Notes under the pieces: generated by a model | The model's database searches: none | Told to the model about the DNA's origin: nothing | Seen by the model: only the letters and a program-made list of their open reading frames with translations | Made by a program: the position numbers and the translations under genes | In this document: positions 1-64,000 of the stretch, in pieces | Position numbering within the stretch: position 1 is the stretch's first letter | How the letters are laid out: the number at the start of each line of letters is the position of its first letter | Assembly (NCBI RefSeq): GCF_000348725.1 | Contig: NC_020813.1 | Span: 1,526,248 to 1,590,247, forward strand | Direction: 5' to 3' | DNA length: 64,000 nt | Source: Pseudobdellovibrio exovorus JSS | GTDB lineage: Bacteria > Bdellovibrionota > Bdellovibrionia > Bdellovibrionales > Bdellovibrionaceae

Positions 1-1431
1 ATCAACGAAGTGCATTTCCAGCTTAGGACCATAGAAGGCCCCTTCACCCGGAAGATAGCTAAACTCTAGACCCATCTCTTGAATAGCTTCAGCTAAAGCC
101 GTTTCAGCCTTATCCCAGTACTCGTCAGACCCCATACGATTATCAGGGCGAGTTGCTAAAAATAATTTATAATTTGGCATCCCTAACGTGTGATAAATCG
201 TATTTAACATTTCAATGAACTTGAAAATTTCAGTTTTCAACTGCTCTAGCGAACAGAAAATATGAGCATCGTCCTGACAGAAAGTTCTAACACGTGAAAG
301 TCCATGTAACGATCCTGACTTTTCGTAGCGATGTAAACGCCCAAAATCCGCCATACGCAAAGGTAACTCACGATAAGAATGCTTCTCAGAAGCAAACAAT
401 AGACAATGACTTGGACAGTTCATGGGTTTTAAACCGAACTCGCGATCATCGGGCTTTGTGAAGTACATATTTTCTTTGTAATTCGAATAGTGTCCCGAAG
501 TCTTAAATAGATCCAAATCAAAAATTTGCGGAGTGATAACCTCTTGGTAATCATACTTCTGATAAAGTTCACGAATATAATTCGTTAGTTCATTATAGAT
601 AACAGTTCCGCGACCTGTGAAGAAAGGTGACGCTGGAGCCCACTCATGAAACATGAACAGACCTAATTCTTTACCCAGTTTACGATGATCACGTTTTTTT
701 GCTTCCTCTAACTGATGTAAATACTGCTCTAGATCTTTCTTATCCATAAAGGCTGTTGCATAAACACGTTGGAGCATTGGGTTCTTTTCGTCCCCTCTCC
801 AATACGCACCAGCTACAGACATCAACTTGAAGGCTTTGATTTGTCCTGTCGACTGCACATGAGGCCCACGGCATAGATCAAACCAATTTCCTTGATGGTA
901 AATACCAACTACAGTCTCGCCTTTAGAAGCTAAGTCCTCGATGATTTCAACTTTGAATCGCTCTTTCATTTCCTTGAAGGTTTCAATAGCTTTTGCGATT
1001 GGCCAGTTCTCGCGAACTAATGGAAGATCTTTTTTTTGTAGCTCTTCCATCTTTTTTTCAATCTTTTCAAAGTGTTCTTCCGTAAAGTTAAACGGAGAAT
1101 CGAAGTCATAGTAGAAACCATTATCGATCACAGGACCGATAGTCACCTTCACTTCTGGCCAAATCTCTTGAACAGCCTGAGCCATCAAGTGAGCCGCCGA
1201 GTGACGGATAACCTCTAAAGCCTCAGGAGACTTAGTGGTAATTAATTGCAACTGAGTCCCATTAGCCAATGGAGTTCTAAAGTCGATGATTTCATTTGAT
1301 CCATTGATCTTCGCACCTAAAGTATCTTTAGCTAGGCGAGAGCCAATAGAGGCCGCGACCTCAAGAGCCGTTGGCTCATGATCAAATGTACGTACAGAGT
1401 TATCAGGTAAAATAATTTGAATGTTAGACAT
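1..1431 (-). CDS. thrS: Threonyl-tRNA synthetase (3' end outside window)
   Basis: Charges tRNA-Thr with threonine in the cytoplasm. The gene runs off the left edge, so only the first 477 codons are visible. About 165 C-terminal residues, including the anticodon-binding domain, would lie outside if the protein has the E. coli length. Translating the minus strand gives an N-terminal TGS domain (about residues 1-60), the second additional (editing) domain with HSAAH at 77-81, and the class II catalytic core with a CPSHCLLF stretch and QDDAHIF. The start ATG encodes MSNIQIILPD. It has no strong Shine-Dalgarno sequence but follows two hairpins in the leader, which may control translation. The act operon ends upstream at its own terminator, so thrS should have its own promoter. 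Identity is certain from family motifs. Confidence 0.97.
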   Translation of the reverse strand, partial: MSNIQIILPDNSVRTFDHEPTALEVAASIGSRLAKDTLGAKINGSNEIIDFRTPLANGTQLQLITTKSPEALEVIRHSAAHLMAQAVQEIWPEVKVTIGPVIDNGFYYDFDSPFNFTEEHFEKIEKKMEELQKKDLPLVRENWPIAKAIETFKEMKERFKVEIIEDLASKGETVVGIYHQGNWFDLCRGPHVQSTGQIKAFKLMSVAGAYWRGDEKNPMLQRVYATAFMDKKDLEQYLHQLEEAKKRDHRKLGKELGLFMFHEWAPASPFFTGRGTVIYNELTNYIRELYQKYDYQEVITPQIFDLDLFKTSGHYSNYKENMYFTKPDDREFGLKPMNCPSHCLLFASEKHSYRELPLRMADFGRLHRYEKSGSLHGLSRVRTFCQDDAHIFCSLEQLKTEIFKFIEMLNTIYHTLGMPNYKLFLATRPDNRMGSDEYWDKAETALAEAIQEMGLEFSYLPGEGAFYGPKLEMHFVD

Positions 1432-1444
1432 TATATAGAACTAC

Positions 1445-1487
1445 CGACATTAAAATGTCGTGGTTTTTACAACTGTGACTGTTGTAA
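1445..1487 (-). promoter_or_regulatory. thrS leader with two inverted repeats
   Basis: Two perfect inverted repeats lie between the thrS start and the upstream terminator. One has 7-bp arms (CGACATT/AATGTCG) around 2 bases at 1445-1460. The other has 7-bp arms (TTACAAC/GTTGTAA) around a 7-base loop at 1467-1487. In the mRNA they would fold just upstream of the start codon. Known thrS genes in other bacteria are regulated by leader structures; a regulatory role here is inference. They could also be a DNA operator. Confidence 0.45.
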
Positions 1488-1563
1488 CGGTTAAAAAATT
1501 TGGCTTATTAGAAAGTAAAGCTGTTGAAGAACAGAATCTCATATACTGGCGATATAATCTCAG

Positions 1564-1590
1564 AAAAAAGCCCCTTTTTCAAGGAGCTTT
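1564..1590 (-). terminator. Rho-independent terminator of the act operon
   Basis: On the minus strand a 10-bp stem (AAAGCTCCTT / AAGGGGCTTT, one G-U pair) closes a GAAA tetraloop and is followed by further T residues. It lies about 20 bases past the actF stop codon and upstream of thrS, so it should end the act transcript. Confidence 0.85.
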
Positions 1591-1608
1591 ATCCAAGTTT
1601 TCAGCATT

Positions 1609-2805
1609 TTAGTAAGTTACATGATGCTTAAGAGCTTCATGCATACGGGGGTCATTTACTGCCACTAGTTTGTTCTTAGACATAAACTGGATCATAGTCA
1701 TAAGGAAAAGACCCGCAAATCCTAAGAAAATACCAATTTCCCAGAATCCAAACTGAGGCACGCCATCGTAGAAGTTAGGATAAACTAACCAGTACATATC
1801 TACGTATTGCATAACCAATACAAGAATAGCCGTGCTCACCAAGATAGTGTTATTTCTTTTTGAAGCTCTTGGCAAAAGTACCAAAAACGGAACAACAAAT
1901 CTGAAGATCAGCAAAGCAAAAGAAATAGGCGTCCAACCATTCAATGAACGCAGGATGTAAAACTCTGTCTCTTCCGGAATATTAGCGTACCAGATCAATA
2001 CGAACTGAGAGAACGCAATATAAGCCCAGAAAACTGTGAAACCTTTTAAGAATTTGCCCACATCATGTTGATGTTCTTCATTTACATAACCAGAAATCCA
2101 AGGGGAATTTCTCATCCAAACTATGATAATCGCCAAAGCAGCTACTGCCGACTGTAAAGCACCTGCAAAACAGTAAATTCCGTAAATTGTCGAAAACCAA
2201 GTTGGCAACAATGACATCATCAAATCAATCGAAAACAACGTGAAGAAGATCGCAAAGAAAGCGATGTAACCAATCGAAGTTTTCAAATTAGCATGCGTGA
2301 AGGCATGCTCCCCGTTTGCATCTTGCTTTAATGAGTTGCCTACGATTTTTTTAGCAAAAAACCAGCTACCCAAGCAGAAAATCAACATACGAGTGATTAC
2401 AAACCATGGCTGTAAGTAAATTTGTTTACTGTTCGCCATATGATGTAATTCTTCAGGACGAGCCCAAGCATATAGAGTTTTAAAACCAACGATTAAAACT
2501 AATGATGAAATCAACATTACTGGGAAGTAACTCGTCATCGCCTCAGCAAATCTTCTTACAGAAACACTCCATCCCGCTTTTGCAACGTGATTGAATGCAA
2601 TGAAGAACATCGCACCACACGCCAAAGCCGCGAAAAAGAAGAACGCTGTTAGGTAAGATGTCCAAAGTCTTTCTGGATTCTTAAAGATACCGATAATTAA
2701 AGTAATTAAACCTAAAACAATAAAGCTATAAGTCGCAGATTTTAAAGCCTGTGGAGCTTCGAACTTATTTAATTTTAATTCTTGTGAATGATGAGATGAT
2801 CCCAT
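1609..2805 (-). CDS. actF: Alternative complex III, integral membrane subunit ActF
   Basis: A 398-residue polytopic inner-membrane protein with about ten hydrophobic segments and a short polar N-terminus. It is the last gene of the six-gene alternative complex III operon. In this family ActF is the smaller of two NrfD/PsrC-like subunits that surround the quinol-binding membrane part of the complex, which passes electrons from menaquinol or ubiquinol to cytochrome c or directly to an oxidase. Length and gene order match known ActF. The start ATG has AGAAGG about 5 bases upstream. A strong terminator follows the stop. The assignment rests on hydrophobicity, length and position more than on any single motif. 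Confidence 0.9.
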   Translation of the reverse strand: MGSSHHSQELKLNKFEAPQALKSATYSFIVLGLITLIIGIFKNPERLWTSYLTAFFFFAALACGAMFFIAFNHVAKAGWSVSVRRFAEAMTSYFPVMLISSLVLIVGFKTLYAWARPEELHHMANSKQIYLQPWFVITRMLIFCLGSWFFAKKIVGNSLKQDANGEHAFTHANLKTSIGYIAFFAIFFTLFSIDLMMSLLPTWFSTIYGIYCFAGALQSAVAALAIIIVWMRNSPWISGYVNEEHQHDVGKFLKGFTVFWAYIAFSQFVLIWYANIPEETEFYILRSLNGWTPISFALLIFRFVVPFLVLLPRASKRNNTILVSTAILVLVMQYVDMYWLVYPNFYDGVPQFGFWEIGIFLGFAGLFLMTMIQFMSKNKLVAVNDPRMHEALKHHVTY

Positions 2806-2814
2806 TTATACCTT

Positions 2815-3393
2815 CTACTTATTATCTCTTTGCAGAGTTCTGATATAGTTAACAACCTGCCAACGATATTTCTGTGGGATATGGGAAGCATATGGCCCCA
2901 TCACCCCTTGGCCTACTGTGATCACATGATACATTTGACCATCAGTCCAACCGCGTACTTTATCCGTTAATAAACTTGGTGGTTTCAACGCCATCGTTTG
3001 AGCTAGTGGAATATGCTCGCCACCCTCACCGCGGTCACCATGGCAAATCGCACAGTTTGTAGTATAGAATTTCAAACCAACCTTTAAAGTACCTTCAGAG
3101 TAATCACCTGCTAATGGATTTCTATTCTTAATAGCTCCATCTAGGTCATTCGCGTAGCGATAAGGAATAAACCCTACAGGCTGAGTCCCTTCAGGAGGAA
3201 CACGCATACCAGCATGATTTGGAGATTCCGCATCGTACTCTTGCGACTTAATAGATTGTGATTCCATCATGTCTTGAATCAACTCAACATTCGGTTTTGA
3301 GTGATCAGTGCAAGAACTTAGCAATACTGCAAAGGTTCCAGCCACACATAACATACCTAAATTAACGATAGATTTATGCGATAGAATTTTCAT
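2815..3393 (-). CDS. actE: Alternative complex III, monoheme cytochrome c lipoprotein ActE
   Basis: A 192-residue exported cytochrome. Residues 1-28 form a lipoprotein signal peptide ending LLSSC (lipidated Cys28). One CAICH heme-binding motif sits near residue 114, and a C-terminal methionine in the VGQGVMGPYA stretch is a plausible sixth iron ligand. In alternative complex III this subunit is the terminal electron carrier on the periplasmic side. It lies between actD and actF with gaps of 1 and 9 bases, as expected for one operon. Heme attachment would need the ResB/CcsA system encoded just upstream. Confidence 0.93.
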   Translation of the reverse strand: MKILSHKSIVNLGMLCVAGTFAVLLSSCTDHSKPNVELIQDMMESQSIKSQEYDAESPNHAGMRVPPEGTQPVGFIPYRYANDLDGAIKNRNPLAGDYSEGTLKVGLKFYTTNCAICHGDRGEGGEHIPLAQTMALKPPSLLTDKVRGWTDGQMYHVITVGQGVMGPYASHIPQKYRWQVVNYIRTLQRDNK

Positions 3394-3394
3394 A

Positions 3395-3921
3395 TTAGTA
3401 TTCCGCCACTTTCTTAACTTCGTCCGCGCCTAAATCTGTTAAAAGCTTTTCAACGCGTTCTTGATTGTAACCCACATCGTTTTCAGGAATGAAGATAGCA
3501 AACTTGTGACAAGTTAAATCTTTATCAATTACTGGCGGATCAATCTTTGGCATACCTGTTACAATGAACATTGCAGCTACTGAAGCTAAAGCAGCAAAAA
3601 GAATCGTCAACTCAAACATAATCGGCACAAATGCTGGTAAAGAGAACATAGGTTTACCACCTACGTTAATAGCCCAGTCCACAACAGATGTGTAATAAAC
3701 CAAAGCCAAGGCAGCAATTAATCCCACACTACCAGCAATGAATGTCACATAAGGAATCCATGAACGTTTAATCCCACACGCCTCTTCCATTCCGTGCACC
3801 GGATATGGTGTGATCGCATCGAACTTTACAAAACCAGATTCACGCACGCGACGAGCTGCCGCTAAAACTTTATGCTCTTCTAAAAATATACCGGCCATTC
3901 CGCCAAGAGCTTTCTTAGCCA

Positions 3922-3922
<1 letters not shown>
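3395..3922 (-). CDS. actD: Alternative complex III membrane subunit ActD (DUF3341 type)
   Basis: A 175-residue protein with an N-terminal soluble part that carries the typical 'FDAITPYPVHGMEEA' pattern, two transmembrane helices (about 55-80 and 95-122) and a C-terminal ferredoxin-fold-like tail. This is the ActD pattern: a peripheral membrane scaffold subunit of alternative complex III. Its ATG shares one base with the actC stop codon (TAATG), so the two are likely translationally coupled. The call follows from domain pattern and operon position. Confidence 0.92.
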
Positions 3923-5288
<1,366 letters not shown>

Positions 5289-5292
<4 letters not shown>

Positions 5293-8200
5293 ACTTGACC
5301 TCCTTCAACAGCTACCGACTCATTGTTTTGAGTCCCCGCATGGTGTCCGTCTTTTTTCGGAGTCAATTGATCGTTATTACGAATTTTTGTCATGTAACGC
5401 ACCGATGGTTTTGCATACCACTCTTCAAGTAGAGCATAAGAACGAGGTTCAGCTTTGAACGCTTTCGCTACCGCTGAGTTTTCGTCATTCAAGTCACCAA
5501 AAATAATGCCGCCAGTTGGACAAGCTGTTTGGCAGGCAACTTTTACGTCACCATCTTTCAATGCGCGTCCATCATTTTTCGCTTTATTTTTAGCTTCTTT
5601 AATTCTTTGTACACAGAAAGTACATTTTTCCATCACACCACGAGGACGAACCATTACTTCTGGGTTCAGAGCCATGTGCATTGGTTTTTCAATTAACTTC
5701 GCATAGTTGAACCAGTTGAAGCGACGTACTTTATAAGGACAGTTATTCGCACAGTAACGAGTTCCAACGCAACGGTTGTAAACCATTTCATTCAGACCTT
5801 CACTACTATGAACTGTTGCAGCTACCGGACAAACAGTTTCACAAGGAGCGTTGTCACAGTGTTGACACATTACCGGCTGGAATACCGCTTCTGCATTTTC
5901 AATATCACCTGTGTAGTAACGATCAATACGTAACCAGTGCATTTCACGGCCTTGCATGACGTATTTCTTACCAACAACATGGATATTATTTTCAGATTGG
6001 CAGGCTGTTACACAAGCCGAGCAACCTGTACACGTATTTAGATCTATCGCCATTCCCCACTTGTGACCATTGTACTGGTGACCTGACCAGATTGACCACG
6101 TGTGATGACGATGAATGTTTGCTTGTTTGTTAGCAGCGTAATCTTTATTCGTAGCTTGAACTACGATTTGACGACCTTCCATAGAGTCATGACCTTGTGT
6201 TGTTACAAGATCATAGCGTTTGCCCGTTTTTTTCAACTCTAATGCAAGACCTGCGAACACCACATGGTTATTTACTACTGATGACAATTGATAAGCATCT
6301 TGACCGATACCATTACCTACACGACCAGCTTTAGTACGACCATACCCTACCGAAATCGCCACAACTTCATCATGCAAACCTGGTTGAATATGTAATGGGA
6401 TATTTAATTTTTTATCCCCTACTTTTAACTCAACGATATCGCCTTGTTTTAGTTTTAGTCTTTCAGCAGTTTTAATTGAAACGCTCGCGTAGTTATCCCA
6501 TACGATCTTAGTGACAGGATCTGGCAGCTCTTGCAACCATGCTACGTTAGCCAATGTACCATCACCGATTTGTACCGTTGGATACAATGCTAATTCTAAT
6601 TCAGAGCCAGTATTTTTCTTTTTAATTGCTGTGAAGGCCTCTGTACGGAAAGAGCGTGCTGATGCTGATGACTCAGCCTCGCCCACAACACCCGACTGTA
6701 GTAAATCACTCCAGAAAGTTTCAAAATCACGGCCCTTAGCTAACTTAGGCGCCATTTCTTCTTTCCAGAAAGCTCTTAAGTAATCATAGTATGTTTCGTA
6801 AGTTACTAAGCGCTTAGGACCTTGATTTGCAAGATACGCCCAAGTCATTAACGACAATTGGAATGATCTTGTATCATACATTGTACGGATCAACGGCTGC
6901 TGAATAGAGTAAACTCCACTCGAGAATTCAACATCACCCCAAGTTTCTAAAGCGTGATTGTCTGTGGCTACATAGTGGCTGAATTGAGCTGTTTCATCCA
7001 TCGTGTCGCCTGCGTACACCACAGTTGGAACATTTTTAAGAGCTTCAGCAAAGCCTACGTCTTTAGATAAAGCATAAAGAGGATTTGATCTGTAAATGAT
7101 CAACGTCTTAACTGAACCAGCATTCATTTTTTTAACTAGATCAATTAAAGAATCATAAGAAGCTTTCAATCTGTTGTTCGCTTTTTTAGCTAGAACAGTT
7201 TTGCCTTCATTACCCAAAATTGTATTCAAGAAGTTAACTGCCACTTGAAGATTTAAAGAATCTTCTGTGCGAGTTTGAATACCACCCGCAACCACTAGTG
7301 ACTCACCTGCATTCTTAATTAAATCTGCCGCTACTTTTTTGAAATTTTCTTCTGAAATTTTCAAATCTGCCGCTGCCGTTTTGAAAGGAGCTAAAGCCGC
7401 TTTCAAAGCTTCGCTGCTTGCGTATGATGTGCTGCCAATAACTTCGCTGATCAAACCCATCACGACAGTTAATTGTTGCGAAGGCTTAATGCGGTAACGA
7501 ATATCTGCGTTAGCGCCTGTTAAAGAGTATGTTGAATCAAATGAAACCAAGCGATTCATGGTTTCAATGTTTTTACGTCCATCAGTGAACTGACGAGTGA
7601 AGTTAACTGGAGTTAACCATGTACCCAAGAAGTCCGCATCTACAGAAACGATCATTTTCGCGCGATCAAAACGATACGCTGGAACAACAGCTTCGCCATA
7701 GGCCGCTTTTTGCCCTTCAACAACATCATCGTTAGCTAATGGCTCCCAAACCACATGCTGTGAACCAAATGCCTTACCGAAATCGTCGATAACTGCTTGA
7801 GTCGCCGGAGACGAAATGTTTCCACTTAAAATATAAACTGAACCTTTTTTTAATTCAGCGACAACTTTGTTATCCAAGTCATCCCAAGAAACACTTACTG
7901 TTTCTTTGTTCGTTCTTTTTTCATTTAATAAATTACGTTTTGGGCCTTGAAGTCTTTCAGGATCATACAAACCCAACAAAGATGCTTGTGCACGAGACGA
8001 TACCGCACCTTTCGTCAGTGGATTGTTTGGATTACCTTCAATGTGAACTGGGCGACCCTCGCGTGATTTGATCAAAAGGCCTAAGCCTTCTTGTCCATCA
8101 AAATACGCAGATGTGTACCAGTTCGACATTCCCACAACAACCTCTTCAGGTTGTTTGTTGTAAGGCACGATTTTTTGAACAGGACGGCGGATACAACCAG

Positions 8201-8459
8201 CGGCAGTTGTTAACGCAACTGAAGCACCCATAAGTTTTAAGAACTCACGACGATGCCATTTATCACCATCCCCTTCATTCGCTGATTCTTCGCGAAGAGG
8301 AGAAGACATGAACTCGGTCGCAAGTGCTGCTCTGAATTCAGGTGTGTCGTTTAAATCTTCGAATGATTTCCAATACGTGCGGTCTCTTTCGATAACTGGA
8401 CGATTGTTTTTCTTATCTGCGTGATCTGCGTGACTGTGATCATGTGATTCGTGCTTCAT
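5289..8459 (-). CDS. actB: Alternative complex III, iron-sulfur subunit ActB
   Basis: A 1056-residue fusion protein. The N-terminus is histidine-rich ([13 protein letters not shown]), then a Tat-like motif RREFLKLMG at about residues 70-78 runs into a hydrophobic stretch ending TAAGC, a possible lipidation site. A long molybdopterin-oxidoreductase-like region follows. From about residue 805 comes a ferredoxin-like region with four cysteine clusters ([41 protein letters not shown]...CQTACP). In this family they bind three [4Fe-4S] centres and one [3Fe-4S] centre, and the molybdopterin-like part carries no cofactor. I chose the ATG with AAAGAGAG upstream. A GTG eight codons earlier would overlap actA by 13 bases. 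Confidence 0.95.
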
Positions 8460-8470
8460 GTGATCTCTCT

Positions 8471-9028
8471 TTAGTGGTGACACGTTGTACAGTTAAGTGG
8501 AGCTTTGTTTTCTGGTTGACGGTGACAGTTCACACACCAGCCCATAGACAAATCTGAATACTGATAAACCTTAGCCATTGTCTCGATAGGACCATGACAT
8601 GTCTGACAGTTTACACCACTGCGAATGTGAGCTTGGTGATTGAATTGAACGTGGTCCGGCAACATGTGAACACGAACCCACTCAATAGACTTACCTTCAG
8701 AGTAAGCATCACGTAATTGGCGAATTGGTTCTTTATCAGTCGCAACTTGTTGGTGACAGTTCATACACGTAGCTAACGAAGGAATGTTAGACGCTCTAGA
8801 GAACTCCACTTGGTTATGACAGTACTGACATTGGATCTTGTGTTGACCCACGTGTAGTTCATGGCTGAAAGGCAATGGTTGTTCAGGAGCATAGCCTGCA
8901 TTGTAACCGATGCTTTTACTAACTCTTTGTTCAGCGTCCGGAGATTGCCAAAGACAACCCGACACAAATACCACCGTCGAGATCAATACGATCCCGCCCA
9001 ACAATTGTTGCAGAAAACGAAGTTGCAT
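8471..9028 (-). CDS. actA: Alternative complex III, pentaheme cytochrome c ActA
   Basis: A 185-residue periplasmic multiheme cytochrome with five CxxCH motifs (CQYCH, CMNCH, CQTCH, CVNCH, CTTCH), exactly the count known for ActA. An N-terminal membrane segment ends VFVSGC, so it is probably a lipoprotein. The first gene of the act set proper, it follows ccsA by about 56 bases. I chose the second of two nearby ATGs because AAAGGA lies at proper spacing from it; the first ATG touches the Shine-Dalgarno sequence. Downstream actB begins 11 bases after the stop. Confidence 0.95.
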   Translation of the reverse strand: MQLRFLQQLLGGIVLISTVVFVSGCLWQSPDAEQRVSKSIGYNAGYAPEQPLPFSHELHVGQHKIQCQYCHNQVEFSRASNIPSLATCMNCHQQVATDKEPIRQLRDAYSEGKSIEWVRVHMLPDHVQFNHQAHIRSGVNCQTCHGPIETMAKVYQYSDLSMGWCVNCHRQPENKAPLNCTTCHH

Positions 9029-9084
9029 ACACATCCTTTTTTCTTCTTTGATTCTATAGAGTTAAATCAAATTTTTGCAAAATG

Positions 9085-10749
9085 TCACGTAGCTTTTTTA
9101 TCAATTGATTTTCGATTAGCAGAGATGACGTAAGAGTAGGCAACAAACAAGAAATGCAGTCCCACAAATACAGAGACATACTCCACTCCACCCGCTCCAA
9201 ATCCGTACGAATGAAGCCCCGCGCCAAGTACAAAATTCACTCCGTACCACGCCATAATTACAAGACTGAACGTGATCACTCCGGAAGCTAGCATTCCAAA
9301 ATTTTTCAACCAGCCAACTAAACGAGCATGTAGCACTATTATGTAACCCAAAAGCGCGATCAAAGCCCAAGTTTCCTTAGGGTCCCAACCCCAAAATCTA
9401 CCCCAAGAATAATCTGCCCAAATACCACCCAAAATAATCCCTGGAGCTAGGAAAGCGACTCCAATTTGCATCGAGCGATAAACACCAGTTGTGATTTTTT
9501 GAATCTTATCTGCGTATTTTTTGTCATCAAGGGTGTAATACAACAATCCCAAATCACCCAAACCAAAAGCCAGCAAGAAGGCCGCGTAAGAGATCGTGAT
9601 CGTCATCACATGAACAATAAGCCAGTAGTTACTACGCAGGACTGCCTCTAAAGGTTGCAGGCTAGGATCCAGAACTGCCGGAGCTGTATCTGCAACAATA
9701 AGTGCAAATAATCCCATCAAACTTCCACCAAGAAGTAAGATTTTATATTTGTACATCGCCTCTAAAACCATAGCGAACAAGATTACTCCCCATGAGGCCC
9801 ACACCACCGTCTCGTACATATTGGTGACCGGCGGTCTTTCGGCAAGATAAACACGGAAACCAAAACCCACTGTTTGAATGACGAATCCGATAATCACTAA
9901 CGTCCACGCTAGTGGCATGCCTGAATCTAAATTGCGAATCCAAATAAAGATCAACACCAATGAGGCCATTAAATAGAAAATATACGCCCATCTAAATGGA
10001 TGAATATCATTATATTGCACTTCCGTTTTAACTTTGCCGGCTTGTTTGTATTTTTCAGGAGAGCTTTGTCTTGCTAACTCTTCAAAGTGAAGAACTGATT
10101 CATCTAACTTTTCTGCAGCCGATTTAATTTGATCCGATGTGGCTTCTGGATCTGCTGTGAGCCCCAAATAGGAAGCGATATTCTTGCTGACATCTAGGAA
10201 TGCTGGCTGGATATCTTGAGGCAACTCGGTCACAGATAACCATGCATCTTGTTCATTAACTGGATACACTTTTAGAAGTCTTCCCGAAGCCATCTCGCGA
10301 AAAACGAAGAACTGGTTTTCAATTCTTTGAATCGCTTGATAATACGGCGTTAATTTTTCTTTAGTATCACGCTTGTTTTGCAGCTCTTGCATTAAGCTTG
10401 AAAAATTTTCTGATTTAAAGACTTCATCACCAGTAAAATGCTTTTTATCTATTGGTAACTTTAGTTTTTCCAAAACTTCATGGTGTTTCACTTCAAATAG
10501 AGGACGATTCACCCAACTTTCAGGAGACAACATCCACGTCAACACAACCCAATAAGCCTCAACTGATTTTGCACCTTCTTTTGGTTTGTATGTTTTTTTA
10601 CCATAAACCAATTCCAATGTTTCTTTTGCAAAGGTATCAAATGGTTTTACACGCCCAGAATCTTGCACTGGCAAGTAGCGAATCTGCTCGCCAACACTGG
10701 CAAAAACTAATTGAGAAAAAAGAAGTGTCAAAAAGAATATCTTTTTCAT
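9085..10749 (-). CDS. ccsA: Cytochrome c biogenesis protein CcsA-like (heme handling, system II)
   Basis: A 554-residue inner-membrane protein. A signal-like N-terminus and a soluble region of about 220 residues precede a block of about eight membrane helices. Near residue 450 is the tryptophan-rich heme-binding motif WGRFWGWDPKETWALI that defines the CcsA/CcmF/CcmC superfamily. With ResB it forms the system II synthetase that exports heme and attaches it to CxxCH apocytochromes. The start ATG overlaps the resB stop (ATGA). The gene lies immediately upstream of six heme-bearing motifs (five in ActA, one in ActE), its likely clients. The extended N-terminal soluble domain is longer than in plastid CcsA. 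Confidence 0.93.
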   Translation of the reverse strand: MKKIFFLTLLFSQLVFASVGEQIRYLPVQDSGRVKPFDTFAKETLELVYGKKTYKPKEGAKSVEAYWVVLTWMLSPESWVNRPLFEVKHHEVLEKLKLPIDKKHFTGDEVFKSENFSSLMQELQNKRDTKEKLTPYYQAIQRIENQFFVFREMASGRLLKVYPVNEQDAWLSVTELPQDIQPAFLDVSKNIASYLGLTADPEATSDQIKSAAEKLDESVLHFEELARQSSPEKYKQAGKVKTEVQYNDIHPFRWAYIFYLMASLVLIFIWIRNLDSGMPLAWTLVIIGFVIQTVGFGFRVYLAERPPVTNMYETVVWASWGVILFAMVLEAMYKYKILLLGGSLMGLFALIVADTAPAVLDPSLQPLEAVLRSNYWLIVHVMTITISYAAFLLAFGLGDLGLLYYTLDDKKYADKIQKITTGVYRSMQIGVAFLAPGIILGGIWADYSWGRFWGWDPKETWALIALLGYIIVLHARLVGWLKNFGMLASGVITFSLVIMAWYGVNFVLGAGLHSYGFGAGGVEYVSVFVGLHFLFVAYSYVISANRKSIDKKAT

Positions 10750-12137
10750 GCTGCTGTCGCCTTTTTACGTCGTTGATAAAATAACCAAACAGTCCCAAGT
10801 GAGAAAACTAAAGAGCCTAAATACTTGAGCCAACGGCCTGGATCACGATTGATCGAAAAAACCGAAGAAATCGGCTCACCCGTCACTTCATCCTCTTGGT
10901 AGCTGGCCTGATAGATCGTATAGCCCATGAATTTCAGCGGCTCATTCATTGAGATCGTAACCTCTGCGCTTAAGCCATCCGAGTTCAACGCTTCGACATG
11001 ACTTGCGTACTCCATGGCACGCATCGTGCCTTGGTATCTTTGGATTTCAAAGTTTTTTAAATGCAAATCAAAACCCAATGGCAATCGACGATTCTGGTAA
11101 CTGAGTAAGTAAGCACTGTTTTCACCAAATAGCTTTACGATATCATTCAAAGCCAGCCATTTTTCGATATCTTTATGTATGATTTTAACAGCCGCAGTAG
11201 TCAGCGGAGATGGTCTTTCGCTTCGAATCACCTCGTAGTCCTCAATCGCACGAGGCAAGTAATCCAAAAGACGTAATTCCAACCCCATCCAACCTGTCTC
11301 GACCACATCACCAATTTTCATCTGTCCCGTTTTATACGGTTTCGCTAAATCTTTATGAAAAACGGTGTATTGCACTTTTTCATCATTAACTGGAGTTAGA
11401 TAAGCTTCATTCTGAGGTTCTCTTTTTTCAGGAACACTGCCCAAGTGAATTTTTGCAGGCCCTAGATTGTAACTCGCCAAACGATCTTTCTTCGCCTGCG
11501 TGATCTGCTCTACTTGTTTAACAACTGCATTCATCAATTGAAAGCGGATAGATGAGCCTGCCCCATTATCCTGCGTAGCTTTTACTTTATTTTGTAACCG
11601 AGCATACTTAGCATAATCTGCAATAACGATACGATCTTCACCTAAATCTAAGATGTAAGGTTTGTCTTCGGTGGGTGGATGTAAAAAGAAATCCACTTCT
11701 CTGTCGATGATTTTAGAATAGCGATCACCATCAAAGGTGGCGTAAAGAACAAGGTCTGTCTGAGGCACAGAGACCATATTGTTCTTAGAATTGATGTTCA
11801 CGACCATCTGCCCATCGAGCCCATACTTGTACGTCACATAGCCACCCATAATTAAAATAATGAGTCCTGCATGCACAGTAATAAAAGGATAGTGGCGTAA
11901 CTTCCAAGGCCAACGATCGATGACAACAATCGTAAGATTGTAGACAAGTAATGCCATCACCGTCCACATTACCCAGCCATCATAAACTAATTTTTTAGCT
12001 GCATAGGCATCATATTGCGCTTCTACGATGGTTCCCCACGCAATCAAGCCGGCAATGACTGCCATAATCGGAATTCCTAACTGGAACGAGCTAGAAAATC
12101 TCCAGAATCTGTTAACGATCTTATTTTTAAAAACCAT
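10746..12137 (-). CDS. resB: Cytochrome c biogenesis protein ResB
   Basis: A 463-residue protein with three N-terminal membrane helices (about 20-42, 55-75 and 85-105), a large periplasmic domain and one C-terminal helix near 435-455. This is the ResB/Ccs1 architecture. ResB holds the apocytochrome for heme ligation by CcsA. The short-spaced pair resB-ccsA in front of the act operon suggests co-transcription, so the cell makes maturation factor and cytochromes together. In some lineages the two genes are fused; here they are separate, overlapping by four bases. No strong Shine-Dalgarno sequence is visible, but the start fits the first helix. Confidence 0.92.
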   Translation of the reverse strand: MVFKNKIVNRFWRFSSSFQLGIPIMAVIAGLIAWGTIVEAQYDAYAAKKLVYDGWVMWTVMALLVYNLTIVVIDRWPWKLRHYPFITVHAGLIILIMGGYVTYKYGLDGQMVVNINSKNNMVSVPQTDLVLYATFDGDRYSKIIDREVDFFLHPPTEDKPYILDLGEDRIVIADYAKYARLQNKVKATQDNGAGSSIRFQLMNAVVKQVEQITQAKKDRLASYNLGPAKIHLGSVPEKREPQNEAYLTPVNDEKVQYTVFHKDLAKPYKTGQMKIGDVVETGWMGLELRLLDYLPRAIEDYEVIRSERPSPLTTAAVKIIHKDIEKWLALNDIVKLFGENSAYLLSYQNRRLPLGFDLHLKNFEIQRYQGTMRAMEYASHVEALNSDGLSAEVTISMNEPLKFMGYTIYQASYQEDEVTGEPISSVFSINRDPGRWLKYLGSLVFSLGTVWLFYQRRKKATAA

Positions 12138-12149
12138 TTAAAGGGCAAG

Positions 12150-12965
12150 CTACTCTGTTAAATTAATTTTGTGAAGCTCTGACTTCACATAAGCAATTGC
12201 CTGCAACAATTTGTTACGCACTTCCTGATGTTGAGGCAACAACTGCTTAGTACGCTCGTCCATGTAGAGTGCCCGATTTAGCTCGACCTGAATTGCATGT
12301 TGACCAACTTGAGGGTGCCCGTACTGCTCAGTAACGCGGCCTCCCATATACGGCCAGTTATAGCCTACTTTGAAGCCAGCAGTTGCATAAGCTGCAATCA
12401 CCAAATCACGAAACTTAGGATGGCAACTTTTCCCCAAGCAATCACTGATCACAATATCAGCACGCGTTTCACCTGGATCTCGATGCATTCTTGTTCCCAA
12501 CGAAGGCATCGAATGAGCGTCGATATGGAACACATTAGGGTGTCCATTTTTTTTAAAGAAATCGTAGTGATTTCGTACTCCTGCATGAAAAGGTTCATAA
12601 ATAAGTTCAGTTAACTCTTCATGTATTTTTTCACTCATCGGAGCCGGCATCAATTGCACTTCATTTTTCGTCATCACCCAGTGATAACCATCCGCGTGTG
12701 TGCCAGCCGGCTTCGGAGCCCCCACAACAGAAGAGGCATCCACATCTGTAGGAATACGATTAAGATCAACGGCATAGCGATGCCAATCCGTCATCTGCGA
12801 AGGAATTTGCAAAGACTCTAAAGTCGGCTTGTAAAGTAAATCCACATAGCGATCTACATCGGCCATCAGAATCTCTTCAGGCAGAGTTTTCAACCATGGA
12901 GTCTGCTCAGGAACGCGCTCACCTGAATGCGGAATCGAGATAAAAAACGGAATAGTTTGACTCAT
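12150..12965 (-). CDS. N-formylglutamate amidohydrolase family protein
   Basis: A 271-residue cytoplasmic protein. The N-terminal 'FFISIPHSGERVP', the internal HIDAHSMPS motif and 'VELNRALYMDE' near the C-terminus are typical of the N-formylglutamate amidohydrolase (HutG-like) family. Members hydrolyse N-formylglutamate or related N-acyl amino acids using a bound zinc. No other histidine-degradation genes are nearby, so the exact substrate is open. I placed the start at the ATG encoding MSQTIPFF because AGAGG sits seven bases upstream; a longer frame would run into the divergent adenosyltransferase gene. It may be the first gene of the transcript that continues into resB, 12 bases downstream. 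Confidence 0.85.
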   Translation of the reverse strand: MSQTIPFFISIPHSGERVPEQTPWLKTLPEEILMADVDRYVDLLYKPTLESLQIPSQMTDWHRYAVDLNRIPTDVDASSVVGAPKPAGTHADGYHWVMTKNEVQLMPAPMSEKIHEELTELIYEPFHAGVRNHYDFFKKNGHPNVFHIDAHSMPSLGTRMHRDPGETRADIVISDCLGKSCHPKFRDLVIAAYATAGFKVGYNWPYMGGRVTEQYGHPQVGQHAIQVELNRALYMDERTKQLLPQHQEVRNKLLQAIAYVKSELHKINLTE

Positions 12966-12991
12966 CTTTAAACCTCTATTGGAATATCTAT

Positions 12992-13558
12992 ATGAAAATC
13001 TACACAAAAACAGGAGATAAAGGAACGACAAAACTAGTCGATGGCTCGTGCGTTGAAAAATTCAATCCGCGCGTAGAGGCCTATGGATGTGTAGATGAAC
13101 TCAACTCTGCTTTAGGTGTCACAAAGAACTACCTTCTAAACGAAGACTCATCTGTACATGAAATTGCTGAACATATTGAAGTCATTCAAAGCCAACTGTT
13201 TTCTGTTGGCTCTTTATTGGCGACAGCTAGCGCCGATGTATTCGCAAAACTTCCGCAAATCACCGACACTCACATCACTCAGTTAGAAAAATGGGTAGAT
13301 CATTACACCGAACCACTTCCTGCTTTAAAGAATTTTATTCTTCCCGGCGGAAGTCAAAGCGCAGCCTTTTTGCATATCTGTAGAACCTCTTGCCGAAGAG
13401 CCGAAAGACGCAGCAGTGAAATCCTGCTAGCAGAACAACACTATGAAAAAGTTTTGATTTATCTGAATCGCCTAAGTGACCTGCTTTTCACATGGTCCCG
13501 ATGGGTCAATTTCAAACACGGACAAACCGAAATCATCTGGAAAAAAGAAAATGTCTAA
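12992..13558 (+). CDS. Cob(I)alamin adenosyltransferase, PduO/MmaB type
   Basis: A 188-residue enzyme that transfers the adenosyl group of ATP to cob(I)alamin to make coenzyme B12. The N-terminal ATP-binding motif KIYTKTGDKGTTKLVDG, the YGCVDELNSALG segment and the C-terminal RTSCRRAERR stretch are diagnostic of the PduO-type family. Length matches the family. Only 26 bases separate it from the divergent amidohydrolase gene, so each promoter must lie at least partly inside the other's coding region. It overlaps the following GNAT-like gene by eight bases. Confidence 0.94.
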   Translation: MKIYTKTGDKGTTKLVDGSCVEKFNPRVEAYGCVDELNSALGVTKNYLLNEDSSVHEIAEHIEVIQSQLFSVGSLLATASADVFAKLPQITDTHITQLEKWVDHYTEPLPALKNFILPGGSQSAAFLHICRTSCRRAERRSSEILLAEQHYEKVLIYLNRLSDLLFTWSRWVNFKHGQTEIIWKKENV

Positions 13559-14690
13559 AGCAGGTTTAGTTCTTAAAGAGGCCACACGCGAAGATTCCCA
13601 AAAGCTCGGAGAGTTTTTCACTTCTATTCCTATTCTGGGCGAAATCGCCATCAAGATACAACGTGAACAGCATTTTTTTTCGTTTTATCAGCGACTAGGA
13701 CTCCCCTACAAATCTTATATTATTAAAGATGGTGATGAAGTTGTGGGTACAGCCAGCTTCGTCTTTAGACATTTAAATTTTCAAACACGGACTTTAAAAC
13801 TCGCACAAGCCTGCGATCTTAGAATCTCATCTAATCGAAAAGTGATTATGTCATGGCTGAAATTCTTCCATCCTATATTAGAGCAATTACGCGAAACCGA
13901 GCACTGCGATGGGTTTATAACCTCTATCAATCAGACCGAAACCCAAGCAATGAATGCCTTCATTCGTCCAAAGCTTAAGCGCGCTCATCAGCCGCAGTAC
14001 TCGCTATCACGCTCCTACAACCTCGCTTCGATTCATGGTTTCTATCCGCTTCTGAATCCTCCCAATAAAAACATCCTAGTTCGCGCTTACCAAACTTCTG
14101 ACAAAAAGAAACTTATTGAATACATTCAAGCGAATTGCAAACGCACCGATTTCGCACCTAAAGAGCTGATTGAAGATGTAGCGAAATATATCGACACCTC
14201 ATTAATATACTCTTGGAATCAATTCCTGATTGCTTTCGATTCCAACAATAATATCGTAGGTTGCGCGCACCCCATCAGCTCTAGTCTTTTACAGGACTAC
14301 TTGCCTCAGGATTACAGCCCACAGTCGCACAATTTAAGACAATTTTTAAAAGTCGCACAATTTCTAGGTTTCGGACGACGCCTAACCCGCCCCTTCTCGC
14401 GCAGTCAAAAACAAGAGGCCTTAAGCTTTAGACTTCTTCATTTTTTACTGTCCTCGCACCCAGAAGTTTTTAATGCGCTTATTCATATGTGTTACAAAAC
14501 ATCATCGCAGAATGAATTTTTAATGTACGCCTACGAAACAACAGACTATAAAAGACGCCCACCCAAAGGCAGCATCTACTCTGAAATTCCCTATGGTCTT
14601 TATTCCATCGAGACCCATGATCGCGAATTTTTGCCGGAGTTGAGTTTGCTGAATACGACGCCAGCATGGCTCGACTTCATTTGGTTCTAA
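13551..14690 (+). CDS. GNAT-like acyltransferase family protein (hypothetical)
   Basis: A 379-residue soluble protein. The N-terminal 60-80 residues (LKEATREDSQKLGEFF... then a strand-like DEVVGTASFVFR) resemble the first half of a GNAT acetyltransferase fold. A second GNAT-like half may lie around residues 190-260 (ILVRAYQTSDKKKLIEYI ... NNNIVGCAHPI). I cannot see a clean acetyl-CoA loop, so the function is unproven. The start ATG sits in the last codons of the adenosyltransferase gene with GGAAAAAAG upstream, suggesting coupling. Its TAA stop lies inside the left terminal repeat of the adjacent insertion sequence, so the original 3' end may have been altered. Confidence 0.6.
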   Translation: MSKAGLVLKEATREDSQKLGEFFTSIPILGEIAIKIQREQHFFSFYQRLGLPYKSYIIKDGDEVVGTASFVFRHLNFQTRTLKLAQACDLRISSNRKVIMSWLKFFHPILEQLRETEHCDGFITSINQTETQAMNAFIRPKLKRAHQPQYSLSRSYNLASIHGFYPLLNPPNKNILVRAYQTSDKKKLIEYIQANCKRTDFAPKELIEDVAKYIDTSLIYSWNQFLIAFDSNNNIVGCAHPISSSLLQDYLPQDYSPQSHNLRQFLKVAQFLGFGRRLTRPFSRSQKQEALSFRLLHFLLSSHPEVFNALIHMCYKTSSQNEFLMYAYETTDYKRRPPKGSIYSEIPYGLYSIETHDREFLPELSLLNTTPAWLDFIWF

Positions 14691-14710
14691 ATTGACCCCT
14701 TAGCCTGTTG
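14687..14710 (+). repeat. Left terminal inverted repeat of the insertion sequence
   Basis: Starts CTAAATTGACCCC and ends CCTGTTG. It matches the reverse complement of the repeat at 15658-15681 at 20 of 24 positions. The TAA at its outer end is the stop codon of the GNAT-like gene. Confidence 0.75.
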
Positions 14711-14728
14711 AAAACCCCAAGAAAAGGC

Positions 14729-15610
14729 TCAGCACTTCAAACTTAAATTATGATGCAGAACCATTAAGGCAAGATGAGAATCAAGCCTCTGCATCTTCTT
14801 AGTCGTATTCCACGTTTTTCGGATTAATCTACTTACTCGATATCTAATCATCGCAAATGTATGATTTAAACTAAAAAGCGGATCAAATCCTCCCACTTTG
14901 AGCTCGCCTTGACCAATCTCTCGCCCCAGTCTTCCTTTATAGCGTAAATGAACGCTTTCAGGAAAAAACTTACTTACATCAGCAATATAATGTGGATTCA
15001 TATCTGATTTAATCAGAGCGCCTTTGGCTATATTTTTATGAATACGTGCAAATAACTTCTTCCTTGCAAAAGCTCTCTTATCTTCACGTGGCCCGTACTT
15101 TCTAAGTGAAATCTGCGATAAAAGCCCTTTTGCAGGCATCTGAGATATTTCATAGCCCACAATCCATCTTGAATGATTCTCGACAGCTATAGTGACTGAA
15201 AGAGGTTTACACTTTGTGTGTTCAAAGGTTTCAAGGTCATCGAATTGTAAATCCGTTATTAATGATTTTTGTCTATTCAAAACCTCTAGTTTGATTTTAG
15301 CCCTGTCCGCCATAAAAAGAAATTTTCGAACGACAGTCTTTCGATTAATTTTCATAAGCCGCGCACATTCTCTTAAAGACGTTCCAGAAACTAACTGTCT
15401 TACGACTTTATGATTAATATGACGTTTCTTTTGGCGATAGCTGTGCGACAAGGTGGCAACAGAAAAGTGCAACTTACAAAGCTTGCAATAGAAGCGCTGC
15501 ACTTTCTTACGATCGGATATCCTATAGAAAGATCCGAATTTTCGGATGGATTTAGATAGTTGGTTCGCATTACGGATAGAGTCTTTACATTTTGGGCATT
15601 TGATTGTCAT
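14729..15610 (-). CDS. IS1/IS1595-like transposase
   Basis: A 293-residue protein. It has an N-terminal zinc-ribbon-like pair of CxxC motifs (CPKC near residue 5, CKLC near 43) and a helix-turn-helix region around 70-95 (SLRECARLMKINRKTVVRKF). A DDE-type catalytic domain follows, with D in 'FDDLETFEHTKCKPLS' (about 125), D in 'IKSDMNPHY' (about 202) and a conserved 'LNHTFAMIRYRVSRLIRKTW' C-terminal block. Proteins of this pattern are annotated as IS1- or IS1595-like transposases. The frame is intact and lies wholly inside the terminal repeats, so the element may still be active. The family assignment is from memory of the motif pattern. Confidence 0.8.
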   Translation of the reverse strand: MTIKCPKCKDSIRNANQLSKSIRKFGSFYRISDRKKVQRFYCKLCKLHFSVATLSHSYRQKKRHINHKVVRQLVSGTSLRECARLMKINRKTVVRKFLFMADRAKIKLEVLNRQKSLITDLQFDDLETFEHTKCKPLSVTIAVENHSRWIVGYEISQMPAKGLLSQISLRKYGPREDKRAFARKKLFARIHKNIAKGALIKSDMNPHYIADVSKFFPESVHLRYKGRLGREIGQGELKVGGFDPLFSLNHTFAMIRYRVSRLIRKTWNTTKKMQRLDSHLALMVLHHNLSLKC

Positions 15611-15657
15611 AAAGACAAGATAATGCAGGAAGTGGACGCAATTTGGTCTTAGTAGAG

Positions 15658-15681
15658 CAACGGGATAAGGGGGCAGTTTAG
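15658..15681 (-). repeat. Right terminal inverted repeat of the insertion sequence
   Basis: Reverse complement starts CTAAACTGCCCCC and ends CCCGTTG, matching the left repeat with four mismatches. The TAA at its outer end is the stop codon of the unknown gene to the right. Confidence 0.75.
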
Positions 15682-16184
15682 CTGTGAAGTTGAATGCTGC
15701 TTTTCACATCTTCCCAGAACCAACCCAATTTAGGGTCCTGAGAAATCATATCAGACAATGGATTAGATTCTAATTTCATCATGCGCAGATAAGCTTCTAA
15801 CTCATCAAAGCCCGGCCCGATGGTGACCACTTTTAAATTATCCAATGTCGCTAAACGCGAAAACATCTCTTTTAACTGAGAGAAATCCGCATAGTCTTTA
15901 CGACGAACAATCAAGTCAGGCTCTATCCCCTGTTTCAACCAACGTTCATATAAAGAATTTTGCAGTAACTGTTTTAAACGTGCTTTTTGATGATAATTCA
16001 ATTGATTAAAAACTCTTTGATCCATCATTGCGATGTACAAATCACTATTCAAAAACTCTGACTGATTTTCACGAAGACACTGAAGGACTTCAGGAATACG
16101 TAATAACGATTTGCGTATTTGCAAATCTTCTATGAGTGCTCCATCCGTGAAGTATATGACCGTCATGGCCAACTTATTACTCAT
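15678..16184 (-). CDS. Hypothetical protein
   Basis: A 168-residue soluble protein without signal peptide, membrane helix or cysteine. I do not recognise a family. The sequence alternates predicted strands (TVIYFTDGALI, DLYIAMMD, LKVVTIGPG) with helices rich in Leu, Arg and Gln, suggesting an alpha/beta fold. The start ATG has AAGGG a few bases upstream; a second ATG six codons downstream is possible. Its stop codon lies in the right repeat of the insertion sequence, so the natural C-terminus may have been replaced. It is divergent from the type II secretion operon. Confidence 0.65.
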   Translation of the reverse strand: MSNKLAMTVIYFTDGALIEDLQIRKSLLRIPEVLQCLRENQSEFLNSDLYIAMMDQRVFNQLNYHQKARLKQLLQNSLYERWLKQGIEPDLIVRRKDYADFSQLKEMFSRLATLDNLKVVTIGPGFDELEAYLRMMKLESNPLSDMISQDPKLGWFWEDVKSSIQLHS

Positions 16185-16351
16185 CTACCCTTAAGACTAG
16201 CAGACTTTTATCCCGTTTTTCTACCCTTTCAAATAAGAAAATTAAGAAATAGTCCTTGGTCTAGATTCGACTTAGAAGCGGTCCAGATTTTAGCCCAATA
16301 TACATTGTTACTACACTTGACCTAAGACTGTTTGATAACCTTTAAAAGAAG

Positions 16352-17269
16352 ATGAAACTAGGAAAATCAGCTAAGACCGACAACTCAAAGGTTTCTAAAG
16401 TAGCCATTTTTGCCCTACTTGTTTTTGTAGCGTTCGCTATCGCTGACCTTACTATTATCTATTTCCGCGATCGCATGATTCCCGATCAAGCTCCTCCTCA
16501 AAAAATTGCACCACTAAAACCGCCTGCTTTCGTAGATCGCAGTCAGTTCACAGTTATTCCAAATCGCAATCTTTTCTCTTCTAGCGGAGTTATGCCAGAC
16601 GCTATCACTTCCGCAAAAACTGAAACCCGCAAAGACAACGCGCCGGTTCCATCGCAATTACCTATTAATGTTATTGGAACTTTAGTGCATTCAGATCCAG
16701 CCCGATCTATTGCTGCTTTGGAAATAAAAAGTAAAAACACTTCTGGCTCGTATCCTGTGGGTTCTGATATTGAAGGCTTGGCTCGTCTAGAAAAAGTTGA
16801 ACGAAATATCATCTACATCCGTAACAGCAATAATGGTCTTTTGGAATATATCGAAATGAATAAGGGCGCTAATAAAGTTGCTTTCGATGCTTCAAAAGCT
16901 GAAGCTCCACGCTCTGGCAGCAAAGAAGTCGTCACTACCGGTGACAACAGCTTCTCGATCAGTCGCGCTAGTCTTTTAAAATATACGAATGATCTATCAA
17001 GTGTCTTAATGCAAGCTCGCGCCGTACCGAATCGCGACCCTAATACGGGCGAAATCAATGGCTTTAGACTACTTGATATGCAACCTGGAAGTATTTATGA
17101 GCAACTTGGTCTTCAGCGCATGGACGTCATTAAAGGAGTTAATGGCGAACCTGTGAACAGCGTACAAAAAGCGATGGAGCTTTACAATGCGCTAAAAAAT
17201 GGGAATCAAGTTAAATTACAAGTTGAGCGCGGCGGTAAATCAGACACGTTCACTTACGACATTAAATAA
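16352..17269 (+). CDS. gspC: Type II secretion system protein GspC
   Basis: A 305-residue inner-membrane protein that links the cytoplasmic-membrane platform to the outer-membrane secretin. It has a short cytoplasmic N-terminus, one transmembrane helix at about 17-40, a periplasmic homology region (about 60-160, including 'NVIGTLVHSDPARSIAALE') and a C-terminal PDZ domain (about 215-305, 'FRLLDMQPGSIYEQLGLQRMDVIKGVNGEPV'). This is the classic GspC architecture. It is the first gene of the operon and is followed by gspD after 24 bases. About 170 bases upstream separate it from the divergent unknown gene and should hold the operon promoter; I could not pick convincing -35/-10 boxes there. Confidence 0.93.
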   Translation: MKLGKSAKTDNSKVSKVAIFALLVFVAFAIADLTIIYFRDRMIPDQAPPQKIAPLKPPAFVDRSQFTVIPNRNLFSSSGVMPDAITSAKTETRKDNAPVPSQLPINVIGTLVHSDPARSIAALEIKSKNTSGSYPVGSDIEGLARLEKVERNIIYIRNSNNGLLEYIEMNKGANKVAFDASKAEAPRSGSKEVVTTGDNSFSISRASLLKYTNDLSSVLMQARAVPNRDPNTGEINGFRLLDMQPGSIYEQLGLQRMDVIKGVNGEPVNSVQKAMELYNALKNGNQVKLQVERGGKSDTFTYDIK

Positions 17270-17293
17270 TGTTTTAAGGAAAGAGGTTTAGGA

Positions 17294-19621
17294 ATGACCT
17301 TTCAAAAAAGAATTGTTTCAACTGTGATGGCGACTTCGCTACTATTCACTCTGAATACACATGCTCAGTTCGACGATCCTATGGTGTTAGATCAAGGCGG
17401 TGGCATTCCACCAGCAGATTCTTTCAGTCCCCCACCAGCATTCGGTGTGCCGACGTCTTCACCTACAAACGAAACTGTTATTAAATCCTCTAATAATAAA
17501 TCTGGTGTTTTAAACGATAACCAACGCAATAAATTTGCTCGCTCTAATCCAGAGGACATCACTTCTGAAAACTTCCCAGAGACAATCGAATCTTTCGACT
17601 TCCCTAACGTTGAGATTACCGACGTTATTAAAGCCATCAGTGAGTTAACAGGGAAAAACTTTATCATCGACTCGACTGTGCGTGGTAAAATTACCATTAT
17701 GGCTCCAAGTAAAATTACAGTAGCTGAAGCTTATAAAGCTTTCTTGTCGGCTTTAGCTATCAATGGTTTTACAGTGGTACCAAGCGGTGGATTTCTTAAA
17801 ATCCGTAATGCACGATCAGCACAGCGTGATAATATCGACACGTACTCTGGAACTTACTATCCAAACTCAGATCAAATGATCACAAAAATCGTGCACTTGA
17901 AACACATTTCAGCAGAGACAGTACAAAAAGATCTTCGCCTACTAGCTTCAAGTTATGGTGAGTTTGCAACATTTCCTCAAACGAATTCCCTTATCATTTC
18001 TGACTTCGGTGCCAACATTGATCGCGTGATGAAAATCATCAATCAGCTTGATGTTCCAGGCTTTGAAGATCAGTTAGAAGTTGTTGGGATTAAATACGCA
18101 AAAGCTAAAGACATTGCGGAACTTATTGATAAGGTTGTGAATAAGGGTCAGAATCGTCAATCCAGCGTTCCTGGCGGCGGATTTGCGGCTGGCGTTCCCC
18201 GCTTCGGCGTAGCTAATACAGCACAAGCAGCCACTAGCAGCAAACAAGGTGCAAACTACTTCATGGTTTTCCCAGAAGACAGAACGAACTCTCTTGTTGT
18301 AGTTGGAAATAAAGCAGGTATTGATCGCGTTAAACGCCTGATTGCTCAGTTAGATTTCAAAGTGAAGGCCGAAGATCAAGGTGGCGTGTATGTTTATTAC
18401 GTTAAACATGGCGAAGCCGAGAAAATTGCGGAAACACTTCAACAAGTTGCAAAAGACTCTGGTCCCCGTCAGCAGCAAGGCTCGGGTGCTACTCCTGGCT
18501 TAGGACTTGGATTAGCTCCTCAAGGACAGGCAGCAACTGTGGCTGGTATTTTTGGTGGAGACGTTTCTATTAAGGCCGATAAAAATACAAACTCTTTAGT
18601 TATTTCGGCAAGCAAGCCTGACTACGATCAGGTTCTTGGTATCTTGCAAAAACTAGATATCCCACGCGATCAAGTTTACGTACAAGCCATTATTATGGAG
18701 ATGAGCTTGTCTGATGGCTTCAAAGCAAGCGGTGGAGTTGTTAAGTTCAATGAATCTGGTGGTAAATCTGGATTCGTCGGTAGCGAAAGCGATCTTACCT
18801 CTATCTTGAATCCACTTGGCGGAGCCGGCAGTGCAGTTTTGGCTTTCTCTGAAGGTCCAATCACCGTGAGCAATCCCCTTGCTGGCTCTGGATCTGCTTC
18901 GACTTTGACTATTCCAAGTTTAGTGGCTTTCTTGAAATTCATTAAGAGTTTCGGAAAAACCAATATCCTTTCGACTCCACAAATCACAGCGATGGACTCT
19001 CAGCAAGCGGACATCGAAGTCGGTGATCGCGTTATCGTCGGGTCAAGAGTTGTTCCTGGAACAAATGGTTCTGCCTCTCTTGAGGAACCAACATTTGACG
19101 ATGCGACTATCAAGATGTCGATCAAACCTTTCATCAGCCCTAATTCTGATAGTATCCGTATGGAGTTTACTCAGAATGTGAAGCAGTTGATTCAAGGTAA
19201 AGTTCCGACTCAGTTCGTAGGGCGCGCACAATCTATGGCCACCCGTTCGATCAAAACAAACGTTAATGTGAACAATGGCGACACAGCTGTTATCGGTGGA
19301 TTGATCCGCGATGAGGAAACTGAAAGTACACTGAAAGTGCCTCTATTAGGTGACCTTCCAATCGTAGGCTGGTTATTTAAAGGTAAAGATATCCAACGCA
19401 GCAAAGTAAATATGGTTGTGTTCTTGACCCCTAAAATCATCCGTAGTGCGGCGGACCAACAAGCTCTTTTAAATTTTAAAGCTCAAGAAAGATTAAACTT
19501 CATTAAACAACAAGGCGGAGAAGATCCATATGGATCGACTATGGATCAAATCCTAAAACAAAACGCCCGTGGTAATAATGATGCTCCACCTCTTGAAGAC
19601 CTTGAAATGAATCTAGAATAG
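17294..19621 (+). CDS. gspD: Type II secretion system secretin GspD
   Basis: A 775-residue outer-membrane secretin. A signal peptide (residues 1-24, ending THA) is followed by a low-complexity linker. The N0 domain follows (about 95-165, 'FPNVEITDVIKAISELTGKN'), then N1-N3 KH-like domains (about 175-460) with a Gly/Gln-rich loop near 395-415. The secretin core runs from about 470 to 730, with the signature 'KVNMVVFLTPKIIR' near its end. Fifteen such subunits form the exit channel in known systems. The C-terminal tail after the secretin core lacks an obvious S-domain. Part of a continuous operon with gspC upstream and gspE 15 bases downstream. Confidence 0.97.
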   Translation: MTFQKRIVSTVMATSLLFTLNTHAQFDDPMVLDQGGGIPPADSFSPPPAFGVPTSSPTNETVIKSSNNKSGVLNDNQRNKFARSNPEDITSENFPETIESFDFPNVEITDVIKAISELTGKNFIIDSTVRGKITIMAPSKITVAEAYKAFLSALAINGFTVVPSGGFLKIRNARSAQRDNIDTYSGTYYPNSDQMITKIVHLKHISAETVQKDLRLLASSYGEFATFPQTNSLIISDFGANIDRVMKIINQLDVPGFEDQLEVVGIKYAKAKDIAELIDKVVNKGQNRQSSVPGGGFAAGVPRFGVANTAQAATSSKQGANYFMVFPEDRTNSLVVVGNKAGIDRVKRLIAQLDFKVKAEDQGGVYVYYVKHGEAEKIAETLQQVAKDSGPRQQQGSGATPGLGLGLAPQGQAATVAGIFGGDVSIKADKNTNSLVISASKPDYDQVLGILQKLDIPRDQVYVQAIIMEMSLSDGFKASGGVVKFNESGGKSGFVGSESDLTSILNPLGGAGSAVLAFSEGPITVSNPLAGSGSASTLTIPSLVAFLKFIKSFGKTNILSTPQITAMDSQQADIEVGDRVIVGSRVVPGTNGSASLEEPTFDDATIKMSIKPFISPNSDSIRMEFTQNVKQLIQGKVPTQFVGRAQSMATRSIKTNVNVNNGDTAVIGGLIRDEETESTLKVPLLGDLPIVGWLFKGKDIQRSKVNMVVFLTPKIIRSAADQQALLNFKAQERLNFIKQQGGEDPYGSTMDQILKQNARGNNDAPPLEDLEMNLE

Positions 19622-19636
19622 AGGATAATTAGATCC

Positions 19637-21328
19637 ATGGCCCAACTTGACGTTTCTAATGTTTTATCTAAAGCGACTTCACTTTCTTCCGAGCAAGTGA
19701 AGGCTGTTTTAAAAAACTCAGCTTCATCGCAATCAGCCAGTGTTGGGCAAGTTCTAGCGTCTAAAGATTACAGTACAGCCGATGACCTTGTTGCCGACCT
19801 CTGCAAAGAGCTCGGGATGGAGTTTATCAAAGACATCCCTGTCAATGATATCTCGGTGGACCTGATTCGCAATATCCCGATCAATTACGCAAAAACCCAA
19901 GGTGTTCTGCCCTATCGTGACGAGGGTGACTCTGTGATTGCCCTGACATCGAATCCAGTGAACACAAAATCTTTGGATGATCTACGTGTTATTTTCGGTA
20001 AACGCGTGCGCCCGTTGGTGACAACAGCTCAACGAGTTCAAGATGCGATCAATCGCGTGTACGAGAAAAACACCTCAGCACTTAGCGGACTGGATGAAAT
20101 CGAAGAAGACGACATGGATCTTGATGATCCTATCATCGACTTACTTGAAGCTGGTGAAGATGATGCCCCAGTTATCAAACTGGTGAACTCTTTACTTTTC
20201 CGTGCTGTAAAAGAAAAAGCTTCTGATATCCATATTGAGCCCTACGAAAAAGATATGGTCGTTCGTTATCGTACCGATGGTATTCTTTACGATATTTTTA
20301 AACCACCTAAAAAATTACAAAATGCCATCACATCACGTATCAAAGTTATGGCTAATTTGAATATCGCCGAAAAACGTCTACCTCAAGATGGTCGTATTCC
20401 ATTAAAAGTGGGCGGAAAAGATATTGATATTCGTCTATCTTCCGTTCCGACAACATTCGGTGAGCGCCTCGTGATGCGTCTACAGGATAAATCCACGCAA
20501 GTTCGTGAATTATCACAAAGTGGTTTCTCGGAAGAAACTCTTCGTATTCTAGATGATTTAATCAATCGTACTTATGGAATTCTAATTGTTACAGGGCCAA
20601 CAGGTTCTGGTAAGTCCACTACTCTTTATGGATGCTTAGGTAAGCTGAATAAGCCCGACATCAATATCCTCACAGTAGAAGATCCTGTCGAGCAACGTAT
20701 CCATGGAGTGGGACAAGTACAGGTAAATGCTAAAATTGGACTTACTTTTGCTGCGGGGTTAAGATCCTTTCTTCGTCAAGATCCAGACATCATCATGGTG
20801 GGTGAGATTCGTGACTTAGAAACAGCCGAGTTAGCTATCAACTCATCTTTAACAGGTCACTTAGTGCTTTCAACAATCCATGCGAACGATGCCGCAGGTG
20901 CCTTTCCCCGTATGATGGATATCGGCTGCGAGCCGTTTCTGATCGCAACTTCTATCTTGGGTGTTTTAGCACAGCGTCTTGTACGCGTTCTATGTCCGCA
21001 CTGTAAAACCACTCATATCCCTACTGATTTTGACTTACAGACATTAGGAATTACCCGCGAACAAGCTGCGGGAGCTAATATCTGCAAACCAAAGGGATGC
21101 GACCAGTGTGGCCAAAAAGGATATATTGGCCGAACCGTTATCGCTGAGATTTTAACTGTATCAGATGATATCCGCTCTTTGATCATGCAAAGAAAAGATG
21201 GCAACACGATAAAAAGACAGGCCGTTGCCAATGGCATGAAAACCTTCCGTGACCACGGCGTACAAAAGGTTCTGGCTGGCATCACTACAATCGAAGAACT
21301 TGTGTCTAATACACAAATGGATATATAG
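19637..21328 (+). CDS. gspE: Type II secretion ATPase GspE
   Basis: A 563-residue cytoplasmic ATPase that powers pseudopilus assembly. The N-terminal GspE domain (about 1-150) is followed by the ATPase core with Walker A GPTGSGKSTT (about 319-328), the Asp box and Walker B region 'DPDIIMVGEIRDLETAE', and 'STIHANDAAGAFPRM'. A zinc-binding tetracysteine (CPHC near 454 and CDQC near 489) distinguishes GspE from twitching ATPases. Start ATG is preceded by GAGGATAATTAG. All catalytic motifs appear intact. Confidence 0.97.
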   Translation: MAQLDVSNVLSKATSLSSEQVKAVLKNSASSQSASVGQVLASKDYSTADDLVADLCKELGMEFIKDIPVNDISVDLIRNIPINYAKTQGVLPYRDEGDSVIALTSNPVNTKSLDDLRVIFGKRVRPLVTTAQRVQDAINRVYEKNTSALSGLDEIEEDDMDLDDPIIDLLEAGEDDAPVIKLVNSLLFRAVKEKASDIHIEPYEKDMVVRYRTDGILYDIFKPPKKLQNAITSRIKVMANLNIAEKRLPQDGRIPLKVGGKDIDIRLSSVPTTFGERLVMRLQDKSTQVRELSQSGFSEETLRILDDLINRTYGILIVTGPTGSGKSTTLYGCLGKLNKPDINILTVEDPVEQRIHGVGQVQVNAKIGLTFAAGLRSFLRQDPDIIMVGEIRDLETAELAINSSLTGHLVLSTIHANDAAGAFPRMMDIGCEPFLIATSILGVLAQRLVRVLCPHCKTTHIPTDFDLQTLGITREQAAGANICKPKGCDQCGQKGYIGRTVIAEILTVSDDIRSLIMQRKDGNTIKRQAVANGMKTFRDHGVQKVLAGITTIEELVSNTQMDI

Positions 21329-21335
21329 TTAATCC

Positions 21336-22556
21336 ATGCCTATTTTTGAATATAAAGGGATCACTCGCGACGGAAAAAACACCAAAGGGATTGTTGATTC
21401 CGAAAACTTGCGTGCGGCCAGACAAAAACTAAAAAAAGATGGCATTTTCGTTGTCTCGATTACCGATAAAAAGAAAGCGGCTTCACAAAAAAAATCCGCG
21501 ATAAAAATACGCTCAGGCTCTGTTCCCGTAAAAGATCTTTCTTTGATGACACGCCAATTGGCAACATTGATCAAAGCCAATATACCTTTGGTTGATGCCT
21601 TGACCGCTGTATCTGAGCAGGTTGAAAACCCTGTTCTTTCTGAAGCTGTCGCTGACTGTAAAAATATGGTGAACGAGGGACAATCACTTCATAAGTCCCT
21701 AGCGAAGTATCCACAGATTTTTAACAACATTTACGTTTCCATGGCTGAAGCTGGTGAAATGTCAGGAACTCTTGATGTTATTTTATTAAGACTTGCTGAG
21801 TTCACAGAGGCCCAAGCAGAGCTCCGCCAAAAACTCAGCTCAGCTATGACCTATCCAATTATCATGTTGGTTGTCATCACGTTGGTTATTTTTGGTCTTT
21901 TCACAACCGTGATTCCGCAAATTTTAGTTTTGTTCGAGTCGTTTCCTGATATCACCCTGCCATGGTACACACAGGTTGTGGCTGACATCAGTGAGATCTT
22001 TGTTGCTTACTGGTATATTATCGCAGGCTTCCTGATCATCAGTGTGTTGTTATTTTTAAATTGGAAAAACTCACGGGAAGGACGTAAAACTTGGGATGCT
22101 CTTTCTTTGAAAGTCCCCCTGTTCGGAGACATCGTGCAAATGGTAGCCATTTCACGTTTTACTCGTACTCTGGCTACTCTACTGGCCGGTGGTGTCCCCA
22201 TGCTCAATGCTATGGATATCGTGCGCAATGTGGTTGATAACCATCAAATTGCTTTAGCTGTGGATGAAGCACGTGGAAATATCTCAGAAGGAGAATCCAT
22301 CGCTGGACCTCTTAAAAAGTCGGGGTTATTTCCCCCACTTGTTGTTCACATGGTCAATATTGGTGAAAAAACCGGTGAGCTCGAAAATATGCTAACCCTA
22401 GTTGCAGATGCCTATGACTTTCAGGTTAAAGCCAAAGTAGAATCAATCACAAGTTTATTGAATCCCATTATGACACTTCTAATCGGAGCCGTAGTTTTCA
22501 TCATTGTTATCTCGATCATTGTGCCAATGTTTGAACTCACCTCAAAATTAGGTTAA
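21336..22556 (+). CDS. gspF: Type II secretion inner-membrane platform protein GspF
   Basis: A 406-residue protein with two tandem GspF domains (about 70-190 and 272-395) and three membrane helices (about 170-195, 222-245 and 375-400). It forms the membrane platform that couples ATP hydrolysis by GspE to pseudopilin addition. The N-terminus MPIFEYKGITRDGK is the usual start of the family. It begins seven bases after the gspE stop. Confidence 0.97.
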   Translation: MPIFEYKGITRDGKNTKGIVDSENLRAARQKLKKDGIFVVSITDKKKAASQKKSAIKIRSGSVPVKDLSLMTRQLATLIKANIPLVDALTAVSEQVENPVLSEAVADCKNMVNEGQSLHKSLAKYPQIFNNIYVSMAEAGEMSGTLDVILLRLAEFTEAQAELRQKLSSAMTYPIIMLVVITLVIFGLFTTVIPQILVLFESFPDITLPWYTQVVADISEIFVAYWYIIAGFLIISVLLFLNWKNSREGRKTWDALSLKVPLFGDIVQMVAISRFTRTLATLLAGGVPMLNAMDIVRNVVDNHQIALAVDEARGNISEGESIAGPLKKSGLFPPLVVHMVNIGEKTGELENMLTLVADAYDFQVKAKVESITSLLNPIMTLLIGAVVFIIVISIIVPMFELTSKLG

Positions 22557-22592
22557 ATTAAACCGATACTAATACTTCAGGAGACATAGATA

Positions 22593-23042
22593 ATGACAAA
22601 ATCATCAACTCAAAATCGTCGACTTAATAATAAAGGTTTCTCGTTAGCAGAGATTATGATCGTTCTTGTAATCATCGGTGGTATTATGGCTTTGATTTTA
22701 CCGAAAATCGTTGAAGGACAAGATAATGCGAATATTCGTAATACCCGCATCAAATTAGGAGAAATCGAAAATAAGCTCAATCAATATCAAGCGGATTGTG
22801 GAGGAAAACTTCCTTCTGACTTGAATTTTTTAGTTGAAGACTCAACAAGCTGCCGTAATTGGACAAGTAATAAAGCCAGTCAAAATCTTATGAAAGATGC
22901 ATGGGGCTCTGACTTCCAATATGAAGCTTTGGATAATGGCTACAATCTTTATAGCTTGGGTAAGAATAAAAAAGATGGTGGTTCAGGTCCTGACAAAGAT
23001 ATTTACTCAGAAAGCTCAGTAGCCAACCAAGAAGGTGAATAA
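22593..23042 (+). CDS. gspG: Major pseudopilin GspG
   Basis: A 149-residue prepilin. A 15-residue basic leader ends at Gly15, and prepilin peptidase would cut before Phe16 (G|FSLAEIMIVLV). Glu is at mature position 5, and a hydrophobic helix of about 20 residues follows. The C-terminal loop 'GKNKKDGGSGPDKDI' matches the calcium-binding loop of known GspG proteins. Two cysteines (about 69 and 89) could form a disulfide. GspG is the main subunit of the pseudopilus piston. No prepilin peptidase (gspO) gene lies in this window, so processing depends on one elsewhere. Confidence 0.96.
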   Translation: MTKSSTQNRRLNNKGFSLAEIMIVLVIIGGIMALILPKIVEGQDNANIRNTRIKLGEIENKLNQYQADCGGKLPSDLNFLVEDSTSCRNWTSNKASQNLMKDAWGSDFQYEALDNGYNLYSLGKNKKDGGSGPDKDIYSESSVANQEGE

Positions 23043-23631
23043 TCAAAGGGGATTTTCTCTTTTAGAGATAGCCGTTGTTCTGGTGATCATCGGCTCTATT
23101 GTCGCGCTAGCTGCTCCCCGCCTTCTTGATCGCCAAGCAGATACCAGAAAAGTCCTGCGAGATTTTATCATTGCAGGACGTGATCTCAAAAGCCGCGCCA
23201 AACTAGGCAACGTCACTTATCGCATTGCCGTCGACTTCAATGAAAAAGAACAGACATGGTGGGTTGAAAAGGCTTCCAAGCCAATCTTGTTAGATAAGGC
23301 CGAAATTGAACGCCAACAAAAGGACTCTTCATCAGGAGCCTCAGACGAAGCACCACCTCCACCTGTATTTCAAGCTGACACCAGTATATTTAAGAAAAAA
23401 CAAGTTCTGCCGGATGGCTACAAATTCAGACAGATTGAAAGTGGCACTTTAGATATCATCGTGACCGAAGGCATGGGATATATTCACTTCTTTCCTCAGG
23501 GTTTAATCGAAACCAGTGCTCTGCAAATTGAAGATCCTAAAGCAAATATTTGGACCGTGGTTTACAATCCTCTCACAGGCAAAGCAGATGTTATTCCTGA
23601 GGCAAAAACCCTAAAAGATCTCGCCAGATAA
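23035..23631 (+). CDS. gspH: Minor pseudopilin GspH
   Basis: A 198-residue prepilin with a very short leader (MNNQRG|FSLLEIAVVLVIIG), Glu at position 5 and a single N-terminal helix. The remainder is a beta-rich GspH-like domain interrupted by a Ser/Pro-rich insertion around residues 97-115. It starts at a GTG that overlaps the end of gspG by eight bases, suggesting coupled translation. GspH sits near the tip of the pseudopilus in known systems. Between gspG and gspI, the position fits. Confidence 0.9.
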   Translation: MNNQRGFSLLEIAVVLVIIGSIVALAAPRLLDRQADTRKVLRDFIIAGRDLKSRAKLGNVTYRIAVDFNEKEQTWWVEKASKPILLDKAEIERQQKDSSSGASDEAPPPPVFQADTSIFKKKQVLPDGYKFRQIESGTLDIIVTEGMGYIHFFPQGLIETSALQIEDPKANIWTVVYNPLTGKADVIPEAKTLKDLAR

Positions 23632-23656
23632 TAAAAAATAAGGCTATCATTACACT

Positions 23657-24187
23657 GTGAGACTTCAACAGTGTTCCTCTTCAAAAAAAACTCGCGGCTT
23701 CACCTTAATAGAAGTCGTGCTGGCTATGGCCGTCATGGCTTCGGGTTTATTTATTTTGGTAAATTCTTGGAGCGGAACTTACAGTCGGCTTGTAAAAACA
23801 CAAGCGCAGGTGCAGCTAGCGGCTCTTTTGGAAAGAAAAGTGGCCGAGATCGAACGAGAATATAAAAACAAATCTCTTGAATCTATCCCCGAGGAAAAAG
23901 AAGACAACTTTGGAAGTGACTTAGCCCAGTACTCTTGGAAACTTAAATCTAGAAAACTGGAAGTCCCCGACTTATCTGCTGCTTTAGCAGCACAGGACGG
24001 AGAAGTTAATTCTTCTATGATCGAGATCATGAAAACGTTTACTGATCACTTATCCAAATCCGTTAAAGAAGTGAATATCAGTGTGACGTATAACGAAGGA
24101 CGCAAGCCGCTGACTGCCGATGTCACGATCTATATGGTTGATTACGATCGCCCGCTGCCAATTCCAGGCGCTGGAGCAACCCAATGA
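23657..24187 (+). CDS. gspI: Minor pseudopilin GspI
   Basis: A 176-residue prepilin. The leader ends KKTRG, followed by FTLIEVVLAMAVMASG with Glu at mature position 5. The soluble part is small and charged. It starts at GTG in this reading. GspI forms the pseudopilus tip complex with GspJ and GspK. The gene overlaps gspJ by four bases (ATGA). The family is set mainly by the prepilin motif and by its place between gspH and gspJ. Confidence 0.9.
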   Translation: MRLQQCSSSKKTRGFTLIEVVLAMAVMASGLFILVNSWSGTYSRLVKTQAQVQLAALLERKVAEIEREYKNKSLESIPEEKEDNFGSDLAQYSWKLKSRKLEVPDLSAALAAQDGEVNSSMIEIMKTFTDHLSKSVKEVNISVTYNEGRKPLTADVTIYMVDYDRPLPIPGAGATQ

Positions 24188-25074
24188 AGCCATCTGTTCA
24201 GTTGCGCTCGCAAAGTGGTTTTACCTTACTTGAGGTTATCTTAGCCGTTACAATTTTAGCTTCCTTAAGTATCCTCACAACTCAGGCTATTAGCCGCGCT
24301 CTTAAATCACGAACAAAAATTCAAGCTGAGGTTGATGATGTCTCAGCCCTCAGAGATGCTATCCGTATGATTCGCACCGATATCAATATGGCCTTTCATC
24401 ATCGTGATTTTGAAAAAGAAATTAATGATCTAGCGAATAAACCCGCAACAACACAGCGGCAAAATCCCGCAGCCCCCGGTGTTCCACCAACGCCACCCGC
24501 AGGTCAGCAAGCTACGAATCAGCCCCAGCGACAAACAAAACGAGAAGATCCCACAACTCAATTCGTAGGAGCCGATACGCAATTAGATTTTGTCACTATG
24601 AATACAGGTCGATTGTCATCCAGCACATTACAGGCAGACTTTATCGAAGTGGGTTACTCTGTTAAGAATTGCAACAATCTGAGTACCGGAACATCCAGCC
24701 CTTGCCTCTACCGCCGCACACAAAATATTTTGGACGACGATGTTAAAACAGGTGGAAACGATATGGTCATGCTTGAAAATGTGACTGAATTTAAAATGCG
24801 TTACATCGGCGAAGGAAAGCAGGATTGGGTCAGCACATGGAGTTCAGCACCAAACAGCCCTGACGCTGGTACTCGCGGTAAGTTTCCCGACGCTGTGGAA
24901 GTTTCTTTGTCTATAGAACGCGAAATAGATAAAAAACAAAGAACTTTTTCTATGCAACTGGTGATTCCACTGCACTTCCCCAATAATCCTCCGGCCCGCA
25001 CGGGAACATCGGCCAACACAGGAAACTCTTCAGGAAATATGCTTCCAGATACAGGAGATGGTTTTGAACAATAA
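24184..25074 (+). CDS. gspJ: Minor pseudopilin GspJ
   Basis: A 296-residue prepilin with leader ending RSQSG and then FTLLEVILAVTILASL. A Pro/Gln/Thr-rich insertion occupies about residues 85-125, making the protein longer than the roughly 200 residues usual for GspJ. A pair of cysteines lies near 160-175. GspJ is part of the pseudopilus tip. It overlaps gspK by 17 bases. The assignment follows from the prepilin motif, gene order and the beta-rich C-terminal half. Confidence 0.9.
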   Translation: MKPSVQLRSQSGFTLLEVILAVTILASLSILTTQAISRALKSRTKIQAEVDDVSALRDAIRMIRTDINMAFHHRDFEKEINDLANKPATTQRQNPAAPGVPPTPPAGQQATNQPQRQTKREDPTTQFVGADTQLDFVTMNTGRLSSSTLQADFIEVGYSVKNCNNLSTGTSSPCLYRRTQNILDDDVKTGGNDMVMLENVTEFKMRYIGEGKQDWVSTWSSAPNSPDAGTRGKFPDAVEVSLSIEREIDKKQRTFSMQLVIPLHFPNNPPARTGTSANTGNSSGNMLPDTGDGFEQ

Positions 25075-26344
25075 CCTCTCTACCTTCAAGAAGCGACTTG
25101 TATACAATCCTTTACGCGGCACTCGTCGCAGAAGTGGTATTGCTCTTATTATGGCGATGACGGCCCTGATGTTTCTTGTCTACATTGCCTCCGAAGTAAC
25201 GCGAGATTCGGCTGTTGAATATATTGTGAACTCACAAGAACTAAATCGCATCAAGTCTTACTATGCCGCTCGCAATGGAATGCAGATTGCGCTTCTGAGA
25301 ATCAAAATTTTTCAACAAGCCAGCTCTTTACAATTACCAGCTGGTTTTTCGAGCCAATTAGATCAAATTTGGCAGTTCCCGTTTGCATGGCCACTGCCCA
25401 TCCCGCCCGAACTCAATACAGTGGATAAAGGCACTATGGAGCAATTGGCTGCGGACTCTTTACTAAATGATGTCAGCTACACTCATACCATCGAAGATGA
25501 GGGATCAAAAATAGATTTGAATGATCTGACGTCGCCATCAAAGAAGTTACGAGACATGACGAAACAACAGTTACTCAATGTCTTTGAACAAAAGATGACC
25601 AACGACAATGATTTTAGACGCGAATACCAAAGCACTCGCTTCGATGATTTAGTAAATAATATCGTAGATTGGACAAGTGATTCAGCCACCAGCGCTTCTG
25701 GTCGCAGTGATAAACGCGCAGAGTTTACCTCATTGGGTGCCAACTATCCTCCGAACCGAGGGTTCCGCACTATTGCTGAACTTCGCCTTGTTCCCGGTAT
25801 GACCGAAACTTTTTATAATCTGCTAGAACCTCGAGTTACGATCTATGGAATGAAAGCTATCAACCCCAATACAGCCAGCTATGATGTCTTACTTTCACTC
25901 GATGCGGGCATGACAGATGAGGCGATCAAAGAGGCTGTTGAACGCAGAACTAATGCCGATCTTGGCGGCCCCTTCACTGGTGAAGGTGATGCCTGCCGTA
26001 CTAGTTTCCGTGAGTTTGTAGAGAGCCGTGGCGCTCGTCTATCGCAGGAATTCAACCAGATTCCAATGGTATGCGATAAAGTCTTCAACTTTCGCATCAA
26101 ATCTACTGGAATCTATGGCTCTGGAAAGTTCGCATTACAAAATACGATTACCGCCGTTGTCATGGACATCAATCAGGCCGCTCAGCAGATCAAAACTTCT
26201 GTAACCAAAGAAAAAGAAGAGTCCGGAGAAGCCGCTCCACCGCCATCTGGCGATAGCGCCTCAACTGGACCTTCGTCTGCAGGGGCGAAGCAAGAACCAC
26301 TTCCCAAAGGGCCTCCGCGTGTCGTATACTGGACAGAGAACTAG
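25058..26344 (+). CDS. gspK: Minor pseudopilin GspK
   Basis: A 428-residue tip pseudopilin. The N-terminus has a long basic leader and the processing site RSG|IALIMAMTALMFLVYIASE. It lacks Glu at position 5, as is characteristic of GspK. The large soluble region includes a T2SSK-type helical domain ('RTIAELRLVPGMTETFYNLLEPRVTIYG' and 'INPNTASYDVLLSLDAGMTDEAI'). The tail after about residue 380 is Pro/Ser/Glu-rich low complexity. The ATG used here touches its own AGGAG; a TTG two codons later has six-base spacing and may be the real start. About 50 bases separate it from gspL. Confidence 0.92.
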   Translation: MVLNNNLSTFKKRLVYNPLRGTRRRSGIALIMAMTALMFLVYIASEVTRDSAVEYIVNSQELNRIKSYYAARNGMQIALLRIKIFQQASSLQLPAGFSSQLDQIWQFPFAWPLPIPPELNTVDKGTMEQLAADSLLNDVSYTHTIEDEGSKIDLNDLTSPSKKLRDMTKQQLLNVFEQKMTNDNDFRREYQSTRFDDLVNNIVDWTSDSATSASGRSDKRAEFTSLGANYPPNRGFRTIAELRLVPGMTETFYNLLEPRVTIYGMKAINPNTASYDVLLSLDAGMTDEAIKEAVERRTNADLGGPFTGEGDACRTSFREFVESRGARLSQEFNQIPMVCDKVFNFRIKSTGIYGSGKFALQNTITAVVMDINQAAQQIKTSVTKEKEESGEAAPPPSGDSASTGPSSAGAKQEPLPKGPPRVVYWTEN

Positions 26345-26392
26345 AAACATAAAGATTACGTTTCTATAGATGGACACCAAGGAAGGGACAGC

Positions 26393-28066
26393 ATGAGATC
26401 AATTGGTCTTGATATCGGCGAGTATTCAGTCAAAATTGTTGAGCTGATCCAAAACAAAAAGACCGTCTCTATCCATCAAATCCAAGAAAAACAACTGAGC
26501 CAAAATGTCAGCCCTTCAGATAAAGAATTAGAAGTTATTGAATTCGTACGCAGCTTTATCGCCAGTGGTGATTATTCACAAGCACGTTGGGTCATGGCTG
26601 TACGCCAAGATCAAGTTACCACTCGTTACAAATCGTTTCCCTTTTCAGATCGTTTAAAAATTCAAAAAAGTCTTTCATTTGAAATGGAAGAAGAAATTCC
26701 TTTCGATACGGACTCGTGTGTTTTTGACTCTAAAGTCATCCACACGATGGGTCCCACTTCCGATATTTTGGCGACAGCTATCCCTAAAACCCATGTTGAA
26801 AAATTAATCTCATTAGCTGCAAACTTTGGAATAGAGCTACATGCGATCACAGTTGAAGGCATCGCTTTTGCGAATTTAGTTGAAGACTGGCAGAATCCAC
26901 CACCTGCAAACGCACAAAATCTAACTTTAGATGAAACACACGCTCCAAAAAAACGCCTGCAAGTGGTTCTTAACATTGGTCACAAAAGAACGCTTTTTAC
27001 AGCCTACGAAAATAATCGTCTGATCTTTACTCGTAGCCTTTGGTGGGGTGCTGAGCAATTAGTCCAAGATATTATCCGCAAACAAAGTATCTCTTATGTT
27101 GAAGCTTTACATGTTCTGCACACACAAGCGGCTATTTTACTCAACACCGAAAATGCCAGTTATGAACAGTCTGAAATTTCAAGCGTTCTAACACTGAGTC
27201 TACGGGATTTAACTCGTGATGTGCAGATGACTTTGATTGAGCTACAAAGTGAGTTTAACGCCGACATCACGGCACTCCACTTCACTGGCGGAACCAGCAT
27301 GATGCCGAACTTGGGTGGGTTCCTCACGCAGCATCTTGAAGTCGCGTGCAACCCTATTCAGTTACTGCAACCTTACAGCAGCAGTATCCACTCGGCATCT
27401 TCACCTCAACAGTTTCAGCAAATCGAAGCGCGCTTTACCACAGCCGTTGCCATCGCACTAGAAGCTTTCAAAAAGCCTCGCAATCCTGCAACAAACTTAC
27501 TTAAGGGTGAGTTTGCAAAACAAAATGATAAAATGAAAGCGTTGTGGCAAGAGTGGGGAACTGTCGCTCAAGTTGCCTTAGCTTTTTTAATTGTTCTTTT
27601 CACGTGGACGACTTTACGCGATAACTTTTCTGTCGCTTTAAATGATAAAGGCGAAGAGGCCGTTAGATCTCAAGCGCGAACAGTGGCTAAGCTTCCCAAT
27701 CGCCAAGCCAACGAAGCTGGCGTTAAACGTTACATTCGTGAAAATAAAAAGAAAGCTACCGATTTGAAACTTGTAGCTCAGGTGGCTCAAGTTAACTCGG
27801 CCCTTGATATTTTAAAGCGTGTTAGTGAAAGTGCGCCTCAAAGAAATCAAGTCAATGTGGACATCATGACCTTTCAAGTAAAAGATGATTTTGTTCAACT
27901 GACTGGCTACGCCAATTCACCGCGTGAAATTTCTTTATTGAGTGATAGTTTAAAATCTTTATCTGTAGATGGAGTCGTCAGTAGCCAAACTGCTAACCTG
28001 ACTCCGGTTGCAAACCGCACTGCTTTCAACCTGTCTTTTAAAGCTGATCGAGGATTGAATAAATGA
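26393..28066 (+). CDS. gspL: Type II secretion protein GspL (PilM/actin-like)
   Basis: A 557-residue bitopic protein. The cytoplasmic part has an actin-like fold as in PilM ('MRSIGLDIGEYSVKIVEL' at the N-terminus, 'LHFTGGTSMMPNLGGFL' near 295). One transmembrane helix lies at about 389-405, followed by a periplasmic ferredoxin-like domain. GspL binds GspE and anchors it to the membrane platform. It is longer than the roughly 400 residues of enterobacterial GspL, mainly in the actin-like part. It overlaps gspM by four bases. Confidence 0.9.
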   Translation: MRSIGLDIGEYSVKIVELIQNKKTVSIHQIQEKQLSQNVSPSDKELEVIEFVRSFIASGDYSQARWVMAVRQDQVTTRYKSFPFSDRLKIQKSLSFEMEEEIPFDTDSCVFDSKVIHTMGPTSDILATAIPKTHVEKLISLAANFGIELHAITVEGIAFANLVEDWQNPPPANAQNLTLDETHAPKKRLQVVLNIGHKRTLFTAYENNRLIFTRSLWWGAEQLVQDIIRKQSISYVEALHVLHTQAAILLNTENASYEQSEISSVLTLSLRDLTRDVQMTLIELQSEFNADITALHFTGGTSMMPNLGGFLTQHLEVACNPIQLLQPYSSSIHSASSPQQFQQIEARFTTAVAIALEAFKKPRNPATNLLKGEFAKQNDKMKALWQEWGTVAQVALAFLIVLFTWTTLRDNFSVALNDKGEEAVRSQARTVAKLPNRQANEAGVKRYIRENKKKATDLKLVAQVAQVNSALDILKRVSESAPQRNQVNVDIMTFQVKDDFVQLTGYANSPREISLLSDSLKSLSVDGVVSSQTANLTPVANRTAFNLSFKADRGLNK

Positions 28067-28743
28067 GCCAATTAGACAATCTAAAAGAACAACTAAAAGC
28101 TTCAGCGTCTAAAGTTGGACAACAGATTCAAGAAAGTCCTGCATATCAACAGGCACAAGATCGCTACGACAGCCTTTCCCCTTCTGGACAAAAATTAGCT
28201 CTTGTTCTTGGATCTTTACTGCTCGTCTTTGTATTGGTTTATTATCCGCTGACTCAATTCAGTGTAACCCAACAAACTTTAGCCTCTTTCCAAGAAAAGC
28301 GTGATCTGATCCGCGATCTATTTAGAACTTATCGCGAAGCTTCTTCGACGCCTAATATCGCAGTTCCACCTCCAGCTGATACGTTAAAACTTTCGATTGA
28401 ATCTATTGTCGGTCGTGCCGAGCTTTTACCTGAACAAAAACTTGGCGTCAGCGCGGCGGCTCCTGAGGGACGACTGATTCCCAATAATCTTGTTGCTGCC
28501 GTTTTTGAAGTTAAATTAGCAAAGCTCAATTTAAAACAAATCACTGATATCGGAGCTTCCTTAGTCGCCATATCAGAAAGTGTTAAAATGAAGGATCTAG
28601 CGATCACAGCCCACACTCAAGATACGCGCTATTATGATGTCACTTATAAGTTATACTCTTTAAATGTTCCCCAACCTTCATTGGAAGAACCAGCCGAGGC
28701 TCCTGCTGGTGGCAATAGACGTAACCAAGGAAATGATCGATGA
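28063..28743 (+). CDS. gspM: Type II secretion protein GspM
   Basis: A 226-residue bitopic inner-membrane protein. It has a cytoplasmic helix-rich N-terminus of about 45 residues, one transmembrane helix (about 46-64) and a periplasmic domain ending in a Pro/Gly/Asn-rich tail. GspM partners with GspL in the assembly platform. The sequence alone is poorly conserved, so the call depends on topology and on its position between gspL and gspN, overlapping both by four bases. Confidence 0.87.
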   Translation: MSQLDNLKEQLKASASKVGQQIQESPAYQQAQDRYDSLSPSGQKLALVLGSLLLVFVLVYYPLTQFSVTQQTLASFQEKRDLIRDLFRTYREASSTPNIAVPPPADTLKLSIESIVGRAELLPEQKLGVSAAAPEGRLIPNNLVAAVFEVKLAKLNLKQITDIGASLVAISESVKMKDLAITAHTQDTRYYDVTYKLYSLNVPQPSLEEPAEAPAGGNRRNQGNDR

Positions 28744-29705
28744 TGAATTCAATCGTCATTTTTTTTAGATTTTTATTCTCTCATAAATGGAAGATTCTAT
28801 TTACCCTGAGCTTAACCATTGTATTTCTTGTCGTCCTATTTCCTTTAAGTGATTTAAATGATCTTGTGTCGTCTCAGGTATCCAAACAAACACAGAATCA
28901 AGTTTTCTTACAGTTTGATAAAATGTCTTTAAATCCTGTTCCGGTTTCATTATCTTTAGAAAATGTCTATGTTGAAACTCGCCAGCTTTCAGCACTCACA
29001 AGTGATGAGGTGCAAGTTCAGCCCTCTATCGCGGCCCTGCTCGCACGAAAACCCGGTGGCACTTTAACAGCTAAGGGATTCCTTAAAGGAAATGTTGAAG
29101 TCTCGTTAAAACCTGCCAATTCAAATGGTGGAGCAGAAAAATCTGAAATCCATTTATCAGCACAAAATATCAATTTAAAAGATGCCCGCGAAGTGGCGAA
29201 TATCAGTCTGCCGATCAAAGGACAGTTGAATATCGAATCCCATGCCATTGCCGATTTGACCATGGGCGAACAGCCTGAAATGGATCTGAATTTGCTAATC
29301 TCTAAATTTGAGTTACCAACAACAAGTGTATCTTTGCAGGACTTCGGACAACTCAGTCTTCCTGAACTTAAATTGGCACGTATTGAACTCAAAGGCCGCC
29401 TAGCCAATGGAAAATTCCAGATTGAGTCTGGAAAATTAGGGACAGCTCAAGATGAGTTTTACGGAGACGTCACAGGAAGTTTAAATCTTAGTTTTCAAAA
29501 CATGCAGGGACAAATTGTGCCGGTTATTGGGGCCTACGATCTGTCTTTAGATCTTAAAGCCGCCCAAAGCTTTCAAGACAAAGCTCGCTTTTTTCTGAGC
29601 TTTTTAGATGGGTACAAAGTTCAATCTGGAAGTACGGCCGCTTATAAATTCAAGGTCCAAGCTGCTGCTATGGGAATGCCTCCCCAGTTTATTCCCCTGA
29701 AATAA
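28740..29705 (+). CDS. gspN: Type II secretion protein GspN
   Basis: A 321-residue protein with one N-terminal membrane helix (about 17-38) and a beta-rich, AsmA-like periplasmic domain with repeated amphipathic strands ('SLSLENVYVETRQLSALTSDEV', 'GQLNIESHAIADLTMGE'). This agrees with the GspN family, an optional component found at the end of many gsp operons. Two consecutive ATGs are available; the first overlaps the gspM stop. It is the last gene of the operon. A structured intergenic region follows instead of a classical terminator. Confidence 0.85.
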   Translation: MMNSIVIFFRFLFSHKWKILFTLSLTIVFLVVLFPLSDLNDLVSSQVSKQTQNQVFLQFDKMSLNPVPVSLSLENVYVETRQLSALTSDEVQVQPSIAALLARKPGGTLTAKGFLKGNVEVSLKPANSNGGAEKSEIHLSAQNINLKDAREVANISLPIKGQLNIESHAIADLTMGEQPEMDLNLLISKFELPTTSVSLQDFGQLSLPELKLARIELKGRLANGKFQIESGKLGTAQDEFYGDVTGSLNLSFQNMQGQIVPVIGAYDLSLDLKAAQSFQDKARFFLSFLDGYKVQSGSTAAYKFKVQAAAMGMPPQFIPLK

Positions 29706-29740
29706 ATACCCCCGTCTTTTTCGTCCGAAACTCAGACCTG

Positions 29741-29800
29741 ATATAGGCCATTTGGCTTTTTATCCGCCTACAGATTAGGCTTTTCCATTGCAGCCTATAT
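29741..29800. promoter_or_regulatory. Structured element between gspN and ssb
   Basis: An outer inverted repeat (ATATAGGC at 29741-29748, GCCTATAT at 29793-29800) encloses a second perfect one (GCCTA cagat TAGGC). Directly after it is a tandem direct repeat, ATGCACATG-ATGCACAT. It could be an RNA structure ending the gsp transcript or a control site for ssb. No known riboswitch was recognised. Confidence 0.4.
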
Positions 29801-29884
29801 GCACATGATGCACATTACTGTAGCATCTCAAATTCGTTATTGACTCGAGGAACGCTGAACAGGAAAACATACACGGGAGGGCAT

Positions 29885-30322
29885 ATGTCTGGAGTTAACA
29901 AAGTTATTATTATTGGTCGTTTAGGTCAGGATCCTGAAATGAAGGCTGTCGGCCAAGGAGCTACTGTTACACGTTTAAATGTAGCAACAAGCGAAAATTG
30001 GACTGGAAAAGATGGTCAAAAACAAGAGCGTACAGAATGGCACCGCATTGTTGTATGGGGTAAATTAGCTGAAATCTGCGGTAAATACTTAGCAAAAGGT
30101 CGCCAAGTTTACGTAGAAGGTCGCTTACAAACTCGTTCTTGGGAAGACAATGGTCAAAAGAAATACACAACTGAAATCGTAGCGAACACAGTTCAGTTCT
30201 TAGGTTCTGCAGGAGCTGAATCATCAGCAAATAACTCTGCACAATCTTCTGGTGGAGACTTCAACTTTGCTGATTTCGGACCAGAACCTTCATTCAACCA
30301 AAACGAAGATATTCCATTCTAA
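29885..30322 (+). CDS. ssb: Single-stranded DNA-binding protein
   Basis: A 145-residue protein that coats single-stranded DNA in replication, recombination and repair. The OB fold is evident ([20 protein letters not shown] at the start, '[37 protein letters not shown]'). A short disordered linker then leads to the acidic tip [16 protein letters not shown], which recruits partner proteins. I chose the ATG preceded by GGGAGGGC, the strongest Shine-Dalgarno sequence nearby; a longer frame reads into the leader. A strong terminator follows 28 bases after the stop. Confidence 0.97.
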
Positions 30323-30349
30323 TTTAGAAAAACATTTTAAATGTCTTTG

Positions 30350-30390
30350 AATAAAGCCTTTTGTTAAGACAAAAGGCTTTATTTTTTTTA
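30350..30390 (+). terminator. Rho-independent terminator after ssb
   Basis: A perfect 15-bp stem (AATAAAGCCTTTTGT / ACAAAAGGCTTTATT) with a TAAG loop is followed by at least six T residues. One of the clearest terminators in the window. Confidence 0.95.
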
Positions 30391-30412
30391 TAAATGCACT
30401 CACAATAAATTT

Positions 30413-30736
30413 ATGAGTGCAGCAAAAAAAATATACACCGCCATCCTTACAACTGCTCTTTTAACAGCCTTTTCTTCTTGCAACCTTTACAGATCCGAAG
30501 ACAGAAAAGACTTTGAATCCAACTCAGCTAGCTTTCACGTTAAGAATCTTAAAGTTTCTAGCTGCTCACTTAACTCTGTTCGTAGCTACGCCACGGCTTC
30601 TAAGCTTATTACAGTTTCCAATGGGGGCTATGATCGACAAGACTCCGTTTTCCTGTGGGAATATCAAATCAACAATCAATCTGTCTTTGAAACGGATAAC
30701 TTAAAAGGCACATACTGCCTTTATGACAACACATAA
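30413..30736 (+). CDS. Small hypothetical lipoprotein
   Basis: A 107-residue protein with a lipoprotein signal peptide (MSAAKKIYTAILTTALLTA, then FSSC with the lipidated Cys at 23). The mature part is polar, with two further cysteines (about 49 and 103) that could pair. I do not recognise a family. It starts 22 bases beyond the ssb terminator and ends nine bases before an outer-membrane barrel gene, so the two may share a transcript. Start ATG lacks a strong Shine-Dalgarno sequence. Confidence 0.7.
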   Translation: MSAAKKIYTAILTTALLTAFSSCNLYRSEDRKDFESNSASFHVKNLKVSSCSLNSVRSYATASKLITVSNGGYDRQDSVFLWEYQINNQSVFETDNLKGTYCLYDNT

Positions 30737-30745
30737 TAGGTAAGT

Positions 30746-31729
30746 ATGTTCTTCAATTCTCGTCTTTATCTTTCGACTTTATTACTTTCTTTGATCTTTT
30801 CTTTTTCTAATACGTCTCAGGCAGCGCGAATCATTCAACAACGTGACTCTAGAATTCTTGTCGAAGTAGACGCTACCGATCAAATCTTTGTTGATCAGAA
30901 ATTCCTTTTGATCAACAGTGAAAATAAACGCGTGGCTTTAGGTAGCGTCACTCAAGTTAAAAACAATCGTGCGATCCTTACTATTGAAAAAGGTCAGTAT
31001 ACGTCTCCGGCAACAATTCGTTTTGTAACGAATACGTCAACAGCCTCTACATCAACGCCCTCTGCTACCACCAATACCACATCAGAACCTATAATGGATG
31101 ATGCAAATAGCGTCTCTGAAGTTGGCACTATTACAGATGAACCCACAGGAAGACGACGCGCAGTTTATCGTGTGAATGCAAATAAGTTTTCGCTAGTTGC
31201 AACTTTATCTTCTAACAACATGATCACTAAACAAACAGACGGCTCTAACCCGACTCCCAATACAGAAGATGTAAATCTGAAAGGTTCATCAATTGGTTTG
31301 ACCGGAATTATGGATATGCCGGTAAACGATTGGCTAACAGTACGTGGTTCCCTTGGCTACGAGCCGTTCAATGTTACGGGGTCATCTCAGTTTCTGTCTT
31401 GTGATAAATTAACCTCTACAGACTGTAATGCCTACATCAACTATATCTCTGGTGGTGGCTACGCCAGATTCGATCTTACAAAAGGAAAATCACTTTTTTG
31501 GGTGGGCTTAGGTGGAACATTTAAGTTTCCTATGAGCAAAAAAACAACGGCTCTTCTGGAAGATGATATCAAAACTACTATGACAATTGCTGTGGCCACT
31601 GGAATGGATTTCTTTATCAGTAATAAGAATTTTATTCCGGCCTCTTTGGAATATCAGATGTTCCAAAGCTCAGATACAGTAAAAGCCAGCATCATCATGC
31701 TTCGCGCAGGTTACGGCTGGGCCTTTTAA
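30746..31729 (+). CDS. Putative outer-membrane beta-barrel protein
   Basis: A 327-residue exported protein. The signal peptide (residues 1-26, ending SQA) is followed by a small beta domain of about 60 residues ('ILVEVDATDQIFVDQKFLLINSE'), a Thr/Ser-rich linker near 93-115, and then alternating amphipathic strands. The last residues are GYGWAF with a terminal Phe, as expected for a barrel recognised by the Bam machinery. Function unknown. It is convergent with the cysteine-rich secreted gene, only 24 bases away. Confidence 0.7.
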   Translation: MFFNSRLYLSTLLLSLIFSFSNTSQAARIIQQRDSRILVEVDATDQIFVDQKFLLINSENKRVALGSVTQVKNNRAILTIEKGQYTSPATIRFVTNTSTASTSTPSATTNTTSEPIMDDANSVSEVGTITDEPTGRRRAVYRVNANKFSLVATLSSNNMITKQTDGSNPTPNTEDVNLKGSSIGLTGIMDMPVNDWLTVRGSLGYEPFNVTGSSQFLSCDKLTSTDCNAYINYISGGGYARFDLTKGKSLFWVGLGGTFKFPMSKKTTALLEDDIKTTMTIAVATGMDFFISNKNFIPASLEYQMFQSSDTVKASIIMLRAGYGWAF

Positions 31730-31753
31730 CTCGATTCAAAACTATTAACTTAA

Positions 31754-32122
31754 TTAATCCATTCCTGCTAGCTTACGTTCGATATTGTATCTTCTGATCT
31801 TAAGGTCACCACAATCCTCTGTCCATGCCTCGCAGGCCGACGGGCACTGACCATTACGAGTATTCGCCTCATTACAAAGAGTAAAAACGGTTATCGTATC
31901 ACGGCATGCTTTTTCAACTGTATTCAAACAGTAATTCCGCCTGACTTCTTTATTTTTACCACCGATTATAGGAAGACTTTCAATAAAGCCCGACTCATCC
32001 CCGATAAAAGGGGCATAAGCACCACCTTCACTATCAAGAATCACACTGTGTTCATTTTCTTCTGCAAATAAAATACTGGATGAGAATACGACAAGCAGAA
32101 GAGGTAAAAAGAATTTTTTCAC
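31754..32122 (-). CDS. Small cysteine-rich secreted protein (family member 1)
   Basis: A 122-residue protein with a clean Sec signal peptide (MKKFFLPLLLVVFSSSILFA). The mature part has six cysteines in the order YC, AC, LC, CP, AC, DC and ends in the block 'CPSACEAWTEDCGDL'. The same six-cysteine pattern recurs in a second gene at 59343-59804, so the two are paralogs of a secreted family I cannot name. The even cysteine count suggests three disulfides. The start is GTG with GGGGAG upstream. It has its own upstream region of about 150 AT-rich bases. Confidence 0.75.
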   Translation of the reverse strand: MKKFFLPLLLVVFSSSILFAEENEHSVILDSEGGAYAPFIGDESGFIESLPIIGGKNKEVRRNYCLNTVEKACRDTITVFTLCNEANTRNGQCPSACEAWTEDCGDLKIRRYNIERKLAGMD

Positions 32123-32270
32123 AAAACTCCCCTTAGTCTTTACTGACTGAATATTTAATATATTATCGACATCTACTCGAAAAAACTAAGACAATTGCTC
32201 TATTTTTTATATTTTTTCAGGATTTATGTTCTCTTTTGAAACACTCTTCATCGTTAAATGAACGACTCAA

Positions 32271-34487
32271 TTAACCGCTGATACGTTGAACGTTGATCAC
32301 GCCTTTGATTTTTTGTAGGGATAAAACGGCATTCGATAACTGAGCGACGTCTTTAACAGAAATCTCGAACAGACAGACCGCTTTTTTATCACGTGTCGTG
32401 CGAATTTGAGCTGAATCGATATTGATCCCCTGAGAAGCAAAAGACTCGGTCATCAGCTTCAGAAGACCTTGAATATCCTGAGAGATCACTTCCAATTTTA
32501 CCTGACGTTCCTGTCCATCTTGCGCTGATTTCGACGTCCACTCGACATCGACCCGTCTGATCTGATCATTTTCGAATACTTTTTTACAGCTCGAGCGATG
32601 AACGATAATCCCTTTACCACGACTGATAAATCCTGTAATCGGGTCCCCCGGAATTGGACTACAACACTTAGCAAAATGCACCAGAACATCATCCATACCA
32701 TCAACTGCGATAATGGAATTTGTACGACGCATTTTAGCTTTAGCCGACTTCACCAATCTTTCCATGATGGTCGAATCAGGAGTTTTCTCGGCCTCTTTTT
32801 GAATAGCTTCAGGGCTTAGATTTTTAACAAGTAAATTCGGTTCGAACTTTCCGTAACCGACACGGGCATACAGCTCTTCAAGATCGACAATTCCACTTTC
32901 TTTCATGTATTTGTCAAACTCAGGGCCTTTTAGATATTTTGCTGCTGCCATTCCAAATTTTCGGAATTCTTTTTCGACTATATCTTTACCCATCACAATC
33001 GCATTACGTCTTTGCTCTTCTTTAACAAACTGACGGATGCGTGATTTTGCTTTAGTCGTAACAACAAATTTCAACCAATCTTTCGATGGTGTTTGCGTTT
33101 TAGATGTTAGAATTTCAACGCGGTCACCATTTTCTAAATGATGTTTCAATGGAACCATACGTCCATTCACCCGCGCTCCGGTACACATGCCACCTAAATT
33201 AGTATGAATAGCGTAAGCTAAGTCCACAGGTGTCGCTTGATCTGGAAGTTCGATCACATCCCCTTTAGGGGTAAAGACATAAATATCTTTTTCAGCCAAA
33301 CCTGTTTTGATAGTATCCAAAAACTCATCTGGTGCATCACCTGATTGATTCAGAGCCACTAAGTCTCTTAACCAATTAGCTTTGTTCAGCTCTTCCTGAT
33401 TAAGGTTGCCACGCTCTTTATAATTCCAGTGCGCCGCAATCCCTTTTTCAGCGATCAAATGCATTTCTTCAGTTCTGATTTGAATCTCGATACGATCCCC
33501 ACCCGGCCCAATAACTGTCGTATGCAGTGACTGATAGTTATTCGACTTTGGCATCGCGATGAAGTCTTTAAAGCGACCTGGGATCGGCTTCCAAATCGAG
33601 TGGATGTAGCCAAGGGCTTCGTAACACTCAACGACAGTGTTGACGATAATACGGAAAGCCAAGACATCGTAGATCTGATCATAGGTCAAATTACGAGCCG
33701 TCATCTTACGATAAATGGACCATAAATGCTTTGAACGACCATAGATTTTAAAATTCTTAATCGTACTTTTAGCTAAAGAATCCGTAACACTTTTTTTAAC
33801 TTCTTCGATATAGCGCTGTGTTTCGTGTTCGGTCTTTTTAATCGTTTGAACTAATTCATAATACTTATCTGGTCGCGAATAACGGAAACACAGGTCTTCA
33901 AGTTCGATCTTTAAAGCACTGATACCGATACGACCCGCAAGAGGACAGTAGATTTCAAGAGTCTCTTGCGCGATACGCTCTTGTTTTTCATAGGGCATAT
34001 GATTCAGCGTACGAATATTATGAAGACGATCACATAGCTTCACTAACACCACACGAACATCTTTACCCATGGCAATGATCATCTTACGAATGTTTTCGCC
34101 TTGTTTTTCAAAGCTGTTCCTGAAGTTCATTTGACCAATTTTAGTGACCCCATCCACTAAGGAGGCCACCGTGTCACCAAATTCTCTTTTGATATCCTCT
34201 AAAGTCACTTCTGTGTCTTCTACAGTGTCATGCAGAAGTCCGGTTACGATTGTATCGATATCCAATTTTAAATCAGCTAAGATACCAGCCACATTTAATG
34301 GGTGCGAGATATAGGGCTCGCCTGAACGACGTAATTGTCCTTCATGGGCTTTCTCAGAAAACTCATAGGCTTTTTCAATAATGTGTACAGGAGCTGTGGG
34401 ATGGTATGACTTAACTTTTTCGCAGAGTTCGGCCACGTTTTTAATGGGTTTTTGTGGCAGTCTATCGTCGTTGAGAATCTCTGACAT
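32271..34487 (-). CDS. rsh: Bifunctional (p)ppGpp synthetase/hydrolase (RelA/SpoT homolog)
   Basis: A 738-residue enzyme that makes and degrades the stringent-response alarmone. It has an HD hydrolase domain with HDTVED (about residues 70-90), a synthetase domain ('YQSLHTTVIGPGG', 'EIQIRTEEMHLIAEKGIAAHW'), a TGS domain ('IYVFTPKGDVIELPD'), a conserved-cysteine region ('CCSPIPGDPITGFISRGKGI') and a C-terminal ACT domain. Both catalytic halves look intact. I chose the ATG encoding MSEILNDD; a TTG seven codons upstream is the alternative. It lies downstream of gmk-rpoZ, as in many proteobacteria, but a terminator separates rpoZ from it. Confidence 0.97.
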   Translation of the reverse strand: MSEILNDDRLPQKPIKNVAELCEKVKSYHPTAPVHIIEKAYEFSEKAHEGQLRRSGEPYISHPLNVAGILADLKLDIDTIVTGLLHDTVEDTEVTLEDIKREFGDTVASLVDGVTKIGQMNFRNSFEKQGENIRKMIIAMGKDVRVVLVKLCDRLHNIRTLNHMPYEKQERIAQETLEIYCPLAGRIGISALKIELEDLCFRYSRPDKYYELVQTIKKTEHETQRYIEEVKKSVTDSLAKSTIKNFKIYGRSKHLWSIYRKMTARNLTYDQIYDVLAFRIIVNTVVECYEALGYIHSIWKPIPGRFKDFIAMPKSNNYQSLHTTVIGPGGDRIEIQIRTEEMHLIAEKGIAAHWNYKERGNLNQEELNKANWLRDLVALNQSGDAPDEFLDTIKTGLAEKDIYVFTPKGDVIELPDQATPVDLAYAIHTNLGGMCTGARVNGRMVPLKHHLENGDRVEILTSKTQTPSKDWLKFVVTTKAKSRIRQFVKEEQRRNAIVMGKDIVEKEFRKFGMAAAKYLKGPEFDKYMKESGIVDLEELYARVGYGKFEPNLLVKNLSPEAIQKEAEKTPDSTIMERLVKSAKAKMRRTNSIIAVDGMDDVLVHFAKCCSPIPGDPITGFISRGKGIIVHRSSCKKVFENDQIRRVDVEWTSKSAQDGQERQVKLEVISQDIQGLLKLMTESFASQGINIDSAQIRTTRDKKAVCLFEISVKDVAQLSNAVLSLQKIKGVINVQRISG

Positions 34488-34506
34488 TATCAGCTCATTA
34501 TAGAAC

Positions 34507-34535
34507 AAAAAAACCCGCCATTTAAGCGGGCTTTT
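34507..34535 (-). terminator. Terminator after rpoZ
   Basis: On the minus strand an 8-bp stem with core CCCGC/GCGGG (one G-U pair) is followed by seven T residues. It lies between rpoZ and rsh and would limit read-through into rsh. Confidence 0.8.
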
Positions 34536-34581
34536 CGAAATTGATTAAATACGGACTAAAGAGTAGTCCGCCATCAATAGA

Positions 34582-34821
34582 CTACTTATTAAGATCCTTA
34601 AGCATCTCAGTTTGCGCCGTTTGTGGATCGATCTTAGATTCAAAACCCACATTGCCGATCGCCACTTCACGTAATGAATTTACAATGTATTTATTGTTTT
34701 TAGTGGCAACAGTGCAGTCGCTACCCTTTAGAAGTTGTTTAGCTCTTTTCGCTACCAACAAAACCAAAGCAAAACGGTTCGGAACCTTATCCATACAATC
34801 TTCAACCGTTACACGAGCCAT
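34582..34821 (-). CDS. rpoZ: RNA polymerase omega subunit
   Basis: A 79-residue protein that helps assemble RNA polymerase around the beta-prime subunit. The N-terminal [30 protein letters not shown] is the conserved omega motif. The ATG used has GGAGG eight bases upstream; a longer frame adds eleven unlike residues. It follows gmk by about 50 bases, the common gmk-rpoZ arrangement. A terminator lies 47 bases after its stop. Confidence 0.96.
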
Positions 34822-34870
34822 AGGTACACCTCCACCAAAATATGACAAGAACAAGTCTGATAAAATAGCG

Positions 34871-35428
34871 CTAAGCTATCCAATTCTCAACTATTTTTTT
34901 GAATTCAGCGTAGGATCTTTCGAAGTCATCGTTGATGATCTGAACATCGAACTCGTGCGCCTTTTTCATCTCTTTTTCGGCATTTTTCATGCGAACATCA
35001 AGATCTGGTGGCGCTCCACCGTCTCGTTTTATAACGCGTCGCTTCAGTTCGTCAATGGACGGAGGCATAATAAACACAGTTTTGGCGTCAGGGAATTTAC
35101 CTTTGAACGTCTCTACCCCTTGGATATCGATGTCCATAATGACCACCTTATCCTTAGCCCATGCTAGCTGGATTTGCTCGTAAGACGTTCCATACATATT
35201 CGTATGAACCTGAGCCCACTCGATAAAGAAACCTTCTGTGATCTTTTTTTCGAACTCTTCACGGGAAATAAAGAAATAAGGCTTTCCATGACTTTCATGA
35301 TGTCTCATTTCACGAGTCGTATAGGTAATAATATCATGTAAACGACTATCTTCAGCCGCTAGGCGCTCAACAAAACTGCTTTTTCCTGCGCCGCTGGGTG
35401 CAGCCACTATGATCATCTTCGTCTTCAT
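34871..35428 (-). CDS. gmk: Guanylate kinase
   Basis: A 185-residue nucleotide kinase converting GMP to GDP. The P-loop [10 protein letters not shown] starts near residue 9, and the GMP-binding region '[24 protein letters not shown]' follows. It is at the short end of the family (E. coli has 207 residues), with the C-terminus ending soon after the final helix. Its start overlaps the yicC stop by four bases (ATGA), so the two are coupled. Confidence 0.96.
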
Positions 35429-36315
35429 TCGATATTCTGTACTTGCTCTCTAATACGTTCGATTAATGTTTTTGCTTCAACAACAGATTCCGTAATTCCG
35501 GCCACCTGACTTTTTGAACCGATGGTATTCACTTCACGCAGAAGCTCTTGAGTGTAGAAATCCAGTTTCTTACCTTCTACGACTGGCATCTCAATCAACT
35601 TATCGAAGTTCTTAATGTGTTCCGTTAATCGTGTTATTTCCTCATTGATATCGGCTTTTTCTAACTGAATTACAATCTCTTGTGAAATGCGTTGTGGATC
35701 CATTTGCTGGCCTGCCACTTCTTTAGGAAGACGTGACTTCACTTTCGACTCAAATCGCTCTTGTAAAAGCTTATTTGCCTCATCTCTCATCTTTGAGACG
35801 CGGCCAATGTGTTTTTGCAAATCTTTTAAGTTTTTCTGTAGATCTTTTTTAAGTGCTGCACCTTCACGCACTCTTTCTGCATCAAACTTTTTCAATGCAC
35901 CTTCGAAAGCTTTTTTTAATAAGCTCAACTCATTAGCCGAGATGGCATCTGACTCTTCAAACTGAATCACTTCCGGCTGTTTGCTGATTTGCTCTAAACG
36001 AACATTTTCATTTAAACGCAGCTCAGATGATAATTTTTTAAAAGCTTTTAAATATTCGTGAGCCAATTTCAAATTCACAGAAATTCGTCCGCTACTCACT
36101 GAACTTTTCGTTTTACGTAAAACGTAAACATCCGCAGTGCCTCTAAGCACACTGCTGGAAAATTTCTTTTTGAGTTCTATTTCGTAAGGAAAGTAACCTC
36201 GAGGAAGATGAAATCTGGTTTCTAAAAATCTTCCATTCACCGCGCGAATACTGACTTCAATGGAAACTTCATTGTTTTGTGTTCGGAAATTACCGAAACC
36301 GGTCATACTTTTCAT
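35425..36315 (-). CDS. yicC: YicC family endoribonuclease
   Basis: A 296-residue protein. The N-terminus MKSMTGFGNFRTQNNEVSIEVSIRAVNGRFLET and the C-terminal 'LDFYTQELLREVNTIGSKSQ' are hallmark YicC motifs. YicC proteins were shown in E. coli to be RNA endonucleases acting on small RNAs; the exact targets here are unknown. In many bacteria yicC precedes gmk, as seen here with a four-base overlap. The middle third is helix-rich and charged, probably coiled coil. Confidence 0.94.
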   Translation of the reverse strand: MKSMTGFGNFRTQNNEVSIEVSIRAVNGRFLETRFHLPRGYFPYEIELKKKFSSSVLRGTADVYVLRKTKSSVSSGRISVNLKLAHEYLKAFKKLSSELRLNENVRLEQISKQPEVIQFEESDAISANELSLLKKAFEGALKKFDAERVREGAALKKDLQKNLKDLQKHIGRVSKMRDEANKLLQERFESKVKSRLPKEVAGQQMDPQRISQEIVIQLEKADINEEITRLTEHIKNFDKLIEMPVVEGKKLDFYTQELLREVNTIGSKSQVAGITESVVEAKTLIERIREQVQNIE

Positions 36316-36353
36316 TTACATATTATGCTTTTTGAGCCCCAAAAGGGTCAAAC

Positions 36354-37292
36354 TCAAGATAGAAACTGATCTAGCTTTTGCTGTAATAAATCGAGGCTCT
36401 GTTTATCTTGTTTGGACCAAAGTATTGAGTCATCACGCTTGAACCATGTCTTTTGCTTCTTGATAAGCTGCATGGTGCCTTGCTGAATAGCTTCACTGAG
36501 CCACTCACGTGACTTGCCTTCTTGGATAAATTCAACAGTTTGACGGTATCCCACACTACTTAACGGCGCCCACGTGTCGTGGCCTTGCTGAAGAAAATTC
36601 TGCGTCTCTTCAATGATTCCCTCAGCGATCATTTTATCTGTGCGCATTTGTACGCGCGTCACATAATCTGACTTATCAAAATCAAATCCCACTTTTATAA
36701 AGTTATACGGAAGTGCATTCTTATTTTTTTCCGGAGTCGATTTCAGATCCGATGTTGTTTTACCTGTATAGCGAATGATCTCGATAGCGCGCACTAGGCG
36801 AAAATGATCATTCACATGGATTTTACTGCTGGGATCTAATTTCAATAGCTCTGCATGTAAAGCTTCGGCTCCACGCTCGTGTAACTCTTTTTCTATTTCT
36901 TCACGGAACTCTTGTGGTATTGAAACAACGTCAAACATACCTTTTTCTAAGGCCTGAATATAAAAACCCGTTCCACCCACAATAAAAACAGGTCCCCGAA
37001 AGTTTTGCTGTTCAATAAGTTGATAGAAATCCCGAAGATATCCTCCGGCCGTCATTTCATTTGGAGCCTCAACATAAGAATACAGGAAATGAGGTGCTAA
37101 TTTTTTCTCAGACTCGCTAGGAGCCGCCGCTCCTACAATCAATCCTTTATAAAACTGCACGCTGTCGATATTAACAATAACTCCACCATAGCGCTGAGCC
37201 TGCTCAAGAGCCCATGCGCTCTTACCAGAAGCCGTCGGCCCCACGACAAAAATACACTTAAGATCTTTTGAACTCTTAATTGATTCGTCCAA
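36354..37292 (-). CDS. miaA: tRNA dimethylallyltransferase
   Basis: Adds a dimethylallyl group to A37 of tRNAs that read codons starting with U. The P-loop GPTASGKSAWALEQ, the substrate motif NIDSVQFYKG (DSXQ type), 'GGTGFYIQALEKG' and the C-terminal KKQKTWFKRD all fit the family. The start is uncertain: no ATG lies just before the P-loop. I chose a TTG inside the end of mutL with GGAAAAG upstream, giving 312 residues. The next upstream ATGs (37343 and 37373) would add 17 or 27 unusual residues. The gene overlaps mutL by 17 bases in this reading. Confidence 0.92.
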   Translation of the reverse strand: MDESIKSSKDLKCIFVVGPTASGKSAWALEQAQRYGGVIVNIDSVQFYKGLIVGAAAPSESEKKLAPHFLYSYVEAPNEMTAGGYLRDFYQLIEQQNFRGPVFIVGGTGFYIQALEKGMFDVVSIPQEFREEIEKELHERGAEALHAELLKLDPSSKIHVNDHFRLVRAIEIIRYTGKTTSDLKSTPEKNKNALPYNFIKVGFDFDKSDYVTRVQMRTDKMIAEGIIEETQNFLQQGHDTWAPLSSVGYRQTVEFIQEGKSREWLSEAIQQGTMQLIKKQKTWFKRDDSILWSKQDKQSLDLLQQKLDQFLS

Positions 37293-39135
37293 AAAGCTTT
37301 TCCAATTCAGTGAAGGTCTTTTCCACAGAAACAGGTCGACCATGGGGACAGAAGCTAGATAAAGCAAATTCATCCATGGACTGTAGAAGCTGTTGTATCT
37401 CGGCTATGCTAAGGCTTTGTCCGGCTCTGATAACAGAGTGACAAGCCATCGTTGCAAATAAATCTGAAATCTTTTTTTCGATAGCAAAACTGCCACCGCT
37501 GTTTAACAAATCCTGCGCCATCCGTTCAAAAACAACAGGCAAAGAAGAATCTTTTATAAGATGTGGAGCCGATTTGATACCTAATGACTCTGGGCCCAAC
37601 TGCTCGATTTCAAATCCCATCTTCTGAATTTCTTCAGAGTTTTTAAGTAGCACTTCTAATTTTTCTTCAGACAGATCAATCGCCAAAGGAAATAAATAGC
37701 TCTGCACTTGGAAGTTATTGTTTTTCCACGAGCGCATCAGAGACTCATAAACCACTCGCTCGTGAGCCGCGTGCTGATCCACGAATACTAGGCGATCTTC
37801 TTTCTGACAAATGATGTAAGTGAGATTCGCTTGTCCCAAAACCTGCAAAGAGGACCAGTAACCACGCACCTCGTTTGTCTGACGACCCTCTGTAGAGACC
37901 GAATCCATCACTCGCGATTCAACTCCTATTTCAGCTCGCTCTTGATAGGGCACCGAAAAAGAAGTCACAGAGAACGCAGATGAGGAGTTATTTGCTTCCT
38001 CAGCTGTGGAGGCAAAACTTTTACTTTTAAAATGTGTTTGTTCTAACGTGTGATCTGTAAACTTTAAAGTTTGCGATTCTGCAAAGAAGGGGCTTCCGTC
38101 ACCTGCATTGGCGCGAGCTATATCTGCCTGCATATCCACTTTAAGATTCTGCGGAATCCACGGAGCTTTTTCTAAAGCTTGTCGTAAGCAATGATGTACA
38201 GCACGGAAGGCTCCAGACGGATCTTGAAACTTAATCTGCGATTTTGTGGGATGAATGTTCACATCGATTTCATCCGGTTTACACTCAAGCCAAACAACGG
38301 CGTAAGGATACTCTCCGTGCATCAATAAACTGCGGTAGGCATCCATAACCGCCGTAATAATGGCACGATCTTGTACCCATCTGTTTTGTGCAAAGACCCA
38401 TATCTGTTTGGAAGTACGAGCCACATCATGCGGAGATGAAAAGACAACATGGCAGTTAAACGACGAATTCTGGCTTTGAGCCTCAAACAAAACTTTCTTT
38501 TCCAAAACGTCAGCGGCTCGTTCTAGACGAGTCGCTCTTTTAGGGTAAAATAATTGCAATTGCCCATTGGCGATAAGCTTAAACTCAACCCCATGATGCG
38601 CTAAAGCCAAGGCTTTAAAAACAGATTTAATCTGCGAAATTTCGCTGGATTCTGATTTCAAAAACTTCAAACGCGCCGGCACATTTTCAAATAGATTCTC
38701 AATTTGAATTTCAGTCCCCGCCGATTGAGAGCTCGGCTTCACTCCAGCTACTTTTCCAAAGACTGATTCAATCTGTGAAGGTTTTTTCTCTGTTTTATGA
38801 ATGCTTTTTAGCGTAAGCTGTGACACCGCTGCCGCACTGGCTAGGGCTTCACCGCGGAATCCAAATGTATGTAAATTCCAAAGATCGTCTGTCTGAGTGA
38901 TCTTGCTCGTCGCATGTCGCTGCAAAGCTTTTTCAAGATCAGATGAAAAAATACCGGAACCATTATCTTGTACCCGCACAAAACGTCCGCCTTCAGAAAC
39001 CTCAACCGTGATTTGATCACTTTGGGCATCAAGGCTATTTTCCATCAACTCCTTAACTAAGTGTGATGGACGTTCAACCACTTCCCCAGCAGCAATCTGA
39101 TTGACAATTTCAGAGGATAAAACCTGTATCGACAT
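37276..39135 (-). CDS. mutL: DNA mismatch repair protein MutL (endonuclease type)
   Basis: A 619-residue mismatch-repair ATPase. The N-terminal GHKL ATPase motifs are intact (ELMENSLDAQS, DNGSGI, 'HTFGFRGEALASAAAVS'). The C-terminal domain carries DQHAAHERVVYE near residue 450, the DQHA(x)2E(x)4E metal-binding motif of MutL proteins with nicking activity, plus ACHSVIRAG and CPHGRPV, which complete the site. It should therefore work without a separate MutH. A less conserved linker spans about 335-430. It precedes miaA in the same order as E. coli. Start ATG has TAGGAA upstream. Confidence 0.97.
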   Translation of the reverse strand: MSIQVLSSEIVNQIAAGEVVERPSHLVKELMENSLDAQSDQITVEVSEGGRFVRVQDNGSGIFSSDLEKALQRHATSKITQTDDLWNLHTFGFRGEALASAAAVSQLTLKSIHKTEKKPSQIESVFGKVAGVKPSSQSAGTEIQIENLFENVPARLKFLKSESSEISQIKSVFKALALAHHGVEFKLIANGQLQLFYPKRATRLERAADVLEKKVLFEAQSQNSSFNCHVVFSSPHDVARTSKQIWVFAQNRWVQDRAIITAVMDAYRSLLMHGEYPYAVVWLECKPDEIDVNIHPTKSQIKFQDPSGAFRAVHHCLRQALEKAPWIPQNLKVDMQADIARANAGDGSPFFAESQTLKFTDHTLEQTHFKSKSFASTAEEANNSSSAFSVTSFSVPYQERAEIGVESRVMDSVSTEGRQTNEVRGYWSSLQVLGQANLTYIICQKEDRLVFVDQHAAHERVVYESLMRSWKNNNFQVQSYLFPLAIDLSEEKLEVLLKNSEEIQKMGFEIEQLGPESLGIKSAPHLIKDSSLPVVFERMAQDLLNSGGSFAIEKKISDLFATMACHSVIRAGQSLSIAEIQQLLQSMDEFALSSFCPHGRPVSVEKTFTELEKLFGRIN

Positions 39136-39147
39136 ATAATAAAATTC

Positions 39148-39975
39148 CTAAAACAAATACGACAAACCAAAGCCTGCGTAGCTGGCTTTATCAAAATAAT
39201 ATTTGATCGCCACATCAATCGCATTTTTCTTATTGAGTTTAATAAGCCAACCACCCTCTAAGAAAAGCCCGCCAGTCACATCATGCAGATCATATTTTCT
39301 TTGTGGAGTTTCAACTGTCAGCATGGATACATGTGTGAACAAACCACCGCCAACCCGAACTTCCCCTTTAGGATAAGTGATCACCGAACTTGAAAAACCG
39401 AAGTCCCCCCAGAGTTTAAAACCATTGGCAGATCCGCCGGTCTTCTGCGCGTAGTATTTGGGGGCTCCATAGGAACCAATAACACTCCAAGAAACCAATG
39501 AGATCGACTTATACCCAATCGCTATAAGATCGGCGATTTGCTCATCTCCCATTGTTTTTTCATGGTAATTAATCAATTGAACGGTGATGCCACCATATCC
39601 CGAGTTGAAGTCATTAAACTCTTCTTCTTCATTGCTACGCGAAGGAGTATCAGGCATCTGACCCTGCCGTTGCCGCTCTTCTTCCAGAAGCAGATCGTCT
39701 AAATCTTTAGGAACAATTCGGCCCTTACCCTCAATATCGAGTTCGTAATCCACGATGTAACCAATACGACCATCCTTTAGGCGAATGCGATAGAAAGGTC
39801 CGTAAGTCTTATCTGAAATTTGATAGGCTTCCCCAGAACGAACGTAATCGATGATCTCAGAGTCAAAATCTCCGGCCTTATAGATTTCAACCTCGGATCC
39901 GATAATTGTCGCATTTTGTGCGGCCAAAAGAGGTTGAGATAAAACAAAAAAACAGAGCAATGCTAGGTATCTCAC
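39148..39975 (-). CDS. Exported SH3-domain / outer-membrane barrel protein
   Basis: A 275-residue protein with a Sec signal peptide (residues 1-18, ending LLAA). A bacterial SH3-like domain occupies about 22-85 ('VEIYKAGDFDSEIIDYVRSGEAYQ'), an acidic Glu-rich linker about 95-120, and a beta-rich region ends ...GFGLSYLF, a typical barrel terminus. SH3 domains often bind peptidoglycan or its peptides, so it may tie the outer membrane to the wall; this is inference. It sits 12 bases upstream of mutL, possibly on the same transcript, which is an odd partner for a repair gene. Confidence 0.7.
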   Translation of the reverse strand: MRYLALLCFFVLSQPLLAAQNATIIGSEVEIYKAGDFDSEIIDYVRSGEAYQISDKTYGPFYRIRLKDGRIGYIVDYELDIEGKGRIVPKDLDDLLLEEERQRQGQMPDTPSRSNEEEEFNDFNSGYGGITVQLINYHEKTMGDEQIADLIAIGYKSISLVSWSVIGSYGAPKYYAQKTGGSANGFKLWGDFGFSSSVITYPKGEVRVGGGLFTHVSMLTVETPQRKYDLHDVTGGLFLEGGWLIKLNKKNAIDVAIKYYFDKASYAGFGLSYLF

Positions 39976-40000
39976 AGTCCTGCATTATAGTAGGTTTATA

Positions 40001-40405
40001 TCAGATTTTTAAAGAGAGATTTTGCCCTTTGACTTCTTTTTTTACAGGTAAAACCACTGGAGGACGCAATAGATGCTCTGGAGATTCAGATCGTCTATCT
40101 AAAAATGCTTTAATTTTAAGCCCTGCTTGCTCTGGGCTTCTGACATAAACAACTGGGTCAAATCCACAGTTGCGGCAGATCATCGATGTCCGCCATCTTG
40201 TTTGCGCAAAAGTCTCGGCCACAATCAAAAGTAGACCCACAATGAGCAGACCACGAGGATCTAGGCCCTTAAAAATTGCGTATGTCAGCGTAATACCCAA
40301 CAGCACCAAACCCAAGACATCCATAAGCCCGAGATGCTTATTGACGTACACTTTTCGTTCGACTTTGCAGAAGGCACAATAACAAGATTTTCTTTGCACT
40401 AACAT
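40001..40405 (-). CDS. Hypothetical membrane protein with zinc-ribbon-like cysteines
   Basis: A 134-residue protein. Two cysteine pairs (CAFC near residue 11 and CRNC near 77) flank two membrane helices (about 28-45 and 52-70). The C-terminal tail is basic and proline-containing. The cysteine pairs could form a split zinc ribbon. I do not recognise the family. I placed the start at MLVQRKSC because the upstream extension is basic and unlike the rest and overlaps the divergent promoter region. It ends 25 bases before the SH3/barrel gene. Confidence 0.55.
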   Translation of the reverse strand: MLVQRKSCYCAFCKVERKVYVNKHLGLMDVLGLVLLGITLTYAIFKGLDPRGLLIVGLLLIVAETFAQTRWRTSMICRNCGFDPVVYVRSPEQAGLKIKAFLDRRSESPEHLLRPPVVLPVKKEVKGQNLSLKI

Positions 40406-40451
40406 AATACTAGTTTGCCAAATTTCAGTTTTATTTTCTATTCTGGATAGT

Positions 40452-40961
40452 ATGGATCTAAATAACCTCGTCCTAAGACCTAACTGCCTGATGACCAAAT
40501 ACCCTTTGGTTTTCATCTCAGCCCCGCGTAGTTTGTTTTACCATGAAAAGTTGGGTGGCCAGCTTCAGGACTTTATTGAAGCCCATGGCTATGTTGTGCA
40601 CTCTCCGGCCATGCCTTTTCGCTCCCAATCCTTGCGTCAGCGCTATTTGCAAAGCTGGCTACAAAGACAGACAGATGCTGCTTTCCACTTTATTCTTGCG
40701 GAAGACACCTATCAGGAGCTTAAGGATGTCCTACCACTCAACTCCAACAGCACCTTTACCCGACTTCCCGTAGCTCATTTAAATAACTCAGCGGCAAAGC
40801 CTTTAACAGAACCTCTGTTTTACAAATACCATCGCCTATTCAGTCTTTTGTTAGGAGTCAAAGCCCCACCTTACCAACAGGTATTGCTGGATAGACGTTT
40901 AGAGTTTTACGATCGTTTTCTTGACCATTGCGTAGAACTTGCTGAAAATGAAGTCATATGA
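40452..40961 (+). CDS. Hypothetical protein
   Basis: A 169-residue soluble protein of unknown function. It begins (after a possible second start at Met14) with KYPLVFISAPRSLFYHEKLGGQLQDFIEAHGY, a strand-helix pattern resembling the start of an alpha/beta-hydrolase or Rossmann-like fold, but I see no catalytic motif. It is rich in Leu, Arg, His and Tyr. It overlaps the next gene by four bases (ATGA), so the two are probably translated together. The start is uncertain: ATG at codon 1 has GGATA upstream, codon 14 has none. Confidence 0.6.
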   Translation: MDLNNLVLRPNCLMTKYPLVFISAPRSLFYHEKLGGQLQDFIEAHGYVVHSPAMPFRSQSLRQRYLQSWLQRQTDAAFHFILAEDTYQELKDVLPLNSNSTFTRLPVAHLNNSAAKPLTEPLFYKYHRLFSLLLGVKAPPYQQVLLDRRLEFYDRFLDHCVELAENEVI

Positions 40962-41497
40962 GAGACGTTACACCCAATCAGCAAGCTACCATTGATTTAA
41001 AAGATCTTGTTCGATATCTGATTGAGTTCATCAAACATCCCACTCAAAAAATCTCTCAACTTCCCAACTGGAATTGGCCAAGTCTTTTTGCATTTCATCT
41101 TCTGCTGGCCATTCTATCAGGAGTCATCGCAGGTCTACTAAAACTGAATATCCTAAGAGTTCTTTTTGGGCTCTTTTTGATGCCCATCATTTCAACCCTT
41201 AGCGCCCTTCTGATGAGTCTTTTTCTTTATTACTATTTTCAATTTTTTGAAAATAAGACGGAAAGCTTCCGCAAGATTTTCACCTTGGTCGCTCTGTCTT
41301 CAGTTCCTTTTTATTTATTTCAGACTTTATCTGAATACTTTGCACCGATTTCACTTATCGGCTTCGCCTTCACTTCATTACTAGGAGTGATCGGACTTTG
41401 TGATAATTTCAGAGTGGAACGTAAGCGTGCCTATCAGCTGATAGGCACTGTTTTCGGTCTTGTTGTTCTGCTTTGGTTAGCAAATCAATTTATTTAG
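40958..41497 (+). CDS. Yip1-like membrane protein
   Basis: A 179-residue protein with a short amphipathic N-terminus ('DLVRYLIEFIKHPTQKISQLP') and about five membrane helices. The N-terminal pattern followed by clustered helices resembles the bacterial YIP1/DUF family of unknown function. It is coupled to the preceding gene by a four-base overlap and runs convergently into dut, five bases away, with no terminator visible between them. Confidence 0.6.
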   Translation: MRDVTPNQQATIDLKDLVRYLIEFIKHPTQKISQLPNWNWPSLFAFHLLLAILSGVIAGLLKLNILRVLFGLFLMPIISTLSALLMSLFLYYYFQFFENKTESFRKIFTLVALSSVPFYLFQTLSEYFAPISLIGFAFTSLLGVIGLCDNFRVERKRAYQLIGTVFGLVVLLWLANQFI

Positions 41498-41502
41498 AAT
41501 GA

Positions 41503-41946
41503 TTATGTTTTCCCTGTAGAACCAAAGCCACCTGCACCACGTGCGGTATCGCCAAGTTCTTCGACAACTTCAAATTGCGCTTGATAGATCGGACAAATCA
41601 CCAACTGAGCACAGCGATCTTGATCTTGAATCACAATATCTTCTTGCCCTAGGTTCACTAAGATAATTTTAACTTCACCACGATAGTCAGCATCAATAGT
41701 GCCTGGGGAATTCATCAAGGTTAAGCCATGTTTAGCTGCCCAACCACTGCGTGGTCGCGATTGAATCTCGTATCCGAAAGGAATCTCGAATGACAACCCT
41801 GTCGGAATCATCACACGCTCACCTTTTTTTAACGTGATAGAATCACCACTTAGTTGTGCACGCACATCAAAACCACTAGCTCCTGCTGACTGATACGCTG
41901 GCAATTCACCTTTATAATGTTCCCATTTTTTAATTTTGACTTTCAT
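41503..41946 (-). CDS. dut: dUTP diphosphatase
   Basis: A 147-residue homotrimeric enzyme that splits dUTP into dUMP and pyrophosphate, keeping uracil out of DNA. All five family motifs appear: 'ASGFDVRA', 'RPRSGWAAKHG', 'GTIDADYRGEV', 'RCAQLVI' and the C-terminal GAGGFGSTG. The start ATG has GAGGGG four bases upstream. It follows the M16 peptidase gene by about 25 bases, likely at the end of the long translation operon. Confidence 0.97.
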   Translation of the reverse strand: MKVKIKKWEHYKGELPAYQSAGASGFDVRAQLSGDSITLKKGERVMIPTGLSFEIPFGYEIQSRPRSGWAAKHGLTLMNSPGTIDADYRGEVKIILVNLGQEDIVIQDQDRCAQLVICPIYQAQFEVVEELGDTARGAGGFGSTGKT

Positions 41947-41970
41947 ACATACCCCTCAATTTAGATAATT

Positions 41971-43245
41971 TTAATTTTTTGAAAAATCGAAATCTTGAAG
42001 CCATTGCTGATGGCCTTGCAAGTTAGGCCCCATCAATACGACCGACATCTTGTCTAGGTCTAAGTATTTTGCAATATACTGATTCATCGACTCTACAGAT
42101 ATCTTTTCTATTTCTTCAATGACATTACTCACTGGCTTGTAGCGCTCGAAAACCATCTCATTGACTCCTAAAGAAGACATGCGGTTTTCAATATCATCAG
42201 ATCCCATTAGAAGCTGGCCGCGCACCTGTGTCTTAAATAACGTCAGATCGCTACTGCGCACCCCTTGTTTTTTAAGTTTCGCAAATTCATCTTTAATAAT
42301 CTGCATGACTTTTTTCACATTCGCAGAATCAGTCCCTGCATAAACAGAGATATTACCTGAATCCACATTCGTGTTTAGACTAGAAAACACTGTATACGCC
42401 AAGCCCTGTTTTTCACGAATGGCTTGATACAGACGTGAGGTCATTCCCCCACCCAACAATGAATTCAAAACCAAAGCTTCAAAGCGAAATTTATCGTTAA
42501 AGCTCGTAGAAGGTAATCCCACTAAAACATGGGCCTGTTCCATGTCCCGTTCAAATATTTTACGATAGCGTTTCCATCGAGGAGCACGGCGATTGCTCTT
42601 CGCTGAAAATTTCTTGCGATTCTTAAATAGACGCTGACACTCAATAACCAACTGATCATGCTCTAAAGGACCAGCGGCACTGATAATCAAATTTTTACCT
42701 TGATAGAAATGACGATAGAACTCAAATATCTTCTTCTGAGTCATCTTCGTGATTGTTTCTGCCTGCCCTAATATTTGACGACTTAAAGGATGATTTTTGT
42801 AAACCCCCTCATAGAAGTAGTCATAGATCAATTCTTCTGGCAGATCGTCACACATCGCGATCTCTTGCAAAATGACTTTCTTTTCTAAGTCGAAATCCTT
42901 TTGCGAGATTTTCATATTACAAACAAGATCAGCCAATACCTCTAAACCAATTCTCCAGTCTTCTTTTAAAACTGTACAATGGTAGTTCGTGTATTCACGT
43001 GTGGTGTAAGCATTTAACTCTCCACCCAAAGATTCTAATGATTTTGCAATTTGATAGGCATTACGAGTTTTCGTGCCTTTAAAAACCAGATGCTCTACGA
43101 AGTGAGAGATTCCAACTTCTTCTGGTTTTTCATCGCGAGTTCCAGTTAGAACCCAAACTCCGATCGACACTGACTTTGAGTGCGGATGATGTTCAGTCAC
43201 AATCCGCACTCCGTTAGGTAAAACTGACTTCTTAAATACGTCCAT
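41971..43245 (-). CDS. M16 family zinc metallopeptidase
   Basis: A 424-residue peptidase of the pitrilysin/processing-peptidase class. The inverted zinc motif HFVEH lies at about residues 47-51, with the downstream Glu in 'EVILQEIAMCDD' near 129. The 'LLGGGMTSRLYQAIREKQGLAYTVFS' block is the usual substrate-contact region. No signal peptide is visible, so it is probably cytoplasmic. It starts 14 bases after the pnp stop; pnp followed by an M16 peptidase and dut is a common order in diverse bacteria. Confidence 0.93.
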   Translation of the reverse strand: MDVFKKSVLPNGVRIVTEHHPHSKSVSIGVWVLTGTRDEKPEEVGISHFVEHLVFKGTKTRNAYQIAKSLESLGGELNAYTTREYTNYHCTVLKEDWRIGLEVLADLVCNMKISQKDFDLEKKVILQEIAMCDDLPEELIYDYFYEGVYKNHPLSRQILGQAETITKMTQKKIFEFYRHFYQGKNLIISAAGPLEHDQLVIECQRLFKNRKKFSAKSNRRAPRWKRYRKIFERDMEQAHVLVGLPSTSFNDKFRFEALVLNSLLGGGMTSRLYQAIREKQGLAYTVFSSLNTNVDSGNISVYAGTDSANVKKVMQIIKDEFAKLKKQGVRSSDLTLFKTQVRGQLLMGSDDIENRMSSLGVNEMVFERYKPVSNVIEEIEKISVESMNQYIAKYLDLDKMSVVLMGPNLQGHQQWLQDFDFSKN

Positions 43246-43259
43246 CAGTCTTGAATGAA

Positions 43260-45356
43260 TTACTGTAATAAAGCTTTACGAGAAAGTTTGATACGACCTG
43301 CGCGATCTACTTCAAGAACTTTCACATCAACCATTTCGCCCTCTTTAAGAACATCCGTCACTTGACGAACTCTTTCATTGGCGATTTCAGAGATGTGTAA
43401 AAGACCTTGTGTATTTGGCAAGATTTCAACGAAGGCACCAAATTCTGCGATTTTGATAACCTTACCTTGGTAAGTCTTACCAACTTCAGCTTCAGCACAG
43501 ATAGCTTCGATGATAGCAATAGCTTTCTTCGTAGCTGCTGGATCAGCCGAGGCGATATTGATCGTACCATCATCTTGGATTTCAATCTTAACACCTGTTT
43601 GTTCAGTGATGCTGCGGATTGTTTTACCACCAGAACCGATAACTTCACGGATTTTGTCTGGTTTGATTTTGATAGTTTCAATTCTTGGAGCAAATTCAGA
43701 GATCTGACCACGAGGTACGTTGATCACTTTTTCCATCTCGTTCAAGATGTGTAAACGACCTTCACGAGCTTGATTCAACGCTGTTTCCATTACGGCAAAA
43801 CTTACAGAGTCAATTTTGATATCCATTTGAACTGCTGTAATACCATTAGCTGTACCCGCAACTTTAAAGTCCATATCACCTAAGTGATCTTCATCACCCA
43901 AGATATCAGAAAGAACCGCTACGCGATCACCTTCTTTAATCAGACCCATCGCGATACCCGCTACGTTACCTTTAATTTTAACACCTGCATCTAATAGAGC
44001 TAATGTACTGGCGCACACAGTTCCCATTGAGCTTGAACCATTACTTTCAAGTACTTCGCCTACGATACGGATTGTATATGGGAAGTTAACATGATCTGGG
44101 ATAACAGCTTTGATCGCGCGTTCAGCCAAGTTACCATGACCGATTTCACGACGGCCTTGACCACCAAAACGACCTGTTTCACCAACAGAGTATGGAGGGA
44201 AGTTGTAATGCAATAAGAATTTTTTCTTGTAGCTGCCTTCTAGTGCTTCGATTGATTGTTCATCATCCGCAGTACCTAAAGTTACAGTACCAAGACATTG
44301 CGTTTCGCCACGAGTGAATAAGCCAGAGCCGTGCGCACGAGGTAAGATACCTACTTCGTTAGAGATAGAACGTACAGTTTTCAAATCGCGGCCATCAATA
44401 CGAGAGCCTTTATCTAAAATCATAGCACGAGCTACTTTGTACTTCACATCTTCAACGATGTTGCTTAATTCTTTTTCTCTTTGAGATTTCAATTTATCGT
44501 CAGCGATATTTTGTACTAAAGCTTCTTTAGCCGTAGTTTTCGCAGCATCAAAAGCAGCGTAGCGCTCTTGTTTAACTTTCATCGACATCGCTTTTTCAAT
44601 TAGCGGAGTCAATAAGCTCTCAGCCGCTGTCTTGAAGTCAGCATCGATAACCGCAGGAACAAATGCACGTTTAGGTACAGATCCTGTTTTTTCGCGTAAC
44701 TCTTCTTGAATTTGTAATAATGGCAATAATGATTGGTGACCGAATTTCAATGCAGCTAAGGCGTCTGCTTCAGAGATGAATTGAGCTTCACCTTCTACCA
44801 TCAAGATACCATTTTTAGTTCCTGATACGATGATGTTCATATCAGATTTAGCTTTTTGCTCTGGTGTTGGATTCGCAATGAATTGTCCGTCTACACGGCC
44901 AACCATACATGCCGCCGTTGGACCACCGAACGGAATATCAGAAATGTGCAAAGCAGCAGAGGCTCCTAATGAAGCTAAAATTTCTACTGGGAACGCACCA
45001 TCAGCACTCAATACAGTCGCTACGATTTGAGTGTCATTCATGTATCCTTCAGGAAACAATGGACGAATTGGGCGATCGATAATACGTGCATTTAAAACAG
45101 ATTCTGTTGATGGTTTACCTTCACGTTTAAAGTAACCGCCTGGGATTTTACCAATCGCATAGAATTTTTCGATGAACTCTACAGAAAGTGGAAAGAAACC
45201 TTGATCCGGCTTCGCTTGTCTAGCGGAAACAGCTGTAACAAGAACCATGTTGTTACCAGAAGAAACTAAAACAGATCCATCAGATTGTTTCGCCAGTCTT
45301 CCTGTTTCGATTTTAATTTGCTGTCCTGCAATTGTAGTGGTGACTGTGTTGATCAT
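43260..45356 (-). CDS. pnp: Polyribonucleotide nucleotidyltransferase (PNPase)
   Basis: A 698-residue 3'-to-5' phosphorolytic exoribonuclease of the RNA degradosome. It has two RNase PH domains separated by a helical linker (second domain with 'GLFTRGETQCLGTVTLGT' and 'RRREIGHGNLAERA'-type motifs), then a KH domain ('IREVIGSGGKTIRSI') and an S1 domain ending RIKLSRKALLQ. The start ATG follows TAAAGGAG. Two stable hairpins between rpsO and pnp may control it. Confidence 0.97.
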   Translation of the reverse strand: MINTVTTTIAGQQIKIETGRLAKQSDGSVLVSSGNNMVLVTAVSARQAKPDQGFFPLSVEFIEKFYAIGKIPGGYFKREGKPSTESVLNARIIDRPIRPLFPEGYMNDTQIVATVLSADGAFPVEILASLGASAALHISDIPFGGPTAACMVGRVDGQFIANPTPEQKAKSDMNIIVSGTKNGILMVEGEAQFISEADALAALKFGHQSLLPLLQIQEELREKTGSVPKRAFVPAVIDADFKTAAESLLTPLIEKAMSMKVKQERYAAFDAAKTTAKEALVQNIADDKLKSQREKELSNIVEDVKYKVARAMILDKGSRIDGRDLKTVRSISNEVGILPRAHGSGLFTRGETQCLGTVTLGTADDEQSIEALEGSYKKKFLLHYNFPPYSVGETGRFGGQGRREIGHGNLAERAIKAVIPDHVNFPYTIRIVGEVLESNGSSSMGTVCASTLALLDAGVKIKGNVAGIAMGLIKEGDRVAVLSDILGDEDHLGDMDFKVAGTANGITAVQMDIKIDSVSFAVMETALNQAREGRLHILNEMEKVINVPRGQISEFAPRIETIKIKPDKIREVIGSGGKTIRSITEQTGVKIEIQDDGTINIASADPAATKKAIAIIEAICAEAEVGKTYQGKVIKIAEFGAFVEILPNTQGLLHISEIANERVRQVTDVLKEGEMVDVKVLEVDRAGRIKLSRKALLQ

Positions 45357-45397
45357 ATAACTCCTTTATTATCACTGAGTCGGTCATTGAACTGGTC

Positions 45398-45465
45398 TTA
45401 GAGCTTTGAAAAGATGAATTCAGTATAAAGCTCTAAAACTTCGAAGGCCCTTTTGCGGGCCTTCG
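45398..45465 (-). promoter_or_regulatory. pnp leader: two tandem hairpins
   Basis: Between rpsO and pnp the mRNA can form a 9-bp perfect stem (CGAAGGCCC/GGGCCTTCG, 6-base loop; 45442-45465), followed by a 10-bp perfect stem (TTAGAGCTTT/AAAGCTCTAA, 19-base loop; 45398-45436). The first lacks a proper U-tract, so it is a weak terminator at best. The layout recalls the E. coli pnp leader cut by RNase III. Confidence 0.6.
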
Positions 45466-45483
45466 GGGTATTTCGAATTTTGA

Positions 45484-45753
45484 TTACTTACGGATATCAA
45501 GTGCCGCGATTAGTTTTTCATAACGGCTTTGGTCTTTTGATTTTAAGTAGTCTAACAATTTACGACGTTGGTTAACCGCGCGGATTAGACCCATACGACC
45601 GTGATTGTCTTTCTTGTGTGTTTGGAAGTGTCCTGACATTTCGTTGATTCTTGCAGTTAACAAGGCAACTTGAACTTCAGGTGAACCTGTATCCAAATCA
45701 GATGTTTTGAATTTTTTTAAAATTTCGGCTTTTTGTACTTTTGTAACGGCCAT
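45484..45753 (-). CDS. rpsO: 30S ribosomal protein S15
   Basis: An 89-residue primary 16S rRNA-binding protein. The sequence [35 protein letters not shown] and '[29 protein letters not shown]' is typical S15, of normal length. The start ATG follows AGGAG. The upstream region holds a small inverted repeat (CGTCA gcca TGACG) in the leader and a possible promoter inside the truB-rpsO gap. It is placed before pnp as in E. coli. Confidence 0.98.
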
Positions 45754-45870
45754 TAACGTTTCTCCTGTTTAGAGTCTTGCGACTGGTTAGATCCTCAATA
45801 ACGTCATGGCTGACGATACCAAAGATAGAGGTCAATTTTTAGCAATCTCGGGGAAAATATTCAAGGGTTT

Positions 45871-46758
45871 TCAACAGTTAAAGACTCTTTTAATTTTAAA
45901 GCCCTGCTGTTTTTCAAGCCCTACTAAGGCCAGCAAGCGACCCTTTTCTTCGGGTAAGATTTGAATGATTTCATCTTGATCTGGATTGAAGCGCGAAATC
46001 AACTGTGATCGTAATGAGTGACTGATTTGACCATTTTTCATCAAAACAGCATCCTGACCTTTTACCCGAATAGACTTCACACCTTTAAGAGCCTTATCCA
46101 AAGGGACCAATTTTCTGCTTACTTCTTGGGCTTCCATAGAGGCTAGCTCAGCTAAAGTCATCGCTTCTGTTAAGTTGTACTGGTGAGATGAAGTTCTTTC
46201 CAAGCTGGCCATGGCTGCCCCACACCCCATGCGATCACCTAAAAGCTGAACCCATGAACGAATAAAACTACCTTTAGAACAGTGTAAGTGAAACTTTAAG
46301 GGCTCTTGGTGAGTCACATTCCAGAAAGCCATCTTCTTTTGAGGTTGCTCGATCTGCACGCCTTCACGGGCATACTCGTACAGCTTTTTACCATCTACTT
46401 TTTTTGCAGAAAACATCGGAATAGGAAGTTGAAACTCACCCACCAACGACAGTGCTAACTCTTGAATCTGCCCCTCTGAACACTGCACTTGTTTTTCAGC
46501 TAAAATCTGACCTGTAATGTCTAATGTATCTGTAGTCACCCCAGGACGAATACCTACGGCATAGGATTTATCACCTTCAGTGACATAAGAGCTAAGCTTA
46601 GTGGCTTCACCAATAAGTAAAACCATCAGGCCCGTTGCCATAGGGTCTAAAGTTCCCGAGTGCCCTACTTCTTTAGTTTTTAATAGATAGCGAACACGAC
46701 TGACCACATCGTGACTGGTCATCCCTGCCGGCTTGTTTATAAGTAATAATCCGTTCAA
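45871..46758 (-). CDS. truB: tRNA pseudouridine(55) synthase
   Basis: A 295-residue enzyme that makes pseudouridine 55 in the T-loop of tRNAs. The N-terminal MNGLLLINKPAGMTSHDVVSRVR and the catalytic block GHSGTLDPMATGLMVLLIG (Asp near 38) define TruB. A C-terminal PUA-like region (about 225-290) is present. It begins at a TTG that overlaps the rbfA stop codon (TTGA), so translation is coupled. Confidence 0.96.
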   Translation of the reverse strand: MNGLLLINKPAGMTSHDVVSRVRYLLKTKEVGHSGTLDPMATGLMVLLIGEATKLSSYVTEGDKSYAVGIRPGVTTDTLDITGQILAEKQVQCSEGQIQELALSLVGEFQLPIPMFSAKKVDGKKLYEYAREGVQIEQPQKKMAFWNVTHQEPLKFHLHCSKGSFIRSWVQLLGDRMGCGAAMASLERTSSHQYNLTEAMTLAELASMEAQEVSRKLVPLDKALKGVKSIRVKGQDAVLMKNGQISHSLRSQLISRFNPDQDEIIQILPEEKGRLLALVGLEKQQGFKIKRVFNC

Positions 46759-47162
46759 TCAATATCCTCATCACTGAGTTTTTTAGCTAACTCAGGATCA
46801 CTGCTGATATGAGATAGGATTCTTTCAATTTTAAGAATTTTTTCGGTCGCTTCGTCATTGTGAAAAGTTAACTTTGGACAGTAACGCATTTTCATCACAT
46901 GCCCAATTTCGTCTTGAATGTCACGAGACCAACTTTGCAGAACTTCTGCTGCGTCAGTCATGGCATCCTGTCCTTCTGTTGAAGAAGCAAAATAAGTGAC
47001 GTACACATGTGCCGTTCTGAAATCCGCTGGCATCTGAACGCGCGTTACAGTAACAACACCGGGTAAATCATGGCGCATTTGTTCGATAATGAAGCGCGAG
47101 ATCACCTCTTGCACTTCTTTTTCTACTCTAACTTTGCGTCTTCCATCACCGGTGTTTTTCAC
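46755..47162 (-). CDS. rbfA: Ribosome-binding factor A
   Basis: A 135-residue KH-type factor needed for maturation of the 30S subunit. 'RRKVRVEKEVQEVISRFIIEQMRHD' at the start, 'VTVTRVQMPADFRTAHVYVTYF' and 'MRYCPKLTFHND' are the conserved RbfA elements. A short acidic tail follows. The start is GTG with AAGG upstream, ten bases after the infB stop. Confidence 0.95.
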   Translation of the reverse strand: MKNTGDGRRKVRVEKEVQEVISRFIIEQMRHDLPGVVTVTRVQMPADFRTAHVYVTYFASSTEGQDAMTDAAEVLQSWSRDIQDEIGHVMKMRYCPKLTFHNDEATEKILKIERILSHISSDPELAKKLSDEDID

Positions 47163-47172
47163 AAATAACCTT

Positions 47173-49995
47173 CTAGTTTATAGGAGTCAGTTCGCGAGCC
47201 ACTTCTTCTTTAGTGTAAGCTTCGATTACGTCTCCGACTTTAACGTCATTGAAATTTTCGATACCGATACCACACTCGAAGCCTTCAGCAACTTCTTTAG
47301 CGTCATCTTTAAAGCGTTTCAATGAACCTAACTTGCCTTCATAAACGATTTTTCCATCGCGAACAAGACGAAGCATATTCGAACGTTGAATCTTACCAGA
47401 CGTAATGAAACATCCGGCGATAACACCAATCTTAGGAACACTGAATGTATTACGCACTTCAGCCGTACCCATAACTTTTTCAACAACTTGTGGAGCCAAT
47501 AGACCCGTCATTGCTTTTTTGATTTCGTCCATCATTTCGTAAACAATCGAATACGTTCTGATGTCGACACCCAGTTGTTTTGCTTTCGCTTGTGCATTGT
47601 TATCTGGTCGTACGTTAAATCCGATCACCACACCTTTTGAAGTGTGTGCCAACATAACGTCATTTTCAGTAACTCCACCTACAGCAGCGTGGACAATCTT
47701 ATTTTTAACTTCAACAGATGTCATTTTATTCAACATCCCTTGAATCGCCTCTAACGAACCATGTACGTCCGCTTTCAAGATGATATTAAATTCTTTCAAA
47801 TCACCTTGAGTCACTTTCGAGAACATATCTTCTAAAGACATTTTCTTTTGAGTGTTTTCAGCCATGGCTTGTTCTTTACGAACACCTACAACTTCTTCTG
47901 CTGTTCTTTCATCTACCACAACATCGAAACGATCGCCGGCAGCAGGAACACCCTCAAGGCCTAAGACCTCAACTGGTAAACCTGGAGTAACCGTATCTAC
48001 GCGCTCGCCTTTGTCATTAGTTAATGACTTCACTTTACCCTTCATCGAACCAGCCACGATGTAGTCACCTACATTTACGTGTCCGTCTTTAACAAGGATA
48101 GTTGCAACAGGGCCTTTACCTTTTTCAAGTTTCGCTTCAATAACTAAACCTGAACCCGATTTTTCAGGGTTGGCTTTTAGCTCTGCCACTTCCGCTAATA
48201 ATTTAATATTTTCAAGTAACTCAGGAATACCTGTACGTTTCAAAGCCGACACTTCACAGAAAATCGTGCTACCGCCCCATTCTTCAGGAACGATTTCAAG
48301 CTCTGTTAACTGTTGCTTAATACGATCAGGATTTGCACCTGGCTTATCCATCTTATTCACTGCCACGATAATCGGTACACCCGCTGCTTTCGCATGGCTA
48401 ATAGCTTCTGCTGTTTGAGGCATCATACCATCATCAGCCGCCACTACGATAATAGCGATATCCGTTGCATTCGCTCCACGCGCACGCATAGCCGTAAAAG
48501 CTTCATGGCCCGGAGTATCTAGGAATGTAATTAAGCTGCCATCTTCAGTCGTAACTGAATAAGCACCGATATGCTGAGTGATTCCGCCAGCCTCACCTGA
48601 AGCTACACGAGCATTACGGATAGCATCTAATAGTGATGTCTTACCATGGTCAACGTGACCCATAACAGTCACAACCGGTGGACGAATCACTAATTCAGCT
48701 TCTAAATTTCCGAATGCTGTTTCTACAACGATTTCATCTGCAGTTTTAAATGTGTTTTGTGCTTCCCAGCCAAACTCAGGTACGATCAAAGCAATCGTAT
48801 CAAAATCTAGATCCGAGTTTACATTGCCCATCACACCATTCGTCATCAAAGCTTTAATTAACTGTGTTGCTTTGATACCCATTTCAATGGCGATGTCCCC
48901 AACTTTCATCTTACCATTCACTTTAAGAATACGTTTCGATGCTTTCGGAGTTGTGATTTGCGTTTTCTGAGCCGCGCGGTTTAATACAGCGGTTTTTTTC
49001 TTTGGTTGGAAAACCATTTCACGCTTACGGAACTCAACAGCGTTAAAACTTTGTAGTATCTCTTCTTGCTCTTTTTCCTTAGCAGACAATCCACCTGTAG
49101 GTGTGCCACCAAATTTCTTAGAGCGTTTATCATAATCACGTTTTTGAGAATCAAAATCCGTTGTCGGAGCAACTGGATCTGGCATTTGAGCCACAAATCC
49201 AGCACGAATGTTACGGCCAGCACCTGGTGAGCGAGTATTGAATCCACCACCAGCTCCGCCGCCTTGCGGACGTTGGAAACCACCACCTTGTGGGCGTGGG
49301 CCACGTTCAGAACCCGGAGGACCTTGAACACGGCTTAAATCCATACGACCGACGATATTACGTTTTGGTAAAGCGACATTTGCTGAGCTTGAAACTCCGC
49401 TATCGCCAATCGAAACTTCTTTTTTACGAGACACAGTTGGCGCTGCTTTTTCAACTACCACTGGAGCTACTGGGGCTGCTTCCACCGGAGCTTCAGGTGT
49501 CGGCGCAGCTGCTACAGGAGCAACAACCTCTTCAACCACTGGAGCTTGCACTGGTGGAGCTGCTTCTACCGGAGTTTCCACTGGAGCTGCAACTTCTTCT
49601 GCCGCAGACTCTGCTGCTTTAGTTTCTTCAGCAACTTCTGCGTCTTTCTTACGACGAATAACTGAGGTACGCGCTGGCTTAGCAACCGTCTTTTCGGCAT
49701 CTTCAGCTGCTTTAGCCGCAGCTGCTTTGCGTGAGGTAGCCGTAACAATTGTTGGACCACCAATTTCATTAGCAGCTTTTTTTGTCGTGCTTCGACGAGT
49801 CGCCCTTTTCGGCTTCTCTTCTGTAGCTTCACCAGTTGGCTCAGCCAACTTAGCTTTGATCTGTTCTAGCACTTCCGGCTCGAGTTCAGCCATATGATTT
49901 TTAACCGGTAAACTCCACTCTTTGATTTTGTCCATCAAAGCTAGCGGCGTCATACCGACTTCTTTTGCAAACTCGAAAACTTTTGGATTACTCAC
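47173..49995 (-). CDS. infB: Translation initiation factor IF-2
   Basis: A 940-residue GTPase that places initiator tRNA on the 30S subunit. It has an N-terminal IF2N domain (1-50), a long disordered region rich in Ala/Pro/Val (about 95-195) and then a Gly/Arg/Pro stretch (about 220-260). A second IF2N-type domain is near 365-410. The G domain has [15 protein letters not shown] near 447, DTPGHE and NKMDKPG, followed by domains II-IV. The start codon is GTG. The low-complexity part contains many near-repeats of PVEAAP. All GTPase motifs are intact. Confidence 0.97.
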
Positions 49996-50031
49996 GCAAT
50001 TTTACCCTTCGTCTTTTCTTCTATGTATAAA

Positions 50032-51411
50032 CTATTCCTGACCTAACTTAGATAGTTCGGCCTTAAGTTGCTCTTCTGCTCTTTGCTTAGCTGAAGATGT
50101 TTTCTCGACAGGTTGAGCCTGAGGAGACGTCGGAACAGGGACGCCCTGTTCTTCGTACTTCTTTATTAAAGCATCAGCATCATCAATTAACTTTTGAGCT
50201 TTTTCTGGATCATCATAACCTGGGATGGTCATCACTTCTTCCGCTTTAGCCGTAGCTAAAGATTGGAATGAACCAAAACCTGATTGGAAGATATTTTGAG
50301 CCATTGTTTCGCTCATACCTGGTAACAACATTAAATTGAAAATTGATTCTGCAGTACGAGCAGATGTTGCTGATACAGAAATGATATCTAATTTCCAACC
50401 AGTCAATTTAGCTGCCAAACGCACGTTTTGACCTTTTTTACCGATAGCTAAACTTAGTTGAGCATCTGGTACTACGATTTCCATTTCTTTATTTTCTTCA
50501 TCCAAGAAAACTTTTGAAATTTCAGCCGGAGCTAAAGCATTACATGCAAAGCGTGTAACGTCTTCATCCCACATCACGATATCAATTTTTTCGCCTTTAA
50601 GTTCTTGTACGATATTTTGTACACGAGAACCTTTCATACCTACACAAGCTCCAACTGGATCAACCGAGTTGTCTTTTGTGCGGACTGCGATTTTAGCGCG
50701 TTGGCCTGGCTCACGAGCCGCTGACATGATCTCAACGATGCCATCATAAATTTCTGGAACTTCCATTTCGAAAAGTTTCACTAAGTAACGCTCGTCTGCA
50801 CGAGACATGATGATCTGAGGACCACGAGTCGTTTGACGTACTTCAGATAAGTAACCCTGAATACGATCACCTGGTTTGTAAACTTCACCTGGAATTTGTT
50901 CGCGCGGTGGAATATGAGCTTCTGTGCGGCCTAAATCAACAACGATTGCGCCCTTTTCTACACGACGTGCGATACCAGATGCAATTTCACCTTTACGTTG
51001 TTCGAACTCAGAGAAAATGATTTCTCTTTCGGCATCGCGTACTTTTTGTAAAATAATTTGTTTTGCAGTTTGAGCTGCGATACGTCCCAAATCACCTGAT
51101 TCTAATTTGATACCAATAGAATCGTCTAGTTGAGCGCCTGGATCTAATTTCAAAGCTTCATCTAATGTGATCTCAACTTCTTCGTCGACAAATTTTTCTG
51201 CTTCTACTACTTCTTTAAACTCATACAATTCAACTTCGCCAGTTTCTTCATTGTATTGGGCTTCGATTTCGCGATAAGTACCATATTTTTTTCTAGCGGC
51301 TACTAGCATCGCTTGCTTAACGGCGTCAATGACGACTTCTTTATCGATGCCTTTGTCTTTACCGACTTGATCAATCACTTTTGCCAAATCAGAAAACATG
51401 TTATCTGCCAT
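50032..51411 (-). CDS. nusA: Transcription termination/antitermination factor NusA
   Basis: A 459-residue RNA polymerase-associated factor. It has an N-terminal polymerase-binding domain (about 1-125), an S1 domain (about 130-200, 'RVEKGAIVVDLGRTEAHIPPREQIPGE'), two KH domains (about 215-345, 'DPVGACVGMKGSRVQNIVQELKGEKIDIV', 'SLAIGKKGQNVRLAAKLTGWKLDI') and a single C-terminal helix-hairpin-helix repeat (about 360-415). The tail is Gln/Pro/Ala-rich. It begins 11 bases after rimP with GGGGGAATT before the ATG and ends 36 bases before infB. No ylxR or L7Ae-like gene lies between nusA and infB, unlike in many Gram-positives. Confidence 0.97.
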   Translation of the reverse strand: MADNMFSDLAKVIDQVGKDKGIDKEVVIDAVKQAMLVAARKKYGTYREIEAQYNEETGEVELYEFKEVVEAEKFVDEEVEITLDEALKLDPGAQLDDSIGIKLESGDLGRIAAQTAKQIILQKVRDAEREIIFSEFEQRKGEIASGIARRVEKGAIVVDLGRTEAHIPPREQIPGEVYKPGDRIQGYLSEVRQTTRGPQIIMSRADERYLVKLFEMEVPEIYDGIVEIMSAAREPGQRAKIAVRTKDNSVDPVGACVGMKGSRVQNIVQELKGEKIDIVMWDEDVTRFACNALAPAEISKVFLDEENKEMEIVVPDAQLSLAIGKKGQNVRLAAKLTGWKLDIISVSATSARTAESIFNLMLLPGMSETMAQNIFQSGFGSFQSLATAKAEEVMTIPGYDDPEKAQKLIDDADALIKKYEEQGVPVPTSPQAQPVEKTSSAKQRAEEQLKAELSKLGQE

Positions 51412-51422
51412 AATTCCCCCAG

Positions 51423-51935
51423 TTATTTCTTTTTAGGATTCGTTTTATATTCAAATACGAGTTTTGCTTTTTCTACTGCTGAAAAAGGAACTTTAATCTT
51501 GTGTCCGCGAATATCGAACATTAAGTCAGAGCCCTCAACACCAGTTAATACATCTTCAAACTTTTTCATCGACAGCATTCCCTTGTCTTCAGTGGCACCG
51601 AGGCTACCTAAAGATTTAGAAAGCTGAACGAATACTTTTTTTCCAGCTACTTTTTCGAAATGCCATACTTTTTTAAGGTGGCGATCTAAGCCCGGTGTTG
51701 ATACTTCAAGGTTGTACATATCCCCAGGAACTACATCTTCAACATCAAGGCGCAAGTTAAGTCCTTTGGAAACATTCGAACAGTCTTCGATGCCGACTCC
51801 GCCTTCTTTATCGATAAAAACACGTAAAATTCTACCACGCCCCGCACCCGTGTGTTCGATGTCATACAAAACACACCCTTCACGTTCCGCGATTTCTTGT
51901 GCGATCTGTTCTACTTTTGTTAACCAACTGTCCAA
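51423..51935 (-). CDS. rimP: Ribosome maturation factor RimP
   Basis: A 170-residue factor for 30S maturation, first gene of the rimP-nusA-infB operon. 'GCVLYDIEHTGAGRGRILRVFIDKEGGVGIEDCSNVSKGLN' and 'YNLEVSTPGLDRHLKK' are the conserved motifs. I chose a TTG start (MDSWLTKVEQ) because AAGGG is correctly spaced before it. An ATG 12 codons upstream gives a basic extension with no Shine-Dalgarno sequence, but cannot be excluded. Confidence 0.94.
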   Translation of the reverse strand: MDSWLTKVEQIAQEIAEREGCVLYDIEHTGAGRGRILRVFIDKEGGVGIEDCSNVSKGLNLRLDVEDVVPGDMYNLEVSTPGLDRHLKKVWHFEKVAGKKVFVQLSKSLGSLGATEDKGMLSMKKFEDVLTGVEGSDLMFDIRGHKIKVPFSAVEKAKLVFEYKTNPKKK

Positions 51936-52007
51936 AGCAATCCCTTTTTGTCTTTTTCTGTCCAAGAACAAATTTTCAATGAAAATATTGATTTGTTTGT
52001 TTTAAGC

Positions 52008-52035
52008 AAAAAAAAATTGGGCTTTTGGCCCAATT
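52008..52035 (-). terminator. Terminator between the acetyltransferase gene and rimP
   Basis: On the minus strand an 8-bp stem AATTGGGC/GCCCAATT with a CAAAA loop is followed by about seven more T residues. It should end the transcript of the GNAT gene and isolate the rimP operon. Confidence 0.88.
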
Positions 52036-52115
52036 CGTAATCACCTTAACAAAAATTCCTGACTGGGGCAACTTGTCTTTACTTGGATTGAACTTTCAGA
52101 CTCACAAAGGCCGGT

Positions 52116-52574
52116 TTAACGATTTTCAGATGCTTTCCAGCCCATCACCACAGCTCCTCCACCATCTGAGTAATAATGACTTCGAATACGGAGGGTTTGA
52201 AACCCTAGCTTTTGATAGAAGCCCAGCGCCGCCGTATTTTTTTGGTGCACCTCCAGCCATACATTTTTATTATGCGTTGCAGCAAGTTTTTGTAAATACA
52301 GGACTAATTCGGTTTGAATGCCGGTTCTTTGGAAGCTGGGATGAGTCGCCAAAACACTGATTTCAAAAGCCTCGGATAGCTCGCGATAACAGACAAATCC
52401 CCTCACCTCTTCGGACTGCTCTGCCAATATCGTGAAAACATGATTTAGTTCTTCAGCCAAGGTCTCTGCTGACCAATTAAACGCAGCAGGATATTCCAAA
52501 GTGGTCTTCGCCGCTTCCGCAATAGAGATTATCTGGGGCCAATCTGTTTGAATAGCCGGTTTGATATGGATCAT
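52116..52574 (-). CDS. GNAT family N-acetyltransferase (RimI-like)
   Basis: A 152-residue protein spanning one complete GNAT fold. The acetyl-CoA-binding loop is HPSFQRTGIQTEL (R/Q-x-x-G-x-G/A type, with Gln in the last position), and the C-terminal 'WLEVHQKNTAALGFYQKLGFQTLRIRSHYYSDGG' is very close to RimI-type N-alpha acetyltransferases. The substrate is probably a protein N-terminus, but that is inference. It starts one base after the stop of the exported protein upstream, so it is probably in an operon with it. Confidence 0.85.
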   Translation of the reverse strand: MIHIKPAIQTDWPQIISIAEAAKTTLEYPAAFNWSAETLAEELNHVFTILAEQSEEVRGFVCYRELSEAFEISVLATHPSFQRTGIQTELVLYLQKLAATHNKNVWLEVHQKNTAALGFYQKLGFQTLRIRSHYYSDGGGAVVMGWKASENR

Positions 52575-52575
52575 A

Positions 52576-53067
52576 TCAGCGATACTGAGGCGACTTAATC
52601 TTCAACTGATATTTTCTTTTTAAAACATCAATCCAGTTTTGAAATCGCTCACGGTCCTTAAGTTGATTTTCTTTTAACTCAATCCAAGCTAAAGATTGAG
52701 TTATCAAATTAGCTTCGCGGTCTAATTCCGCTTTATCATAAGCCTCTAATTTTTTTCTAACACTATCACTGATTTTAACAGCTTCAGGCTTCAACGAAAA
52801 TACCTGCGCTTCTTTGTACGCCATTCTAGAAAGTAAAAAATCTTGAACACCATTGGCAGAATACTGACTTAAATTCTTTTTGCGAAAAACTTCAGTTAGG
52901 ACAGATTTATAAAGTGCCAGATCACGGGTTGTCGAGGTCTCGTTACCTGCCAAAGAAAACAAAGCTTCATTAATGACTTCGACCTGCACTAACTCTTCGG
53001 CTATTGCAGGTGTATAGATACTCAAGGCCATTAACAAGATTTGCAGATATCTGATCACAGTTAACAA
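52576..53067 (-). CDS. Hypothetical exported protein
   Basis: A 163-residue protein with an N-terminal hydrophobic segment (residues 3-23, ending AIA), probably a signal peptide. The rest is mostly alpha-helical and charged, without cysteine. I do not recognise a family. It begins at a TTG with AAAGGTGAA just upstream. It lies between the barrel protein gene (8-base gap) and the acetyltransferase gene (1-base gap), so all three may share a transcript. Confidence 0.6.
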   Translation of the reverse strand: MLTVIRYLQILLMALSIYTPAIAEELVQVEVINEALFSLAGNETSTTRDLALYKSVLTEVFRKKNLSQYSANGVQDFLLSRMAYKEAQVFSLKPEAVKISDSVRKKLEAYDKAELDREANLITQSLAWIELKENQLKDRERFQNWIDVLKRKYQLKIKSPQYR

Positions 53068-53074
53068 TTCACCT

Positions 53075-54565
53075 TTAGAAATTCACTTTTGCCGAAATAC
53101 CAGCAGTGTAGTATTGCAACTTTTCAATCGCAGTTCCTGTATAACCAAAATTAGGATCATTATAGGTTGCACTCACTTCGTTCGACAAATTGAACATGTA
53201 TTTGAAATCAAAGCCTAATGAGAATTTCGAAGTAAACTCGTAATCAAGTCCCGCATTTAAACCTAAATCCAATGCATTTGAACTTCCCGTATTACCAGAA
53301 GCTGTTACCACCGCTGGGTTTTTCAAATTATAATCTCTTTTTGTGTAAGATAACAACGCGCCAGCAATTGGCTGTAGTTTATCACTCAGACCCAACGTGC
53401 CTTTTTCAAATTGGTATTTCGCCGCCACGTAACCTTTGTATTGATCTACGTCAAAGTTATCAACACGATTGAAGAAGCTGTAGTTACGTAAATTCATTTT
53501 ATGTTTTGCAACGCCCGCACCTAACTCAAACATAAATGCGTTATAATAGTAACCCAAAGCACCTGTTAAGTCGTATCCAACATCTACGTTATTTACTTCT
53601 GGATAACCACCCGCACCTACAACGACTAAAGCATAAGCTTTTTTATCTGATGCCGCGTTTTTAGTTACTTTCATCGTGCTGCTAGCTGGAAGCTGCACCT
53701 CTGGAGCTGTTGCCGCTTCTGAAACGACGACTTCACGTTCGATTAATGTTTCAGAACCTGATTGAGTTGCTGCTGGGGCCACCGCTACTGTCTGTGTTTT
53801 GGTAACAACTGTAGTTGTTGTAGCCGGAGCTGTTCCATAAACTACGGGTTCACGCACAGCCGCAACAGTTGTGGCTTTCGGCGCTGCTGTCGGAATGCGA
53901 ACGATCTCTCCTGACGCTGTCACTCCAGAAATATAACCCTCGTTCGCTACAGGAATAAGAACCATCGCACGCCCCTCTGAATTTAAGAAGCTACGACCTG
54001 TTACTTTTAAATCTGACTTAGTGTCTTTTTCGAAAGTTCTAACCACTTCATACGACTGTTGATTTGCAGGAACCATGACCACAGCACCCGTTGAGGTCAC
54101 ACCTGAAATGTAACCCGGTCTTGCCACAGGAACCACGCGAAGATTAGATCCCTCTGCTGGAACGATATCCGTTACACCTGAACCCTGAGGACGAACGGCA
54201 ATGGCTTTCTTCTGCACAGACTTCGTTGTTTTAACCACTTTTTTTGTTGTCGCCACTGCTGCCGGAACCACTGTTGTTTCAGTCACGGTCGTTGCTTGTA
54301 CGGTCGCTTCACCGGCCGCTACAGCGGCACCTGAAGTCTCTGGAGTGCGATCAAATAGCACCACTTCGTCCACACCGCTGGTGCCACCACTTTGAACTTC
54401 GCCCGCGGCTTGAGCTGGAGCCACACCTTGTTTTACAACTTGGTTTGTCGATAAATCCACACACTCTACTGATGGTTGGTTCAAATCTGTTGCTGCCGTC
54501 GAAGCTGTCGCAACTGAGGTTGTAAAACCGAAAACTAGGGCTAACGCGATATTCAATAGATTCAT
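53075..54565 (-). CDS. Putative outer-membrane protein with internal repeats
   Basis: A 496-residue exported protein. The signal peptide (about 1-22) precedes a long region rich in Ala, Thr and Val (about 25-310). This holds two copies of a motif of about 28 residues, each with PVA then GYISGVT and a second hydrophobic-Pro end, near residues 145-170 and 200-230. The last 180 residues look like a beta-barrel ('YGGYPEVN'-type strands, 'SKFSLGFDFKYMFNLSNEV') ending GISAKVNF with the terminal Phe typical of Bam substrates. The start ATG has GGAG six bases upstream; an earlier ATG touches it. Function unknown. Confidence 0.7.
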   Translation of the reverse strand: MNLLNIALALVFGFTTSVATASTAATDLNQPSVECVDLSTNQVVKQGVAPAQAAGEVQSGGTSGVDEVVLFDRTPETSGAAVAAGEATVQATTVTETTVVPAAVATTKKVVKTTKSVQKKAIAVRPQGSGVTDIVPAEGSNLRVVPVARPGYISGVTSTGAVVMVPANQQSYEVVRTFEKDTKSDLKVTGRSFLNSEGRAMVLIPVANEGYISGVTASGEIVRIPTAAPKATTVAAVREPVVYGTAPATTTTVVTKTQTVAVAPAATQSGSETLIEREVVVSEAATAPEVQLPASSTMKVTKNAASDKKAYALVVVGAGGYPEVNNVDVGYDLTGALGYYYNAFMFELGAGVAKHKMNLRNYSFFNRVDNFDVDQYKGYVAAKYQFEKGTLGLSDKLQPIAGALLSYTKRDYNLKNPAVVTASGNTGSSNALDLGLNAGLDYEFTSKFSLGFDFKYMFNLSNEVSATYNDPNFGYTGTAIEKLQYYTAGISAKVNF

Positions 54566-54693
54566 TGGCATCTCCAAGTTAATTCCAAAGCTAATTTGAC
54601 GAAATTTATACACTATTCCGGCTGTTTAATGCCATAAATCAAAGCAAATGGTCAAGATAAGTGGGCTGTTGGGTAAGGACTTGAAAAATTTTC

Positions 54694-54723
54694 TTGAACT
54701 GATCGATGAGCTGTATTTATATT
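54694..54723 (+). promoter_or_regulatory. Likely sigma-70 promoter of tRNA-Leu
   Basis: A -35-like TTGAAC and -10-like TATATT are separated by 18 bases. The predicted start is about 15 bases before the mature tRNA. No other gene lies between. Confidence 0.55.
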
Positions 54724-54746
54724 AGCCCTCGTAAGTCTTTTCGTGT

Positions 54747-54833
54747 GGCTCGGTGATGAAATTGGTAGACTTGCTAGACTCAAAATCTTGTGGGCGCAAG
54801 CCCGTGTCGGTTCGAGTCCGACCCGAGCCACCA
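54747..54833 (+). tRNA. tRNA-Leu (anticodon CAA)
   Basis: An 87-base tRNA with encoded CCA. The acceptor stem pairs GGCTCGG with CCGAGCC, the D-arm region reads GATGAAATTGGTAGAC, the anticodon loop is CTCAAAA with CAA at 54781-54783, a long variable arm (TGGGCGCAAGCCC) marks a class II tRNA, and the T-loop is GGTTCGAGTCC. It reads UUG. A T-run follows directly and may act as terminator. Confidence 0.97.
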
Positions 54834-54900
54834 ATTTTTTTCTTTAATTCTTTTCTTTAAATTCACCCACAATATTGCTGTAAATAAATTTCTTGATGTT

Positions 54901-56556
54901 TTACTGCTGGCTCACGCCAATTTTCATAATAAAACCTGAAGAGCCGCTGGTGTGAATAATATTGGAATAACCTGCACAGTACACATTTCCCGCAACATCC
55001 ACACTAACACCATGACATCTGTTCTGAGCTTCGGCTTCCGTTTCCCCCCACTGCTTCACCCACTGAACTGCACCTTGAGGGTTTAGCTTTGTCACAAAGG
55101 CATCACCATTACGATTTGCCGAGGAACCTGGAGCCAGTCGACTTGTTGTCATACCAGCACAGTAAACATTATTTGAGGGGTCTACAGCAACTCCATAACA
55201 AATTTCATACTGTGAACTGTCCCCTTGAGTAAACGACTGGCCTAACTGCTTCACCCATTGAATTGTTCCCTGAGAGTTCAACTTCATCACAAAGGCGTCA
55301 CCATTACCACCAGCATAGGCATCTGCTAGGCGTCCATCTGTACGGCCAGCACAGTAGACATTTCCAATGCTGTCAGCAGCTATCCCGTTACAATAATCTG
55401 CTCCGGCACTACTTCCAAAAGTATTTGATTTACTACCCAATTGTCTGACCCACTGAATGACGCCCAAAGGACTCAACTTCATCACAAAGGCATCTACATT
55501 CCCACCAGAAGTTTCCGCTAAGTTGCCATCTGTTACTCCGGCCGTATAGACATTCCCCGCATTATCCACAGTGATTGATGTCGGCACACTACTGGCTTTG
55601 CTGTCACCAAAAGTGTTGGATACACTGCCTAATTGTCGTTTCCACTGAATAGTACCTAAAGCATTGAACTTAACTACGAAAACATCGCCTTTTCCTTTAT
55701 TCCCGCTTTTTTCAACAAAATCGACGGCAGAACCAGTACAGTAGACATTTCCCCCGCTATCCGTAGCCAAACCAGAACAGTTTGTTGCCACCGCATTAAC
55801 GTTGTCATTTGCATACTTCAACCATTGAATAGCACCTTGATGATTGAGCTTCATCACAAAGGCCCCACCGCCGACTAGGCCTCCGCTGTAGCCGCTCACT
55901 CTATTCCCAGATTTATGCTGAGTCGGAGACATCATCCCGCCAACATACACATTGCCAAAATTATCAACGGCGATGGAATTGGCGAAGTCATTGTGATTAA
56001 CGACTGCACGATCACCGGCAGAAGAGGCCGAAGTATAGTCAGTCGTCAGTGCGACCAGCGATCTACTGCCCAACTGTCTGATCCACACAAGCTTGCCGGT
56101 ACTGTCGATCTTCATCGCGAAAACATCGGCCCCACCTGCATTAGGTTCAGCTAAATCACTACTCGTGTGGCCAGCACAGTAACTGTTTCCTTCTTGATCT
56201 ACGGCCGACGCATTACAGACAGCATCCACGTACTGACCGGAGCTATTCACCAAAGTAGTTTTGTATATAAAAGAAGTCTTAGGAATCTGACTCGTTGTTG
56301 TAGTGGTTGTACTGCTATTGGGCGTGGATGGAAACCCGATAATATCTCCGCTTACAGGGTCGATTTCTGGCAATCTTACAATAGGTGCACCGACTAACTG
56401 TTGACCATCCGATGAGGACTGACTGGCACCACTACCACCAATTGAGGACTGATTTTCCATCCCCTCATCTGCCTTATAACTACTACAGTTCTGAAAAGAT
56501 GCTATCAACACAAATACCAAAGCAACAGTTGATACAATTCTCAATTTTTTAGCCAT
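54901..56556 (-). CDS. SBBP-repeat beta-propeller lipoprotein
   Basis: A 551-residue lipoprotein. The signal peptide MAKKLRIVSTVALVFVLIAS leads to FQNC, with the lipidated Cys at 24. A Ser/Thr-rich linker (about 30-100) follows. Then come seven SBBP-type repeats of about 60 residues, each with a 'D..GNVYCAG.T' strand and an 'A F V M K L ..G.IQW..QLG' strand. Seven repeats would close a seven-bladed propeller. Such proteins sit on the cell surface and probably bind ligands; the ligand here is unknown. I chose the ATG with GGGGG four bases upstream; a longer frame adds 42 unlikely residues. Confidence 0.85.
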   Translation of the reverse strand: MAKKLRIVSTVALVFVLIASFQNCSSYKADEGMENQSSIGGSGASQSSSDGQQLVGAPIVRLPEIDPVSGDIIGFPSTPNSSTTTTTTSQIPKTSFIYKTTLVNSSGQYVDAVCNASAVDQEGNSYCAGHTSSDLAEPNAGGADVFAMKIDSTGKLVWIRQLGSRSLVALTTDYTSASSAGDRAVVNHNDFANSIAVDNFGNVYVGGMMSPTQHKSGNRVSGYSGGLVGGGAFVMKLNHQGAIQWLKYANDNVNAVATNCSGLATDSGGNVYCTGSAVDFVEKSGNKGKGDVFVVKFNALGTIQWKRQLGSVSNTFGDSKASSVPTSITVDNAGNVYTAGVTDGNLAETSGGNVDAFVMKLSPLGVIQWVRQLGSKSNTFGSSAGADYCNGIAADSIGNVYCAGRTDGRLADAYAGGNGDAFVMKLNSQGTIQWVKQLGQSFTQGDSSQYEICYGVAVDPSNNVYCAGMTTSRLAPGSSANRNGDAFVTKLNPQGAVQWVKQWGETEAEAQNRCHGVSVDVAGNVYCAGYSNIIHTSGSSGFIMKIGVSQQ

Positions 56557-56729
56557 ACATCCCCCATTGGTTTCGTTAAACCATCGGTCGAAAGTCGAGA
56601 TTCTTTGAGCGCGTAAGCGAATAAAGTGTGGCATAGAATATGCCCACCTAATATGATCTGATATTGTCTCAAATAGATGCATTCGGTCTTTATTTCATTT
56701 TACTCGGCGAAAGGACGTTGACTGACGTT

Positions 56730-57476
56730 ATGAAAAAATCTGTCTCGAAAGAAATTGCTCTTGAATTCGGTCTTTGGCTTAGAAAGCAATTTCATGCGAG
56801 GAAAGAAAAAAACTCTAACTACTCTTTACGTGCTTTTGCACAGAAGTTAGATATGGACCCATCTTCCCTTTCCCAGATTATGAATGCAAAAAGAAATATC
56901 TCAACGGATCTTATCCGTCGAACAGAACAGTCTTTGGATACTGAGTTTCTAACAGAGCTGCCGCTCCTTTTAAAAGAGCGAGAAAAAGATTATCAACACT
57001 TACCGATAGGTTTATTTCCTCATATTTCACATTGGTACTATATTGCCCTTCTTGAAATGACTTTAATGAAAAACTTTTCTTCTGATCTGGCGGATATTGC
57101 CGAGCGCTTAAACATCAGTGAAGATGTGGTCCGGACAGCCGTACAGCACCTTAAAAAAGTTGGACTTTTAAGTGAGCACCAAGGGATCTTAAAGAAAACA
57201 AAGCACAACATCACCAACTACAAAGAAGGCGAAACATCGGACGCCCATAAAACTTTCCAAAAACAAATACTGCATCGTGCGCTGGAAGCTGTTGATAAAG
57301 TCGAGATGGATAAAAAAGATATCACCAGTATGATCTTCCCGATGGATGTTAAAAAAGTGCCCTATGCAAAAAAGCTAATTAAGAAATTTCGCAAAGAAAT
57401 GAATGAACTACTAGATGATGGCAACGGCACAGAAGTCTATGCTCTATCTGTACAATTAGTTCCCCTGACAACTTAA
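56730..57476 (+). CDS. TIGR02147 family protein (DUF4423), putative regulator
   Basis: A 248-residue protein. The N-terminal part contains a helix-turn-helix-like stretch ('YSLRAFAQKLDMDPSSLSQIMNAKRNIS'), and a second one lies near 125-160 ('DLADIAERLNISEDVVRTAVQHLKKVGLL'). A C-terminal domain follows with 'DKKDITSMIFPMDVKKVPYAKKLIKKFRKEMNELL'. This is the TIGR02147 family, expanded in Fibrobacter and Bdellovibrio and thought to be transcriptional regulators. It is divergent from the beta-propeller lipoprotein gene and followed after ten bases by a secreted protein gene, which it may control. The start is uncertain; a TTG four codons upstream is closer to AAAGGA. Confidence 0.8.
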   Translation: MKKSVSKEIALEFGLWLRKQFHARKEKNSNYSLRAFAQKLDMDPSSLSQIMNAKRNISTDLIRRTEQSLDTEFLTELPLLLKEREKDYQHLPIGLFPHISHWYYIALLEMTLMKNFSSDLADIAERLNISEDVVRTAVQHLKKVGLLSEHQGILKKTKHNITNYKEGETSDAHKTFQKQILHRALEAVDKVEMDKKDITSMIFPMDVKKVPYAKKLIKKFRKEMNELLDDGNGTEVYALSVQLVPLTT

Positions 57477-57486
57477 GAGGATCTTC

Positions 57487-58329
57487 ATGCTAAAAATGTT
57501 ACTGATCACCACTTTCTTTTTTTTCACGGCTGAACTCACTCAAGCAGTTCCTAATGGCACAGACACGGGCGGAGGTGGCTACGGAGCCTATGTCCAACCA
57601 GAATCTCGTATGTATCTTTATGATCTGTATGAAGCCCAAATACATCGCTCCCCGTATATTCATCGCCCATTACAACCACGCACTGACTTTACCAACGCCG
57701 TAACGACGGCTTTAGGCCATCTTTCTTACATTCCACATGATTTAGTGGCTATTAAACTAGAGGAAATCGCACAGGCGAATGAACTGCTAGCTTACGTGAT
57801 CACACGTGCCATTACTTTTCACTCTTGGAATGATGATTCTGAACCAGTTCTGTTGTTACATGATTTGCGCTATCACAAAATCACCATACCGGAAAACGTG
57901 CGTTTATTAGCTTCTAGATATCATAAAGATATCACTCTAAGTAAAACCTATACAGCTCTTTTAAACCCAGAAAATTTAGCAGCATTAGTTTTACATGAAG
58001 CACTTTATGCCCTGACAGGCGATGCCGTTACAACTCGCCATGCTGTTGCCTATCTTTTTTCGAAATCTGCACATCAAGAGAAATATAAAAAATTGATGCA
58101 GAAAGTGTCGCTGCTAAGACGATCTTATGCTGCTTGTGATATATACTCTAAGACGCCAATCAAAGTTGTAGACGCCGTAAACTTTGTATATAAAGTAAAA
58201 TCTAGCCTATGTAAGATTTCATTCTATCATTCATCTGAGTTTTTCATCCCAGAAGATCCCGATGCTGGCGCGGCTGTTTTACGCCGTTATGTCCTTCGTA
58301 CCGAGATGATGACGGCCGCAGGTTTTTAG
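57487..58329 (+). CDS. Secreted protein with an HEALY (HExxH-like) motif
   Basis: A 280-residue exported protein: a signal peptide of about 20 residues ends TQA, followed by a Gly-rich PNGTDTGGGGYG. The block 'LAALVLHEALYALTGDAVTTRHAV' near residues 160-185 looks like the zinc-protease helix HExxH, but its second His is Tyr, so classic zinc peptidase activity is doubtful. Two cysteines lie near 217 and 239. It follows the TIGR02147 gene by ten bases with GAGGATC before the ATG, so it is likely cotranscribed. I cannot name the family. Confidence 0.7.
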   Translation: MLKMLLITTFFFFTAELTQAVPNGTDTGGGGYGAYVQPESRMYLYDLYEAQIHRSPYIHRPLQPRTDFTNAVTTALGHLSYIPHDLVAIKLEEIAQANELLAYVITRAITFHSWNDDSEPVLLLHDLRYHKITIPENVRLLASRYHKDITLSKTYTALLNPENLAALVLHEALYALTGDAVTTRHAVAYLFSKSAHQEKYKKLMQKVSLLRRSYAACDIYSKTPIKVVDAVNFVYKVKSSLCKISFYHSSEFFIPEDPDAGAAVLRRYVLRTEMMTAAGF

Positions 58330-58437
58330 GCCAAAAGCGGCACCCGTCAAAGCATTCGACGATGAAAGTTTCATTAGAATCTCTATTGCCACTTTAGCCC
58401 CTTTTCTAAACGGCGCTGTATTTGCAAAGCCTGTCGC

Positions 58438-59346
58438 ATGGTTAAAATCAAATCGATCGGCAATGCCGTTAAAAAGACCTTGTTACCAACCCTATTATCA
58501 TCGCTGCTGATACCGCAAGCGCTGTTGGCGAATGTTTCGACCTCAGCTTCGGTAGCGACGCCTACAGGGCAGTTAACCTTCAGCCTCAAAACGGCAGGCC
58601 CCCCTATTCAAATGATGGCTTTGTCGGACTCTTCGAAATATCTAGCTTTTCAGCGAAGCTTTATGACCAAGTTGAACGATGGCCCTTCCGCTTTGGCTTT
58701 GATTCGTGAATTCGACAACATGGATCACTCGAATTTAGTGACGACTGTGCAAGCCTCTGTTGAACGCGCCGTAGACCCTAACGACAAGTGGACTGACTTC
58801 TATGAATTTATGGAAGCCCCTGAAAATGATTGGTCCTTAGCGATTATCGAATACACCTTAGGGAACGAAAGCGACGATGAACAAATCTATGTTACTGTGA
58901 ATCGTGAATTACGCGATGGCCGCCCGGACTCTGCAGCGGTTTCCCAATGGACTAAACGCATGCGTGAAGCTATGTGGAGACTCCCTCGCTTTGAAGGGAT
59001 CTCGTTCCGCGGTACGCGATTGAAACCTGAACAGATTGAAAAGTATTATCAAGTGGGAAAAGTCGCACAGGATTTGGCTTTTATTTCGACGTCTTTATCC
59101 CCGACAACAGCATTTAAATTTGCTGATCCTGATGTCAATGGAGTCATTGATAATGAAAAGGTCTCTATTGTTTTTGTTGTTTTAGGAAAAACAGGCCGTC
59201 CTGTTTCCAACTTTGCTCACATGCATTCACACGAACAAGAAATTCTTTTTGCTAACGGCACACCGATGACAGTCAAAGCCAAAACACCGGTGTTTCAAGA
59301 CAGTTTGTTAAATCGAACCCAGATTATTCTGCTAGAAGAAAACTAA
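58438..59346 (+). CDS. Exported ADP-ribosyltransferase (R-S-ExE type toxin fold)
   Basis: A 302-residue protein with a Sec signal peptide (about 1-31, ending LLA). The C-terminal 175 residues carry every core feature of the arginine-type mono-ADP-ribosyltransferase exoenzyme fold: 'IIEYTLGNES...VTVNRELRDG' near 136-161, the first-strand Arg191 in ISFRGTRL, the STS motif at 217-219 in 'LAFISTSLSP', and E266-Q267-E268 in HEQEILFANGTPMTV. Known enzymes with ExE modify arginine on host proteins using NAD. The target here is unknown. Its stop codon overlaps the stop of the convergent cysteine-rich gene. It lies 108 bases beyond the HEALY gene and may or may not share its transcript. Confidence 0.88.
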   Translation: MVKIKSIGNAVKKTLLPTLLSSLLIPQALLANVSTSASVATPTGQLTFSLKTAGPPIQMMALSDSSKYLAFQRSFMTKLNDGPSALALIREFDNMDHSNLVTTVQASVERAVDPNDKWTDFYEFMEAPENDWSLAIIEYTLGNESDDEQIYVTVNRELRDGRPDSAAVSQWTKRMREAMWRLPRFEGISFRGTRLKPEQIEKYYQVGKVAQDLAFISTSLSPTTAFKFADPDVNGVIDNEKVSIVFVVLGKTGRPVSNFAHMHSHEQEILFANGTPMTVKAKTPVFQDSLLNRTQIILLEEN

Positions 59347-59804
59347 AGATCATCGGCGAAAATACGACGAAGTTCTTTTTCGCTGATCAGGTCTCGGCAG
59401 TCATCTGTCCATGCTAAACAAGCGCGTGGGCAGGCTCCCCCATCATAAGTTCCCATAGGAGCTTCTGGTAAAAAGCGGCAGTTCAGCGCATCCATTCGCA
59501 AATCACCTACAGCATCTGCACTTTCAGGAACAACACGACACGCTTCGCGTGCATGCTGCCGACAGTACTGTTTTTTTGTCGCATTGTCTGCCGCCTGTGC
59601 ACGCTCTTGTGGACCGGCATAAAATGGAATACTGAGGCCCAACTTATCCTTGATGGACTCCACGGCACTTTTTTCAGGTAAAAAAGCTTCATCGTAAGTT
59701 GTATAGCGTCCACCGAAATCATCTTCAACATCTTGAGCTGCCAAGGCAAAAGGAGCCGTAAATAAAATAGAAGTCAGTGCAGATAACAGTATTAAGTTCT
59801 TCAT
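59343..59804 (-). CDS. Small cysteine-rich secreted protein (family member 2)
   Basis: A 153-residue protein with a Sec signal peptide (residues 1-22, ending ALA). Its C-terminal half repeats the pattern of the protein at 31754-32122: YC, AC-Arg, NC, CP, AC-x-AWT-x-DC-x-DL with six cysteines in the same order, but with a longer insertion between the second and third cysteine. The middle is acidic. Function unknown; the spacing suggests a disulfide-stabilised exported domain. It is convergent with the ADP-ribosyltransferase gene, the two stop codons overlapping by four bases. Confidence 0.75.
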   Translation of the reverse strand: MKNLILLSALTSILFTAPFALAAQDVEDDFGGRYTTYDEAFLPEKSAVESIKDKLGLSIPFYAGPQERAQAADNATKKQYCRQHAREACRVVPESADAVGDLRMDALNCRFLPEAPMGTYDGGACPRACLAWTDDCRDLISEKELRRIFADDL

Positions 59805-59882
59805 AAGAAATTCCTTATTCGTTGCAATTGTAAGACTCTTTCTTATCGACCGCGCTAGGCTGAGACTTAAGATAGAAATGCT

Positions 59883-59932
59883 AACGGCGCATCACCCTGA
59901 GACAGAATGAACGCGCCGTTATTTATTTTTTT
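59883..59932 (+). terminator. Stem-loop followed by T-rich tract
   Basis: An 8-bp perfect stem AACGGCGC/GCGCCGTT with a 22-base loop is followed by ATTTATTTTTTT on the plus strand. As read it would stop plus-strand transcripts; the neighbouring genes are on the minus strand, so its role is unclear. It could block antisense read-through from the ADP-ribosyltransferase gene. Confidence 0.45.
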
Positions 59933-59962
59933 AAATTTTCAGACCATTAAACTGATCAGCGA

Positions 59963-60751
59963 TTAGAAAATTGCTGATACTGAAGATTGTAGACTAGCAA
60001 AGTATTGTTTATTTGATTTTTCAGCAATCAACATCTTCTGTTCTTTTTCTTTCATATTTTTTAAGTCAGCGTAGATCATCAAGTAGTTATTCACAACTTT
60101 ACCGAAGTAAGGGTGTTTTTTCAGGTTGTTATTTTGTGCCATACGCTTTGCACTTGTGGGACCCATATTGTACGCATTTACATACTTCAAACTTTCAGAA
60201 TCCATAGTCGATTTCAAGTATTGAAAGTAGTGAGCACCAAGTAAGATATTATATTCAGGATCTTTTAAGGCTTGTGCGCCCTTCCAAGGTAAGTTCTTCT
60301 TTTTAGAAATCCACTCAGCAGTATTCGGGCGGATTTGCATCAAACCGATTTCACCAACGCTACCAACCGCATTAAAGTTAAAGCTGCTTTCAGTTTGAAT
60401 TACAGCCAATAAAAAGATCGGGTCATAAGAGTGATCTTGGCTCAAATTCATTAATGTTTGAGTAAAGCTTTCTGCATTAATTCTTTTATTTCTTTTCTGT
60501 ACATATTGCTCGATATAACGAGAGAAATTACGATCACCATCAAATAGCGCCACTTTCTCAGGAACTTCACCTTGCGTGCTTAATAGCTCTTGAGCATGTG
60601 TTTTACGGATCTCGTCTTGAATGCTCAATAAAGATGGTTCTGCACTCATTTGACAAGATTCATTCAAAATCAAAACAGTACAAAATAAACTCAGTAGACC
60701 GATTTTGCGTGCGAACAACTTTGATTTATTGTTTTCTGTATTTGTTTCCAT
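59963..60751 (-). CDS. Lytic transglycosylase (SLT domain), exported
   Basis: A 262-residue murein-cleaving enzyme. The SLT domain has the catalytic Glu121 in VIQTESSFN, then 'GEIGLMQIRPNTAEW' and 'YVNAYNMGPTSAKRM', the three signature motifs of family 1 transglycosylases. An N-terminal hydrophobic segment (about 17-32) ends at ESC33, a poor lipobox, so it may be a lipoprotein or a membrane-anchored protein. Lytic transglycosylases cleave the glycan strands of peptidoglycan; in a predator one could act on own or prey wall. I used the ATG encoding METNTENNKS; an upstream TTG gives ten more residues. Confidence 0.9.
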   Translation of the reverse strand: METNTENNKSKLFARKIGLLSLFCTVLILNESCQMSAEPSLLSIQDEIRKTHAQELLSTQGEVPEKVALFDGDRNFSRYIEQYVQKRNKRINAESFTQTLMNLSQDHSYDPIFLLAVIQTESSFNFNAVGSVGEIGLMQIRPNTAEWISKKKNLPWKGAQALKDPEYNILLGAHYFQYLKSTMDSESLKYVNAYNMGPTSAKRMAQNNNLKKHPYFGKVVNNYLMIYADLKNMKEKEQKMLIAEKSNKQYFASLQSSVSAIF

Positions 60752-60957
60752 ATAGGATTCTAATTTCAAATACGATACCAACTTCTAACTAGTTGAAATC
60801 ACAGCAGTCTAAGTTCGACACACGTATGGCATCCGTATATCGCAGCTCATCTGGCATTAGAAATTGGTGTTAGAAAACTTTAGACAGTAGGTTCCATTTT
60901 TGACGTGCACTCAGAATGAGACACTTAAATTAGAAATGGCTTGGGTTTTATTCAAAT

Positions 60958-61650
60958 CTAACGAGGAGCCCCTTCATGGCGGAGCTCAGCTCGAAGTCTC
61001 ATATAGATCTCGTGGTAAAAATACGCAGGCGGAGAATCTGCCTTTTGGCGATGATCCGCTAAAAACGTTAAATCCCCTGTGCTTAAAAGCAATCGAACCA
61101 GCTCTGGATTATCGCGAAGTTTAGCGCGGCACGCGTTTAAAATGAGCTCATAATGAACCTCTTGATCGCGGCCATTGTATTCGATTTTACGGCCTTTATA
61201 GGTCACCCATTTTATCCCTAATTTCTTCATATTGGCATTGGCCAAATCACCGGCCTTTTTCGCCTCGAAACCACTGAGTGCACGAACTTCTGCACGTGTG
61301 TAAGGCCACACGAGATCTTTACGCGCTCTTTCATCTGTTGCTGATTCTGGATACTTCAACGACTGCCAAAGACCTTCAACACTGGCGTATTTCAATCCAT
61401 CAAGAGAAAACTCTGATGCTGGCAGATTTGAAAACTGACCAAGCTCATTACGTTTTGAAAGAATGACCTCGCCTTTACTACGGTCTGCGGCTTGCGGCGG
61501 AATTTCCCAACTTGGCAGCTCAGCTTCAGGAACTGCCTGCCACCAAACATCTGGGTAACCATCTTTTATTTGTGAATGTCCACCCGAAACACAGCCAGCA
61601 AGTAGAATCGAAAGAATAAGTAAGATCTGTTTCGGTGAACGGGTTTTCAT
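60958..61650 (-). CDS. NADAR-domain (YbiA-like) lipoprotein
   Basis: A 230-residue lipoprotein: signal peptide with LLAGC and lipidated Cys20. The mature part from about residue 68 matches the NADAR fold: 'GQFSNLPASEF', 'YASVEGLWQSLKYPES' with the conserved Glu92, Gln96 and Lys99 (family pattern S-x-E-x-x-x-Q-x-x-K), and 'LLLSTGDLTFLADHRQ'. NADAR proteins include YbiA, an N-glycosidase on riboflavin intermediates, and enzymes reported to remove ADP-ribose from guanine in nucleic acid. Both act in the cytoplasm, so an exported, lipid-anchored member is unusual. It starts two bases after the serine protease gene, so the pair is coupled. Confidence 0.75.
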   Translation of the reverse strand: MKTRSPKQILLILSILLAGCVSGGHSQIKDGYPDVWWQAVPEAELPSWEIPPQAADRSKGEVILSKRNELGQFSNLPASEFSLDGLKYASVEGLWQSLKYPESATDERARKDLVWPYTRAEVRALSGFEAKKAGDLANANMKKLGIKWVTYKGRKIEYNGRDQEVHYELILNACRAKLRDNPELVRLLLSTGDLTFLADHRQKADSPPAYFYHEIYMRLRAELRHEGAPR

Positions 61651-61652
61651 TT

Positions 61653-62399
61653 TTAGAAACCCAGCTTATCAAGAACACCTGAAAGCGTGGCTTCCGAAAT
61701 GTGCGTCCCATAATTCATAGCAGGCCCAGGAATTAAAACTCCCCCATTGTGAATGCCCACGATTTTTTTAGTGAAGACATCAATCAATACAGCTCCGCTG
61801 CTACTTGGATTAGTATCACACTTATGTTGAATGGCTTTCTTCGGAAGAAATTGGTTGTAAGCAGATTCTGGTTGAACAAAGCAATACTTTGACCACTGAA
61901 GTGGTTGATCATCTGCATGGGAAAAAGCCGTTACACGATTCCCTGCAATAATACGGCGACGACGCTCCAAATCCACTTTTACTGGCGGCACCGGAGAAAC
62001 TTTCATAATAGCAAAGTCACTTCCTAGGCTTTCATTGTCTTGCATCGCTACAATGCTTTCACACTTTGAAACCATGTAAGGTTCTTTGCCTTGGCGAAAT
62101 CCCCAAGAGATCGAAACATCTGAACAGTCTTGATTTTCTTTTAATTGCAGATTGGCCCAGAAACAGTGACCAGCCGTTAAGACATAACCATGACCAATAT
62201 GAGTAGCTGTACAGCCGATATCAATATAACCAAAAGCATCCACTAAAGCGGCAAATGAACGAGGTACATTGGTCGCCTCGGCATCCACCATCACAAGATC
62301 ATTCTTATCGATGATTTTTTCAAATAGATCCGGATTAATTTGAGCAGAAGCCGTTACCGACACTAAGGTGATCAACGCTGTCATTAAGATTGATTTCAT
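61653..62399 (-). CDS. Secreted trypsin-like / V8-like serine protease
   Basis: A 248-residue exported protease with signal peptide (residues 1-19, ending ASA). The catalytic triad is recognisable: His78 in LTAGHC, Asp128 in SDFAIMKV and Ser201 in NPSSSGAVL. The usual GDSGG is changed, with Ser at the two positions before the nucleophile and Ala two after it, which may affect the oxyanion hole. Six cysteines are present, with Cys63 and Cys79 in positions that could form the first disulfide. It resembles glutamyl endopeptidase-type (S1B) enzymes. It is the first gene of a pair with the NADAR lipoprotein. Confidence 0.88.
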   Translation of the reverse strand: MKSILMTALITLVSVTASAQINPDLFEKIIDKNDLVMVDAEATNVPRSFAALVDAFGYIDIGCTATHIGHGYVLTAGHCFWANLQLKENQDCSDVSISWGFRQGKEPYMVSKCESIVAMQDNESLGSDFAIMKVSPVPPVKVDLERRRRIIAGNRVTAFSHADDQPLQWSKYCFVQPESAYNQFLPKKAIQHKCDTNPSSSGAVLIDVFTKKIVGIHNGGVLIPGPAMNYGTHISEATLSGVLDKLGF

Positions 62400-62619
62400 A
62401 TCCCCTCCTGCTTACTGGATCTACGGCAACACAGTCCCAAAGGATCTTTGCCTTGCCGTGTCGACAAGTAGCCCAAATTGGAACCACTTGCAAATAAATT
62501 GAAGCAATTGCTGTGTTTTAATGCTGCTTAGAATCACGGCATCATCCGCTCACTTAGAACCCGAATAGGCTCTATCCGGTTAGTGTGCGTTTAGTATGTG
62601 GTGGTTAGTTCGTCTGTGG

Positions 62620-63297
62620 TTAATTTGAGGGATTTAGAAGTATTTTCTCGGGTAAGCCATAACGACTCTGAACCCCTGACAGATTGATCTCGATGGCCGC
62701 TAAAGCCACTCCAGCCTCTTCCCGCTTATAAGTAGACCCGTATAAAGAGTCCCCTAAAATCGGGAATCCTCTGCGGCTGAGTTCTAAACGCAACTGGTGG
62801 GGTTTACCTGTGATCGGATAAAGATCCCATAATATTTTTTTTGCAGCCTCATCTACAGCATGAACAAGGGCTTCTGTTTCAGCCCACTCTCCGTGTGCAG
62901 ATTCAAATGAGCGGCGTTTACCACGTAATATTTTGGTCTTCCATAGGAACTGACTACCAGGTTTTACGATGATCTGACTGCGATCTGTGGTTACGTTTTG
63001 AGGCCAATGATCAAAGTTTTGAAAAGGCGTTTCTGCACGATATTTTTTCCGAATAAGTTTGTTCTGAAACCAATCTTGGGACTCACGATGACTTTCTGAA
63101 GTGAGAGCATACAGAATTAATCCACTCACTTCATAATCCAAGCGATGAACTGGATATACTGGCTGTCCTAAATGCTTTTGTAACTCAAGCCCCAAACAAG
63201 GGCGCGGATCTGCCTTATCACGTGCGGGCACGGATAAAACCTGTGCGGGCTTATTACAGACGACAAAGGAATTATTTTGAAAGACAATCTGGATCAT
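62620..63297 (-). CDS. RluA family pseudouridine synthase
   Basis: A 225-residue RNA-modifying enzyme. 'NNSFVVCNKPAQVLSVPARD' and the catalytic HRLDYEVSGLILYA (Asp near 58) are the RluA-family motifs, followed by 'KYRAETPF' and 'TGKPHQLRLELSRRGFPILGDSLYG' near the end. It lacks the N-terminal S4 domain of RluC/RluD, so it is a short RluA-like member; which uridine it modifies cannot be told. I chose the ATG inside the end of rlmE, giving MIQIVFQNN; a TTG six codons earlier is an alternative. It overlaps rlmE by 26 bases. Confidence 0.9.
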   Translation of the reverse strand: MIQIVFQNNSFVVCNKPAQVLSVPARDKADPRPCLGLELQKHLGQPVYPVHRLDYEVSGLILYALTSESHRESQDWFQNKLIRKKYRAETPFQNFDHWPQNVTTDRSQIIVKPGSQFLWKTKILRGKRRSFESAHGEWAETEALVHAVDEAAKKILWDLYPITGKPHQLRLELSRRGFPILGDSLYGSTYKREEAGVALAAIEINLSGVQSRYGLPEKILLNPSN

Positions 63298-63886
63298 GTT
63301 TTTTTCTAACGCCAACTAAGAAAATTTCTTTTGAAATTTTGCGTGTTGAATCTGGCTTTACGGCATGGAACTGCTGGAAGTCTTCTTTGATCTGATTACG
63401 TAAATCAGTAAAATCATCTGAATGAAAAAGTTTACAGATAAAGTGCCCATCTTTTTTCAAAAAGCGTTTCGAGATATTCAACGCCAACTCGCATAGCTCA
63501 AACGAACGAGCTTGATCCGTCATGCGAATGCCCGTTGTGTTTGGCGCCATATCAGAAATGACCAAATCGAACGGAGGTGGAAACCCGTGCTCTTTAAAAA
63601 TTTGTTCTAAATTTAAATCGCGTAAATCAGCCTGAATAAAAACAGCGTTAGAAAGCTTAGCCGTAACAGGTTTTAAATCCACACCTAAAATATGACCTTG
63701 AGGCCCTACTTTTTGGGCACAGTACTGCGACCAAGACCCCGGAGACGCCCCTAAATCCAACACCATCTGTTTTGGTTTTAGTAATTTAAATTTTTGATCG
63801 ATCTCTTCTAGTTTAAAAACAGAGCGTGCTGCAAAGTTCTGCTGCTTAGCTTTTTTAAAGTAGTGATCCCGCGGGTTGTACGTCAT
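63272..63886 (-). CDS. rlmE: 23S rRNA 2'-O-ribose methyltransferase RlmE (FtsJ)
   Basis: A 204-residue SAM-dependent methyltransferase that modifies U2552 of 23S rRNA. The N-terminal 'RDHYFKKAKQQNFAARSVFKLEEIDQKF' includes the catalytic Lys near 32 (RSVFKL). The SAM loop is VLDLGASPGSWSQY, the catalytic Asp lies in SDMAPNTTG, Lys in ICKLFHSDDF and Glu in SKEIFLVG, completing the K-D-K-E tetrad. I chose MTYNPRDH because AGAGGG lies three bases upstream; a longer frame starts at TTG. Confidence 0.96.
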   Translation of the reverse strand: MTYNPRDHYFKKAKQQNFAARSVFKLEEIDQKFKLLKPKQMVLDLGASPGSWSQYCAQKVGPQGHILGVDLKPVTAKLSNAVFIQADLRDLNLEQIFKEHGFPPPFDLVISDMAPNTTGIRMTDQARSFELCELALNISKRFLKKDGHFICKLFHSDDFTDLRNQIKEDFQQFHAVKPDSTRKISKEIFLVGVRKKHDPDCLSK

Positions 63887-64000
63887 AGCCCTCTGTCTTA
63901 GCAAATAGCTTGTTTTATGTCACAGATTGTTTTACCTGTGTTATAATTACACTCACTTCACATGGCTACGCTATTATTTTATTTATAGTGAGTCCACAGA

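Follow-up and report, generated by a model that had tools for sequence, protein, structure and literature searches.

The present analysis identified a protein of Pseudobdellovibrio exovorus JSS that carries a predicted NADAR fold behind a lipoprotein signal and that groups with phage gp30.3 rather than with YbiA. Its gene lies in a window of 64,000 nucleotides, the whole stretch of DNA that we analysed, on a genome made up of one contig of 2,657,893 bases; the organism is described as an epibiotic predator with a genome of 2.66 Mb (PMC7137782). Relatives of the protein, referred to here as type A, are spread over the Bdellovibrionota, and the same phylum harbours a second exported NADAR lineage (type B). 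An initial annotation of the sequence had pointed to a YbiA-like NADAR domain outside the cytoplasm. This observation was confirmed and proved larger than thought, while the YbiA label and the proposed connection to prey were not confirmed. The features on which the following paragraphs draw are collected in Table 1.

Table 1. The type A gene of P. exovorus, its parts and its neighbours (positions within the window)
Feature	Position	Strand	Basis
Putative exported NADAR-fold protein, type A (gp30.3-like)	60958..61650	-	230 aa, ATG start; ORF, profile, model and fold matches
Predicted lipoprotein signal peptide, residues 1-20, lipobox LLAGC, Cys20, Val at +2	61591..61650	-	sequence; PS00013-like rule; single possible start
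N-terminal cap, residues 33-57 (PD.WW...WEIPPQAA..R)	61480..61554	-	absent from YbiA and phage gp30.3
Predicted NADAR core, about residues 68-225	60976..61449	-	PF08010 and PF08719 matches start at 71 and 68; fold alignment
E92, counterpart of E88 (E. coli C7 NADAR) and E43 (P. nicotianae NADAR)	61375..61377	-	invariant rows; residues as described in PMC11543638
K99, counterpart of the essential K95 of E. coli C7 NADAR	61354..61356	-	120/120 close relatives listed; residue as described in PMC11543638
Insert, residues 102-119 (E..DER...VWPYTR)	61294..61347	-	family-specific by joint comparison
D199-H200, putative last-strand catalytic position	61051..61056	-	invariant rows; His aligned with the gp30.3 His
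Trypsin-like protease, signal-like N-terminus, upstream of type A with a 2-nt gap	61653..62399	-	PF13365, 40.6 bits
ADP-ribosyltransferase-like protein, signal-like N-terminus	58438-59346	+	PF03496, 24.0 bits, cut-off 23.4

The first 20 residues of the protein (MKTRSPKQILLILSILLAGC) comprise a basic n-region, a hydrophobic h-region and a lipobox with its cysteine. The modified cysteine was placed at residue 20 by a rule resembling the PS00013 lipobox pattern, which bears out the LLAGC lipoprotein signal of the initial annotation. Sec export and lipidation are thus predicted. In E. coli, the residue at +2 governs the sorting of lipoproteins, and the valine at this position predicts delivery to the outer membrane. 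Since the putative NADAR fold follows such a signal, the protein is most naturally predicted to reside outside the cytoplasm, in agreement with the earlier placement in the periplasm or on the surface. A start codon further upstream, named at that time as an argument against the signal, does not occur: in frame, the gene is preceded by five sense codons devoid of ATG, GTG or TTG and then by TAA, and codon 1 is the sole ATG, GTG or TTG within the first 60 codons.

How far this signal extends across the family was assessed with two sets of database relatives, namely 120 close relatives listed out of 1212 proteins found at E≤0.01, and 120 distant relatives listed out of 4559 found at E≤1e-5 in a search from a distant type A member. 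The lipobox rule passes 99 of the 120 close relatives, as against 35/566 other ORFs (those of at least 150 aa from the neighbourhoods examined), which is more than chance would give. It passes 20 of the 120 distant relatives and 17 of the 39 type A ORFs from genomes. By eye, many of the type A and type B proteins failing the rule resemble ordinary signal peptides, and these counts suggest that a lipid anchor is typical in the vicinity of P. exovorus, while an ordinary signal peptide seems commoner elsewhere. A plain hydrophobicity rule was of no use, since it fires not only on 118/120 type A and 111/120 type B proteins but also on 357/605 ORFs (301/605 at a stricter setting); we therefore relied on the lipobox rule and on inspection by eye. 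In the 41 genomic neighbourhoods, where type A ORFs were recognized in 39 at first and in the remaining two on a second look, visual inspection showed a hydrophobic segment resembling an export signal at the beginning of every one, in some cases only when an internal start is assumed. That type A could instead be a NADAR of the cytoplasm whose N-terminus misleads is barely credible. Two of the 120 close relatives listed (P0058 and P0068) and several distant database entries do begin inside the cap, the former two being probably truncated predictions; yet the P. exovorus gene offers no alternative start codon, signal-like N-termini recur across the family, and the other exported lineage carries paired cysteines (see below).

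Taken alone, the P. exovorus sequence scores below the cut-offs of the relevant profiles, with 22.4 bits (cut-off 36) for PF08010 (gp30.3), 18.9 bits (cut-off 35.1) for PF08719 (NADAR) and 20.5 bits (cut-off 73.7) for TIGR02464 (riboflavin-intermediate N-glycosidase), and a phmmer search of the PDB sequences with this protein alone gave a list of 12 chains, no NADAR among them, headed by haemoglobins from E 0.036. The profile check proposed in the initial annotation therefore yielded a divided answer, as the family profile and the structural model both lead to NADARs: the sole PDB match of the former is E. coli YbiA (2b3w; E 4e-5), and PF08010 is matched at E≤1e-3 by 75 of 80 type A relatives. 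The AlphaFold2 model of the protein (pLDDT 93.7) has the five core helices and two small sheets of the NADAR/YbiA fold, and its good fold matches are only the three solved NADARs, over a span from residue 30 or 38 to residue 230. We thus predict a NADAR fold. Among phage families, the best match is phrog_652 (E 8.1e-13), of unknown function. Within the P. exovorus genome, PF08719 has no match at E≤1e-3 and PF08010 has this protein as its sole match at E≤0.1; the exported protein hence appears to be the only NADAR of this organism.

As to which kind of NADAR this is, a tree of 28 sequences, three of them from phages, unites type A, at 100/99 support, with T4 gp30.3 and the two other phage proteins and leaves YbiA and other NADARs on the opposite side, with several long branches that render the finer order unsure. 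The putative active site fits this grouping. For the E. coli C7 NADAR, K95 is reported as essential, D171 as needed, and E88Q as inactive, whereas E88A has a mild effect in vitro (PMC11543638). The glutamate and lysine of that enzyme, seven residues apart, recur in type A as E92 and K99. At the last-strand catalytic position, a histidine has been described as the signature of phage gp30.3 (PMC11125620); D199 of type A is invariant and may be the last-strand aspartate that marks the BC4488 family, although the alignment sets H200 on the phage histidine; either of the two adjoining residues could be the one that acts. E92, D199 and H200 show no variation among the 120 close and the 120 distant relatives listed or in 39/39 genome copies, a count of 279 rows that includes some duplicates. 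In a joint alignment, type A is devoid of the YWG loop of YbiA-type NADARs and, by spacing, along with it of the counterpart of W133, described as contacting the pyrophosphate in the P. nicotianae NADAR structure (PMC11543638). Of the earlier designation as a YbiA-like NADAR, the fold therefore stands, while the family does not: membership of the YbiA family was rejected because of D-H in place of the last-strand Glu and the missing YWG loop, and the likeness is to gp30.3 instead. Plain membership of the phage gp30.3 type was rejected too, as a signal-free, phage-borne protein is at odds with a lipoprotein signal on a 2.66-Mb contig; these two traits make type A a variant of the gp30.3 set rather than a plain member.

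Two further elements set the family apart. In an 80-row alignment, W36, W37, W48 and E49 of the N-terminal cap are invariant, as are D106, R108, W115 and R119 of the insert; in the 39 genome copies, R119 is retained in 39, R108 in 36 and W115 in 33. Judged by these comparisons, it is the signal peptide, the cap and the insert that are new with respect to the phage and YbiA proteins.

K99 behaves differently from the invariant trio. It is a lysine in 120/120 close relatives listed (of 1212) and in 37/39 genome copies (two have Leu), whereas among the distant relatives listed (of 4559) 110/120 have Leu and only 10/120 Lys. Part of the family may accordingly have changed or lost the reaction, and type A may be chemically mixed. 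Three loci (L087, L088 and L080) and most of the entries P0241-P0360 represent a natural active-site change, in which the essential NADAR lysine is replaced by leucine and the glutamate and Asp-His are kept. One might take the lysine loss, together with the missing YWG loop and a highly conserved, family-specific cap and insert, as signs that the NADAR fold of type A catalyses nothing and serves the envelope as a binding or structural module. We consider this improbable, given that E92, D199 and H200 are invariant throughout the 279 rows (some duplicated) and that the T4 phage NADAR, which likewise has no YWG loop, is reported to be active (PMC11833690).

Far from being an isolated oddity, type A occurs in 110 of 368 Bdellovibrionota genomes, a figure that leaves out one spurious 29-aa match and includes a few partial copies at contig ends. 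Either exported type is present in 137/368 genomes of the phylum, so an exported NADAR is evidently dispensable. Among the database matches listed, at least two type A proteins are named as Bryobacteraceae. To our knowledge, these are acidobacteria that are not known as predators. A prey-specific role is hence not supported, and prey as the substrate source envisaged in the initial annotation gains no particular backing. Plasmid records contained no type A match, IMG/VR gave 14 pattern matches with no type A relative confirmed among them, and 67 phage records held weak type A matches (best E 4e-3). At one locus (L201, G122:C124), the type A NADAR is followed in the same frame by a C-terminal extension of about 290 aa with no Pfam match over cut-off.

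PF08719 NADARs of the phylum were sought as a cytoplasmic contrast, yet the opposite was found. At scores over the cut-off, there are 40 loci in 39 of the 368 genomes, and by eye 36 of these have a signal-like N-terminus and four have none. The lipobox rule passes 10/40 of these loci and 54/120 type B database relatives. Of the 36 signal-bearing loci, nearly all clearly belong to the YbiA type, having Glu and a loop like YWG; a 585-aa protein of genome G085 is divergent among them. Several type B proteins already figure in public records under the annotation "NADAR family protein". A C(x4)C pair is complete in 119 of 120 type B database relatives and entirely missing from one, with no single cysteines; of the 40 PF08719 loci, 26 have both, 11 neither and three lack the motif. 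The two cysteines come and go as a pair, which points to a disulphide and would fit an oxidising compartment, though the sequences are related and represent few independent events. A single clade uniting the exported types A and B was rejected (AU p 0.006) in a test devised after the alignment had been inspected. Within 7 kb of 20 type B loci, no neighbour family is common to four or more; one context is common to three genomes and another to two. L101/L135 (G358) and L134 (G085) have signal-like N-termini in frames of 455 and 585 aa, respectively, with a C-terminal NADAR and no other Pfam domain over cut-off, and L139 (G015) is a signal-less second NADAR alongside an exported type B copy.

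The two types might be thought to share one job. In the genus of strain HD100, nine of 24 genomes have type A, 12 have type B, none has both and three have neither, a pattern with a chance of 1.7e-4 if kinship is ignored. However, an rpoB tree of 22 of these 24 genomes left only two independent A/B pairs on supported branches and no significance, and across the 368 genomes nine carry both types, with no sign of avoidance (p 0.32). Mutual exclusion as proof of one shared job is weakened accordingly, and A/B replacement in the HD100 genus is a lead, not evidence.

None of the conserved type A neighbours points to ADP-ribose; there is a protease in one genus and a class-V aminotransferase in another. 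The P. exovorus protease and type A genes are probably co-transcribed, and a protease homolog, which also has a signal-like N-terminus, directly precedes type A in all six loci examined in this genus (drawn from nine genomes in which type A is matched in full; Pfam run on two), with an overlap of 16 bases in one of them. We count this neighbour in favour of the export of type A. In the HD100 genus, the aminotransferase begins within 10 bases after type A in 8/8 loci examined of nine (Pfam run on one). Elsewhere in the window, an SBBP beta-propeller protein (54901-56682, minus strand; PF06739, 176.6 bits; a LipL53-like NCBIfam model stays below cut-off) is encoded next to tRNA-Leu 54747-54833.

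The neighbourhood also holds the ADP-ribosyltransferase (ART)-like gene of Table 1, whose product has Arg, Ser-Thr-Ser and Glu-x-Glu elements by eye and could be read as the secreted partner to which type A is the antidote. Besides its proximity (1.6 kb), its signal-like N-terminus and a PF03496 score just over the cut-off argue for such a pairing. The two genes are convergent, though, with two others between them, and the ART-like protein is matched in 7/66 family genomes (P. exovorus counted) and in no other genome of the genus, not even in those that carry type A. A Glu-x-Glu element moreover suggests proteins rather than guanine as the targets of an ART. A fixed ART partner was therefore rejected, and we deem the pairing very improbable even for P. 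exovorus; the "other secreted enzymes" invoked in the initial annotation as a substrate source find no conserved representative in this gene. A second copy of it, 42% identical, resides at G000:C1:271830-272708. The DarT-NADAR toxin-antitoxin arrangement was likewise rejected, as there is no adjacent DarT (none by Pfam in the nine ORFs neighbouring type A) and the lone ART-like ORF is convergent and two genes off.

We tentatively favour, at a little below even chances, the view that type A is an N-glycosidase anchored in the envelope and cleaves ADP-ribose off guanine nucleotides or nucleic acid that lie beyond the cytoplasm. By analogy with characterized NADARs, E92 would act with D199-H200 in holding the distal ribose of ADP-ribose, and K99 in holding its pyrophosphate, whereupon water would break the N-glycosidic bond between ribose and base. 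The ADP-ribosyl-guanine might be supplied by guanine ARTs of the ScARP type secreted by neighbours or by broken cells, including prey, and its clearance could make nucleotides usable again or undo damage. Catalysis by type A as such is what we infer from the active-site residues; ADP-ribosyl-guanine as its substrate is the least certain part of the proposal. A phage-encoded NADAR of the gp30.3 type has been described to hydrolyse guanosine-ADPr on DNA, as does YbiA, and NADARs including that of T4 to do so on RNA (PMC11125620, PMC11833690). The phage and YbiA enzymes reportedly fail to protect E. coli from DarT1 (PMC11125620), so that the activity of a NADAR in vitro need not be its physiological one. 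According to PMC11833690, the ART ScARP is secreted and acts in vitro on guanosine as well as on guanine mononucleotides, which suggests that suitable substrates can exist outside cells. The exported type B lineage of the phylum, signal-bearing at 36/40 loci by eye and often with paired cysteines, lends further support to an extracytoplasmic role of NADARs.

Rather unlikely, in our estimate, is an exported N-glycosidase acting on another small molecule, such as NAD derivatives, cyclic ADP-ribose variants, or riboflavin-like and other nucleosides scavenged from lysed cells or prey. The leucine that Bryobacteraceae-type distant relatives have in place of the guanine-ADPr lysine would fit another substrate, and exported scavenging hydrolases should suit predators and soil heterotrophs alike. 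Riboflavin intermediates, however, are cytoplasmic, which counts against a riboflavin-like substrate outside the cell, as does the low TIGR02464 score. Besides, no nucleotidase or transporter was found among the neighbours searched with Pfam, namely the protease and the aminotransferase out of the families common to at least four of the 41 type A loci, and the window's own genes.

Were the ADP-ribosyl-guanine reading of type A correct, guanine ADP-ribosylation may possess an extracellular arm, developed foremost by Bdellovibrionota, in which separate eraser lineages of phage and YbiA type were put into the envelope at least twice to reverse this modification on extracellular nucleotides or nucleic acid; we offer this broader proposal as a doubtful one. 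A widespread exported NADAR in two lineages implies a demand for its reaction beyond the cytoplasm; any ADP-ribosyl-guanine there would need to derive from secreted ARTs or lysed cells. The system provides a testable handle, comprising one small soluble domain, known assays, a genetically studied predator that probably has type A, B. bacteriovorus HD100, and a sister strain, NC01, that probably has type B.

Three reports on NADAR activity (PMC11543638, PMC11125620, PMC11833690) present these proteins as antitoxins, or else as phage-borne or free-standing proteins assayed on nucleic acid, and none of them has the word "periplasm" in its main text. Open-licence literature on NADAR export (Bdellovibrio, lipoprotein, Acidobacteria, gp30.3) contained no exported NADAR among the matches listed; in PMC9503650, the sole passage on a signal peptide concerns another domain, ARPP. 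The main text of the comparative genomics study PMC11656739 mentions neither NADAR nor ADP-ribosylation, and that of PMC7137782 does not mention the latter.

Among known systems, type A most resembles phage T4 gp30.3 (PF08010), with which it shares its place in the tree, the E...K spacing of seven, the last-strand His, a Trp-bearing hairpin before the long helix and the missing YWG loop. The three phage proteins compared, of 151-164 aa, are without the signal peptide, the N-terminal cap and the DER...YTR insert. E. coli YbiA (2b3w) differs in its last-strand Glu and YWGDGG loop, where type A has D-H and no loop. The DarT1-associated C7 NADAR of E. coli has E88 and K95, whose counterparts are present in type A, and two NADARs of known structure, from G. 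lovleyi (8bat) and from P. nicotianae (8bau, in complex with ADP-ribose), have their fold in common with the type A model; DarT-NADAR systems differ in that type A is predicted to be exported and has no DarT among its nine neighbouring ORFs by Pfam. Similar in presumed location is type B, likewise a NADAR with a signal peptide or lipobox from the same phylum, which nevertheless forms a separate lineage, keeps Glu and YWG, and often has the paired cysteines.
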